From Acanthochromis polyacanthus (Eukaryota; Chordata; Actinopteri; Pomacentridae), in NCBI RefSeq assembly GCF_021347895.1, contig NC_067113.1, forward strand, positions 5,004,251 through 5,068,250: DNA of 64,000 bases, in the 5' to 3' direction. A program made the position numbers and the translations under genes. Numbering within the stretch: the stretch's first letter is position 1; every line of letters begins with the position of its first letter. This document shows positions 1-64,000 of this stretch, piece after piece. The notes beneath the pieces were generated by a model, which made no database searches, was not told where the DNA came from, and worked only from the letters and a program-made list of their open reading frames with translations.

Positions 1-1357
1 CTCGTTTAAATTGACCACATTCTACACAAAGAAACACAAGACTGTAATTTGGTCTATAATGAGGTATTTATTAACTATTCTATGAAAATAACGACAAGTG
101 AACTATGTACAATGTAGATATGGTGTGTGTGTGTGTGTGTATGTGTAGGACTACATGTGTGTGTGTGCGTGCATGTGTGGAATGTGGGAGTGTGTGAGGG
201 GGAAGGAAATATGGTGAGGATTAGCCAGAGCTAACCTGACGAGGTAATCGGTAATTTGGATTAAGAATTCTAATGATTTGTAAGAGAATAAATTGATTAA
301 ATTAATTAATTGACCAAGCTGTTAGTACATCACCCATAGAATGGAATCAGAGCAAACTCAGCTGGAGTTATTGAAGTGAACCGTCATGGGGCTGGGACTT
401 GCGAGGCCTTCAGATTCGCAGCACACGGTCTGGACCTGCGGGTTCGGAGCGGTGCGTCGTCGTTGTGGTGGCCTAGATGTCCTGCCGCGGGTTGATCGGT
501 TCTATGCCAAGACCTGATCCAGCAGGTCTCCGGAATTCTCAGCTGAGTGCTTAAAAATGATGGTTCTCAGGCTTTAGCCAAGAAAAACGGGTGTTGATGA
601 AAAACGGTCAAAATTAAGAAAAATAAATGCTGGTTCTGAATCGGTTCTTCAGATTAAAACGAATAACGTTGGTTTAAAATTGAGCAAAATGTCTCCTTAA
701 GTTACAAAAATATTAAAAGATAAATAGTTAACAAACTTAGATGGTGAGGGAATTTCAAAGACAGGAAAAACGCGCTTTAGGTAAGAAAATAATGAGAGAG
801 ACTTTGGTTGGCCTCTCAGGAAGAGAAGGGTAAGAGAGAGGGTCGTAAGGGCGTAAGAGAGTGTAAAATGTGGGCTACGGCTGACTTTATCTGTGGGTCC
901 AGCTAAGGGGAGGACCTGGGCGGAGAGAGAGAACTTTTAGGCGCAAGTCTGGTGGAATTTGGAATCTCTTTGTTCTCACAGAGTAGAGAAGAAAGAGGAA
1001 TCCAGAATGGATTAAAATATGATATTAAACGCGTAAAACACGATCTGTCTATCCCACCATATTCAGTTGTGTGAAAGTGAAATGTGTAGATTAATACATA
1101 TGTTCATATGATGTGAATCATTTCATTCATAACTATATGTTTATGACATTAAAAATATGTATCACAGTGAAAATATAACAACAAGTCAGAGATTTGGTAA
1201 CAGGTAAATACAATGGTCATCATTCAACCTAAATGGAGAGGAAATTCAGAGGTTAATAAGGGAATTCAGTCCAAAATCCTGTGGGAGAGATCAATTAACC
1301 AGGCATTTCGATATCTAGGCTTCTGTCAAAGATATAAATATCATTTTTGGATATGAT
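1..1357 (-). mobile_element. Partial retroviral-type LTR, minus strand
   Basis: Read on the minus strand, this stretch has the same layout as the plus-strand LTR at 13.3-14.8 kb. Both have a pyrimidine-rich U3/R part with repeated CTCTCTTACG-like motifs, then a CA/TG microsatellite (about 123-140 here), then an AATAAA-type signal followed by a 'tagaccaaa' block and a 'gtcaat' block near the window edge. The 3' end of the LTR lies left of base 1, so it cannot be told whether this is a solo LTR or part of a longer provirus. The U3 start is placed near 1357 only because a TGTTG-like start is seen there. No coding sequence was found. The family assignment is inference from structure; confidence is moderate for homology to the other copies and low for the exact ends. 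Confidence 0.45.
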
Positions 1358-1807
1358 GTACAACATAATCTCACTATAACTTTGGTAATCAGGAAAGAAC
1401 AAAATAAATCTCAGAAATATGAACTTTGAAGTAATTAGTTTCTTCAGTTAAAGAGTGTGTCTCTCTCTGTTCCAGCCTCCTGCCATAAAGTTTTACGACT
1501 TGTTATCTGATCTGTGGAATGCAGAGACGTCTCCGGCTGAGGGTCTCCTGAAGCTGAAAAGGGATTTTAGCATGAAAGTTCATTAAACAAACATCCATAG
1601 CATATAATTGAAAGTCATTGTCTTTTAAAAAGAAGAAGTTATTCCAGGGGTTTAAATGTTCACAGGAGCTCCATCCTTCTGTGAATGAAAACCTACAGAA
1701 ATACAAATGTCTCAATCCTCCTATAGAGATGGGTGTTGGTCAGTGCTGAAGAGAGAGACAGCTTATCTGAGTTTTGATCAGCTCAGGAATTCCAGGGCCT
1801 TTGCAGT
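1358..1807. other. No gene seen
   Basis: AT-rich spacer between the partial LTR and a duplicated intron-like segment. No reading frame, RNA motif or repeat boundary that I can support was found here. Confidence 0.5.
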
Positions 1808-2020
1808 CTTGCTACAATATACATGTTCAAGTCAAGTAAGTATGTGTAGCTAACACATTGGAAAGCTAGCGCCGTTACAGCTAACGTTCGTAAATATGGC
1901 TAATTAGCTAACTTGTTACCCGCCTCTGAGCGCCGCCACTTTGTGATTTAGATTACTGCATCTTGTTTAGGTTGTCTTAATTTGAAGTTTGCTATGTGTG
2001 TGTTTTGCCTGTCATTCCCC
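1808..2020 (+). repeat. Copy 1 of a ~200-bp duplicated segment (other copy 36545-36745)
   Basis: About 200 bp match 36545-36745 with few differences, including 'atacatgttcaagtcaag', 'gctagcgccgttacagctaa' and 'tttgaagtttgctatgtgtg'. In both copies the segment ends at a pyrimidine stretch. Here that stretch is followed by a CCCCAG acceptor-like site and an open exon-like stretch. At 36.7 kb it runs into a different sequence. This could be an intron shared by duplicated genes or a dispersed repeat. Confidence 0.7.
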
Positions 2021-2022
2021 AG

Positions 2023-2215
2023 ACAGCAAAAAGGTCCGCATTGGATACGGCCACTTCCGCCCTACCTCCGTTTACCAGTCAGACCCGCTGAAAGCACCCG
2101 CGACGTATCTGTCCTCTATTGGTGCGCAGCAGATTCGAGATCTGTGTGTGGAACGGATGTGCGCTTCAGCTGCAGTATAGCACCATTACTGAGGCAGGAG
2201 AAGAGTCGTCTCTCG
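2023..2215 (+). other. Candidate exon of an unrecognised gene
   Basis: An acceptor-like CCCCAG (ending 2022) and a donor-like CG|GTAAGC (after 2215) frame a stretch whose best reading frame begins DSKKVRIGYGHF and runs about 50 codons to an in-frame TAG before the donor. I do not recognise the family. The upstream intron-like sequence is duplicated at 36.5 kb, just ahead of the BEN-domain gene, so this may be an exon of a related or partly duplicated gene. It may equally be chance. The in-frame stop argues that it is either a terminal coding exon or decayed. Confidence 0.25.
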
Positions 2216-3316
2216 GTAAGCACACAATATTACAATTTTATGGTAGTATTCATTTGAAATGTGAGTTTGGATAAGTTATCTTTTGTGTGTGAAGCAATTG
2301 TGGCATCGCTAAACGGTGTTGGCGCGAAAGAGTTAAAACTGTGCATGCGCTCCCTTTTTGGGTTAACATAACGTTTCTGCACTTGCCAGAATGAGCGGTT
2401 GTAGCCCGAATACGGGCCGCTGAACGATCTGCATAAGCATATTTTCAAAATTCATGGAAGCTGCAAACGCCATTATAGAAACACTCTACACCCATGGAAA
2501 GCTTAGATCCTCATGAATCCGCCGGTATAAACCACTTTAAGATGTGATTTCAAATAGCACGGCTCCGTGCGCGTGCATGTGGCTCATGGTGGAGCTGTGC
2601 GTGTCATATTCACTGTATTTCTGTCCATATTTTTTATGAAGATACAGAAAACTACGTTGTTTTGTAGTCAAAATGGCGGCTGAACCCTTTCCTTTTTTTT
2701 ATGACCGGATTTCAACCAAACAAGTGACTCTGGCCTGCGTCACAGGCCTAAACAGCCAACCGTTGCCGAGACTGACAGATCTGGACCTACCTCCATTTCG
2801 TCAGTAACTTCTGAGCAAATCACGTTGGAGAAAGCTTTTGACTGACAGGCCTGGTAGCCAATGAGCCTGCTGAATAGCAGGCTCTGCTCGCAGGGTTCTG
2901 TGAGAATAGACCCTGTGCACGATAGCATGTGCTAGTTCCGGTTGAAAAACTCCGGGTGCTACAGTTACTTCCGGTCCTGCTTACAGCGCTGTCAAAATGG
3001 AAGAAGCCAGCAGTACACTTTACTTTTCCAGATGCCTAGGCAACTTGCCTAAGATTTCTGTTGACGATGTTTATCGTCTCGATGATGATTTTGCGTCAGC
3101 TCCTTAAAGCAAACGGGAAAAGGGATTCAAATTTTATATATCCCAGTACATATATAACTTTGAAGGTAAGTGGCATCGCATCCTACATAACTAGCGCTAG
3201 CTTAACTGTAGGGCTTGCCAAACATGTACCTTATCATTTTATTTTCCAGTATTTATACATTACTATTTTTTGCTTAGTTAGCTACTAGAATCCACTTTAC
3301 ACTTTAGTCTTTGGTA
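2216..3316. other. Non-coding, fragments of the TTAA miniature family
   Basis: No credible gene. Around 2400-2560 the sequence carries pieces shared with 3360-3480 and 42.7-42.85 kb, such as 'gatctgcataagca', 'ggaaagcttag' and 'ggtataaaccactt'. Around 2750-2900 it matches, in the opposite orientation, 11.95-12.08 kb ('caggcctggtagccaatgag'). It is probably a broken older copy of the TTAA-flanked family described at 3317 and 11306. Confidence 0.45.
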
Positions 3317-3855
3317 CTTAGCCCGTTGCGCTTCAGTGTCCCATCTGCGGTACACTTTGAGATCTGCATAAGCAAGTTGCTAAATGTCTGAAACTGCAAA
3401 TGCGATTATACAAACACTATACGCCGATGGAAAGCTTAGATTCTCATGAATCCGCCGGTATAAACCACTTTCAGATGTGATTACCACAGCGGGAAATATA
3501 AACACATTTGTCCGACAACGAATATCCATCCATCCATTTTCTATACACGGCTTCAACGTACACAGCGTGACTCACATTTCCGGGTTCATTATTACACACG
3601 GATGAAAATATTCCACAAAAAACGGCCATAATCCAACCTTGGACATCCAGACGAAACAAGCCAGTAACATATTTTGTCCAAAATATGTCTTGAAGTCGGT
3701 ATATAATCCACGAATAGGTCGTTTTCAAGGAAATGCACCTTGCGATGCGCGTCTAATATTCCCTGTAGTTCTCGTCATATTTTTATTTACAAATAGAATA
3801 TTAGCGATTTTTTTGTACTGAAAGTGGCTGGAATTGACTGCAGCTGAAAGGGTTA
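3317..3855 (+). mobile_element. TTAA-type miniature element, copy 1
   Basis: The left edge reads TTA-GCCCGTTGCGCTTCAG and the right edge CAGCTGAAAGGG-TTA. Ends with CCC/GGG next to a TTA(A) target are typical of piggyBac-like elements. Most of the body matches 42681-43200 closely. The inner left part, about 3365-3480, is also shared in inverted orientation with the 7-bp-TSD elements at 17890 and 26189. It encodes no transposase, so it would be non-autonomous. A minus-strand open stretch is shared by both copies but has no known domain. Superfamily assignment is inference from the TTAA context. Confidence 0.5.
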
Positions 3856-4757
3856 GTCGAGTTCAGCAAGACATTTTATATTTGTAGTTTTGTTTGAACA
3901 AAATGACAAATGCTTGGATTTCCTCTATATTTGATTAGATGTAAAAACGGAATAACAAATGATTGAAGAGTGCACGGATTGTTGTTATAGTTTATCAGAT
4001 ATTTGCTGTTTGATCAGTGACTATGCACTAATATTCCCGATCCTCAGCTCAGTGTGAAACATTTTTTTTCATCTAATTTTGGCAATCCACTGAGCCCGCA
4101 AATGCCAGTCTTTTGGAAAACGGTGAAGGCTTATAGAACTGTTATAAACACCAAAAGCCGAACATAATGGTACACTACAGTACCTCCCATATCGACCTTG
4201 AACACGCTGAAATCTGATTTTTTTGTTTTGCTGAAAAAACAGTGTTTTTCTTTTTTGATTCCATGTTATCCATGCTGCGAAATAGCCTCCGGAAGGACCT
4301 GTAAGCCCCTACGGTCAGAACCCGGAAGTTAGCATTTTTGACGTGCACAGGGTCTATTCACACCTCCCCCTCAGAGCCTCTCTCACCCCCTCCCCTTCTC
4401 TGCGTCTGAGACACGCTGCTCTGAAGCGAGTTTTTGAGTTCTTTGAGTTTTTGGAGTGAAAATAATGTGAAAACGGGCTGAAAAAGGAACATATACCATT
4501 TTTGTCCAGGGTATACAGAGGGTGTCCAAAATTGACACCGCCTGGCCATAGCAGTACAAATACATGTGTGAAACACTCATTTTATTGCACCTAGAGTAAT
4601 TCTGACTGCACTGGGTGAAAATTCAGGTTGTCAGCTTACAAAGGAGACCCCAACCATGCATGTACTCCAAACAGTTCAAGAACAGCATTCAATTTACTTT
4701 CCATACATCTTCAGTAGAAATTTCAGGCGAAAATTGACAGAAGCTTATAGGGTTAAG
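3856..4757 (-). repeat. Second piece of the TTAA-type family, inverted relative to 11.3-12.1 kb
   Basis: Read on the minus strand from 4757, this matches 11306 onward. It starts with TTAACCCT at the edge, then 'gaaatttctactga', then 'gaattttcacccagtgcagt' and 'gtgtttcacacatgtatttg'. The agreement extends to about 4490 with scattered gaps. It is a separate insertion, or one arm of a broken composite, of the element described at 11306-12650. No coding capacity was seen. Confidence 0.45.
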
Positions 4758-5187
4758 CTTCAGCGTCCCGTATTCGGGACATTTTGAGATCTGCATAAGG
4801 ATTTTTCAAAATTCACCGAAGCCTTGCCTATTAAAAAAAATATCAAGTCAACATTTCTGTCTGAGTTAAATTCACTGCCAACATAACCATATATTTTAGA
4901 AAACACTGCATAATCTAAATGCTTTCTCCCCCAATAGGGCTGTTCCTGTGTGAAGCAACTGTCGCTGTGAGAAGTGAGTGAAATATGGAGACAAGAGTGA
5001 TCTCTAGGTCTACACTGCAAAGGCGTGCGAGCAGAGACCTGGACAGGAGACTACAACAAATTACCAATGACTACAACACTGTGCTGGAGGACATTTGCAA
5101 TACAGATGTAGGGGGGAGTGCACTGCATCCGCTGTAGACATGGACACATCTGTCTATGAAGATATGAATGGTTGCAGTGATGAATAA
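4758..5187 (+). other. 5' flank of the CACTA-like transposase gene
   Basis: The first part resembles the left edge of the TTAA family ('cttcagcgtcccg', 'gagatctgcataag'). From about 4980 the sequence leads into the transposase start at 5188 and may hold its 5' UTR. No TATA box or terminal inverted repeat of the CACTA-like element could be found, so the left end of that element is not located. Confidence 0.3.
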
Positions 5188-5763
5188 ATGGACTTTCCTC
5201 AGTATAGGCCAGACTCAGATCCTGACTCAGACTCAGACTTGTCAGATGATGTTTTTGAACCATGTAGCCTCAGAGAAAGTATCTGTAATTGGGCCCTCAC
5301 CTTTGGTATTTCCCTTGTAGCGCTCACAGCACTTCTAAGTATATTGCAATTTTACCACCCTGATCTGCCAAAAGATGCTAGAACTCTTCTTAAGACTGAC
5401 ACTCGCTACGCTATTCAGAACAAGGTTGGGGGGCAGTATCATTATTTTGGTATATTGTCTTCCATCAAGAGGACACTGTCTCGGGTAGTTGACTCCGTTA
5501 CTGATTGTTTTACATTGAAGTTACAGATAAACATAGATGGGTTACCTTTGTTCAAGAGCTCAGGTGTTCAAATTTGGCATATATTGGGACTGTTGGTCAG
5601 TGTTCCCATGAAAGAGCCTGTTGTAATTGCTTTATTTTGTGGGATGAACAAACCAAGTTCAGCTAATGAATTCTTAAAAGACTTTGTTGTTGAACTTCAG
5701 GAACTGGAGAAGGGCTATGATTTTAATGGGAAACGGCTTTTTCTGAATGTCGACTCCATAATA

Positions 5764-7398
<1,635 letters not shown>

Positions 7399-8748
7399 TA
7401 TGTGATGCACCTGCCAGAGCATTTGTAAAGTGCATAAAGCCACATAATGGATATTATGGCTGTGATAAATGTGTCCAGCGAGGACAGTTTGTAAACAGAC
7501 ACGACATTTCCATCTACCGATAGCATGCTTAGGACTGATGAGTCCTTTGCACGTGAGGCATATGAGGACCATCAAAATGGGCCAAGTCCTTTTCTTGGTT
7601 CAAATATTGGCATGGTGACACAATTTCCCCTTGATTATATGCACTTGGTTTGTTTGGGTGTTGTCCAGAAGTTGTTGCTTATGTGGCTCAGAGGTCCTCT
7701 TACTATTCGTCTATCTGCTAATGTTGTTAATAGAATGTCTGAACATATGAAAAAACTGAAGCCTGACATTCCCATGGAATTTGCTCGTAAACAGAGATCA
7801 TTTAGAGAAATATACAGCTGGAAAGCCACTGAATTTAGGCAATTTCTCTTGTATACTGGTCCAGTTATATTGTCTTTGTATTTGGAGAGTACTACAATGT
7901 ATAACAACTTCATGTTGCGTTTTTCTGCCATTTCACTTTTGATCAATCCAGACCTTGCATTATCCTACTGTCAGTATGCACAGACATTACTTGAAACGTT
8001 TGTGAAACATTTTGGTGAGATAAATGGCAATGAAAATATTGTTTACAATGTGCATGGTTTAATTCACCTACCCTTGGATGTACAGCAGTTTGGTAGTCTA
8101 GATCGCATTTCCGCGTTTTCTTTTGAAAACCACCTCCAGAAGATGAAGAAGCTTGTCCGCAAACCAGAATGTCCCATCGCTCAGATCATACATTGATTGT
8201 CGGAACAAAGTTTTGTTGGGACCTGCATGACACCTTGTCAGGATTCTGGTTTGGCATTGGGTTCTTTAAAAAAACACTTTGATGGACCAGTTCCTGCTGG
8301 GCTTGATGTTAAAGGACAGTACAAGCAGTTAGACACTGATCAGTGGACAATGAAAGTCAAGAGGAAACAACATCTTTTTGATTGGGGAAGATATTTGTGT
8401 GATAGACAACACTGTTGAGTGCATAAGTGGAATATATGTTGTATACAGAGTCTTTTCGGATAAAAAGGACTTCTTTACATATCCATTCAGTTCTGACCTG
8501 CTAGATATATACTCTGTGAGTCAAGCATTAGGTGCAATCAAATATACAGAACTGTCAGCTGTTTGAAGAAAATGCATTGCCCTTCCACATAGGAGAGATC
8601 CAAATAGAGCTGCAATAATTGACAAATTAATTGCAGACTATTTTAATCCTTTTATTTTAATCTGTAATACGATGCTTCTTAGATTTGAAATGGCAGAACA
8701 ATTGACATTGACGTTGAACAATGTACTGACTTCAAAGGATCTGAAAAT

Positions 8749-10266
8749 GTGCCAACAGAATGCACTCTTCTGTCCACATCCTTATTTTTTTTATCTCTCT
8801 GTCAAAGGATGTTTCTTGTTGTGGAATTTCTTGGTGTGAAAAAGTCTGTGGGTGTGCTGCCACAATCATGGTACAAGGATGGAGTGGCTTACTGGCCAAA
8901 CTACAAGAATGATGAAAAGATCAACAAAGCTCCAAGATCAGTTCACCTGAAAAGCCAGGTGAACACTGGACCAGATATGATGCCAGGGTGTTGACCAGAT
9001 GTGGTAAGTGATTTCATTAAGCACACAGCACACGTATGGTGTTAGTCGCTAACTTTCAGTTAGTTAAAACTGACAGTTTGACTTTTTTAGGTGATTATTT
9101 GACAGCCAGGCAGGCAATGAGAAAGTCTTCGAACTGTCCAACATCAGAACTGGATTCTGATCAGGAAGAAGACTTAATGCGTGCCAAGAGGAAACGTAAG
9201 CCAGTGTAAGTCAGAACAACAATCTCATACATTGTTAGGATTAATTAGAATGAATTAATGTACTTAAATTAATTTGAGCACTTTATAATAAAGATGATTA
9301 AAATTTTGTCTCAGGGATTGTCATTAAGGTATTGCCTTATACATGGACTAAAAGACTGGGAGTTTCCCATCTGTGTGGGTTTTGCTTTATTGTCTGTAGA
9401 AATTAATGCAAATTTTTCTTTTACAAACAGCAAGCACTTTGAGTCAGACAGTGAGGATGAAGAGGCTCAGCCATCTTTAAAATCTAAGCCACACAAATTA
9501 ATACCACAGACTGCACCACCAGGTCCATCTCCTCACCTGTCGTCACCGCCACCAGTTAAACCTCCTCACCTGTCGTCATCATCACCTCCATCAGTGGCAT
9601 TGTCAGTGTCAACTCATCCACCTTTATTACCAAGGCAAATTAAATTTCACCAAAAACACACTTAAATTCATACATTTGCAATTTTTTAAAATAGGTCTAC
9701 AACTGTGCTGCATTTTTTTTCTTCTAATTTTTGTATGAATATTTTTGGGTCAAATGCTCTTCTCACCCCGTTTCTTCATACCTCTTTGCTTGAAGCCCTG
9801 CATATAGACGCCGGAGCCCAGTGACACTTCATCGGTCTGCATCAAGCTATTCAATGCCACACCGTAAGCTGCCTCTACATCGGTCATCACCAAGCCCCCA
9901 TCCATCTCCGAGTCAGTCTTCATCTCACGCTGCCCATCGGCCATCTCCTTGTGGGTCTGCAGGTCAACGTCAGCCATCTCCATGCCCACCTCTATCTCCA
10001 AGTGGGCCTACATCGCACGGAGCTCATTATCGGTCATCTCAAAGCCCCCAGTCATCTCCTCGCCTGTCTTCATCGCACGCAATGGAATCTCATTGGTTAC
10101 CATCATATTCATCTCATCAGTCAACGCCATCATCCCACCCGGTGCCATCTAATCAGTCCTTAATCTCTGCACAAAGGTCACACCTAAGCTCTAAAAATGC
10201 CACAGAACCATTCAAGCCATCTTTCAGAGTGGGGCAATCTGAAATGGAGCACATACCTTGCTCTGG
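8749..10266 (+). pseudogene. Second gene of the CACTA-like element, 5' exons
   Basis: Exon-like pieces follow the transposase. Exon 1 (to about 9002, donor GTG|GTAAGT) has MFLVVEFLGVKKSVGVLPQS and WYKDGVAYWPNYKNDEK, resembling the N-terminus of the DUF4806-type proteins that accompany such transposases. A frameshift near 8960 moves the end into the frame reading TRYDARVLTRC. Exon 2 is 9091-9205 (acceptor TTTTAG, donor GT|GTAAGT; acidic, ending KRKRKPV). Exon 3 begins near 9431 after ACAG and is Ser/Pro-rich. A further piece, 9800-10266, is very Ser/His/Pro-rich with RRRSPVTLHRSAS. The 3' exons lie beyond insertions at 14904 and 17077. Function in the family is not established; it may help DNA binding or transposition. 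The name is inference from resemblance. Confidence 0.5.
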
Positions 10267-11305
10267 TGAGTTCTCATGTACTTATTAGTTGCATATGGGG
10301 ATGTCACAATTATAGATTTTCTAGGTACTATTATTGTCTGAAAACTAATCCCGATTTCACCATAATTATGTAATTTAATAGCACTGTACATAACACTCCT
10401 TTTTACATCTAAGTTTAATTTTCTTTTGATGTAAAAAAAAAAACAATATTGCAAGGAAGGAGACAAAATTCCTGTTATAATTCCTATTGGAATGAAGCTA
10501 AAATCACCTCTGGCGTGGAAACAATCCAACATAAAGGCTACACATGAACCATTAATTCTATCACAAACAAATTTAAAATGCTACAGGACCTTAACCTGGG
10601 CCTACATCAGGGTTCACCAATTCAGTCCTACAAAAACATTTCTTCTCAAGTTAAGAGAATTTAGAGAAGGTGGGGAAAACAGCAGGCTTGCTTGGATTTC
10701 CAGTTGCACTTTAAAAGAACAAATGCCATTTGAAACATAAATTATAATGAAATGATGACAGTTAATCAAGAAATAAACTTAATACAAGCTGCTTTGAAAT
10801 AAAAGGGGTTAAAGACTGCAGGAATCAGCAATGGTTCCTGTTGAGAGCTTTTTCATGCAACGTTTGTAATAAATGAAACTGACACCCCATAGTGCTGGGA
10901 TGTCTGAGCCGACCCTGATTCAGCACAGCTGGGAAGAATCAAGCAAAGCTAATTCTAAGTGTTCACAATGTTGACAAAACTACGTTTGCTTGATGCAGTT
11001 TTCTGCCGCCTGTGTACAACGGCCTGTAGAAGAAACTAACGCTGAGTGGTTCACTCGTGTGCGATAATGTACAAGGTGCCAGCTTTTACAAAGTATGAAT
11101 GTGAAATCTAAAGGAAAATCAGATTTATGTACTACATTAAATACATTTGCAGTTTGTTGTGATAGATGAATGGTTACTATGGAAAGACTCCTGACACTGC
11201 ATGCATAACTATGTGTAGTCAACATCCAGCTTCAAGAGGCCCAGACATTCCACAGGAACATCATCTCACAGGAAAAACAAAATCCTCTCCCCTCAGAAAG
11301 CCTAA
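10267..11305. other. Intron-like stretch of the CACTA-like second gene
   Basis: The candidate donor (CTCTG|GTGAGT) at about 10265 is followed by AT-rich DNA without credible coding sequence. No transposon ends could be assigned between 10300 and 11305. Confidence 0.4.
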
Positions 11306-12650
11306 CCCTTTAAGGTCCAGGCAATTTCTGCCCGAAATTTCTACTGAGATTTACAGAAAGTAAATTGAATGCTGTTCTTGAACTGTTTGGAGTACATGCA
11401 TGGTTCCAGTCTCATTTGAAAGCTGACAACCTGAATTTTCACCCAGTGCAGTCAGAATTACTCTAGGTGCTACTGGCACAGAGTATTTCATGTTGGAACA
11501 CACTGAATTAGGATGAATTTTTTTCTCGCCTACATTTTTTCCCTAATAAAACACCTGAAAATCAGTGTGGCAGCACTGTAAGAGCTTGAAAACACAATAT
11601 TGCAAAAGCCTGGGGTCTTACATAGTTCAGGTCAAAATTTCAGAGCAATACTACAAGAAATGAGTGTTTCACACATGTATTTGTACTGATATGCTCCGCC
11701 CCTGTCAATGTTGGATACAATCTTTATACACTGTGCACACTCTCTACAGAATGGTATAAATTCATTTTCACTTAATTTTCACATTATTTTCATTCCAAAA
11801 ACTCATAAAGAACTCAAAAAATCACTTCAGATAGGCTTCAGTGTCGATCACACACACAGATTGAGAGGAATACAGAGAAACAGCAGGTGGAGCCCGGAGC
11901 TCACGAATGAAATATCATATAAAGCCGCTGGCAGAGGCGGGATTTATATTCAAGCCATTCAGCAAGCTCATTGGCTACCAGGCCTGTCAATCTAACGTTT
12001 CCTCCGGCGTGATTTGCTGAGAAACAAGTCAATCAAGTGATGTAATCGATATCTGTCAGACTCGGCCATGGTTGGCTATATCGCCGAAGTAGGCGGAAAC
12101 GAGTCACCTGATTGGTTGAAGTCCGGTTTGAAGCGGTAGAGAAGCGTCCAGTATCCATTTTGAATCGCGAACAAAGGGAATACGACCGTGTATGATAAAG
12201 TTATAATAGAAAGATGCAGTGAATATGAAACGCACAGCGCCACCACGCGCCGCGTGCACGCGCACGGAGCCGATCGTTTTCTGGATTTTTTACTTATTTC
12301 GAGACATGTTTTGGCCAAAGTATTATACTGGATTGTTTCCTCTGGATGGCTAAGCTTGGGTTCTGGCCGGTTTTTGTGGATTATCTTCTTTTATGACCAG
12401 AAACGAGCGTCCAAACTGCGTCGACAGGTGAGCTGTGCACGTTTACATGACTTGTTGTTTGTTGGATAAATGTGTTTATATTACCCGCTGTGGTAATCAC
12501 ATCTGAAAGTGGTTTATACCGGCGGATTCATGAGAATCTCAGCTTTCTATGTGTGTATAGTGTTTGTATAATCGTGTTTGCAGTGTCCTTCTATTTAAAA
12601 AAAAGCGTAAAAACGGCCCGCCCGCGGGCCGGCGTACTTTAAACTAAGAG
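11306..12650 (-). mobile_element. TTAA-type miniature element, copy in opposite orientation
   Basis: The left edge is TAACCCTTTAAGG at about 11306. The right edge lies near 12648, where 'gtactttaaac' follows a GC-rich 'cccgcgggccggcg' block comparable to the ends of the copies at 3317 and 42681. The body matches 4757 down to about 2740 in inverse orientation (several blocks of 15-25 bp). Its right part, 12485-12590, carries the same 'ctgtggtaatcacatctgaa' core that occurs in the 7-bp-TSD elements. It has no transposase. The element sits inside an intron of the CACTA-like second gene, so it inserted after that element. Confidence 0.5.
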
Positions 12651-13321
12651 CCCCAAAGTGGATTTTTATGGCTTCAGAGACATCTGCACCTTCCACCAAA
12701 AGCCTCGTAAAATTCATTTACGGGGACTGTTGTATTTGCATGTTTTCTTGTATTCCTACCTTCACAGAAGACACTAAGACCCCTTGCAGAGAATTGGAAG
12801 GGGACACAAATGTTTCACACCTTCCTAAATTTGCATCTAAAGGACTGTTTATTCCCTTTTGGTTCCTATCCTTTGATTAACTGAACTCATCTTCACAGAC
12901 GCCATGCAGTCTCCCTCCCTCTCGATCAGATACCGAGAGTCATAAATATCTAAGGACCTTTCCGTCACCCCGGGAGGGCTGCAGAAAGACACTCAGCCTG
13001 TTTGATGCCAATAAGGACTCTCTTTCTAAAAATCATGCTTCTGAAATTTTGTTTGTGATTTTGAAGATATCAAAGTTGAAATAATAATTTGTTATACGTT
13101 AGGACAGAAATATGCTAGAGACGTCGGAGTTGGACTGAGATATTAATTCTGAAAGTTTATTGTCTGCCTAACCCATTTCTTCCTCAGTTCAACATTGCCC
13201 CCTATTGACGTCGGAATGCCATGACATTATCAAGGATTTCACTGAAATTAATCATAAAATTGTGTTTTATACAGGTCGAAAAGAGTTGGAAATTGTTTAT
13301 TTACCTCCTTATGTACACCAT
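12651..13321. other. No gene seen
   Basis: AT-rich DNA between the TTAA element and the LTR. The short open stretch at 12668-12880 has no recognisable domain, and no RNA motif was found. Confidence 0.45.
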
Positions 13322-14471
13322 GTTGTCTTATGTACACTGTGACCCACATAATCATTAGATAGAGTACACAAACCTATGATTAAACAAATAACTCACATAT
13401 TTTTGGTAACTGACATGTTCTATCGTGTTATACACTTTGATTGTGTTAAAAGTAGTGTCCTGGATTATGACAGAGTAAACAGATCGTTTTTTTCTTGCGC
13501 GCTTTAGTATTTTTAATTCACTATCTGATCAGCTCTCATCTCCCATCCGGAGCCCACAGGGAGGGGGGAGTCCTCCAGAGTCAAACTCGCGCTTAAACTT
13601 CTAGGCTCCCGCCTCCTCTGGCCAAAAACTATAAGAGGCTTCACGCTTCTTTGTTCGCTCTCTTACGACTCTTTCGACTCTCACGTCCTTACTTCTTTTA
13701 TAAGAATTACTTTAAGCGAATCTTCTTTTCTCTTTAGGCGCGCCCTTCTTTATCTTCCTCTCCAAACTTACTCATTACGGTTATAGAGGCTGGCCCTCGG
13801 TTAACCACAACTTCTTATTCAATTTTTCTTTTTGTTCAGAATAGATATTTTTGCTCATCTCCAACAACCAGATCTACAATTTTTTTTATCTGCGATTTAT
13901 TTTTGATAGGAACCAATTCGATTTTGTTCCGTCGTTTTTATCCTTCCCGCTGAAGAGTTCCAGTCTGTTCGGCCCTCAGCTACACTGACCGGCAGAAATA
14001 GAACGTGAGCCTTCAGCCTCCAAATAATTATTTTTGACAAAATCAACCCAGAAGGACGCAGGCTGTTCCAGCCCTCGCCACCGCCAGCTGACCACCAGAC
14101 GAACCGGGTCAAGCCAGACCCCCTAGGACACGCGAGGTTCGAAGTAGACAGGACGACGAAGCGTTGCCATAGGAGCCAAATAGCGCAGCTCCCGAGCCGA
14201 CTCTCGGAACCAACGAGGGCCGTTGCCACAGCAACCCGTCCCAGCCTCTGAGCTCCGGGTGATCCCTCTTCTCCAACGCAAAGTAAGACCAGCTGACGTG
14301 TGATCTAAGCTAATGGTTGATGTCAAAAATAATAGCTTGATTTAATATTAATCACTCCGTTTAATCACTTACCGTCGTTCATATTCCAAATTATTAAACT
14401 CCTCGATATTTTTACCGCGGTCTGATTACTCAGTGCCATAATCTCAGATTAGAAATGCAAACATAAATAAC

Positions 14472-14552
<81 letters not shown>

Positions 14553-14830
14553 ATTTATTCATTCCATATTTGTCACTGTATTAATCCCTGTGTTTTTCAT
14601 TATATTGGTTAATAAATATCTTTCATTTAGACCAAAATTTTGTGTTTATATGTGTTGACTGGGGTCAATGTTTTCGAGGATTCTCGACATTCAGATATTA
14701 GACTGATTAACTAATCAAAATTTTTCAATCCATTAATAATATTTTTATTAAGATTGATTAATAATTTCCCGGTAGATTAAACTCCGGGTGGTGCCCCGAT
14801 TAATGAAACTACAATCAACGAGTGCATACT
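13322..14830 (+). mobile_element. Retroviral-type LTR, plus strand
   Basis: Possible start TGTTGTCTTATG. A TATA-like ACTATAAGA near 13628 is followed by a pyrimidine-rich CTCTTACGACTCTTTCGAC region, a donor-like AAAGTAAGA near 14280, a long (CA)n tract and AATAAA near 14611. A TGGTGCCCCG block near 14787 sits where a primer binding site would be expected. From 14347 to 14830 it aligns with 52266-52650, and with the minus-strand copy at 1-1357. No gag, pol or env frame follows, and the next sequence is an exon of the CACTA-like second gene, so this is a solo or truncated LTR. Placement of the ends is uncertain; an LTR with attached leader would also fit. Confidence 0.5.
14474..14552 (+). repeat. 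(CA)n microsatellite inside the LTR
   Basis: About 79 bp of uninterrupted CA repeats. Both related LTR copies carry short CA/TG-rich tracts at the same place (about 123-140 on the minus strand; 52392-52430), so the tract probably grew from an ancestral short CA run in the LTR. Confidence 0.95.
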
Positions 14831-14903
14831 TATTAAATTAATGTTTAATAAGGCAATATCGCTACATATGTGTAGGTGTATTTTCTGTTTTTGTTGTTCC
14901 CAG

Positions 14904-15116
14904 TTGCTGAACGGTACATGCTCCATCTGCTTGAATATCAGAAACAGCAGCTAAACCAACTAATGGCTATGGTCAACTCTCTGCCTGGGAGAACAAACAA
15001 TGAATGTCCTTCTGAACTGCCCGAAGATATTCAGTTTCCCTTTGCCTCAGTTGGTGAAGTGCGAAACTTTGAAGATTGGCTGAAGGATCCTCACAATCGC
15101 TCAGAGGAAGAACCTG
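14904..15116 (+). pseudogene. CACTA-like second gene, internal exon
   Basis: After a TTCCCAG acceptor (ending 14903) the frame reads AERYMLHLLEYQKQQLNQL, a short coiled-coil-like helix, then ELPEDIQFPFASVGEVRNFE and DWLKDP. This is the pattern I associate with the start of DUF4806-type domains (a 'LPEGIxFPxxxxEE' turn followed by a helix). The natural donor would be CCTG|GTATGA, but the 1.7-kb element at 15118-16817 has inserted exactly there. The donor now lies beyond the insertion at about 16820, leaving the exon without its own splice site. Confidence 0.55.
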
Positions 15117-15496
15117 GGGGGTATTCCACGAAGCTGGCTTAGGTCTAAGCCTGGCTTATTTCGGTCAGCTTCGCCAACTTTAGTGACAGTTTTGTTCCAC
15201 CAACAAGGCTTAGGGCTCGCCTGGCTTGGTAACCATGGTAACTCAGCCAGAGCGACAAGCCTGGTCCGGGGCAGGCTAACAGTCAAGCTTACTTCAGCCC
15301 CATGTCAGAGAAGGTTCTGACGAGCTTCAGAAAGATGCCTGTGAACCGCATGTTACACATGAAATTCATCTTGATCTGTAATCAATGATGTTCTTGTTCG
15401 GTGACATACATTGAGACCTTTTTTAAATAACGCCGGAATAACCGTGAATCAAACTATTTCATATTACACTACACATTTTGTCACAGTGTGCAACTG

Positions 15497-15570
15497 TGGA
15501 TCAGTGGTTAAAGCGCAGTTAAGTAGATTAAATCTGGTTTTACTTTTCATTGCGCCATGGGTTCGAATCC
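15497..15570 (+). promoter_or_regulatory. tRNA-like Pol III A/B box pair
   Basis: TGGATCAGTGG at 15497-15507 is close to an A box. GGTTCGAATCC at 15560-15570 is a perfect B box, 63 bases downstream. The T-arm does not fold cleanly, so this is probably a tRNA-derived SINE fragment rather than a tRNA gene. Confidence 0.45.
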
Positions 15571-16113
15571 ACCAGCGGTAAATACTTGGAAATATCTGAT
15601 TTTCTTTCTTCTTTCACCCTCAAAGTGCAGTCAACACATAAAAGGAATAGGTACGGATTGTCTTAAAATAAGCAGGACACAACAGCCACAGTTTTCCATA
15701 AAGAATACCTTCCTTTTACCAGCGGTCCAATCATGATGATAATCCAACGGTGATGCCAAATGATGAGATAACTATTTTGTGTACAAGCTCATTTGTGTCT
15801 TCTCCCTTATTTAAATGTAGGGCACAGCAGCACTATCATCTCTAATAAAAATGACATCTCCTCTATAGACCTACATGTTTTTTTCTGCTTCTTTATTCAA
15901 AGTTTGAGTGTTTGATGAAACATCTCCACATGAAGTTGCCCCTTTATTCCCCAAAGTATTCCTACTTTGGTTTTAGGTGTTACCTGCTGCTTTATTCATC
16001 TATGGTGGCTATATATTTGTCAAATCAAGAACATGAATTAGGCCTACCAGAGTAAAAAGTGAAAACCACCATCACATTACACAAAACCAGCCTATGTTGT
16101 AGCCTCTTTCTGT

Positions 16114-16150
<37 letters not shown>

Positions 16151-16432
16151 CACACACATATATATACACATATAAATATGTATATGTTTATACACACATA
16201 AAAAAATGTCTTCAATGGGTTTTGAAAAGCTTTATTTCATCAAGATTGATCTTCTCTGGGCCACAGTAGTGTGACAAACTTCAGGGTGAGGAAAAAAAAA
16301 AAAAGTCATCAACCACTGCAGTTGTGGGTTATCCCTAATCAGTGTCAAAAACTTGCCCTCTGAAAATTAAATTTTCAGACGTGTGCGTGTGTACGCTCAG
16401 ACTAAGTGCTTCATTAAAAAGAAAATAAACAC

Positions 16433-16663
16433 TTACGCATTTAAACGGTCAGCAATGCTTTGCCAGGCAGCGTCTCGAGCTTTATTTATCGCAACCGTGT
16501 TGCCTTTTCTTGTGATAATCTCCCTGTAGTCCTCGTACAACTCCGTGAGAAGTTTCTGCTCCGCCGAAGAGAAAGTCTCCACTCTGTTTTTAGACTTAAT
16601 ATCATCATTTGGACGATCGACACGTCGGGGCTTTTTATCTCCCCCGGACGTGCGCTCAGCCAC
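16433..16663 (-). pseudogene. Myb/SANT-like DNA-binding N-terminus (Harbinger partner)
   Basis: An open stretch of about 76 codons: basic start (GGDKKPRRVDRP), then RVETFSSAEQKLLTELYEDY, NTVAINKARDAAWQSIADRL. This is the helix pattern of the Myb/SANT-like domains found in fish Harbinger partner proteins (E-Q-x-L-x-x-L and a W-x-x-I-A-x-x-L third helix). The codon expected to be ATG is GTG, and the frame ends at a donor-like site near 16433 with no second exon found. It is a remnant, probably of the first exon, and would bind the inverted repeats if it were expressed. Confidence 0.45.
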
Positions 16664-17076
16664 AGCTTGGTTCAGCCTGGCTTGAATAAGCGTCTCTGAA
16701 AAACAGCTGAGCCTCGTTCGTGGAACTACTTGCAGCCGAGATTAAAGTTGCCACTTATTCAAGCGACGCTTACCGGCATAAGCCCAGCCTGTTTTAGCCA
16801 GCTTTGTGGAATACCCCCCTGGTATGAATTTATTTGGACTTGTATTTTGTATATAGACAGGAATAGCATGATGGGTCAGACATTGGACACGGCCTTCCTA
16901 CTTCCTGTGATCTGTGCATTTGCTTTCAGGTTTTTTTATTTACGAATCACTTTTAAAATTGTCGTAAGTTTGGGTGATAGAAGTAACATTTTATATATGT
17001 TTATTTCCCCTCTTCTAAAGCACTTTGTGTGCTTCTTTTTCATTTTTTTATAATTATGTCTTTTTTATTTTTTCAG

Positions 17077-17714
17077 ATTGCTTCTTTGGCCTGCATTGGG
17101 GGAAAGGATACAAAGTGGCTTAGCTGGAACATTCTTTCACACATCTACTCTAAACATTTGACCCTCCAAATTTGTTGGAAGGGAACGACAGGCAAGCTTT
17201 CATTTAAGCAGATGGAAGCAACAACAACAATGATTCGCCGTAAGTATGAAAGTCACTTAAATGACCAGAATTTATAAAAGAATCATTTAAAGGTAGAGTG
17301 TGTGATTTTTCTTTGATGTTTATCAAAAGACTTTCCACAGGCTTCAAAGCATGTGGAAAAAAGTAGTGGAATTTACGGTACATTGTAAGAAGCGGTATTA
17401 GTAAGTACTTTTGCTTTGTGTGTTTATATACAGGTGCTGTACGCAAAAATCATATGGCAAAGCAATCAACAGATGTCGACATTGTCAACTTCCCCTGTGA
17501 GTGTTGTCCGAGCCCAAATGGAACCACTTCATTATATGTTTGCCAGAGTCGTGCACAGGTAAGGATTGAGGGTATAAAATGTTTTCAGTTTTCATGGTTT
17601 GTGCTGAAATTAAGTGTTTTTAAAACATTCAAGTTTAGAAAACTTACAAGATTTTGCTTTCCCAGGTCCAGGGCCCTGAACAAGAGGCTGAGGAGGACTA
17701 AGGAAGGACTGTGA
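17077..17714 (+). pseudogene. CACTA-like second gene, 3' exons (DUF4806-like)
   Basis: Exon 17077-17239 (acceptor TTTCAG, donor CC|GTAAGT) encodes IASLACIGGKDTKWLSWNIL and, further on, KLSFKQMEATTTMIRRK. Exon 17434-17496 encodes AVRKNHMAKQSTDVDIVN. A last short piece at about 17666 reads RALNKRLRRTKEGL before a stop. The order 'GGKD...helix...G-K-x-x-F...VRKN...TD-x-x-V' is what I recall of DUF4806 domains linked to animal EnSpm-like transposases. An AATAAA at 18564, past the 7-bp-TSD element, could be its poly(A) signal. The gene is broken by three insertions and at least one frameshift. Confidence 0.5.
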
Positions 17715-17889
17715 TGATCCTTTTTTTTTTTCTTTTCTTTTCATAATTTAAATGTGCATACTGTTGTTGGAAAGTCATAAAACACAAAGGTTACAAAAAA
17801 GAAAATTTCCTTAAAGTACAGTTTATAATTTTGAATTCTGTTGTTGCTTTGAGTTCAACATTTTGGCAAATTGGCCCATTGCCATAATC

Positions 17890-18441
17890 CAACCCGGTCT
17901 CACGGGGATTCGTGAAACTGTCACGTAAATTTTTGTTTCGGTTTCGTGCGCACCAACACGATTTCGTCATGTTTTTCGTGCCGCTCACCACGAAATGTTT
18001 TTCGCTGTGGTAATCACATCTGAAAGTGGTTTATACCGGCGGATTCATGACGATCTAAGCTGTCCATCGGCGTATACTGCTTGTGTGTTCGCGTTTGCGG
18101 CCGTCGGACATTCTTGAAATTCCTATGCAAATTGGTAAGTGTACCACCGGGTTATGGTTAGGTTATGGTTAGATTATCATTAGGTTATGGTTAGGGTTAT
18201 GGTTAGTGACGATGTCATGCAAAATATAGCGTTGGATTCGCCACGGTTTTACTTTAAAAATATAATATACCCATTCGTTTGAAATACGTTCTGAGTGGCA
18301 CGAAAAGTCCGCCGTTTAAAATACATTGGTGTGCATTTCGTGGTGAGTGGCACGAAAAACATGACGAAATCGTGTTGGTGCGCACGAAACCGAAACAAAA
18401 AATTACGTGACAGTTTCACGAATCCTCGCGAGATCGGGCTG
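17890..18441 (+). mobile_element. 7-bp-TSD miniature element, copy A
   Basis: The element is 552 bp. Both ends carry the same long inverted repeat (CAACCCGGTCTCACGGGGAT at the left; the right end begins, complemented, CAGCCCGATCTCGCGAGGAT), extending more than 100 bp with high identity. The flanking 7-bp direct repeat CATAATC is perfect (17883-17889 and 18442-18448). Copy B at 26189 has the same structure. The interior contains a stretch of GGTTAT/GGTTAG/GGGTTA units and a ~110-bp core shared with the TTAA-type family. No coding sequence, so non-autonomous. A 7-bp duplication fits P-like or Dada-like elements, but I do not recognise the superfamily. Confidence 0.88.
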
Positions 18442-18563
18442 CATAATCACTAGTCTCCCTGAACTATTTTTTTTAAGTACTGTGGCTTAATGCTATAAAA
18501 GAGTACAGTTGATGGTTTACTTGCTGTTGTAAAAACACAAACCAGGTTCTGGTTCTTGAAGTC

Positions 18564-18569
18564 AATAAA
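18564..18569 (+). terminator. Candidate poly(A) signal
   Basis: AATAAA within 'gtcaataaagagccctgc' downstream of the last CACTA-like exon. It could serve the second gene of that element. The evidence is the hexamer and its position only. Confidence 0.3.
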
Positions 18570-18719
18570 GAGCCCTGCTTGTTGAAAGGAAAACATTGTG
18601 ATTGTTTTATTACTCATAGACTAAATGTGATTAGCCATTAAAACACATTAGTGTAATAATATCTAACAATTAATTGCCAACACTTTTTCACTTTTTACAA
18701 GAGCTTTAGTTCAAATATG

Positions 18720-18981
18720 TACCTAATCTGCCCTGGATCTGGACCACATCTGTACCAGATCCGCGCCAGATATGGGCTGTAAACAGTAGGTTTTTTGCGG
18801 ATCCGTGCCAGATCTGGCCCAGATCTGTTCCGGAATTGTAAAGCAGATCCGTGCCAGATCTGGGCCAGGGTGCAAAAACTATCTGGGGCGGATCCGTTTT
18901 AAGGATTGAAACCGGATGTTGGACTACATCTGGCGCAGATCCGGCCCAGATCCATTTGCTATCTGGGTATTTTCTACAGTG
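18720..18981 (-). repeat. CCAGATCTGG-like subterminal array ending in CACTG
   Basis: More than ten imperfect, partly palindromic units of the type CCAGATCTGG / GCCAGATCCG lie in about 250 bp. On the minus strand the outer end reads CACTGTAGAAAATACCCAGA starting at 18981. A CACTR terminus followed by short subterminal repeats is the classic end of CACTA/EnSpm elements, and it lies downstream of the two CACTA-like genes in the expected place. The matching left end was not found. The minus-strand open frame across the array (repeated GTDL) is a by-product of the repeats. Confidence 0.55.
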
Positions 18982-19540
18982 AAAGCATTGTACATAAGGG
19001 CTTGCCCTGAGTTTTCCAATGTAAAATAGGTGAAATAAAAATAACACTCTTAGTTACCTTGTTATCCGACAGCAATTGAAAATCCTCCCATGCACAGGAC
19101 CTTTTTCCAGTTGGCTCCTGCTGTGGCTCCATCTATCTAGCTATATCTAGCTAGCTTATCGGTCTCTCTCTATGTATACATATATATCTATCCATCTCTA
19201 ACGTAAATGAGGACTATCTATCTATCTCTGAAATACACAATTAACTCTCAAAGCAACTAACGGCAACAACAACAACAAAACCAACCTACTCTGCGAAAAA
19301 AAATTCAAATGAATGACGCTAAATAGGGATCTCCTATCCCGGAACACTCTCGATCCCGCCAAGTGATTCACGTGACAAACTGAACCAATCAGGTGATTCG
19401 AAGCAGTTGAGTGCTTAGAATGTCGCTGAAGCGATTCAAACGTCACGAGTCACGTGACCAAACCACGCTTCGGCACAGTGGTTCGATACATTTGCTTCAT
19501 GGGCTATCGCGCATGTGTCGAAGCCTCGGGTATCAAAAGA
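18982..19540. other. Spacer with hAT-promoter-like CACGTGA motifs
   Basis: No gene. A run of CTAT(C)-type simple repeats at about 19128-19220 is followed, at 19340-19540, by several CACGTGA/TCACGTG motifs and an 'accaatcaggtgattcg' block. Read on the minus strand, these resemble the promoter region of hAT-B (22450-22600). This may be the terminal part of a further hAT copy. Confidence 0.35.
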
Positions 19541-22400
19541 CCATCACGAGTGATGGGATGATGATGCCTCAAGGAGTGTATTGACACACTACCCAAACTG
19601 TGTTGGCCACTCAATAGTGACCTCTGCAGTAGTTCTAAAATCATTGCAATTAAGCACAATGAAAATATGATGGAAAAACTCACATGCTGCAAACCCAAAA
19701 TCAACCTGTGAAATAATATTTAGTCTTTATTTAATTGCTAGTCTTTTACTGAAAATGTGATCTCATCATTGTATAATTTCATTTGCTCAATTTGTTCGTT
19801 GAGTTAAGTTGTTTATGAGAAGAGTTTTAAATTTGCTAAATACCTTGTTTGTGTAAATGCTAAAATGAGTTGATATGTAAAATATAGCAAACTTGTCCAT
19901 AATAAAATGCAGAGTTCCAATTGTTAACTTATGTATGGATTTTTTTAACTTAAGTGTTCAATCATACGAAATAACAGATTAAAAATGGATTCATTCATAC
20001 ATTTTTATTGAGGAACAAAAGTTTTTGTAGTGTCTTTGCTCCAAGGCAATTTCTCTTCTTGGACACCAGTTCCTCTGCCTTAGAAAAAACTCACAGGGTA
20101 CAGATGAGGATGGGGTGCATAAAAAATTTAAGTGCGAGTTGATACAGGTGTGGATATGCTTTGTGGTTATTTTTCCAATATTGCAACGGATCTTGGGTTC
20201 TGGGTGTGTTGGTTTCAGCCAGGTAGCGTTGGACTTCAACAATGAAATCGGCTGGAGGATTCGAGGTCGAGTTGTTCTCAACCTCCATATCCAGAAGTTT
20301 CCAGAGATTGTGCCCTAACAAATATTTTAGAAATAATTCTTTGTTAGTCAGTTTATTATCACATGACAAACTGCAACAGAAATATACAAATAAACACAAA
20401 AAATGTGTTTTCATACCTGAACTGGGTTCTGATCCATGTGAAGAGCTAGGCTCTTCTCCTGCTGGGTCAGGCTCATGGCTCCTTATTTCAGCAGCACACT
20501 CCAACTTCAGTCTGTTGACAGCTTCAGTTGCTTTTAGTGGACTAAAGAAGCCAACTGTTTTAAACCAGTGTTGCCACTGTCATCACACTGACCGATTCCA
20601 GGTTGCAGATACACTCTGTCGCTTTCTCAGATTTTCAGACAGCTGTTGAGCAGCTGTTTTTGTCACTGGTGAGGCTTGGCGTTGAAGTTCAATGTGGATC
20701 ATTCTCATCAATGGAATAACCTTTGTAGTAACCCTGTCAGCCTGGCCCTGCCTTGCCTTGATAGCTGTTCTGGGCTTCGGGGTCCTTCACACTTGCATGT
20801 GCATGTTTGTTCAGGTCCCACCAACTCCTGTTGAGTTCCACTGTTGAGAAGTGATGGGACCCGCCAGAATGTGCTGAGACTCTCTGCAGAGTCTAAACTC
20901 ACAATAAACCCACTCTCCTTTTCTCTAGTACCTTCTTCTGGCCTATTCCACTCGATACTGACATAACACCCACAACTATGGTGTTCAGTACCGTTTGGTT
21001 ATTTTTTCTTTTGTTTATCCTTTTGTTTGTTCGGTTTTTCTGGGGTTTTTTTGTGTGTGTTTGTTTTTGTTTTATTGATGGGTAATTAATAGTCGGGAAT
21101 AACACAGCATCTGATATTCTTCAGATGTAATAGCACTGCTTGCTAGTCCCTGTCCCTCTCCGTCCTGTTCACCCTTTGTTTCCCTGCACATCACCACTGA
21201 GGTGTAGCACTGCCCTCCCTGGCTCTTAACAGGGATTTGTAATAAAGAAAGTCATCTTCGCTTTCAGGGAGGGCTGGTGATGGTCACATGCATGCACTAA
21301 ATAATAAAGTATTTGGCTGCAAGACTAAAATATACATTAATCTCAAAGTGTTGACACCCCTTCCGTGGAGTTTAACAATGAGAATAAATGCAGACAAAAA
21401 AAAAAAAAGATTTTTTTTTTTTACAAATAAATTCATGGAATGGGCAATACAAATGGTTTGCCGTATTTGCAGCATTTTAGCACATGAATTCATGTTTGCT
21501 GCTGCATCAGTGACAAGACACCTGACCTTGCCTGCTATGCCCCACTCCTCCATGAGGTTCCTTTTAACCATGGCCAAATTTTCTGCAGTGCATCTCTCCA
21601 CATAGTGGCAAGTAACAGCAAGATCTGCCTCCATATTAATGGACGTCCACATAGCAGTTGTTAAACTAATAGCAACGACGCTCTGGAGGTCCTTTTTGGT
21701 TTTCTCCTTTTCCTCCTCATATTCCTGGCTCACCAAGTCCATGATGGCCTAAAAATAACCATACAAATACTTGAATACATTATGAAAATATATATATATA
21801 CATATACACACACACACACATGCTTGGTAGAACATATGAGGGTGCAATAAGCTTCAGGAGCTCCCTGAATCCCTCATTTTCAACAATGGTGAGTGGCTGA
21901 TAGTCTTTGATAATCATGTTGACCACGGCCTCATCCACCGCTTGCTCGTTAGGAACTTGCAAGCCAAATGGAAATATTTTGTTTAAAGCTTGTTAAAGGA
22001 CTGCAATTTATACAAACAATATTACAGGGTCACACAAAGCCTTTTGTGTGTAATAAACTATTTTTAGAAATTCAAATTTCTGACAATTTCAACATACTTG
22101 GGGTACTCACACAAGTATCTGCCAATTCTTCACTGCCATGCCGAGCTCTATAATGCTTCAGCATTGATGAAGTGCTCTTATTGATGTGAAATAGCTCCGT
22201 GGAGCAGAGCAGACACTTCACCTACAATAAAATAAAGTTAATCTATCTGAAAACAATTCAAACCTCTTATAGAAAAGAGTAGAAACATATTTACTCAAAA
22301 AAAAAAAAAACTCACAGTAAACAATGCCCAAAGGAGAAAAAGATTTACCTTATTTGCCATCAAAAGATCAAAATGATTCCAGACCAGGGAAAACTTCTTA
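19541..22400 (-). pseudogene. hAT-A transposase (BED type), broken, minus strand
   Basis: The start codon lies at 33048 on the far side of hAT-B. From there the frame crosses the TSD and continues at 22400 (KKFSLVWNHFDLLMANK), giving the first half of a BED zinc finger. The next exon, about 22230-22090, reads VKCLLCSTELFH...SMLKHYRARHG with C-x2-C and H-x4-H. Then follow IIKDYQPLTIVENEGFRELL (21935-21850), the catalytic part SLTTAMWTSINMEADLAV, EEWGIAGKVRCLVTDAAANM and CIAHSMNLFV (to 21430), KVIPLMRM...LDPRF-like remnants (20735-20560), and the C-terminal dimerisation block (VEVQRYLAETNTPRTQDPLQ, CTPSSSVPCE) near 20290-20080. Frameshifts near 20110 and 20580 and a replaced middle part inactivate it. 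An AGTGATGGG edge at 19541 may be its terminus. Confidence 0.75.
20736..21430. other. Foreign stretch replacing part of hAT-A
   Basis: Compared with the related hAT-B protein, hAT-A lacks about 120 residues between the CIAHSMNL block and the KVIPLM block, and about 690 bp of unrelated DNA stand there instead. It includes an A-rich region near 21020-21060 (read on the minus strand), two AATAAA motifs (20902, 21240) and, next to hAT-A, an A-tailed segment 'atgcagac(A)n' at 21390-21410 that recurs at 62.6 kb. It may hold an LTR or a retroposed sequence; no coding evidence was found. Confidence 0.4.
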
Positions 22401-22534
22401 GTGGAATATAGTGATGGGACAAATGAACCGAGGCATTGAGGTGTGTCTCGAGTAAAAGTGGGCGTGTCAGATGAAGCTTTGCTTCGAGGCTTGGGTCGCT
22501 TCCGGAAAAGTCACGTGACCGATGACAAACGAGG

Positions 22535-22592
22535 CCTCGGTTTGTGCAGATCACGTGATTGGTTCGTTCAACGTATCGCTGTCCCATAAAAG
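22535..22592 (+). promoter_or_regulatory. Candidate hAT-B promoter
   Basis: CACGTGATTGG (an E-box next to an inverted CCAAT box) is followed about 35 bases later by CCCATAAAAGC, a TATA-like motif. A GAGAGA/GAGCGAG-rich leader comes next. The order and distance suit a Pol II core promoter for the hAT-B gene. Confidence 0.4.
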
Positions 22593-23314
22593 CGTTTCGA
22601 ATCTCGCGCCACACTGTGGGCGTTTGTGGAGAGAGGAGTGAGAGCAAGTCAGAGCGAGTTGTAGAGAGGTGTAGTCAGAGCGAGTTATAGTTAGTATTAT
22701 TCAGTAAGTATTATTCAGTAAGTATTATTCGGTGTGAAATACAATAGCAGTAGCTGGAGGAGTAGGAGAAATGTAGGAAGATCAGCAGTTTAGATTATTT
22801 CCCCACTGCAGTGCTTTGATGTGAGACAGTGGGTACGGAAAGTATTCAGACCCCTTGAAATTTTTCACTCTCTGTGTCATTGCAGCCATTTGCCAAAATG
22901 AAAACAGTTCATTTTATTTCTCATTAATGTACACTCAGCACTCCATCTTGACAGAAAAAAAAACAACAGAAATGTAGGAATTTAGGCAAATTTATTAAAA
23001 AAAAAAAACCCTGAAATATCACATGGTCATAAGTATTCAGACCCTTTGCAGCGACATTCATATTTAACTCACATGCTGTCCATTTCTTCTGATCCTCCTC
23101 GAGATGGTTCCGCTTCTTTATTGGAGTCCAGCTGTGTTTAATTAAACTGATTGGACTTGATTAGGAAAGGCACACACCTGTCTATATAAGACCTTATAGC
23201 TCACAGTGCATGTCAGAGCAAATGAGAATCACGAGGTCGAATGAACTGCCCAAGGAGCTCAGAGACAGAATTGTGGCAAGGCCACATCCATGGGAATGGA
23301 TGCAGCTATGCTGT

Positions 23315-23362
23315 GACTCTCGCGAGACTGCCAGTGAGATTTCGGAATACAACATGGCGGTG
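23315..23362 (+). promoter_or_regulatory. Motifs in the LINE 5' UTR
   Basis: CTCGCGAGAC at about 23320 (a TCTCGCGAGA-like box of TATA-less promoters) and ACATGGCGG at about 23352 (a YY1-like core) lie within 80 bases of the LINE start. Internal promoters near the 5' end are needed by L1 elements. Activity is not shown. Confidence 0.35.
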
Positions 23363-23541
23363 CCCTGCTGCTGAAATAGAATTCACTTGTCTTAGCTCTT
23401 TCTCTAAACAAAATTAAATTTAATCACCGCATTACTTGCATTCACTTATTGATATTTCCTGACTCGAACTGCGGATTTGGAGCACCACCCACCGTGGAGG
23501 ACCTCGAGCGATTTATCGACGGATATTTTTACAACCGCGTC

Positions 23542-24282
23542 ATGGAAGACCCGAACCGCGACAATCCGTCTAAAAAGAGGAAAACCAATTCCTCGACTGA
23601 TACGGACGACCTAGCTACAACGGACATCCCGGTTGATATCCTGGAGTCCATAAATAAAAAGCTAGATGTTCTCAGCGTCCTCCGCGACAAAATTCGAGAC
23701 CTGAAGGTAAGTTTGGAGAATGCCTATCAACAGGTAAGTGAGCTTCAACTTGATAACGCAGAACTACGTTCTAACTTTTCCGCAGTTACAACCGAGTTGG
23801 AAACGATTAAAAGGGAGAATAAAGCGCTTAAAGAGACTGTACTGGATGTCCAATCCCGTAGTATGCGGGACAATTTAATATTTTCAGGAATCTCTGAAAG
23901 CACCACAGATAATCCGGAGACAGAAATTAAGAAATTCATGACAACGACTTTAAAAATTCCCTAGGAAACGGTGAATAATATTTCCTTTCACCGAGTTCAC
24001 CGGCTCGGAGCCCGTAGAGGCAATAAGTCCCGTCCTATTATCGCTAAATTCGAACATTTTAAACAGAAAGAATTAGTTAAAAGTAAAGGACGGGAGCTTA
24101 AAGGGACCTCTTTCGGAATGAACGATCAATTCCCGAGAGAGATCAACGAGCGGCGGAAGGTATTCTTTTCCATACTGAAACAGAACAGACAGAAGGGTAA
24201 ACGGTCTACTTTGGTTGTAGATAAACTTTATATCGACGGCCAACTGTACCGGGACCCCAATACCACTCCCTGGCTGTTCTGA
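23542..24282 (+). pseudogene. L1-like ORF1 protein, one stop
   Basis: The first ATG in the frame is at 23542 (MEDPNRDNPSKKRK, a basic nuclear-signal-like start); the frame stays open upstream to about 23449 without ATG. Residues about 45-115 form heptad-rich coiled coil (LRDKIRDLKVSLENAYQQVS, ELQLDNAELRSNF, ELETIKRENKAL). An RRM-like start (SRSMRDNLIFSGI) and the C-terminal basic domain (HRVHRLGARRGNKSRPIIAK) follow. An in-frame TAG at 23962 splits the RRM from the C-terminal domain; otherwise the frame is intact to the stop at 24282. In active relatives this protein trimerises, coats LINE RNA and acts as a chaperone. Confidence 0.75.
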
Positions 24283-24330
24283 TCAGTACTGGTGAAACGA
24301 AAGAGCTTTGTTTATTTATTATAAAATAAT

Positions 24331-24340
24331 GTATATATAT

Positions 24341-24395
<55 letters not shown>
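24331..24395 (+). repeat. (TA)n(GT)n(TA)n microsatellite between LINE ORFs
   Basis: TATATATAT, about 36 bp of GT repeats, then TATATATATAT. It lies in the inter-ORF spacer of the L1-like element. Confidence 0.95.
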
Positions 24396-24791
24396 GAAGG
24401 TATGTATATATGTATATGTATTTAATCTCACTATGGCTACTTATAATAATGGCTCACTGTTTTATGTTTGACCCCCTTCTGTTTACCGTTTTGTCTACCT
24501 CCCCTCCCTCTGCTTACCCTAACCACCTAAACTCACACCTCCCCTCTCCCCCCACACAAACTCCCTATGTAAATCTTTTGTGTGTTATATATGTCGAGGC
24601 ACCAGTGTTCTTTGTTTTTTTGTGCTCACGTTTGACATGTTTTACAGTCTTGTTATCCACATCCATCATAGATTTAAACCCCGCTATACATCCGTCCAAC
24701 GTTATCAGTAGACTGAGTTTATTTCATAACATGCCAGACCAGTAAGCTGCTCACACAGATATACATCCAAGGCTGAACTTAAACTGTCTAT

Positions 24792-27700
24792 ATGCATAAA
24801 CTAACTCTGGTCTCCTGGAATGTGTGTGGCACTCGCTCACAGGCAAAAAGAATAAAAATTTTAGATCATTTTTCAAAATTAAAAGCAGACATTTGTCTCC
24901 TACAAGAAACCCACCTACAAAAATCTGAAGAAAAATTACTTACTGGCATGAATTTCAATCAAGTTTATTCTGCCTCTTATAACAGACAAAGAGGAGTCTC
25001 TATACTTATGTCATTTAAAGTGAAAAGTAGCCTCTTATGAATAATAGTTGACTCAGAAGGCAGATGCATTCTTATCCAGGCAACTATATTCAATAAAGAA
25101 TATACTATTGGGAATTTGTACGCCCCTAATAATGATGACCCGGCCTTTTTTCATTCATTTTTCTCTCAACTATCTGATTTAACAGCAAATTCAACTGTTA
25201 TCATTGGAGGAGACTTCAACACAGTCCTAAATCCATTAGTAGATCGCTCCAATAACACAACACGTACAAGGCAATCTCAATCTGCTAAAGTAATAGAAGA
25301 ATATATGGATGATTTTGGCCTTGGCGACAGCTGGAGACTAAAAAAAATCCAACAAAGAAGGAATTCACCTTCCATTCCTCGGTGCGTCGATCATTTTCAA
25401 GAATTGATTTTTTTCTTACAAATAATTCTATTACTGAGAAAACTTCTACAAGAATACACCCCATTATTATCAGCGACCATGCACCAGTCTCCCTCTCCTT
25501 ACAAACTGACCTCACCTTTAAACCACCTCTGACATGGCGTTTTAACATCTCACTGTTAAAAGATGAAGAGTTCGATAAGATCATAAGGAGAGAGTGGGCA
25601 GACTATCTGGAAATGAATGACTCCCCAAACTCATCTCCATCTTTACTCTGGGAAGCAGGGAAAGCAGTACTTAGAGGTAAAATTATATCATATTCCTCTT
25701 ATAAAAAGAAACAAGATCAAAAATTAGAAAGAGATCTAGAAGATAAAATTAAACAACTAACTGATGAATATACAACAAACCCAAATAATCAAATATGGAC
25801 TGAATTACAAAATACAAAAATACAGCTAGATGAGATGTTATCCAAAAGGACTGAGTTTATAATACAACAATTGAGATACAACAACTTTGAGCATAATAAC
25901 AAATCAGGTAAATTTTTTGCAAACCAAATCCAACGCAATCAGGAAAAATCTCTCATAACAGCGATAAAAGGGACAACTGGTGAGTATACGCAATCACCAG
26001 AAGAAATTAATCATATTTTTTACACTTATTATTGGAATCTGTATTCAGAAAATAAACCCAACCCTAAGCATATTGAGGCATTTCTCAGTAGTTTAAATAT
26101 GCCTCAGTTATCTACTGAACATAAAAATATCCTAGATGCTCCACTGTCCATAAATGAGCTGTCCAGTGCTCTAGACAGTATGCCTAATCAACCCGGTCTC
26201 ACGGGGATTCGTGAAACTGTCACGTAAGTTTTAGTTTCGGTTTCGTGCGCACCAACACGATTTCGTCATGTTTTTCGTGCCGCTCACCACGAAATGTTTT
26301 TGCTGTGGTAATCACATCTGAAAGTGGTTTATACCGGCGGATTCATGACGATCTAAGCTGTCCATCGGCGTATACTGCTTGTGTGATTGCGTTTGCGGCC
26401 GCCGGCCGCCGGACATTCTTGAAATTCCTATGCAAATTGGTAAGTGTACCACCGGCTTATGGTTAGGTTATGGTTATGGTTATGGTTAGGGTTATGTTTA
26501 GGAACGATGTCATGCAAAATATAGCGTTGGATTCGCCACGGTTTTACATTAAAAATATAATATACACATTCTTTTGAAATACGTTCTGAGTGGCACGAAA
26601 AGTCCGCCGTTTAAAATACATTGGTGCGCATTTCGTGGTGAGCGGCACGAAAAACATGACGAAATCGTGTTGGTGCACACGAAACTGAAACTAAAACTTA
26701 CGTGACAGTTTCACGAATCCTCGTGAGATCGGGCTGGCCTAATGGTAAGGCACCAGGTCCAGACGGTTTCCCGGCCGAATTTCTGAAGCACTTCTGGTCA
26801 ATGCTGGCTCCACTGTTTTTTAGATTAGTAACAGAGATTAAAACCAATGGTCACATACGGCCTCACATGAACACAGCAGCAATTAAACTTTTATTAAAGC
26901 CAGATAAAGACCCGACCCCTGCTGATCAGGATCCTCACTACTCTTTCCCTACAGGCAACTTAAAATACTTAGGCATAAAAATTTCACCTAAATTATCTGA
27001 ATTAACTCACTTAAATTTTGCCCCATTACTGGATAACATCACCAATGACCTACAGCGCTGGAACAATCTCCCTATATCTCTTATGGGACGAATAGCTACT
27101 ATCAAAATGAAAATCCTACCAAAAATAAATTACTTCTTTGCAATGATTCCATTCAAACCAACGTCCAACTGGTTCCAGTTGCTGGACTCGGCTATCACAA
27201 AATTTTACTGGAATAATAAAAAAGCAAAAATCAGCTTATCTACTCTTCAGAAAAGTAAATCCGAAGGAGGTCTAGAGGCACCAAATTTTATGCATGATTA
27301 TTTAGCTAACCAGCTACAATATCTTTTTCTATGGACACAACCTACCCGAGATGCCAACTGTTGGTTAGAATTAGAACAGAAGGATTGCAATAGCATCAGA
27401 CTTTCAGACATACTCTTTATTACAACATCCATCAAACGACATAACGGTTCTAAAAACCCAATGATTTCCTCCACCTTGACCGCTTGGTGGAGTTAACAAT
27501 CAGCCGCTCCATTTAGCTGTTTGGGAGCAGAATGGAATCACACATCTCCACCACCTCTTCTCAGATAATACGTTCATGTCATATACAAACTTGCTTCAAA
27601 AATACAAAATAAAAACGGGAATTTTTACATTATCTACAAGTTAAAAATATTATTAAGAAAAGAATCCCAACACTTCAAAGCACGCTCCGGCTGCCGGCAT

Positions 27701-28200
27701 TAGCTGAAGCAATCATAAAGCTTTCTCCAACAACAACTAAAACCCTCTCTAAAATATATAAGTTACTCTTAAGCACTGATACAATACATTTACTCATCTC
27801 TAAATGGGAGTCTATATCTCCGGAACCAGACTTCTGGACTCAAATTTGCGATAATGCATTTAAAATGACAAAACACACAAACTTACAACTCATCCAATAC
27901 AAAATCCTCCATAGAACACATATTACTCAATACATGATGAACAAAATGGGATTCTCCGACTCCGACATCTGTTTCCAGTGCTCCCAGAACACTGCTGATA
28001 CTTATTTTCATGCTCTATGGCTGTGCACCCCCGTAAAAAATTTCTGGACCAACGTCTCAGAAAAGCTTTCCGCAATCTTAAACTGCACAATTCCTTTATC
28101 TCCAAGTCTGTGTTTACTCGGCGACTTAACAACGGACCTACAACGCAAACAATCTCAATCCTTACTTGTAGCCCTCGCCATTGCCAGAAAATGTGTAGTG
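24792..28200 (+). pseudogene. L1-like ORF2 (endonuclease-RT), broken
   Basis: ATG at 24792. The AP-type endonuclease is visible: LVSWNVCGTRS, ICLLQETHL, a TGA after codon 82 (25038-25040), then GNLYAPNNDD, IIGGDFNTVL and, after a frameshift near 25370, SRIDFFLTNN and ISDHAPVSL. The linker reaches LDSMPN at 26188, where the 7-bp-TSD element is inserted; the frame resumes as GKAPGPDGFPAEFLKHFW at 26744. Shortly after KLLLKPDKDPT (about 26925) the sequence jumps to LKYLGIKISPKLSELTHLNF, so the central polymerase motifs, including the F/YADD aspartates, are missing. The C-terminal part (SLMGRIATIKMKILPKINYF, then QYKILHRTHITQYMMNKMGF and a CFQC-x-H-like knuckle) extends to about 28200 with further stops. 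Reverse transcription by this copy is impossible. Confidence 0.85.
26189..26736 (+). mobile_element. 7-bp-TSD miniature element, copy B
   Basis: The element is 548 bp and flanked by the perfect 7-bp repeat GCCTAAT (26182-26188 and 26737-26743). It has the same inverted ends and interior as copy A at 17890, including the GGTTAT/GGGTTA stretch and the 'ctgtggtaatcacatctgaa' core. The two copies differ at scattered sites only. Removing it with one TSD copy restores the LINE frame exactly across MPNGKAPGPDG, which proves it is an insertion and fixes its ends. Confidence 0.93.
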
Positions 28201-29123
28201 TATGGGGGGGCGCTGGGCGCGCGCGCGCACCTCTCTCCGCCTGGCTGGGTAGGGCCCCGTTGACCGCTCCTCTTAATTCACTTCACCAGCTTCGCACAAT
28301 ACACCTTGTAAATATACACATGGGGCACACAACACATCCCTTGGGGGTGGGTTGTGGGGGGGTGGTGTGGGGGGTGGCGGGGGAGGATGGGGGGGCGGGT
28401 GGTCATGGGGGAGGTGGGGCTGTGGGCCGGTGGGGCGCCGTGGGGGTCTGCTATGGCCTGTTCTGCTGCGCGGGCCTTGGGGCTCTGGCTGTGTCGGCGG
28501 GGGTTGCTCCGGGCTCCTGGGCTGGGTCTCCGCTTGGTAGCTCCTGCAGGGGGGCTGTGTGGACCTCCTTGGGCTGGAGGAGACAGCTCCCTCCTTTTGG
28601 TGGAGGTTTTCATGCATGCCAGACTCACCACACCGGCATCTACCAAAACTCTATTGAGTTTGTTCCTCCGGTCGCTGAGTCAGTGGAGGTTGCTGGGTTA
28701 GTGTCTGTGGATCTCACTCTGCTTTATCTATCCTTCTTGTGGTCTCCTGACAAATCATCATGATCCAGTTGGGATTTTGTCGTATTTGGTGTTTGTGAAG
28801 GGTCTTAGATTTGTAAATGGTTTTAAGGTGTGAATTAAAGAGTACAAACAAATAAAATGTACCTTTTCTCTTAGAACACTGTCTATGCCTCACCTTTCTG
28901 TCTGTCCTGTTTGTTTTATGTTTCACTTGGGTGTGCACAGCCCTCAATGGCATAATGTAGGAAACAGCTTGAAATAAACATGATAGGTTAATTTGCCATG
29001 AGGACAGGTGATGGTCACAGTCACAAAGAAGAAAAACAATTGCACATGAAGCTTAAGCAATGACACCATGGTTGGTTGGTGTCATTTTTGAGTGGACTTG
29101 CAGACAAAAAAAAAAAAAAAAAA
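28201..29123 (+). other. LINE 3' UTR with G-rich tract
   Basis: After the ORF2 remnant comes a (GC)n stretch (28216-28230), then about 130 bases of very G-rich plus-strand DNA (28344-28480) with many runs of three to eight G, then unique sequence and the A tail. A G-rich polypurine tract in the 3' UTR is a known feature of several L1 lineages. Open frames across it on both strands are compositional. Confidence 0.6.
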
Positions 29124-30102
29124 AATTGTGGCAAGGCACAGATCTGGCCAAGGTTACAAAAGAATTTCTGCAGCACTCAAGGTTCTTAAGAGCACAGTGG
29201 CCTCCATAATCCTCAAATGGAAGAAGTTTGGGACGACCACAACTCTTCCTAGACCTGGCCGTCCAGCCAAACTGAGCAATGGTGGGAGAAGAGCCTTGGT
29301 GAGAGAGGTAAAGAAGAACCTAAAGATCACTGTGGCTGAGCTCCAGAGATGCATTTGGGAGATAGGAGAAAGTTCCACAAAGTCAACTATCACTGCAGCC
29401 CTCCACCAGTCGGGGCTTTATGGCAGAGTGGCCCGACGGAAGCCTCTCCTCAGTGCAAGACACATGAAAGCCCGCATAGAGTTTGCCAAAAAACACATGA
29501 AGGACTCCCAGACTATGAGAAATAAGATTCTCTGGTCTGATGAGACAAAGATTGAACTTTTTGGTGTTAATTCTAAGCGGTATGTGTGGAGAAAACCAGG
29601 CACTGCTCATCACCTGCCCAATACATTCCCTACAGTGAAACCTGGCGGTGGGAGCATCATGTTGTGGGGGTGTTTTTCAGTTGCAGGGACAGGACGACCG
29701 GTTGCAATTGAAGGAAGGATGAATGCGGCCAAGTACAGAGATATCCTGGAGGAAAACCTCTTCCAGAGTGCTCAGGACCTCAGACTGGGCCGAAGGTTCA
29801 CCTTTCAACAGGACAATGACCCTAAGCACACAGCTAAAATAACAGAGTGGCTTCAGAACAACTCTGTGACCGTTCTTGACTTGCCCAGCCAGAGCCCTGA
29901 CCTAAACCCAATTGAGCATCTCTGGAGAGACCTCAAAATGGCTGTCCACCAACGTTCACCATCCAACCTGACAGAACTGGAGAGGATCTGCAAGGAAGAA
30001 TGGCAGAGGATCCCCAAATGCAGGTGTGAAAAACTTGTTTTGTCATTCCCAAGAAGACTCATGGCTGTACTAGCTGAAAAGGGTGCTTCTACTCAATACT
30101 GA
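29124..30102 (+). pseudogene. Tc1-B transposase, main part
   Basis: The gene starts at ATG 23223 (MRITRSNELPKELRDRIVA), is cut by the LINE, and continues from 29124 (IVARHRSGQGYKRISAALKV) to the stop at 30102, about 340 residues in all. The paired-like DNA-binding half (GRPAKLSNGGRRAL between subdomains), the GGGS box (KPGGGSIMLWGCF) and the catalytic residues in [22 protein letters not shown] and SPDLNPIEH are present. The spacing between the last two acidic residues is 33, not 34, because one residue is missing in KITEWLQ. With the LINE inside the gene and this deletion the copy should be inactive. The frame is open through the LINE A tail to GTG at 29092 but has no ATG. Confidence 0.85.
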
Positions 30103-30312
30103 GCACAGGGTCTGAATACTTATGACCATGTGATATTTCAGTTGTTCTTTAATAAATTTGCAAAAATTTCTACATTTCTGTTTTTTCTGTCAAGATGGGG
30201 TGCTGAGTGTACATTAATCAGAAATAAAATGAACTTTTTTGATTTTGGCAAATGGCTGCGATGACAGAGTGAAAAATTTCAAGGGGTCTGAATACTTTCC
30301 GTACCCGCTGTA

Positions 30313-30651
30313 TATTTGTCTATTACACTGGTTTGTGGGTTGTGCAAAATTATGGGTGTTTGTGTCAGTTTTACCGTTTGTAAATGTCACTCCTGTATTT
30401 GGTGTCTGCACCTTCTGTCACCTTCTTCAGTCACATGTGAACTAGACACTACTTTGACACATGCATGTAAAGAAGCCACTGGGAGCCACAGTTCTACAGC
30501 AGGGCCTGCAAAGCATGTGTTAGTTTCTGTGTTAACCATTCTGAAAGACAACATGTGTAAGTGAAATATGTCCAAAAGTTTTCTGTATTATTAATAAAAT
30601 GAGCTGTAAAATATACACTGTTGTTGGGTAATGATTAATTCATGTGATGGT

Positions 30652-30653
<2 letters not shown>
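30313..30653 (+). other. hAT-B leader/intron region
   Basis: Sequence of hAT-B between the Tc1-B insertion and the transposase exon. No coding sequence is recognised. Confidence 0.4.

Positions 30654-30698
<45 letters not shown>
30654..30698 (+). repeat. (TA)n microsatellite
   Basis: About 45 bp of uninterrupted TA repeats in the upstream part of hAT-B. Confidence 0.95.
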
Positions 30699-30703
<5 letters not shown>

Positions 30704-30778
30704 GACCATGATTTTACAAGAAAGCACTGTAAGAACATTCAAATTCCTGCCAGTTCCATCACAAATGCTCTCTCACAG

Positions 30779-32766
30779 ATGGAGCAAGGACGAAAGAGGA
30801 AGTCTTCACCCGTGTGGGAGTATTTTGAGTTGACTACTCATAATAAGGTTTGTATGTGTGAAAACTCATAATATATTGGATACTTGCCATATATTGAACT
30901 ATCAGTCCTAATATGTGATTTTATTAAAGGTTTAGTGTTTGCTGCGTGACAAGGAGCTGACATACACCAACACCACTTCCTCCATGCTTCGTCATTATAG
31001 AGCACTGCATGAGCATGCCCAGCCTACCAACAGGCTGGATACAAGCCAAAGTAATAGTAAATCTTCATTCCATGTTCTCAAAATCTTGTATTCGGCTCCT
31101 ACAATACAGCAGCATTAACTGTTACAGGTTCCAGAAAAGCAATGGTGGACGCGGCTGATCATTAAAGACTCCCAGCCATTCTCCATTGTGGAGGATGTGG
31201 AGTTCAGGGAGCTAATGCATGTAATGGATGCCAACTCTATTCTCCCCAGCAGAAAGGTGTGGACAAAGCCAAGTTGTTCATTTTTGTGTTGGTCATCATA
31301 ACAGCTCTTCTTTTCACCCTCAGGCTCTGAAGGCAATGGTGGAGAGAAAATATCAGGAGGCCAAGGAGAAGGCAAAAGAGCAGGTCCACAAGGCTCTGGC
31401 TGTCAGTCTCACGTCTGACATGTGGACGTCCATTAATATGGATGCCCACTTGGTCGTCACCTGTCATATTAATGACGAGGACCAGCTCTGCACTACACTG
31501 CTTGGGGTGCAACATTTTCCAAGGGTCCATACAACAGAAAACCTGGCTGCAGGACATGTACAACTGATGGAGGAGTGGGGCGTCACCGATGGCGCAGCAA
31601 ACATGAAAGCATGTGCCAGACAGCTGAATGTGAGGCATGCAATTTGCATTGCCCACACAATGATTCTTATTGTTCAAAAGTCCTTTGATGCTGTGGAAGG
31701 ACTGAACGAATTAAGACAGAAATGTAGGAAGTTGGTCACCCTTTTCAGGACAAGCACTACAGCAAAAGAAAGATTGGTGCAGGTACAGGAGCAGATGGGT
31801 AGGCAGCCACTTAAGATGATCAGAGAGGTGGACACACGCTGGAAAAGCACATTTCATATGTTGCGGCGGCTTTGTGAGCTGAGAGAGCCAGTGGGGGCAG
31901 CAATTGCCTCACTGAAAACAGACATGACCCCCCTTACAGCATCAGAGTATGACTGTAAATGATGCTCTCTGTGTGCTCGATCCTTTTAATCAAACAACTG
32001 TTGAGGTTTCAACTGAGAAGAGGGTATCGGCTTCAAAAGTCATTCCACTGATGAAAATGTTGCACCATGCAGTCATCAACAAGATGCAGACAATGACTTC
32101 CACCATTTCAAGGCAGCTAGGTGACAACCTGATAAGACGTCTCAGGGAACATAAGCTGTCTGGAATCAGCAGGTGCCCTGACAATGCCAACCTCGCTGGA
32201 TCCTAGATTCAAGAAACTTGGATTCCAAAGTCCAGCAAAAGCAGACGAAGCAGTAAACCAATTGAAAAATGAATGTGCAGGGTTAATGAGAACTGAGGCC
32301 TTATCTGCATCCCCAGACCAGCTGCAAGACGCCTATGTGGATGAATCTGCAAGTAAGAGTAAGTAACCCTATCTCTGTATTCTTGATTATGATGTTGGTA
32401 TTGTGAATTACACCCCGCTCTCTTGTTGTTAGTGAACTTTGGCAGCTGCTGGATGATTCCGTTAATAGCAGCAGCAGGAGCAGTTCAAGTATCGTGACTG
32501 ATTCAGTTATTGAAGTTGACAGTTACCTGGCAGAGTGCAACATTGCAAGAGCTGAGGCTCCTCTGGCTTACTGGAAGATGCACAAAACCCAGTGCCCTCA
32601 CCTGTATACAATAGCGCTTACATGGCTATGTTCCCCAGCTTCATCAGTGCCCTGTGAAAGGGTATTTTCCAAGGCGGGTGAAGTGTTATGTAAAAGAAGA
32701 AACCGCCTGAATCCAGGCACAATGGAAAAACTTTATGTTTTAAATAAAAACAAACACTTGAGATGA
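30779..32766 (+). pseudogene. hAT-B transposase (BED type), broken
   Basis: Exon 1 from ATG at 30779 (MEQGRKRKSSPVWEYFELTT) is the first half of a BED finger. After an intron (donor AG|GTTTGT, acceptor AAAG at about 30928) the second half reads V-stop-CLLRDKELTYTNTTSSML and RHYRALHEHA: a TAG replaces the residue before the first Cys and the second Cys is Arg. Then follow IIKDSQPFSIVEDVEFRELM, and from 31323 the core: SLTSDMWTSINMDAHLVVTC, EEWGVTDGAANM, HAICIAHTMILIV, REVDTRWKSTFHML. Frameshifts near 31955 and 32195 lead to LDPRFKKLGFQS. The C-terminal hAT dimerisation domain (VIEVDSYLAECNIARAEAPL, WLCSPASSVPCERVFSKAGE, RRNRLNPGTMEKLYVLNKN) is open to a stop at 32766. The same family is seen as hAT-A and hAT-C. 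Confidence 0.85.
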
Positions 32767-33099
32767 TTTCATTGTTATTTTAATTAAGAACTCTGTATCT
32801 CTGTTGGTTTCCATATACTTACACATGCATATACTATAGAAACGTCCATTATTTATCGTTTCTGCACATAAAAGTCATTCCTAAATTTCAGCTCAGGTCA
32901 TGGTACTTTGGCAATGCCGGTAATGTCAGTTTGTCCAATAGACACTGTTTCATTGAGGCCTCAAGAAGTGAACCTTTTGGCGAAGCAATGGGCTGGAAAG
33001 CCTCAGTGATTTATGGGGCTTCATTTGATCACTAGTGGAATGATCCATGAAGTCAGAAGTTGAACAAAGTGAGGGAAAACAGACACAGCAACCGGCCAA

Positions 33100-34738
33100 A
33101 GTGTGTGAGGGCAGGGGACTGTGTGTCCGACACTGTGGTCTGCAGTACAGGGGCCCCACAGGGGACTGTCCTTGCCCCCTTTCTTTTCATCCTCTACACT
33201 GCAGACTTCTCCCATCACACCACAAACTGCCATCTTCAGAAGTTCTCTGACACTCTGCCATCGTCGGCCTCATCACGGAGATGAGGAGGAGTACAGAGAA
33301 CTTAACAGGGACTTTGTGGACTGGTGCCTGCTGAACTGCCTCCAGATCAATGCAGTGAAAACCAAGGAACTGGTGGTGAACTTTAGCAGGAACAGACACA
33401 CTTCTACACCAGTGAACGGACATTGAGATTGTGGACTCCTACAAGTACCTGGGTGTTCACTTAAACAAGAAACTGGACTGTACTACTAACACCAGCACAC
33501 TTTACAAGAAAGGTTAGAGCAGAAAAAAAGTAAAATAAAAGTGATTCTGAAGAGTCCACCTGCTCAGAAAACTGAGGTCCTTTGGGGTGCAGGGAGCCCT
33601 TCTGAAGACCTTTTATGATTCTGTGGTGGCATCAGCCATCATGTATGGAGTGGTCTGCTGGAGCAGCAGCATCACAGCTGCAGAGAGGAAGAGACTAAAC
33701 AAACTGGTAAAGAAAGCCAGTTCTGTCCTGGGCTGCCCCCTTGATCCTGTGGAGGTGGTGGGAGACAGGAGGATGATGACAAAGCTGTTTATCACGGAGG
33801 ACACCTCCCACCCCCCCGCAGGAAACAGTAAGAACACTGGGCAGCTCCTTCAGTGACAGACTGCTTCACCTGCGGTGTCTAAAGGAGCGATACCGCAGGT
33901 CGTTCCTTCCTGCTGCAGTCAGACTTTACAATCAAGCCTGCTCCCAGTAGTTTCAGTTCACCCACTTACAAACTGCAATAAAAAATGTAAATAATGATGA
34001 TGTGCAAGTTCATAGAAATTTTGCTGGAAATACTGCTTTCTTTTAGCCTAGCCGTGCTAGACAACCTACGGCAACGAATTTAATTCTCTGCCAGGGTGGG
34101 TCTAGTTACCCTCCATAAGGCTCGAGGCTGGATGCTCCTAAAACTGGCCGGACGAATCACCATGAAGTGTAGAGTCAGAAGGCGGGCGTAACTAAGTGAC
34201 GACAGAGGCGCGACGATTCTGACAAACAACCGGAAACAACTAGCTTAGCCGCGCTAGACAACCCACGGCAACAAATTTAATTCTCTGCCAGGGTCGACAA
34301 CAAAAACGACAACAGTCGTTGAGCTCCATTAGCACCGACTCTGAATAATCTTTCTGTTAACATGTCTGTAATATACTTGAGCTTCACCCATTGACTGTAT
34401 AAATAAGGCTTCACCGAACTACCGCATCCTCTGATTTCCGGCGCTGTAGGAGCCTATTCGTTGCGCTGATTGGTTGTATACCTACCCAATTGCTGCAGAG
34501 GGATTTGATAGACAACCTTTTAGCCCGCCTCCCTCCCTGTCAAGCGTCCCTAGACCCTTGTGCCTTCAGAACATGGGTCTAGCAGGGCTAGGCTAGCTTT
34601 CTTTTCTTCTGAAGAAGAAAATATTTTTGTTTATATATATGCACTGTGTGCTGACTCTTGATTCAAATGTTCTATTTGCTGCTGTACACTGTAAATTTCC
34701 CCACTGTGGGATTAATAAAGGTTTAATCTATCTATCTA
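33100..34738 (+). mobile_element. L2-like LINE fragment (L2-B), 5'-truncated
   Basis: From about 33100 the broken frames read RT motifs and the C-terminal part of a fish L2/CR1-type protein: GAPQGTVLAPFLFILYTADF, HLQKFSDT, DFVDWCLLNCLQINAVKTKE, VDSYKYLGVHLNKKLD, then FGVQGALLKTFYDSVVASAI, YGVVCWSSSITAAERKRL, ASSVLGCPLDPVEVVGDRRM and ERYRRSFLPAAVRLYNQA. Several frameshifts separate them. The 3' end at 34690-34738 is the familiar 'aatttccccactgtgggatt aataaagg' tail followed by (ATCT)n (quoted in two parts). A 552-bp element with a 9-bp TSD interrupts the 3' UTR at 34044. It is dead and truncated. Confidence 0.8.
34044..34595 (+). mobile_element. Miniature element with 9-bp TSD
   Basis: The ends are TAGCCTAGCCGTGCTAGAC and the complement of TAGCCTAGCCCTGCTAGAC (18 of 19). 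The flanking direct repeat GCTTTCTTT is perfect at 34035-34043 and 34596-34604, nine bases, the size usual for MuDR/Mutator-like elements and some others. The first 54 bases (34044-34097) recur as a direct repeat at 34241-34294, so the left terminus is duplicated inside the element. No coding sequence. It sits in the 3' UTR of L2-B. Superfamily not certain. Confidence 0.85.
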
Positions 34739-36323
34739 ACAATACATGTCAATACAGTTTGTTTCTTTATAAACACAATTTGGCGCGGCACATCAAAAGA
34801 TCACACTTCCTGTATCGGTTATGCGATTTTTTTCTTAAAGGGATACACGCACCAATATGGGGTTTCACTTGTGTGTTTGGCCCAGTGCTGATGCACCGAG
34901 AGGGGTCTAGCTGCAGACCGCACCTCTCAGGCCCCGCCACCGCACTTCTCAAGCCCCTGTCCTGCAGACCTCTACCGCATCTCTCAAGCCCCTGAGGCGT
35001 CAGTCCAGCCCAGAAATGACGTAACTTACTGTACACGTGGACCGGAAATAGTGACATCATTTCACAGCTGACGGAAAAGACGGTGAGTGACTAGTCTGTG
35101 AAAAACTTTAAACAATCAGGTGAATGTAGTATTTTTCATCTTGACATAAATATTGTCAGTCTTTAGTAAAACAACCGGATGTTACCTCTGTCTTTTGCAG
35201 AACTTCTTTAAAGTTTTGTGTCCACGAGAGCATAGACTTGTGTTAGCGGCGAACAATGGCATTAGCAGCTGCTATTTTTAATCGTTATTATTATTATTAT
35301 TACTTTTATTATTACTACTATTACATTATATCACATGTATAAATCACGTTCTTTGGGAAAGCTTAAACATGTGAGAAAAGTAGCCAGAGATAAAGAATTG
35401 TCTACAACAAAAATAATTCCATCATATATCAGGGCTATTATTAGATCTATCAGATGTAGTAAGTCTGTTTTTTTTTTCTTTGTAACAGGCTGTTGCTAGG
35501 AACGCTAGATTCATAACATCGAATTTTAAACAAAAAAATGTCTCTGATTAGTTATTTCACCGGTAAGCAGCTGTGTAATATACAGGATGCCGTAGAGAGC
35601 TGGTTAGATCATGGGTAGAAGCCACACACAGAGCTGATGGGGTTCTATCCGTCTTGTCGGCGTTTATTTCACTATGACAACCTGCTAACAATATATTATT
35701 CCTTACATACATCTTACATGTGAAAAGTAATCCCACGAGCTCTTGTTTCCTTACAGCCCTCATTAGTGCATCCATAGGCTGAACAGAAGTCCGGCATGTT
35801 TCGCGAAGCTCGTCTGCTGTTTAAATAACTGTTCTGGAGTCAGAGGGAGATAGTGTATAGCTTAAGTGTTCAGTGGCAAAACCAGCATTGTAAAAATATC
35901 CGAGCAGCTTGTATAGTAGCAACACCTGTGACGTTTCTAAAAAAAAAAAAAAAAATCAAACAGTTTGGCAATCGGTTCAAAATTCAGCGAATAATTCCAC
36001 TTTGAGATTCAGCAATACGTCTTGCCTCCGTAGATGTCTATGCACTGCTGCCTCCGCTGGCCCCGTTTCAAGATGGTGGTGCTGTAAGCACGCCTCTCGA
36101 CAGCCTATGAGGGGTCTATGTATACATGTCTATGTGCTAAGCTGACTGCCACGCTAAATAGTGGAGCTATGTCGAGAATTCATTTCTCCATCACTCACAT
36201 GTATGAAATGACATATGAAAACAGACCCCAGTTTGAAAAAAAAACCGAAGTTCCCCTTTAAGGTGAAGTGCGTCTGAAGTGATTTTTTTAATTTTTTATT
36301 TTCTGTTAGTATTTTTTGAATGT
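34739..36323. other. Non-coding; possible promoter and short exon-like pieces
   Basis: No gene that I can support. Around 35015-35080 there is a cluster of motifs (TGACGTAA, ACCGGAAAT, TGACATCA) followed by GACG|GTGAGTGAC, which could be a promoter with a non-coding first exon. At 35538 ATGTCTCTGATTAGTTATTT runs into CACCG|GTAAGC, a nine-codon exon-like stretch. An A-rich tract lies at 35940. All of these are weak. Confidence 0.3.
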
Positions 36324-36388
36324 CAGCGCTGGCCAATCATGTTCTACTGTAACATCATGTTATACTGTAACATGACTGGCCAGCGCTG
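36324..36388. repeat. Hairpin: 20-bp inverted repeat
   Basis: CAGCGCTGGCCAATCATGTT (36324-36343) and its near-perfect complement (36369-36388, 19 of 20) surround 25 bases that contain two 'tactgtaacat' units. It would form a strong stem-loop in RNA or single-stranded DNA. No family known to me. Confidence 0.8.
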
Positions 36389-36544
36389 TCGTCATGGCAT
36401 AGTTCTGACCAACTGGGTTGAGCCCTCATAGAAGACGAGAGCTGGCGGTCTTTCATTTCCATCACGAGGAAAAGCTTGGTAAGTCGAAAAGATGATATGA
36501 ATGATATTTAAGTCAACGTGAGTCAAAAGCATTAAACTTTAATG

Positions 36545-36745
36545 TTATAATATACATGTTCAAGTCAAGTGAGTATGTGTAGCTAACACATTGGAAAGCT
36601 AGCGCCGTTACAGCTAACGTTCATAAATATAGCTAATTAGCTAACTTGTTACCCACCTCTGAGCTCCGCCACTTTGTGATTTAGATTCTTGTTTAGTTTG
36701 TCTTAATTTGAAGTTTGCTATGTGTGTGTTTTGCCTGTCAGTCCA
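36545..36745 (+). repeat. Copy 2 of the ~200-bp duplicated segment
   Basis: Matches 1808-2020 closely. Here it follows a possible non-coding exon (ending AAGCTTG|GTAAGTC near 36480) and precedes the BEN-domain gene, so it may be 5' intronic sequence of that gene. The 1.8-kb copy would then be part of a duplicated or broken relative. Confidence 0.65.
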
Positions 36746-37576
36746 GCTGGTATTTTTCTGTTGAGAATAGGGCTGAAACGATTGTAATTTGATTACTAAA
36801 GAGTCTTTTTTTAAGGCCTCTTTTAAATCTGAACAACTGTACAGCGCACTGTGTTTCGCACTTAGGGGTGGATACTGAAATGAGGTATTAAACGGCTGAA
36901 TTAATGAAGACCGGAGTGCTAATAAGCTCCAACATTTAAGTTTTAATGTAATTTATATACTGCAGCGCCTCTCCTCTGTCAGTGCAGCGCCCATAAAATA
37001 CACACTTGCTGAGGAGGTCGGCAAGTTTCTCTTACCGTTTAGTGTGTTGATTTTCTTCATCAGCATGATGTTTTATAAAATCAACCCAAAACCCAAATTC
37101 ACTGCTGCATGTGGAGGAGACTTGTTGTTAATGACGGATTTTATAAAAAGAAAACACCTAACGTGATGTAAATGACATGGACACCAACCAGGTGCACTTA
37201 TAAGATAATACAACTTTATAAGGAGGCCTTTATATTAAACATGAAAGTGTGTTTCTGTCAGAAACTGTCAGATCTTCTCAGAGCAAAGTGAACTGGTGAA
37301 GGAAGGGAGGAGGGCAGATCATCACTAATCAATCTTTGTCCTGTCGGACTGCTAAAATAATAAAAATGCTCAAACGATGTTCAAACGAATACATGTCTTT
37401 AGATTTATTTTAACAATCATAATTATGGCTAACATTACATGAAGACCTAAAATTCAGGATCCCAAAAAACTAAAACGTAACTGCTTATAAACTAACTCTC
37501 TTCATTGTTCTTTTTCTCTGTCTAGTAGTAATTTTTATATGACAGAAAAAGTACTGATAATATTTATGTCTTTCAG
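36746..37576. other. Intron-like stretch before the BEN-domain gene
   Basis: AT-rich, with 'agggctgaaacgattg' at 36770, a sequence like the ends of some fish hAT miniature elements, but no matching right end found. No coding evidence. Confidence 0.35.
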
Positions 37577-37584
37577 GTTTGAAA

Positions 37585-40500
37585 ATGTATGCATATGTAC
37601 GATACATTGCTGACAATGTCCGCAAGACTGTGTCCACAAAAGAATTCGAAAATTTCCATCCCCGAAATCTGGATGACTTCAATGCCAAGAAGCGGTATAA
37701 AATCCTCTGGAGAAGGACCCCAGAGGAAAGCGGCTCTTATTATTATGGGCAAATTTTAAAATTGGCAGGTAAACATTCTTTATGGCCTTACAAATTTTGC
37801 ATCTTTGTCATGTTAGTCTTGATGGATTAAAGAGGACATGAAACGGTCAACTAAGTTGTGATAGTTTACTAAATGGACTTCCCCTCTAATTAACTATTAT
37901 ATATTAAACATAATAAATGTAAGCATTTAAGAGAGAAAAAAGAAGCTCTGTTTTAGATTTCGTAGTAAGTAAAAAATAAAGACAATGAGATGTTATTGGC
38001 TGAAAAGAACGCCAAAATCCAAAAATTACAGGACAAAAATAAGGAACTTTCTGAAGAGCTCAAGACAATAAGAAGTCTGACCCTGCGCTTGCAGGAGCAG
38101 CTCCTCAGTACTCCAGGTTTCTTCTCAAGTTTTTTTTCTTATTAGATTAAGGGGCTGTGTCCACCAAACACGGTTTTTAGCAACTGATTTCAGAGCGCTT
38201 AGCGCTCTCTCTTCAGAATGCCACAGTTGCTAGGTTACAAAATGAGTCCTTTCATATTTCCGTGTTCTCTCCAGTTGTGTTGCTGTCAGTAACATATGCC
38301 TACTCCTTTATTTTTATTGGTCAGTGTGAGAAAAGTGACATTGACGAGCATCACGCTGTTCCAAAAGTTGACCAGATTACAACTCATTACAACAAATAAA
38401 GTCAGCTCTGAGAGCATCATTTCTGCCAAGGCTGCTGAGCGCTGTGAGCGCCAAACTACATAGGATCGGAATGTAAAGTAGATGCTCAGAGTTTGGTGGA
38501 CACGGCCAATAAATTAGTGCTTTTGTGTTTGAGTGGCATGTGCAGCAGCTTTATCATCCAGCCTGTCTGAGTGTCAGTTCGTCCGAGTGTGAGAAGAATT
38601 GATGCAGTACCTATACTGTAGCCACAACCAAACTCAGAGTTCATACAGTGCTACTTACTGGGTGTGTTTATTTTTATACAGTGTAGAATGTTATTCATAT
38701 TTTTTATTCTATCCTACAGGGATCCTGAAACAGTCTCTCCCCCAGTCTGGAGAAACAGGTCTGGAAGGACCTGACGTGATCACCCAGAGCTGGACGAAGA
38801 AGGAAAAGTAACCATTTCACACACAGTTTTGGTTTGATAATGTCTTTCAAAGGGATGTAGTATACCATTTGAAAGATTGATCATTATTAATAGGGTCGTA
38901 CGGGGTCACGGTAATACCGTTTAATAACGTTATTAAAAAATGTTGATGGTATTAACAATGCTGTGGGTGTCGTCACGGTTTGGTGCGCTGTCACATACTG
39001 TAATGTTGCTGGCTACAGATTTCTGTCGTAGGCATGAGCACTGAGCAGTGTGTGGAGTCTGGATAGTCTCGATAGCAGATTGTCCTCAAATTTTTTCCAG
39101 TATTAGCACTCAGTGACCTTAAGGTGTGGAGGCTGACATGACATTTGGCCGGAGTTCTCCTTTAAGTCTCAGGTCTAACAGAACACTTGTTTTTATTTTT
39201 ATAGATCAAACTTGGCCCAGGAGTTTCCCTGAACAAGGAGAAATGGCAGAGGGTGCAGGAGGCAAAATCAAACTCCCAATTCTGCAAGTCGTTGGCAGTT
39301 TGCATTTGGGGCACAGAGGGCCTGAGGGAGAGAAGCGTCACAGGGGCCAAATCAAACGCGGTCCAAGACTCTGTCCCCAAGCGTCCCCTGACCCCAGAAA
39401 AAGTGCCTGTCATAAGAGGTAAGTGCCTTATAACCCATTATACAACAGTTAGTTCCAACTGAGTAATTTAACTGGGTGAGAGGCATTCTATGAGTGCTGA
39501 TATACAGTACAACATCACTGGGACTTTTTACAGACCGATCACTCCAGTGTACAGTCATTCTATTAACTGTTAATTAGCATTACAGGGAACCCCGACACGC
39601 AGCAGAGGGAATTAAAATCACCGGCTCAAAATACATGATTTGAACTCATTTTATTGATTAAAAAACTGCATGCGGGGACCCGTGACCATAGTGTCATATT
39701 GTCTCGGCTTGCTGCAGCTCTGTGTACGGAAGGCTGTGAGGGCGCGCAGAGAAACGGAGGGAACATCAATAAAAATAGATTTTTAAAAATTATGAATGAA
39801 TTGAGAATTGTAAAGGATAATAATCCCGACTCTTATATGAATGGATTTTTTTCCTCCCACCCCTACCTCTTTTTTCTTTTAAATTGATTTCTCACAGCAG
39901 CTTTGTCGTAGTTTGCCAAGTCAAATACTTTGTCTTTGGTGACAGACTGCCTGAGGGACCGGCTTCAGAAGATGGGCTATCCAAAGGAGGCCATTGAACA
40001 GCAGCTGACCCTAGTTAGACGAACCATATCAGAAAAGATTAGTGATATTAGGAAGAGGAGCCCTCAGACAGAGGTGAGTATTGTGTTCAAACTCTTGCTC
40101 TACTTGTTTGGCAGCAGTGGTTAGGGACTTCAGGTCCAAAGCTTTTTTCAGTGTATTCAGAATACACACTGCAGTCCCTTGCTTTGTACTGGAGCAATTG
40201 TAAATACTGAAAATCACACCACTCATTTAGTAGAGCTGAAACAGTTCACCTAACCTGTGGTTTGGTTCAAACCTCGGTTTTTGACTCACGGTTTAGTTCA
40301 AACCTCGGTTTGAAACTTTTGAGACAAAATGTCTGGATTTTATTAAAGAAATGTTGCACTGCAATAAAGAACATAAACGTCATATTTAAGTGTAACACTT
40401 TTCGCACCAGATCACAAAAAAAAACAAAAAAAAAACTTCTTAGTCTGTTAAAGCAGCACTGCAGAGCATTTTACTTTGGTCCACTTTAGCAGCCACCAAT

Positions 40501-40831
40501 GGTGTTTCGGGTGCGTTGGAGAGGCCATTCTCTCCGTTACAGCACCAAGCTCCACAGAACAGACTTGGAAGAGAATATTTGAAGGTTCAAAAGTTCTGCA
40601 GTGTTGCTTTAGCTATCCAGGAATACAAAAAAAAAGTGGATGGGAAAATTGGACCAGGGTGGATAAAACTATACTTCCCATATAGTATTGAAATGTTCTT
40701 GAAATTGCTGTCTTGAATGAGGCAGTGACTAAAATATTAACAATTTTTCTTTTTCTTTTTCTGTTTCTCTCTAGGGAAACTGCTGCTGTCAACGCCACAT
40801 ACTTCTTTGCCAAAGTTGTTGGTTGGTTTAA
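37585..40831 (+). CDS. BEN-domain gene, six exon-like pieces
   Basis: After a TTTCAG acceptor, ATG at 37585 starts exon 1 (to 37768): MYAYVRYIADNVRKTVSTKE ... RYKILWRRTPEESGSYYYGQ. Exon 2 (37970-38116) is coiled coil (EKNAKIQKLQDKNKELSEEL). Exon 3 is 38720 to about 38807. Exon 4 (39205 to about 39418) reads KEKWQRVQEAKSNSQFCKSL, CIWGTEGLRERSVTG, RPLTPEKVPVIR, and exon 5 (to about 40074) CLRDRLQKMGYPKEAIEQQL, RRTISEKISDIRKR; together these look like a BEN domain, a DNA- and protein-binding module of chromatin proteins. Exon 6 (40775-40831) ends in a stop. Phases agree except exon 3 to 4, where the strong donor AA|GTAACC does not join in frame and only a weak GAC|GTGATC would. This may be a host gene or a multicopy element-associated gene, possibly decayed. 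Confidence 0.55.
38151..38509. mobile_element. Small TAA-flanked inverted-repeat element
   Basis: Ends GGGGCTGTGTCCACCAAAC and the complement of TTGGCCGTGTCCACCAAAC lie between TAA trinucleotides (38148-38150 and 38510-38512). A 3-bp TWA duplication is typical of PIF/Harbinger elements. Inside are palindromic 'agagcgcttagcgctct' motifs. It is 359 bp, non-coding, in an intron of the BEN-domain gene. Confidence 0.6.
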
Positions 40832-41289
40832 AAAATAAATAAAAATGACAAACCGCAATGAGTTGTCACACCCCATATGTCCTGTTCCCAATTCAGAGGG
40901 GAAAATATCCGAATACATACACAACTAGATGAGCCCTCAGTAGAGGGCAGAACCACGCCCTCTGCTGGCGAAAACCCTGTCCTCCCTATACAACTGATGC
41001 AATATGTATCAATTTTGATCATCGTACGTATCTCCCTCCCTACTTGATCTGCTGACCTGTAACTCCACAATTGAGCAGGGGACCTTAGACTGATCTTCAG
41101 TGCCAAGTTTGATTATCCTGACTTCAGCGGTTGCAGAGATATCAGACCGGACATAGCCACATATATACATACATACTTGCCCAGCCAGATACCGCATCGA
41201 ATGCAATAACCCCGCCGACGTACCCGTCTGGCGTGGTTAATAATTACACACATGCATAGATGTCTCTGGTGCCCAGTGTTAAGATATTT
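40832..41289. other. No gene seen
   Basis: Downstream of the BEN-domain gene. A block with 'accacgccctctgctgg' and a near-palindromic 'ccccgccgacgtacccgtct' near 41215 looks like an old dispersed repeat, but no ends could be set. Confidence 0.4.
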
Positions 41290-41299
41290 TTTGTTGCAG

Positions 41300-41500
41300 C
41301 AATAGGTTTCAGTAAGTTTTAGTTTTCAATGGGACCAGTACATTCCTAATGGTTTCACATCCTGATGGGACCAGTACATGCCTAACGGTTTTACATCCTG
41401 ATGGGACCAGTACATGCCTAACGGTTTTACATCCTAATGGAACCAGTAGGTTCCTAATGGTTTCTTCTAATGGTGTTTCAATTCCCATTAGAATCCTAAT
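41300..41500 (+). repeat. 36-bp minisatellite
   Basis: About five imperfect units of ATGGGACCAGTACATGCCTA followed by ACGGTTTTACATCCTG (36 bp), most regular between 41327 and 41437 and degenerate afterwards. It lies just ahead of the L2-A fragment. Confidence 0.85.
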
Positions 41501-41961
41501 GGTTCTTACTGGTTTTTCCTAATATATTCTACTAGATTTTTCAGCAGGGAGGCTTCAACAGACCTGCACCCAGAACTGAGGGAGACCCAGACCCAGACTT
41601 TGCTTCTGAGCTGAACCTATTCTTTAATAGGTTCGACACAACCCCCACCTCTGTGAGCTCAGAGAACCCCCTTTTCGACAGAGGCTGTTCCAGTTCAAGA
41701 TTGGAGTCGGCGGCCGATTCGGCCCCGGGTTTTTGTTTTTCGACAGGCGGTGGGCCGCCTCCGGGATCCAAAAACAGGGACTCGCACTGGCCCCAAGTCG
41801 TTACTGGGCCGGAGGTGGATGGAGGTGAGAGCCCAGTACGTCAGGGGCTGGGGGCAGGGTTATGGTGACCGACCGTCAGCGGAAACACAAGCGCCATTTT
41901 TGAACAGCACAGCAGTGCAGCAGCAGCAGGTTTCGGTGAGAGAACTTAGCAGTAAAATAGA

Positions 41962-44047
41962 ATGGAAAACAAAATAAAACAATGGACGGAAGAGGAGACA
42001 CAGTGCTTCCTGGCGCTGTGGTCTTCCTCTGAAGGTCAGGCTAAGTTATTAGGCGCAAACAGGACGAAGCCTGTTTTCCAAGCCATCCAGAGGGAGATGG
42101 AGGGCCAGGGTTATATACGTACAACGGAGCAGCTGGTCAATAAACTGAAGAAACTTAAAAAGGACTATAGAGACCAGAAGGCGAAGTTGGGACGCAGCGG
42201 AAGGCCGAAAAGAACTCTTCATTTTGATATATTGGACTCCGTTTTAGGAGACCGGCCGGCCAACCAGGCGTCAGGGGCCTTAAACTCAGCCTCAGCCTCT
42301 GTGGAGTTGAGGTCTACATCCACTCCTGAAACTGGTAAGTTTTATTTCTCAAACATCGGTTGTAAGGCTGCTAATAACGTGCTTGCTGCAATAGTCGCAC
42401 ATCAGTATTAAGAACGTCACGCCAGCTAACGTAGTATGTAAAACGGGTCGGATCGGAGGTTGGCTATTTTTTGCTAGCCAGTTAGCTGCTGCTAAGCTAG
42501 AGAGACACAAGGCCCAAGTGGAACGCGAGACAAGCAGCAGCATGTCATTGCACGATATTACTGCGCTATATTGCAATACTTGCAATGTATTAAAAGTAAT
42601 TACAATTCAAATGTATGTGCTGGTTATGCTTTGTCATTAACACAAGCTTTAAAACTGGTTCAAATGACCCAAAAAAAGTGTTAACCCGTTGCGCTTCAGT
42701 GTCCCGCCCGCAGTACACTATCTGTATAAGCAATTTGCTAAATGTCTGAAACTGCAAATGCGATTATACAAACACTATACGCCGATGGAAAGCTTAGATT
42801 CTCATGAGTCCACCGGTATAAACCACTTTCAGATGTGATTACCACAGCGGGTAATGAACACATTTGTCCAAAAAACAACGAATATCCATCCATCCTTTGT
42901 ACACGGCTTCAACGTACACAGCGCGACTCACATTTCCGGGTTCATTATTACACACAGATGAAAATATTCCACAAAAAAACGGCCATAAGCTAACCTTGGT
43001 CATCCAGACGAAACAAGGCAGTAAAATATTTTGTCCTAAACATGTCTTGAAGTCTGTATATAATCCACGAATAGGTAGTTTAAGGAAATGCACCTCGCCA
43101 TGCGCGCCCAATACTCCCTGTATTTCTCGTCATGTTTTTATTTACAAATAGAATATTAGCGATTTTTTGTACTGACGATGGATGGAATTGACTGCAGTAC
43201 AGACAGCACATGCGACGCAGCCATTATAATAATTTCAGGGTACAATTGCGATTGCTGTGTGGCTTTTCAACTTTACTGATGTGGAAATTCAATGTATTTA
43301 TTTCTCATACACGTTTGTTTATTTTTAGTTGTACCTCAAATACAACCACGTATTTAACGCTGTTTGAAATTATTAACAGTGTGTCTTCTAACTCTTTCAG
43401 GCATTATATGGATGAAGGACTTAGAAATCTGTTACTGGAGAACATGCTTTGTAATAAAGGTGCTACACACAATGTTTCTTTTTCATTTTCAAGAGTTCTC
43501 GCTATTGGACTCACTGGACCAGAGGACGTGCAGCTCACTGGTCCCATCCCTCCCCTCTGCGGCCTCGACGGAGCCCACACATTCGCCAGAGCCCACTGAT
43601 TCGACAGAGGAAGACTCGACAGAGCCCAGAGACTCAGCGGAGCCCACAGCCTCGACACCGTCCACACCTTCGCCAGCGTCCACTCGGTCCATGTCTGGTA
43701 AGATTTGTTTAGACTATGCTAACACCGAGCCATGATCAATACGTTTTCATTTAAAGCATCCAAAGTTCCCTAAGGAAAAATAACTTTAATAACCATAATA
43801 AGTCATATTCATAACGCGCATCTATGAATGTGACACAAGTACAAACAGCCAATGCTTCTTTGTGTGCTTTTACGCAGGATAAAGGAAGCGTGGGCCAAAT
43901 GCGGACCTTATCGAATACTTTGAGCGGAGCGACAGACAGTATTTTCAGCTTGCTGAAAGAGACAATGCTATCACAAGAGCTATTGAATGCAACCAGGGAC
44001 TGCTTGAGAGGCTGGTGTGTGCTATGGAGCATATAGCCCAAAAATGA
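41962..44047 (+). CDS. Harbinger Myb/SANT-like DNA-binding protein
   Basis: Exon 1 (41962-42334, donor ACTG|GTAAGT): MENKIKQWTEEETQCFLALW starts a trihelix/Myb-like domain of about 85 residues (QREMEGQGYIRTTEQLVNKL, KKLKKDYRDQKAKLG). Exon pieces at 43401-43460 and about 43493-43697 follow; the second encodes an acidic linker with repeated S-T-E-P units (ASTEPTHSPEPTDSTEEDST) and ends SMSG|GTAAG. The last exon, about 43877-44047, is RKRGPNADLIEYFERSDRQY, FQLAERDNAITRAIECNQGL, ERLVCAMEHIAQK, a C-terminal helical block typical of these partners. Intron 1 contains the TTAA-type element at 42681. No internal stop is seen in the main exons. The use of the small middle exon is uncertain. Confidence 0.65.
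42681..43200 (+). mobile_element. TTAA-type miniature element, copy 2
   Basis: Starts at TTAA (42681-42684) with CCCGTTGCGCTTCAGTGTCC and matches 3317-3840 nearly throughout. The right end stops at 'gaattgactgcagtac' without the AAAGGGTTA edge seen in copy 1, so it is truncated or rearranged there. It lies in an intron of the Harbinger Myb-like gene and has no transposase. Confidence 0.6.
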
Positions 44048-44681
44048 GCACGTCATTCTTGTGTATTGTAAATAATTGTGATTGTGGTTTGCAGTGCTTT
44101 TGGAATTTCTGTGTGTATTTAAGTATGAGTGAATAAAAAGTGTGATAACAGATGCCTGTTTTGTCATGTGTCATGTTTTATACTGTCACAACAAGCTAGT
44201 GAGATGAACTGCACAACTGCAGGAGGACTTCTGCAGGGCCATATAAAGCATTAAGTCACTGAATTGATTCTAGGAAAAATGAAAGCCTGGCATTGCATGA
44301 AAATTCATTACAGTGAATTGTTGGCACCACACATTCTTTATGCCATTTTTGCAAAAATTTCTGAAAATATTGACTTTTCAATATTAAGATAATTGTGTAT
44401 CTGTTTGGGTTTGGAAATTGGGGAACTTGGAAGTGGGTCAAATCTTACAATCCATTATTACATCAATTATTGAAACTGTTCAAACTCAATTTAGTGACTG
44501 AATGCCTTTTAAAGCCCTGCAGAAAGCCTGTGATATGTTGTGATGGACAGGCATTTAAATAGAAGCCTGCAATAGAAGTGTCTTCATCTCAAACTTTATT
44601 GAAGCAATGGTAACAGCAGTGGTGGGTATTTCAATGCAAACAATATCAACAGTGAGCATGTCTTGAGTCACCTGAAAAACA

Positions 44682-46031
44682 TTAATCAGCATGGTTAAAA
44701 TATTCGAATAAAGCTGCTCTAACATCACTCCCTTCTTGAGTTCTGTGGTCAGGCAATGGTTGGACAGAAGGCTGAACGTGCACATGTCTGTGTGGGAGCT
44801 CCTCACCAATGGTATCCCCATGTTCCTCACAAATATTGTGAAGTACACAACAGGTCAGTGCCATTTTCTTGCAAAGCTCCAGCTTGCAGTCATTTCTTTT
44901 CAGGAGGCACCTCCATCGTCCTTTCAATCTCCCAAAAGCCATTTCTACCACTGATCGTGCACTCCTCAGCCTGTAGTTGTATGTGTGCTGCTCTGGAGTC
45001 AGTCTGCCAGTGTCAGAAAATGGCTTCATGAGCCACTTCAGCATGGGGTAGGCCAGTTCACCAATAAGGTAATGTCCAACATCACAGCCAGAGATGGTCA
45101 GTTTGTTTTGCCCCAGTAATTGTCCATCACTTAAAATGTTCCACAAATGTGACTGTTTAAGTACTCTAGCATCATGTACACTCCCTGGAAAGCCTACACA
45201 CACGTCCCAGAAAAGCCCTTTGCCATCCACAACTGCCTGCAGAACAATTGAATGCCATCCTTTGCGGTTGAAGTAGTCCTTGGGATATGCTTCTGGTACA
45301 ATAATTGGCAAGTGACTGCCATCTATTGCACCCACACACTGTGGCACTCTCCAACGATTGTTCAAAAAATTGGCCATTTCCACTAGTTTAGTGGAATCAG
45401 GAGTCCTGATGTGTACAGGAAGAAGCACATCGATGACTGCATTCCAAAATTCCTGGACACAGTTGAACACAGTGCTCAGGCCTACTCCGAAAAGATGGCT
45501 GATGGTCCTGTATTCACTGCCTGTTGCCAGTTTCCAGATGGCAATCGCGATCCGCTTTCGGACTGGGACACACAAGCGGTAGTTTGTGTCTTTTTTTGTC
45601 AAGATGTCTCTGGTCCGGTCGCAGATGTACTGAAATGACTCCCGGGACACGCGGAAGTTTTGGACAAACTGTTGCACGCTGAAATCCGGGACAATTGTGT
45701 CCCAGCAGTAGCATGACTGTGGATGTGCCCAGACAACAGGCGATCTCCGCCTCACATTCCGCCTTAACAACATCTGAAAAAATAAACATATGTATTTCAT
45801 CATCTTATTGCTCTTGTAATCAATATAAGTGTAGTCGAAGCTAAGTAGCTAAGCTAACGCTAGCACGTTTACTGTTAAGTATCGAAACATAATTACCTGT
45901 CTTACACGTAATCGCCGGTTAATGTCACGGCGACGCCGGTGGGCGATCGCTATCAGACCGTCATTCTGTTCATGGATCGCAAGAAAGATTAGAACAGCAA
46001 GAAACACCGCTCCTCTAGAGAGGTCCTCCAT
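44682..46031 (-). CDS. PIF/Harbinger (HARBI1-like) transposase
   Basis: Two exons on the minus strand. Exon 1, 46031-45897, begins MEDLSRGAVFLAVLIFLAIH (hydrophobic) and ends RRRRDINRRLRVRQ before ACAG|GTAATT, 45 codons in phase 0. Exon 2, 45773-44682, follows a TTTTTTCAG acceptor, giving about 408 residues. The DDE_4-type core has D near 196 in VGAIDGSHLPI, D near 246 in FPGSVHDARV and E near 322 in SARSVVEMAFGRLKGRW. Conserved flanks are YFNRKGWHSIVLQAVVD and CCVLHNICEEHGD. Upstream, LATGSEYRTISHLFGVGLST is the helix-turn-helix-like part. No stop or frameshift is seen. Length is somewhat above human HARBI1 and normal for fish elements. The family cuts and pastes into TWA with a Myb-like partner, here the convergent gene. 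Confidence 0.85.
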
Positions 46032-46789
46032 TGCTCATGTGTGGGCTTCCGTAAAGCGCGAACGTTGTTGAACGGCTACGTACGCAGTGATGTACTGACG
46101 TCTTGCGGTGACACAACGACGCTGCTGCAACTCGGCTCATAGCCGGTGGAAAAGCAAACGGTGATTTCGGCAGCAAGAGACCTGAAGCAGACCCGCACCG
46201 GTCGTTACCTTGAACCAATGGTTCTCATCCGGTTCCCTTGGTGGAAATGAAGCAAGAGTGGATCTGGGTCTTCACACCCCACCCCAGCCCCCATTCACAC
46301 CTCGACTGGAGACTTTGCCTCTGCCCCCTCCCCCATCATGGACACATCTCCGCCCTCCTCCCTCAGCTGGCTAGTGGATCCTACGGACAGTTCACCACCA
46401 CCCCTCCACCCACTCGCCTTGGACACTGACATCACCCAGCACCCTTCCCCCTCCCTCACACTCACATCCAGCCAGGTACAGAGGGAACTCTCCAAACTCC
46501 GTAACAACAAAGCCAGTGGGCTGGTGTTCTGTCAGATTTTGCTACCCATCGAAAATTGCTCCTTTGCAGCTATGCGCATGCGTTCCACGTCATTAACATC
46601 ACGCCCATAATTATTTGCTCCCTGTCGGAGTTCGCTCCCTGTCAGAGTGAGCATCGCGAGCAGGACAGGAGAGCTCTCGGAGAACTAGTAAGTACTTTGT
46701 CTTGTAAAACTGGAATTTATATGTCCCAGCACCCTATATCATAGCACTGTGTAATTTTCCCAGCTTGTTTTGAGGTTTTATCGGTACTT

Positions 46790-47310
46790 TTATGCAGGAG
46801 CAAATTTTGATAGTTCACTCGCACGCTATCAGATAATGCTCCCAGTACTCAGTGCACGAATAAGTCATTAATATTCACCACAATACCCCTCTATTATTAA
46901 TCCCAGCAGTTAGTTTTGATGTGTTTTATATGTACTTCGGGGCGGGAGCGTATTTTGATAGTTCAATTTTTCTGTCTGATTTAAGCAGGAGCGTACTTTC
47001 ATAGTTCACTTGCACCCCATCAAATAATCCTCCCAGTACTCGATGTATGAATAAATCATTAGTATTCATCCCAATAGCCTTGTGTCATTAATCCCAGCTA
47101 GTTTTGATGTGTTTTATATGTACTTCGGGGCGGGAGCATATGTTGATAGTTTACTCGCACGCCATCAAATAATGCTCCCAGTACTCAATGCATGAATAAA
47201 TCCTTAATATTCACCACAATACCCCTGTATTATTAATCCCAGCAGTTAGTTTTGATGTCTTTTATATGTACTTCAGGGTGGGAGCATATTTTAATAGTTG
47301 TATTGCACCG
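46790..47310 (+). repeat. ~146-bp tandem subterminal repeat of the Ginger element
   Basis: About 3.3 copies begin near 46798, 46945/46990, 47134 and 47280, each with 'ttttgatagttcactcgcac', 'atcaaataatgctcccagta', 'gaataaatcattaatattca' and 'tatatgtacttcggggcggg'. A 45-bp partial duplication extends the second unit. The complementary strand of 49845-50040 carries about 1.3 further units, so the array is part of long compound terminal inverted repeats. Confidence 0.85.
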
Positions 47311-47469
47311 TCAGATGAGTTGAATTAAGTGCAACTGGACTTCTTTTTGGACTCCTTTTGTGAAGCCTATTGTCAAGTATTTTTCCCTCATCATCCTGTA
47401 GGATTGAATGTCAATCACCAATTGGTTTCAATACAAACACTCTTCTTTGGTTCCTTACAGTTTGAAAAA

Positions 47470-49360
47470 TGGAGAATAAGTGGGAGGAACTCTTCAATTT
47501 ACTTGGCAAAGGAGCATACCCTTCTGGGTTTGACAAATCCCAAAAACTAAACCTCCGAAGGTATTCAGAAAAATTCACTGTAAAGGGTGAGTGTCTGAAG
47601 TGCATTGCTGTCTAATCTGCCATTGATAGGTTGGCCAAATGTACAAAGATTTAATTTCTTTCATGAACTGTTATTGCAGGTGGTGAGCTCTTTGTTGGAG
47701 GGCGAAGGGCAATTAAAGAAAGGAGGATGCCAGGAAACTTTTCAATGAGTTTCATTACACCCCAATGGGTGGACACTCTGGCATCATGAAAATGAGGAAC
47801 GCCATTTCCTCGAGGTTTTATTGGAAAGGCAGGAGTACAGACATTGAGAACTGGGTATGTTTTTTAAAGGTCTTTATATGGTTTTTTTCTCTGGTTGTAT
47901 TCTCTATTTTTTGTCTTACAACAGCTATTAAAGCTATAGAATTTTCTTTTTTAGGTTCTGGAATGTGACAAGTGCCAGCGGGTTGGCAAACCTTTGGCAG
48001 CCTTAGAGCCACTACAGTGCATAAAGGTAAATATGTAGGCCTGTACTGACACCCCATCATAAAACCTCAGTTGTAAGACCATTTTTAATAATTTGCAAAT
48101 GAGTACATGTAGAGAAGAATACAATAAGACTCAAGACTCTGTTTTTGAAACTGCCCCTGGACTCCTCGGTCATACAATACATTATTATTTTTTTAAATAA
48201 TTTTAATACTATTGTGAATATTTTCTACTTTGCTTCAGGAGCACATTGAATTTCATAAATGTTGAGCCAATTAAGGAACCTCTTTAATTTATAGGTGTCT
48301 GATGTTTGGGAGCTGGTTGGGATTGGCCTCATGGGACCTTTTACAGAAACCAGCAATGGTTTTCTGTACGTCCTCACAGCCACCGATTATTTTTCAAAAT
48401 GGGTGGAAGCTTTCCCATTAAAACTAAAACCGCACAAGAAGTTGGCATCCATATTTGTTCATTAGTCTACAGACATGGATGTCCACAAAGAATCTTGTCG
48501 GATCAGGGCAGGGAGTTTGTCAATGATGTATGTGGGCTTTCGTGAACTAATGTGGATGTTTAATCCAGAATTTTCAACATTGTGGGTATTATTTTAACAT
48601 TAAATTATTTTCTTTTCTTTTTTCAGCTCAACAACTACCTTTGTCAGATGCTGGGCATTGAAAGAAGTGTAACAGCAGCCTATCATCACCAGACAAATGG
48701 CCTGGATGAAAAAACAATCATAACATTAAACGGCAAGTTTCATTCCTGCAGCTTTTTTTGACAGAGAGCCAGTGACTCTTAGAATTAGGTGGTGCAGTTG
48801 TTTGAAGACGACAAGTAATGCAGTCAGCCATTATTACTAATATGCACATTTAGCATGCAAGTGGTTAGATGCCTTCAATTAATCTTTTCTTTCCAATGTG
48901 TAGTCACTGACATACTATCCGATATCAATAATTTATGCACTGCAAAAGAACGATACAAATGGAGCTGCTTATTTTGCTTTATTTTACACCTTAGAGCCCT
49001 CACAAAATTGGTGAATGACAGGCAGGACAACTGGGATGTGTACTTGGAGGCTACAGTCTTTTCCTTGAGGTCAAAGGTCCATACCAACAAAATTCACACC
49101 ATTTAAGCTGATGTACGGGAGGGAGGCAGTGTTTCCCAGCCAGGTTCCTGTTGACATCCCAGTAAGTTTCTTTGAATTGAATGGGGGAAACTCATGATGC
49201 CATGATCTTATTCTTTCTTTTTAATACTTTATATCAGCTTTCCAGCATAGTTTTCCCAGATGGGACAACTTATGGACTGGTAGTGGATGAAAAGAAGAGG
49301 GCAATGGACCAAAGGAAAGACGAAGCTTCACGTCATATAGCATTGAGCCAGGACTACTAG
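47470..49360 (+). pseudogene. Ginger-type transposase (integrase family), broken
   Basis: Exon 1 (ATG 47470 to 47586): MENKWEELFNLLGKGAYPSG. Next exon from about 47680: ELFVGGRRAIKE, a frameshift near 47735, then FNEFHYTPMGGHSGIMKMRN and, after an intron at 47853-47955, LECDKCQRVGKPLA, giving an H2C2 finger. After 48296 the core follows: WELVGIGLMGPFTETSNGFL, YVLTATDYFSKWVEAFP, a frameshift, TAQEVGIHICSLVYRHGCPQ, RILSDQGREFVND. Later exons give QMLGIERSVTAAYHHQTNGL-DEK, LTKLVNDRQDNWDVYLEATV, FPSQVPVDIP and PDGTTYGLVVDEKKRAMDQR. In the first catalytic motif the expected Asp (GIDL) is Gly; the second Asp and the Glu remain. The protein resembles KRBA2/GIN-type domesticated relatives. It is inactive because of the frameshifts and the lost Asp. 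Confidence 0.8.
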
Positions 49361-50250
49361 AAGCAGGCATATGCCAGGAGATGCCTCAAAAAGCACAAGA
49401 ACACAATATGAGGATGCCAATGGGAAAACATATTTGTTCCCAAAATGTATAAAGAATTAAAATACTTTCTTATCAAGTCTTTTGTCTTTGTATTGAAATG
49501 CAAGCAGGCCAGTTCAGGACCTACTTTTATGCCTTGAAGCCATGCTGTTGTAATGTATGTATGCATATTGGACTCTTCAATTCCAACTGTCTTTGCGAAG
49601 TGTGTACTGAGAGTGTACCGAGCCATCATGTGACCATGAATTTACTTCACATCTGTGCAAGGATTCAGCTGTTGTAATGCCCTCTCTGCTTTGCTGGACT
49701 CCATACCACTTTGTTGTGATGGCTGACTCATCCTTCAAGACAAAGATTGTGCCCTACCATTGTCCAGATACTGTAGGATTGCAGTGGATCAGGCCAAGTT
49801 TGCATGGCAGAGCTAAGGCCCGCTTCAGACTTTTGAGGGGAACATTATTTGATGGGGTGCAAGAGAACTATCAAAATACGCAACCATCCTGAAGTACATA
49901 TGAAACACATCAAAACTAGCTGGAATTAATGACACAGAGGTATTGGAGGTGAATATTAATGATTTATTCGTGCACTGAGTACTAGGAGCATTATTTGATG
50001 GGGGGCGATTGTATTATCAAAATATGCTCCCCTACAATTTTGGTAAAAAAATAGAGGAAGACGCAAGAAGATTCGTTTTTTTAACATGGTAATGTCATTG
50101 TAATTAGATAAACAACTGTAATGGACAAAGCTATAGGAAAAAACAGCGGCAGCAAAATTTGACAAAGTAGCAAAAATTTATAGACGCGTCCATCAGACAA
50201 TGCAAAGGTAGCAAAATCTGACAAGGCAGCAAAATCTGACAGAACACCAG

Positions 50251-51560
50251 ACAACATCACCCCCAGGGTCCTCAGAGCATGTGCCGGGCAGCTTGGTGGA
50301 GTCTTTCAGCACCTCTTTAACCTCTCCCTGAGGTTGATGAAGGTGCCCAACCTGTGGAAGACCTCCTGCATCGTCCCGGTACCTAAGAAAGGACGTCCCA
50401 GTGCTCTCAATGACTACAGACCTGTGGCACTGACGTCGCATATCATGAAGACCTTTGAGAGGCTGGTTCTTCAACACCTGAGGACTCTGCTCTCTGCTTT
50501 CTTGGACTTCCTGCAGTTTACATACCAGCAGCACATCAGCGTGGAGGATGCTATCATCTTCCTCACTCACAGGGCCCTGACACATCTGGAGAGGCCTGGG
50601 GGCACCGTGAGAGTCATGTTCTTTGACTTCTCCAGTGCCTTCAACACCATCAGGCCCTGCCTCCTGGGGGAGAAGCTGTTGGAGATGCAACTGCACCCCG
50701 ACATCACAACTTGGATCCTGGACTACCTCACAGGCCAGCCACAGTATGTCAGGGTGGTCGGCTGCATCTCTGAGGTGGTTACAAGCAGCACAGGAGTATC
50801 CCAAGGAACCGTCCTGGCACCCTTCCTCTTCACCCTCTTCATCTCTGATTTCCGGTTCAACTCTGGTTCCTGTCACCTTCAGAAGTTTTCCGATGACTCC
50901 TCCATTGTTGGATGCATTACTGATGATGACGAGGGGGAGTACAGAGGACTGATTGAGAGCTTTATCACGTGGTGTGACAGCAACAACCTGTAGCTCAACA
51001 TCAGCAAAACCAAAGAGGTGATTGTGGACTACCGGAGGAGAAGGAGGGCCCCTCCCCCCATCATCCAGGGGGAGCAAGTGGAGAGGGTGGACTCATATCG
51101 GTACCTTTGGATCCACATCAACAATAAACTGGACTGGTCCCACAACACGGACACCCTCTGAGGAAGGGGCAGAGCAGGTTGTTCTTCCTGAGGAGACTCG
51201 GGTCGTTTGGTGTCTGCAGCAGGTTCCTGAAGACTTTCTGCCGTGGTGTGCTGGTGAGGTGGCAGCAAGACTGGTGAGGTCAACAGGCTCAACAAACTGG
51301 TGAAGAAGGCTGTTGTGGGCCTTCAATTGGACAATTTGGAGACAGTGGCAGAGAGGAGGATCATGGACAAAAATCAGGGAAATGCTGGACAACCCCTCTC
51401 ACCCTCTCCACGACGAGCTGTGGGACATGGGCAGATCATTCAGCCAGTGCATCATCCTACCCAGAAGCAGAACTGAGCGCTTCAGACGCTCCTTTGTGCC
51501 CACCGCCATCAGACTCTTAAACAGCAGCGGAGGCCCCAGTACATCACTGCACTGACCCCC
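50251..51560 (+). pseudogene. L2-A reverse transcriptase and C-terminus
   Basis: The open stretch to 50992 covers most RT motifs: LWKTSCIVPVPKKGRPSALN, DYRPVALTSHIMKTFERLVL, VMFFDFSSAFNTI (motif A), GVSQGTVLAPFLFTLFISDF (motif B region) and HLQKFSDDSSIVG, where the usual F/YADD is FSDD. A TAG follows CDSNNL at 50993. The C-terminal part continues in other frames: VIVDYRRRRRAP, RVDSYRYL, and at 51420-51555 ERFRRSFVPTAIRLLNSSGG. The minus-strand 294-codon frame across the same DNA is an antisense artefact. Such proteins copy LINE RNA at a nicked target. This copy is truncated and interrupted. Confidence 0.8.
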
Positions 51561-51874
51561 CTGTAATTACTGTACATAACTCCTGTTGATTACTGTATTT
51601 AACTCTTGTTCCCTTCACACTGTCACTTTAATATCACTGTCACTTTACTTCACTGCATAGCTCAGTTGTCCTGGATGACACTTTTTCGACATTGTGAATA
51701 CCTCATACTGTTTGCTGCTACTGGTCAGTTTATTGTTTCCCCATTTTGTTTATTATATGTCACCCTTGGTTTGTCCTAAAACGATGTATTTTAAACCCAA
51801 TGCATGCTACTACCCTTGCCCTGTGCTGCTGCAATACCTGAATTTCCCCTCTGGGGATCAATAAAGGATTATCT

Positions 51875-52265
51875 TAGCTTAGCAGCTAAGTAAAGGAAAC
51901 CTTTCAAGCCTGAGCCCACGCTGGTGTGTGTGTGGTTGTGCTTTGCTGCATGGTTGGTTACGGAGGCTGTGGTGTCCTCCTTCCTTTTTTTTCCAGCTCT
52001 GCAGATGCGAGGAGGACGGGGCGAACTGCACCGAGTGGACCGGGACAATGCAGGCGTGGGATGTGAGGGAAGACAAGGAATGAAACAGAGTCGTGCAGCT
52101 GCAAGGCAGAACAGCGCAAACAGGAATGAAGAGTGCTGTATGGAGGCCCGACAGTGCCATAGAACGAGCACAACGTTGCCCACGGATCTTAAGTGACTTT
52201 CTGAATTATTGGATTGACATCTTAAAATAGCTTGAAATCTTCCTTAAATAGCTTCCAAAATCTTC
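51875..52265. other. No gene seen
   Basis: Sequence between the L2-A tail and the LTR remnant. Open frames on both strands have no recognisable domain. Confidence 0.4.
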
Positions 52266-52650
52266 TTTTAATAACTCCGTTTAATCACTTATCAGTCGTT
52301 CATTTTCCAAATTATTAATCATCTCGTCATACCTTCAGCGGTCTGATTACTCAGTCCATAATCCTAGTTAGAAATGCAAATCTGAATTATTAACACACAC
52401 ACTTATCTCACACACAAACACCCATTATACTTATTACTGTATTAATCACTGTTTTGTTATTAGTTTTAGTCAATAAATACCTTTCATTTAGACCAAAATT
52501 ACCGTCTTTGGCATTTTTGTGTACAGACTGAGTCACTATTTCTTAGAATTCCGACATTCAGATATTAGACTGGTTAACTGAATTAATCCATTATCAGTTA
52601 TTTTATTTCTCTACATTTGTAGAGTGGTGCCCCATTTCATAACGAGTGCT
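52266..52650 (+). mobile_element. Retroviral-type LTR remnant, plus strand
   Basis: Aligns with 14347-14830: 'ctccgtttaatcactta', 'gcggtctgattactcag', a short CA-rich tract, 'caataaatacctttcattta', 'gacattcagatattagactg' and 'gtggtgcccc'. The U3 part seen in the 13.3-kb copy is not recognisable here. No coding sequence follows. Confidence 0.6.
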
Positions 52651-53199
52651 ACATAATTCATAATTCATATTTCCTACACGAGCCAATTCCCTTAGGCAGA
52701 ATACTACGGTCCATACAAACCAGAACATCCCACCACAATAAGTTGCTTCCCCTCTGCTGTGAGACTTATGCCATTAAAATAACCTCCATGTACCAGTCAC
52801 ATTATTCTTTTTACTTGCACTCATTCTGGTTGCGCCATTCTATTTGCACTATTCTGTTCTGGGAAAAATGATGACTATTATTTTTACTGGCTTTTTTGTA
52901 TTCTCATTATTTCATTTTTATGTTCTCTTGTATGTTTTTTGTTGCACCACTTACTGAAACAACTAATTCTGATGTCAGTTTGTCAACGAGGTTGCCTGTA
53001 TTTATTTTTAAGATTCAGCAGGTGTCATTATTGAGCAGCACTGACACAGTACAAATACATTTCCGCTAATCTGCAGCAACGCTTCATGAGACTTCATCTA
53101 CCCATCATTGCCATTTACATGGGGAAAAAAACAAATGTCGTGGCCATGTGGCTTCAGTGGGTCACCTGTTTTGTGTGACACACATAGGCACGCAACACA
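52651..53199. other. LINE 3'-UTR-like sequence, no gene
   Basis: The block around 52740-52930 ('cctctgctgtgagacttatg', 'tttgcactattctgttctgg') resembles 3' UTRs of fish L2-type elements, but no coding part is attached. Confidence 0.35.
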
Positions 53200-53600
53200 A
53201 AGGTTGAGTCAATTTTTATACATTCCAACTGGCTTCAGGTGTGTTTCCAAATTGTCAGCACCTGTTACTTAACACAGGTGAGTTTAAACGAGCATCACAG
53301 GCTTGAAATAAAGTGATTTTACCACAGATTTAAAAAGGTGCCAACAATTTCTGGCCCATTTCTTTGAGTTTTGTAAATTTTGTCTTTTTTCTTAATTTTT
53401 TTGTGTGTTTTCTCAATGCACATCGAGGAGATAAACACGTGTATACCAAAAACATTTGAAATTTCAACAATTTCTGGGATAAATGGTGTATATTCTGGAA
53501 AAATTCCAGGGATGCAAATACTTCTGTCCTTGTTGGTATATTGTCGCATTTTGTGATGAAACCACATATATAGATTTAGGAGGTGTCAAATGCTCATTCC
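53200..53600. mobile_element. Tc1/mariner-like terminal fragment
   Basis: 'cttcaggtgtgtttccaaat', 'aggtgccaacaatttctggc' and 'gatgcaaatacttctgtcc' are phrases I associate with ends of fish Tc1-like elements. No transposase and no matching second end were found. Confidence 0.35.
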
Positions 53601-55404
53601 TTTAATCTTGTTGTGAGAATATATGGAATACATGGCCATTTCTGCTTTATTTAACAGTGAAAATGGAGAGACAGGCAGGGCAGAGAAGAAAGAAGGGATG
53701 GCAATGGCAGTTTCCTCTCAGGTTGGATTCAGACAGATCTCAGGATTCATGGTGATCTCCTAGCATGTGAGCTAATTAGATACCCCAAAATCTTCTAATT
53801 AAAAAATAATTTAAAATTAGCTACAGGGTAAAAAAAAGAAAAAAGGAATTCCAACATTATTCCCAATGAAGAGATGATTGGTTTAAAATCATCTTGTGAA
53901 AACAAAAGCATTTTAGCTATATCTAACAAACTATTCAATGATGTTTTAAGATGGTGTTATAACTTATTCCCACTTTTGGCTCAAACACATTCATAAAAGT
54001 ATGTATTGCTCAGTATTTATTGGTACTGGTTGCTGGAAAAGGACAGCAATTGTAAGTGGGGAAAGGAGAATCAAGCCATAGGGGGATGAAAAAAGACAAA
54101 TGCTTTGTCATGTCCTCCAGCTCTGCTTAGTGGCAGCCTTTCCCTCTTCCTCCTTTCCATTTCCTTTTTGTAGGTGCGACTAAGGTGTGTGATTGTGATT
54201 GCATACAGGTGCAGCTCATTGGATAATCACCTTATTGAACACACCTGCAGTGGGGAGTGGTCCACCTGCAAAGTATCAGTCCTGCTCCATAAAAGCCAGA
54301 CTCAGACCACTACACAATGCTGCACTGGTGAATCACCTCTGTTAGTCACCACAGGCCTTTGCTCTGTTTTTGCTCAGTTTCATTGTCCTAACCACTGTCT
54401 CTTTTTGCCCCAGTTCTGTGTAGTGTTGGGCAAGTGAAGCTTCGTGAAGCACTGAGGCTTTCCATACAATTGTGCCAAAAAAGTTTCAAAGCTTCAAGGC
54501 TCTAGTGACAGTGACATCTGGTGGACAACTGAAACCATAGCAACCTCTCAAGAGCACAACTGATGCACTGACACCATTTCAATCCCATGTCAGCAACACA
54601 AGTTCAGTAAAGACTGTGTGGTCATTCATGTGTGTTGTTGATTCATACTGAACAATGACTACATCTTCATCTTTACATATTAAAATCAATTATGCTCGTT
54701 AAGCATTAGCATTCCCGATTAAACTAAAGAATAAATCTAAATGACCGAATATGAAGTGTTAAATGTTGGTTTGGGTTCATTGAGTGCTTTAGGCTTCATT
54801 TAAAAACTTGACTAAAAGTCCATAACAGAATAAAAGATCCTTCCTGCCTTACAAATGATCATGGAGTTTTGATGAACTTAGAAATGGTGTGTGTAGCTTT
54901 TTTTTTTTTTTTTTTTAAGGAAAACCTTTAAAGCTAATGGTTTATCAGTCATTTTGGGACTGGTATAATCCATCAGGAATGTTTATTCAGAGACACGGTG
55001 ACAAAGTTTTTGTTTTTTATTCTTCACAAGTTTTTATTTAGAAATAGTTTTTGTTTTTTTTCCCTAGGGTGACGTCTTCAGTCTGCTCCTTTTCTGGCTA
55101 GAAAATATTCTTTTGCAGGGAACAGATAATGCTGGGATGCACAGATACAATCAACAAAAAAATAAACAACACTTTTGTTTTTGCTCCCATTTTTTTTATG
55201 AGATGAACTCAAAGATCTAAAACTTTTTCCACATACACAATATCACCATTTCTCTCAAATATTGTTCACAAATCTGTGATAGTGAGCATTTCTCCTTTGC
55301 TGAGATAATCCATCCCACCTCACAGGTGTGCCATATCAAGATGCTGATTAGACACCATGATTAGTGCACCGGTGTGCCTTAAGCTGCCCACAATAAAAGG
55401 CCAC
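53601..55404. other. Non-coding stretch with repeat fragments
   Basis: No gene. TAGTGTTGGGCAAGTGAAGC at 54421 resembles a hAT end, and 'gacatctggtggacaactg' near 54518 a related subterminal block. A T-run lies at about 54900. At 55300-55404 'ggtgtgccatatcaagatgc' and 'aataaaaggccactctct' belong to a common fish Tc1-type miniature repeat into which the Gypsy element has inserted. Confidence 0.4.
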
Positions 55405-55409
55405 TCTCT

Positions 55410-56161
55410 TGTGACGGAGCAGCCCCGTCAGCCCACGCAGTAAGCATAAGAGGCTACAGAGCAAACATGTCCACATACACTCAGTACCGTCGATTTTACT
55501 TGCCTGGCCGTTTTTTTTTCTCCCTCTTTGTTTTTCGGTTTTGCGCGGTTGGTTTCGGCGGCCGTCGGGGGTGCACACTCGGCGGCTGTTGGAGGGGTCC
55601 TCCGTTCGTGGTTTTGTCGGGTGGTGTCCGTTGTGGGGTTTCCGTGCTCCGTTCACGGCTTTACTCAGCCAACTTGAGCATACACAACTCTTACGTGGGG
55701 CGTGTAGGGGCGGCATCCCGTGACATTACGTAACTTCCTGGGTTTTGTGTAAAATAATATTATTTTTCGTTGTAGGGGGTTTTGAAGCTTCATTTTGAGT
55801 ATTTTTGTTTATTATGATATTTGTATAAATCCCAAAGTATATTGAGTTTGGTTTGTTTTCTGTGAGTGGAGAAATGACTGAATTTTGTTTCAATTACTTT
55901 GGAGGGAGGGGCTTCTTACTATATAAAGGGGCACTCAACCACACAGAGCAGTGTGTGCTTTTAGGACTGGAACAGTGCACATGGTAGGTGCTTAGAAGAT
56001 GTTTGTGTATATATGTAAATAGGGAATTTTGTAACTTTGGAATTTGTTTTTTTTTTTTTTTGCTGCACATTTTGGATGGATTATACAATAAAGAGCATCA
56101 CCTTAAAAAGGAAACCAGCTGACTAGTCCATAATTTATTTTAAAGGACAGAGCCCACGACA
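55410..56161 (+). repeat. 5' LTR of the Gmr1-like element
   Basis: 752 bp, TG...CA. It matches the 3' LTR except for a 19-bp segment present only in the 3' copy (after 'catacacaac', about 55687), a 3-bp difference in 'aaaataatattattt' and small homopolymer length changes. A TATA-like ACTATATAAAGG at about 55918 and AATAAA at 56087-56092 mark U3, R and U5. Confidence 0.95.
55918..55929 (+). promoter_or_regulatory. TATA box of the Gmr1-like LTR
   Basis: ACTATATAAAGG lies about 170 bases upstream of AATAAA (56087). The same sequence is in the 3' LTR at about 61176. Position and sequence fit the core promoter of the element. Confidence 0.7.
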
Positions 56162-56163
56162 TA

Positions 56164-56182
56164 TGGTGTCAGAAGTGGGATT
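56164..56182 (+). other. Primer binding site, tRNA-Leu type
   Basis: TGGTGTCAGAAGTGGGATT begins two bases after the LTR. It is the complement of the 3' end of vertebrate tRNA-Leu (…CCCACTTCTGACA plus CCA), so reverse transcription should start from tRNA-Leu. It overlaps the region just upstream of the Gag start codon. Confidence 0.8.
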
Positions 56183-57922
56183 ATGGCTAGTCGAAGGAAG
56201 CAAAAAGGTCGCAGATCACATAAATATGAAGAGGAAGACTTTGCTGCTGCAAGGCCGGGCTCATCGGGGAACCCAGATGAAGTATCTTCCAGTCGACCTC
56301 TGGGTGAGCTGGTGTCTATACTGAAAGACTTTTTTGTGGGACAGCAGAAGAGAGATGAGGGCTTATTGGAGGAGCTGCGTGGACTGAAGGCAGCTATGCC
56401 AGGAGCCCAGTCCTCTCCACAGCAAGGTCGAAGACCACCTCCAGGATCTCAGCCCCCACAGCTTCCCCTGGCATCACTCTCTCCAGACGAGATAGCAACG
56501 GCAAGTATGGACAGTGTACGGCGAGGTCAACCAAACCAGGGTATACCAGAGGCTTTCTCCTTCGACCACGCTGACACGGAGGAGGAACGAAGACCAGAAT
56601 GGAGACATTTTAGTGATCCTAAGATTCTCCCTTACCAAACTGGCGAGGACATTGAGAACTACCTCCTGAGATTCAAGCGCATCGCAAAAACATGGCGGTG
56701 GCCAGAGTCAGAGTGGGCATGTCGGCTGGTGCCACTTCTCTCTGGAAAGGCGCTTGAAGCTTATTCGGCAATGGATGAGGACGACGCGAATGATTATCGG
56801 TCGCTGAAGGCGGCGCTGCTCATCAAATTTGACATTTCTCCAGAGACGTACCGCCAGCGTTTCCGGATTTCGACTGTGCCTACCGGGGAAACGCCAACCG
56901 AGACTTATCATCGCCTTAAGGGACTTTACCGACGCTGGGTTCGACCGGATCAACTGTCCAAGGAGGCCATCGGAGAGCTGATCATTCTGGAGCAGCTGCT
57001 GTGTGTCCTTTCTCCAGACATCAGGACCTGGGTCAAGGAGCGTGAACCGGAGGATGGTCTTACAGCTGCAAAATTGGCTTTGCAGTATCAGAACGCCCAT
57101 CGGGGAATTTCGCGCTTCTCCAGTTCCAGTCAGCGTCTACCACCAGGACCTCCAGGACCGTCTGCACCACAGCGACACTTCAGAGGAGTAGCCAGCCAGG
57201 ACAACAGAGGTATTCCCAGTTCTACCACATTCCAGCCAGCTCCTGGTAAGACTATGATCTGCTTCTATTGTCAGCAGTCTGGACATAAAGCGTCAGTGTG
57301 TCCGATGCGTAAGGCTAAACTCACAGGGGCCTGTTATGCTCCTCGTCCTGAAATTGAGCTAGTGGGGAGCCGACAAACGCAGGGAACGGAGAAACCAGTG
57401 GTGGTCAATGGACAGCAAACTGTAGCATTGTTAGACAGTGGTAGTTTTACCTCCCTGGTCAAGAGGAGTCTGGTTCCTGTGAGCACCATAGACTATAGTA
57501 CCAAGACCGACATTGTTTGCGTTCACGGGGATTGTCACGTTTACCCAAAGTCAGAGATCTCAGTTGAGATCAATGGACAACAGTATCTGCTGACAGTAGC
57601 TGTAGTCGATGATCTACCAAAAGATTTAATTCTTGGGACTGATTTTCCTCTGCTAATGGACTTGTTGCAGGGGGGGGAGAGTGACTTTGTTGAGAAGGGG
57701 AGGGGCAAGGTGGCAAGTCCTGTTGTTACCCGGTCTCAGGTTCAGGCTACTGGTCTCCAACCTCTGCCAGACTTGGATGATAGCCTGTTCGAGGGGGGAA
57801 CTAAGGGGCCTCATAAGTCCAAGCGGCAGCGACGCTTTGAAAAAGAACTTGGGGGTGTAGGGCATGATGTCAACGGATTAACGGTAGATGGGTTGTGGGA
57901 GGTGCCGGGGGAACATTGCTAG
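56183..57922 (+). CDS. Gag-protease polyprotein with SCAN-like capsid part
   Basis: 579 residues from the first ATG after the primer binding site. Residues 1-120 are basic then Pro/Gln-rich. Residues about 140-305 form the capsid; the part from about 205 (LKAALLIKFDISPETYRQRF, TYHRLKGLYRRWVRPDQLSK, IILEQLLCVLSPDIRTWVKE) has the helix pattern of the SCAN domain of vertebrate zinc-finger proteins, which is known to derive from Gmr1-like capsids. A CCHC knuckle follows: C360-x2-C363-x4-H368-x4-C373. The retropepsin-like protease has the active-site D418-S-G (VALLDSGSFTSLV) and a second conserved ILGTDF at about 483. There is no internal stop. It would assemble particles and process the polyproteins. 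The end overlaps the next frame by 35 bases. Confidence 0.92.
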   Translation: MASRRKQKGRRSHKYEEEDFAAARPGSSGNPDEVSSSRPLGELVSILKDFFVGQQKRDEGLLEELRGLKAAMPGAQSSPQQGRRPPPGSQPPQLPLASLSPDEIATASMDSVRRGQPNQGIPEAFSFDHADTEEERRPEWRHFSDPKILPYQTGEDIENYLLRFKRIAKTWRWPESEWACRLVPLLSGKALEAYSAMDEDDANDYRSLKAALLIKFDISPETYRQRFRISTVPTGETPTETYHRLKGLYRRWVRPDQLSKEAIGELIILEQLLCVLSPDIRTWVKEREPEDGLTAAKLALQYQNAHRGISRFSSSSQRLPPGPPGPSAPQRHFRGVASQDNRGIPSSTTFQPAPGKTMICFYCQQSGHKASVCPMRKAKLTGACYAPRPEIELVGSRQTQGTEKPVVVNGQQTVALLDSGSFTSLVKRSLVPVSTIDYSTKTDIVCVHGDCHVYPKSEISVEINGQQYLLTVAVVDDLPKDLILGTDFPLLMDLLQGGESDFVEKGRGKVASPVVTRSQVQATGLQPLPDLDDSLFEGGTKGPHKSKRQRRFEKELGGVGHDVNGLTVDGLWEVPGEHC

Positions 57923-60683
57923 CTTGCAGAGGCAGGATGTTTCTTTAAAATCTTTGTATGAGAAAGTGGTGAAGGGCCCGCACTGTTCCTCTTTGGGTCA
58001 GGAACAGTTTGTTTTGGATAATGATGTTCTGTATGCCTGTAATGATGATCGCAAACGTCTTGTGATTCCGGCGACTTGCAGACAGTTAATTATGCACCTT
58101 GCACATACATTCCCATGGGCCGGACATTTGGGTCGCCATAAAACGTTCCTTCGCATTAGCGCACGATTTTTTTGGCCAGGCATGTACACTGATGTACAAA
58201 CATATTGCAGCACATGTCCTGAGTGTCAGTTAACTAGTTGTCCCCGCAAATCTGACAGGGCATTACTCCAGCCGCTACCCATCATCTCTGAGCCGTTCCG
58301 TCGGATCGCTATGGACATCGTCGGGCCACTGCCACGGAGCAGCCGGGGTCACCAGTACATTCTGGTCTTGAGTGACTATGCCACGCGCTTTCCAGAGGCA
58401 TTCCCACTAAGGACAATTACTGCCCCAAGTGTGCTCCGAGCCTTGATCCAGCTCTTCTCGCGAGTCGGAATACCTGAGGAAATAGTAACCGACCAGGGAA
58501 CGAACTTTACATCCCGGTTACTCCATCTGTTCCACAAACAACTAGGTATCACTGCCATTAAAACCACACCGTACCATCCACAAACCGATGGATTAGTGGA
58601 GCGGTTTAACCAGACTTTAAAGAGAATGCTCCGGAAGTTTGTGGATGATTCAGGGAAAGACTGGGATCGCTGGCTCCCGTTCCTGTTGTTTGCTTACAGG
58701 GAGGTGCCCCAGGCATCAACCGGCTTTTCTCCCTTCGAACTTTTGTATGGGTGGGATGTCCAGGGGCCGTTGGATCTATTGACTGCGGTATGGACGTCAC
58801 CGGACCCCAAAGCCAACGAACGAGGAGTTGTACAGTTTGTCCTCCAGATGAGAGACCGGTTGGCTCAGTATCGAGAAGAAGCAAAGGTCAATCTAAAAGA
58901 GGCTCAGCAGAAACAGAAGCTGTGGTACGATAAGCAGGCTCGGACTCGGAACTTTGAGCCGGGCCAAAAAGTTCTGCTTCTACTGCCCTCCTCCAATAGT
59001 AAGCTTTTGGCCAAGTGGCAGGGTCCATATGTCGTCATTCGACGCATGGGACCTGTAACCTATGAGATCCACCACCCCGAGAGAAAGAGGGCTAAACAAA
59101 CGTACCATGTCAATCTGTTAAAGGAATGGAAGGAGCGGGCTGTGTCTGGCCCTGCCCTCCTGCCCCAGGGTGTGGAGGAGGTGGACAAAGAGGATGGTCC
59201 AGATGTAAGACTTATTGCTGAAGTGGAGGGTGACCTTGACCTATCCCACCTCGTTGAGGAGCTAGTCGTAGAGCTTCGACAGCTCTTTGCTGAAATGCCC
59301 TCTTTGTTCTCTGCGACGCCTGGAAAGACAAGGGTGATCGAACACACTATCCGACTTAAAGATACTCGTCCTTTCCGCCAACGGCCCTATCGTGTGCCTC
59401 AAAAGTTGGTGGGGCAGCTGCAGAAAGAAATTGAGGCCATGTTGCAGCTGGGCGTGATTGAGCCATCTAACTCTGAATGGTGCAGCCCAGTTGTGATAGT
59501 GTACAAGAAGGATGGGACACTGCGGATTTGTATTGACTTCCGTAAGCTCAACTCAGTTTCAGAGTTTGACGCCTACCCCATGCCCCGAATTGACGAGCTG
59601 TTGGAACGCATCGGATCAGCGAGATACATCACAACTCTCGACCTATGCAAAGGGTATTGGCAGGTGCCTCTAGACCCCAGCAGCCGTCCTTATACGGCCT
59701 TCCGTACTCCTGCAGGACTCTTCCAGTTTACGGTGATGCCGTTTGGCCTCCACGGAGCACCTGCCACTTTCCAACGGCTCATGGATAAAGTTCTGCAAGG
59801 ATGCGAAGAGTGCAGTGCGGCATATTTAGATGATGTTGTGATCTATAGCCAGACATGGGAGGCACACCTAGGTCACTTGAAGAAGGTCTTGGGGAAGATC
59901 CAGAGTGCGGGCCTCACCCTGAACTTAAAGAAATGTGAATGGGTTCGAGAAGAAGTGAGGTACCTGGGCTACCAGCTTGGGCAGGGCAAGGTAAGACCCC
60001 AAGCTGATAAGGTGGAGGCAATACGGAACTGTCCTCGACCCAGAACCAAGAAAGAGGTGCGGTCTTTCTTGGGTCTTGCTGGGTGGTACAGACGTTTCGT
60101 ACCCCGGTTTGCCACTATTGCTTCTCCACTCACCGCTCTGACCGGTAAAGACCGAAAAAACCCAGTAACCTCGACTAATCAGTGTGAGACGGCCTTTCAG
60201 TCCTTGAAAGAGTCTCTGTGCTCATCTCCTGTTCTCCAAAGTCCAGATTTTACCAAGCGCTTCTTGGTCCAAGTTGATGCGTCTGCAGTTGGGATTGGTG
60301 CGGTTCTGGCTCAAGGTGAACCAGGTGAAGAGCGACCCATTCTCTACTTGAGTAGGAAACTGCTACCGCGGGAGGTCAGGTATTCGGTGGTTGAAAAAGA
60401 GGGGCTTGCTATCAAATGGGCTCTCGAGAGTCTCCGCTACTATCTCCTTGGAAGGGAGTTTGACCTCGAGACGGACCATCGGGCGCTCACCTGGATTCAC
60501 AGCATGAAGGACCATAATAGTCGGCTGACAAGGTGGTATCTGTCCTTGCAGCCATTCAGGTTTGCTGTGCGGTATCGGAAGGGTGCAACCAATGTGGTGG
60601 CTGACTACCTTTCTCGGTTGCCTTACAACCTTGGAGAGGGGGAGGATGGTGTGACGGAGCAGCCCCGTCAGCCCACGCAGTAA
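57888..60683 (+). CDS. Integrase-reverse transcriptase-RNase H polyprotein (Gmr1 order)
   Basis: 931 residues, +1 frame relative to the preceding gene. Integrase comes first: H2C2 finger (H73, H80, C110, C113), core with D143 (AMDIVGPLP), D202 (VTDQGTNF) and E238 (HPQTDGLVERF), 35 residues between the last two, and a GPY-type C-terminal module near 378-415. Reverse transcriptase follows (about 510-690): SEWCSPVVIVYKKDGTLRIC, YWQVPLD, FGLHGAPATFQ and the catalytic Y646-L-D-D. RNase H (about 790-910) has D797, E836 or E838, and D863 (ETDHRALTW). The tail has ADYLSRLP and ends 33 bases into the 3' LTR. No stop or missing catalytic residue is seen, so the element may be competent. The ATG at 57888 directly follows an in-frame TAG. 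Confidence 0.93.
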   Translation: MGCGRCRGNIASLQRQDVSLKSLYEKVVKGPHCSSLGQEQFVLDNDVLYACNDDRKRLVIPATCRQLIMHLAHTFPWAGHLGRHKTFLRISARFFWPGMYTDVQTYCSTCPECQLTSCPRKSDRALLQPLPIISEPFRRIAMDIVGPLPRSSRGHQYILVLSDYATRFPEAFPLRTITAPSVLRALIQLFSRVGIPEEIVTDQGTNFTSRLLHLFHKQLGITAIKTTPYHPQTDGLVERFNQTLKRMLRKFVDDSGKDWDRWLPFLLFAYREVPQASTGFSPFELLYGWDVQGPLDLLTAVWTSPDPKANERGVVQFVLQMRDRLAQYREEAKVNLKEAQQKQKLWYDKQARTRNFEPGQKVLLLLPSSNSKLLAKWQGPYVVIRRMGPVTYEIHHPERKRAKQTYHVNLLKEWKERAVSGPALLPQGVEEVDKEDGPDVRLIAEVEGDLDLSHLVEELVVELRQLFAEMPSLFSATPGKTRVIEHTIRLKDTRPFRQRPYRVPQKLVGQLQKEIEAMLQLGVIEPSNSEWCSPVVIVYKKDGTLRICIDFRKLNSVSEFDAYPMPRIDELLERIGSARYITTLDLCKGYWQVPLDPSSRPYTAFRTPAGLFQFTVMPFGLHGAPATFQRLMDKVLQGCEECSAAYLDDVVIYSQTWEAHLGHLKKVLGKIQSAGLTLNLKKCEWVREEVRYLGYQLGQGKVRPQADKVEAIRNCPRPRTKKEVRSFLGLAGWYRRFVPRFATIASPLTALTGKDRKNPVTSTNQCETAFQSLKESLCSSPVLQSPDFTKRFLVQVDASAVGIGAVLAQGEPGEERPILYLSRKLLPREVRYSVVEKEGLAIKWALESLRYYLLGREFDLETDHRALTWIHSMKDHNSRLTRWYLSLQPFRFAVRYRKGATNVVADYLSRLPYNLGEGEDGVTEQPRQPTQ

Positions 60684-61417
60684 GCATAAGAGGCTACAGA
60701 GCAAACATGTCCACATACACTCAGTACCGTCGATTTTACTTGCCTGGCCGTTTTTTTTTTCTCCCTCTTTGTTTTTCGGTTTTGCGCGGTTGGTTTCGGC
60801 GGCCGTCGGGGGTGCACACTCGGCGGCTGTTGGAGGGGTCCTCCGTTCGTGGTTTTGTCGGGTGGTGTCCGTTGTGGGGTTTCCGTGCTCCGTTCACGGC
60901 TTTACTCAGCCAACTTGAGCATACACAACACTTCCGTATTTATCCGCGTCTTACGTGGGGCGTGTAGGGGCGGCATCCCGTGACATTACGTAACTTCCTG
61001 GGTTTTGTGTAAAATATTATTTTTCGTTGTAGGGGGTTTTGAAGCTTCATTTTGAGTATTTTTGTTTATTATGATATTTGTATAAATCCCAAAGTATATT
61101 GAGTTTGGTTTGTTTTCTGTGAGTGGAGAAATGACTGAATTTTGTTTCAATTACTTTGGAGGGAGGGGCTTCTTACTATATAAAGGGGCACTCAACCACA
61201 CAGAGCAGTGTGTGCTTTTAGGACTGGAACAGTGCACATGGTAGGTGCTTAGAAGATGTTTGTGTATATATGTAAATAGGGAATTTTGTAACTTTGGAAT
61301 TTGTTTTTTTTTTTTTTGCTGCACATTTTGGATGGATTATACAATAAAGAGCATCACCTTAAAAAGGAAACCAGCTGACTAGTCCATAATTTATTTTAAA
61401 GGACAGAGCCCACGACA
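60650..61417 (+). repeat. 3' LTR of the Gmr1-like element
   Basis: 768 bp, nearly identical to the 5' LTR. It contains 19 extra bases (about 60926-60945, 'cttccgtatttatccgcg') that the 5' copy lacks. The polyprotein stop codon lies 33 bases inside this LTR. Confidence 0.95.
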
Positions 61418-61422
61418 TCTCT

Positions 61423-62640
61423 ACTTATACAGGAGTTTCAAGTGTAGGATATAATGTCCTATGTGCTGCCCAGTATTTCAGGGGATCATCTGCTCTTGCC
61501 AGATGTTGGTCTTTCAAATATCTGAGACAGAAAGGCACTGAATGAAACAATGGGTGTTTCAGCAGGACTCAACATGCATACTTCTGGATCTCCACTATAG
61601 CGCTGGCAGACACATGGCTGGTGCGGTGCTGAGATAACAACATGGCTGTCTAGCAACATTTACAAGTTTTAGTTCTCTTCATCTATACTGGTAGATGTTG
61701 CTGCATTCTCCAGGGGCACATCTTCTATTGATTCATCAATAAGGCTAGCACATTACCATGTCAGCCTTTCAACAGCAGCCTGAGCATTACTTTGATTGCC
61801 AAAGCCAACCTTTTTGAACCATGGATCCAGAGTGGTGAACACAGACAGTTGACCTTTTCCAAGCCACTGAATTTTTCATATTATTTCTCAAGTGGTTGGC
61901 AAGTGTGCCACCAATACAAGGAACCATTTGGAAACATTCAGCAGAAATAACATGTCTTAGCATTTGGTGATGGGAATCGCCTTCCCTCAAAGAGCTCAAC
62001 GGGTGCCTGACAGAACAGCCTTAAAACTGTAAGGTAATTGTTGATTGCTTCATACTCATCAGCAGTGAAAGGCACTGTTGGTGCTTCGAGATGAACCAAA
62101 ACGTATATGCAGTTGGGCCTGGTTGGAATTTAAAATAAAAAGCAAATTAAAGAGATCCGTATCAAATCTACTGATCAATAACAAGAGTCGGCTATGGCTC
62201 TTATGTTGGTATTAATTCAAAAATTGAACTGCTCTAAACTGCTGACGAGTACCTGAAACAGTGAACAGTAATACCACATACTGCTGGACTACCTGCACTC
62301 TAAATGAGAAACTGACATGAAGAAAACTAGAAATTAAATAAAAGGGATGGCATGGTGTACTGGCAACAAAAAATCCAGCTACATCAAGCCTAAAGTAAAG
62401 CCAAAACTAAAGAGCAGGTGTCAACAGAACACATATTGAACTGCGTTCTTTTGAGCTGTGATTCGATTCTTGATGCAGAATTTTATGGCCAACCAGTTTC
62501 TGCCTTTTGAGAGCAGCTTTTTCAATTTCAAGGCACTTTTCACAGGAACATTGCACGTTACGATGAAGGACATCATGTGCTTCTAGCCACCATGGATCTT
62601 TTTTTTTTTTTTTTTTTTTGTCTGCATTTACTCTCATTGT
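61423..62640 (-). pseudogene. hAT-C remnant, minus strand
   Basis: Near 61860-61750 the minus strand reads SVFTTLDPWFKKVGFGNQSN and AQAAVERLT, the same block as LDPRFKKLGFQS in hAT-B. A TAA or TAG soon follows and no further conserved part of the family is continuous. The rest, including WLEAHDVLHRNVQCSCEKCL (about 62595-62535), I do not recognise. A T-run at 62590-62612, read on the minus strand, is the A tail of a segment also found at 21.4 kb. Dead fragment; family by similarity to hAT-A and hAT-B. Confidence 0.5.
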
Positions 62641-62730
62641 TTAATTCCACATCATAACAGGAAAGCCGTCTATGGGAGAGAAATCTCAAGGGAGTGGTGA
62701 AGGGAATGGACAGCATTTCACAAATCTCCC

Positions 62731-64000
62731 TTAACCCTTGTGTGGTGTTCATATTTTTGTTACACAGCAAGTGTTCGCGGGTCTGGTGGACCCACTGCAT
62801 TTTGGGGTTTTCAATTCAACACAAATAATTTTATGTTAAAATACTCAACAGATGTTTTCCCTCAGTCCAATTACAAGCAATATAAACAATATAAATGGTA
62901 AATATTTGCCCTTTACCTTTGTTGGATCACATTTATGAATAAAAGTGCTACTCGTTTTTGTTAGTTTTTTTTTTTAAATAAAAAGTAATTATTAAAAGAA
63001 AATCAATTATAATCAAGGTAGGAGTGAAAACAAACAAATTTATAGATGAAGCTAGGCTTTTCATAACTACTGACTTTTATTTATTTGAATTTCATTAGAA
63101 ATTTAAACTATTCCGAACAGTTTAAACATCAGAGGCTGAACACATGCAATAAACATGTCTGTCTAGACAACACATCAACCTCATTAAATACATTATTTTG
63201 TCACACCTATACAACACATGAGGGGCAGAGTTTTACTGTGTGTGTGTTGCATATGTATTTCTGGCACTTGATTCATGTATACTGTGTTTTTCTGTCCATC
63301 TTGGGTCCACACACTTCGCAGCGCTTCTTTTTGCTGTTGCTGGCTGCAACCTAGAATAATGAAAAGATCAGGAATTTTACTAACTCTCTCTCTCTCTTAG
63401 AAGACATGAATGTCAGACCAACTGCAATAGCATCACACACTTACTTCAGACTCTCCAGGTGGTGGTTCTGTAGGTTGGGTGGCTGGAGCACCAGCATTCT
63501 CATCCTGAATCCTCCTCATGATTGCTGCAGAGGCTGGAGTTCTTAGAACATGTTGTTGTCTTTGTATTTGAGGCCTCACCAGTGCCTTTCCCAGTTTCTC
63601 AAGAAAGAGAAAAAGAGAGAAGGGCAACGTGTCTTTGATGGGTAAAGCTGTTCATCAATTGTGATGTGCTGACCAGGTCTGTAGAATGTGATGCAGTTCT
63701 TTCAAAATGATTCCCATAATTCAGAAATGGCTGCAAACTTGTCTGTCTGCACTCGCTCAGCCCGTGTATTCTTGCTATCAAAGCGTAGGTGCCGCATGAT
63801 GTCTTTGAAGCGGTCTCTAGTCATTGTTGCCATAATCCATTTGTTTCCATACATCTCTGACCAGTTGTCAGACAATGATGGAACCTTAGTCACCCCTCGC
63901 CAGATGATAACTGCCAGCTGGCGGGATGTAAACACCGACCAGAATGAATGAAGCGAACTCACGGGGCGAGTGAAATGGTTTGCAGTTAATGAGGGATTCC
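62731..64000 (-). mobile_element. piggyBac element, 3' side, running off the window
   Basis: TTAA at 62731-62734 is followed by CCCTTGTGTGGTGTTC, the form of fish piggyBac ends, with a subterminal 'gcgggtctggtggaccc' block near 62775. The transposase remnant lies on the minus strand from 63962 down to about 63215. The other end is beyond base 64000. Confidence 0.75.
63215..63962 (-). pseudogene. piggyBac transposase, internally deleted
   Basis: From 63962 the minus strand reads FTSRQLAVIIWRGVTKVPSL, SEMYGNKWIMATMTRDRFKD, IMRHLRFDSKNTRAERVQTD, KFAAISELWESF, the N-terminal part of the piggyBac nuclease. After a frameshift, CITFYRPGQHITIDEQLYPS carries the first catalytic Asp (TIDEQL). The sequence then jumps to FLEKLGKALVRPQ, so the middle of the protein with the other catalytic Asp residues is missing. 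The last exon, after an intron at about 63450-63355, is KKKRCEVCGPKMDRKTQYT-stop-IKC, the start of the cysteine-rich end domain that binds the element ends, broken by a TGA. This copy cannot be active. Confidence 0.75.

What the first reader, a model, noticed from the sequence alone, without database searches (positions are those of the whole stretch)
55405..61422. Intact, young Gmr1-like Gypsy element carrying the ancestor type of the SCAN domain
The order Gag-protease-integrase-RT-RNase H is read directly from two open frames and is reversed relative to normal Ty3/Gypsy. All catalytic residues are present, both LTRs and the TSD are intact, and the capsid has a SCAN-like helix pattern. Gmr1-like capsids are the known source of the SCAN domain of vertebrate zinc-finger proteins. 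A complete copy with near-identical LTRs suggests recent activity and offers a template for comparing capsid and SCAN dimer surfaces.
Basis: partly seen in the sequence, partly recalled or inferred. Interest (0 to 1): 0.85.

Follow-up and report, generated by a model that had tools for sequence, protein, structure and literature searches.

The report
Fish jumping gene with SCAN capsid
This is a young copy of a known kind of fish jumping gene whose shell protein shares ancestry with the SCAN part of vertebrate zinc-finger proteins, but its single long gene reads as broken in this copy, so it is ordinary rather than intact.

Summary
The element is real and well placed: two LTRs (55410-56161, 60650-61417) with 0 substitutions in 748 aligned sites, a 5-base TSD TCTCT, a tRNA-Leu-type primer site, gag-protease, then integrase-RT-RNase H. 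That order is the one known for Gmr1-like Gypsy elements; 116 of 117 listed relatives with all three domains share it. The C-terminal half of the capsid (Gag 220-306) is a SCAN domain by Pfam (E 2.5e-22) and by predicted fold. All of this fits published knowledge. The host is very probably the damselfish Acanthochromis polyacanthus.

The word "intact" is wrong for this copy as assembled. Published fish Gmr elements, 148 listed relatives, and the joint of both other two-LTR copies in the same genome have gag and pol in ONE frame; the window's two ORFs come from a change of frame at that joint. Whether this is a mutation or an assembly length error is open. Three two-LTR copies, one solo LTR and one contig-end piece were found (lower bound). 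Novelty is low. A side observation: a SCAN-bearing Gag of this kind occurs in a crinoid, and a homologous Gag in a sponge.

The parts
55405..55409 (.). target site duplication TCTCT, left copy
   Evidence: sequence
55410..56161 (+). 5' LTR, 752 bases, TG...CA ends; TATATAAA at 55920-55927 and AATAAA at 56087-56092 (motif readings, no test)
56164..56182 (+). primer binding site, complement ends CTTCTGACACCA (tRNA-Leu type; the tRNA assignment is recalled)
   Evidence: sequence
56183..57922 (+). ORF1: Gag with capsid (about 144-308), CCHC knuckle (360-373), aspartic protease (DSG at 418)
56840..57100 (+). SCAN domain = C-terminal capsid domain, Gag residues 220-306
57888..57922 (+). 35-base overlap of the two ORFs, where the single gag-pol frame of the family is interrupted in this copy
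57888..60683 (+). ORF2: integrase (H2C2, DDE core, p58-type C-terminus), reverse transcriptase (YLDD), RNase H; ends 34 bases inside the 3' LTR
60633..60649 (+). purine-rich stretch (one T) next to the 3' LTR, candidate polypurine tract
   Evidence: sequence
60650..61417 (+). 3' LTR, 768 bases
61418..61422 (.). target site duplication TCTCT, right copy
   Evidence: sequence

Best explanation
A recently inserted Gmr1-like Ty3/Gypsy LTR retrotransposon of a damselfish. Copies of this family make one Gag-PR-INT-RT-RH polyprotein from an LTR promoter; the capsid, whose C-terminal half is a SCAN fold, assembles particles; reverse transcription starts at a tRNA-Leu-type site; integrase inserts the copy with 5-base duplications. 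The anatomy and the insertion are shown; particle assembly, tRNA use and transcription are inferred from the family. In the assembled sequence of this copy the gag-pol frame is interrupted at the gag/pol joint, so it would make Gag-PR but no joined Pol, and would move only with help from other copies, if at all.
For: LTRs, TSD, PBS, purine-rich stretch. Domains. Permuted order against Ty3 itself: Ty3 RT-RH 584-1013 then INT 1068-1456; window INT 33-426 and RT-RH 484-915. 116 of 117 listed relatives with all three domains share INT-RT-RH; 3 of the 120 listed lacked a domain hit. SCAN by profile and by model (mean pLDDT 90.9). Gag and pol in one protein in 148 of 239 listed relatives and in one frame at the joint of 2 of 2 other two-LTR copies in the same genome. 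Published fish Gmr1-Gmr4 are listed with a single gag-pol of 1506-1634 aa (PMC11117352 Table 2, passage seen).
Against: No reference Gmr1 sequence was on hand, and the RT tree with two RT-first rows separates the orders only weakly (60/73, long branches). Relatives' proteins may be gene models that bridge breaks, and could not count two-ORF relatives. Transcription, particle formation and movement were not tested.
Confidence: 0.9

Rival explanations
1. The change of frame is an error of the assembly: in the fish itself this copy has one continuous gag-pol frame like its relatives.
For: The three LTR pairs of the family in this assembly differ by 6 substitutions but by 10 gaps, 7 of them of one base, an excess of length differences that long-read errors would give; zero substitutions in the window pair means almost no time for decay; one of the other two-LTR copies also shows a private change of frame, at another place.
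Against: Nothing direct; the 19-base gap between the window LTRs is not a typical read error, one of the three LTR pairs has no gap at all, and real length mutations also occur.
Confidence: 0.4
2. The two ORFs are the working layout: Pol is made by recoding or by re-initiation at the ORF2 start codon.
For: Both ORFs are otherwise clean, ORF2 opens with an ATG, and the overlap is short (35 bases). could not see two-ORF relatives as such.
Against: 148 of 239 listed relatives have both pieces in one protein, both other two-LTR copies are in one frame at the joint, published fish Gmr elements list one gag-pol, and in most of the 45 relatives printed the alignment with ORF2 starts only at residue 8 or 9.
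Confidence: 0.05
3. The INT-before-RT order is an artefact of assembly or rearrangement in an ordinary Gypsy element.
For: None found.
Against: The same order in 116 of 117 listed relatives with all three domains and in a distant relative (43% identity in the best segment) on a contig filed under a bacterial symbiont genome.
Confidence: 0.01

Closest known systems
Gmr1-like Ty3/Gypsy elements of fishes (Gmr1-Gmr4 of Tetraodontiformes, PMC11117352, passages seen)
   Same: element length near 6 kb, LTRs, young copies; that integrase usually lies upstream of RT is stated for the Gmr1 clade in PMC8220671 (passage seen)
   Different: those list one gag-pol of 1506-1634 aa and LTRs of 337-518 bases; here 752/768-base LTRs and a frame interrupted at the gag/pol joint
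Closest protein relatives: P0003 (Acanthochromis polyacanthus), P0004 (unnamed source), P0005 (Mugilogobius chulae)
   Same: pol 99.8, 89.7 and 83.8% identical, gag part 99.5, 78.6 and 59.9%
   Different: gag and pol in one protein; P0003 begins only at Gag 358
SCAN domains of vertebrate zinc-finger proteins (ZNF24, MZF1, PEG3, Zfp206 structures)
   Same: fold and sequence of the capsid C-terminal domain, 29-35% identity over 84-93 residues, rmsd 2.0-4.3
   Different: here part of a two-domain capsid, with no zinc-finger array
Yeast Ty3
   Same: homologous RT-RH and INT
   Different: INT lies after RT-RH

Membership tests
Gmr1-like Gypsy | integrase upstream of RT in a Gypsy-type pol | tested here: met
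Gmr1-like Gypsy | RT and INT group with INT-first elements and not with RT-first ones | tested here: inconclusive
   RT only: rows labelled INT-first on one side of a branch, support 60/73, only two RT-first rows, long branches; no reference Gmr1 row; one row labelled INT-first (P0271) had no INT hit; INT tree not made
Gmr1-like Gypsy | capsid C-terminal domain matches SCAN | tested here: met
LTR retrotransposon | paired LTRs with TG...CA ends, TSD, PBS, purine-rich stretch | tested here: met
Autonomous (intact) copy of the family | one uninterrupted gag-pol frame as in relatives | tested here: not met
   (for the sequence as assembled)
Chromovirus | chromodomain after the integrase | tested here: inconclusive
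   no chromodomain among Pfam matches at E up to 1; INT ends with p58/Tf2-1 SH3-type matches
Domesticated SCAN zinc-finger gene | C2H2 zinc-finger array joined to SCAN | tested here: not met
   no C2H2 match in ORF1 or ORF2 at E up to 1; compare P0310 of a lizard, which has one
Recent activity | transcription and new insertions | not testable with these tools
   no RNA reads or population data on hand

The most novel reading that the evidence does not exclude
The SCAN-type capsid is an old trait of an animal-wide INT-first Gypsy lineage, present before vertebrates: SCAN-bearing Gags of this kind occur in a crinoid (Pfam E 4.4e-24), a weaker SCAN match below the cut-off lies on a contig filed under a bacterial symbiont genome, and a Gag homologous to the window's (without a Pfam SCAN match) is found in a freshwater sponge, so the capture by amniote zinc-finger genes was a late reuse of a very old capsid design.
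Probability: 0.5. Interest if true: 0.4.

Novelty: new member of a known kind. Interest (0 to 1): 0.22.

Why it matters
It gives one more datable fish example of the retrotransposon lineage from which the SCAN domain is held to come, with a confident two-domain capsid model. It also shows that a neat two-ORF reading of a raw sequence can hide a broken single frame, which matters when copies are called intact. The link between Gmr1-like capsids and SCAN is already in print, so the finding itself opens no new question.

Tried and rejected

What is in print: searches. Seen as passages only: PMC6525542, PMC11117352, PMC4592553, PMC4131045, PMC8220671, PMC11011659, PMC3424704. [quoted passage not shown] the 2002 paper naming the Gmr1-like order is recalled. 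I did not search for prior reports of SCAN-type Gags in crinoids or sponges.

Full report
What is there. The window holds an LTR element at 55410-61417 flanked by TCTCT on both sides. The LTRs are 752 and 768 bases; aligned, they differ by no substitution in 748 sites and by gaps of 1, 19, 3 and 1 bases. With 0 of 748, the 95% upper bound on divergence is about 0.004; at assumed rates of 5e-9 to 1e-8 per site and year (recalled) that is under 0.2 to 0.4 million years. The primer site starts two bases after the LTR and its complement is AATCCCACTTCTGACACCA, a tRNA-Leu type end by recall. ORF1 (579 aa) carries capsid, a CCHC knuckle and an aspartic protease; ORF2 (931 aa) carries integrase, RT and RNase H. 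The nine acidic residues expected for DDE (143, 202, 238), RT (648, 649) and RNase H (797, 838, 863, 906; roles recalled) are present and invariant in an alignment of 13 proteins.

Order. Against Ty3 the two blocks are swapped. Of the 120 listed relatives of ORF2, 117 have all three domains by BLAST and 116 of these have INT-RT-RH; the exception, P0022, is a rearranged protein, and three lack a domain hit. The search had 3848 hits and only the best 120 were listed. PMC8220671 (passage) states that in Gmr1 elements integrase usually lies upstream of RT. A tree of RT with two RT-first rows puts the 16 rows labelled INT-first on one side of a branch with weak support, 60/73; long branches meet, and for one of the 16 (P0271) no integrase hit was seen. 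This does not by itself prove membership.

Host and copies. The contig that holds the window is 69,332,575 bases long, the same length as the contig of an Acanthochromis polyacanthus protein (P0144), and the best protein match is from that species at 99.8% in pol; so the host is very probably that damselfish. A search of the 957-Mb genome with window 55405-55805 gave 8 places: three two-LTR copies, one solo LTR with its own duplication GTACC, and one piece at a contig end. The counts are lower bounds. LTR pairs differ by 0 of 748, 1 of 767 and 5 of 756 substitutions, with 4, 0 and 6 gaps; duplications of the other two are ACGTG and CCATG.

The break. In relatives gag runs straight into pol: of 239 listed relatives, 148 match both the gag C-terminal piece and the pol N-terminal piece in one protein, 138 closely adjacent and 10 with a longer spacer; 40 match the gag piece only, 9 the pol piece only and 42 neither. 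Some may be gene models, and since single proteins were examined a two-ORF relative would be hidden among the gag-only or pol-only rows. In the same genome, 701-base stretches around the joint of both other two-LTR copies have gag and pol pieces in the same frame with 100% identity to the window's residues. One of the two shows a change of frame of its own elsewhere in that stretch; the rest of those copies was not examined beyond their LTRs. Published fish Gmr1-4 are listed with a single gag-pol. The window's two ORFs are therefore best read as one gag-pol frame interrupted in their 35-base overlap, not a two-ORF design. Ten gaps against six substitutions in the three LTR pairs make a length error of the assembly a serious rival to a real mutation.

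Wider view. A crinoid protein (Antedon mediterranea, P0224) has a SCAN match at 4.4e-24, with a protease match below the cut-off and an integrase zinc-binding domain behind it. A sponge protein (Ephydatia muelleri, P0309) aligns with the window's Gag at 29% over 372 columns, but with a gap inside the SCAN region and no Pfam SCAN match. A contig filed under a bacterial symbiont genome, probably host contamination (inference), has one 1471-aa frame with integrase and RT in the same order at 43% identity and a SCAN match below the cut-off, E 3.6e-4. This suggests, but does not show, that the SCAN-type capsid is older than vertebrates.

Verdict.

Noticed in passing
P0224, P0242 (Antedon mediterranea); P0309 (Ephydatia muelleri): SCAN-bearing Gmr1-type Gag in a crinoid and a homologous Gag without a Pfam SCAN match in a sponge, outside vertebrates.
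   Followed up: partly
L001:860-5275: A contig filed under a Candidatus Thiodubiliella genome carries a one-frame INT-first Gypsy element, probably contamination from the animal host.
   Followed up: partly
55410-56161 and 60650-61417: The LTR pair differs by a 19-base gap and three short gaps but no substitution, odd for so young a pair.
   Followed up: partly
5983-7035 (-), 29092-30102 (+): Two Tc1-type transposase ORFs with HTH and DDE_3 matches.
   Followed up: no
44682-45803 (-): Long ORF with a DDE_Tnp_4 match, Harbinger type by recall.
   Followed up: no
50334-50993 (+): Reverse transcriptase fragment (RVT_1), probably a LINE.
   Followed up: no
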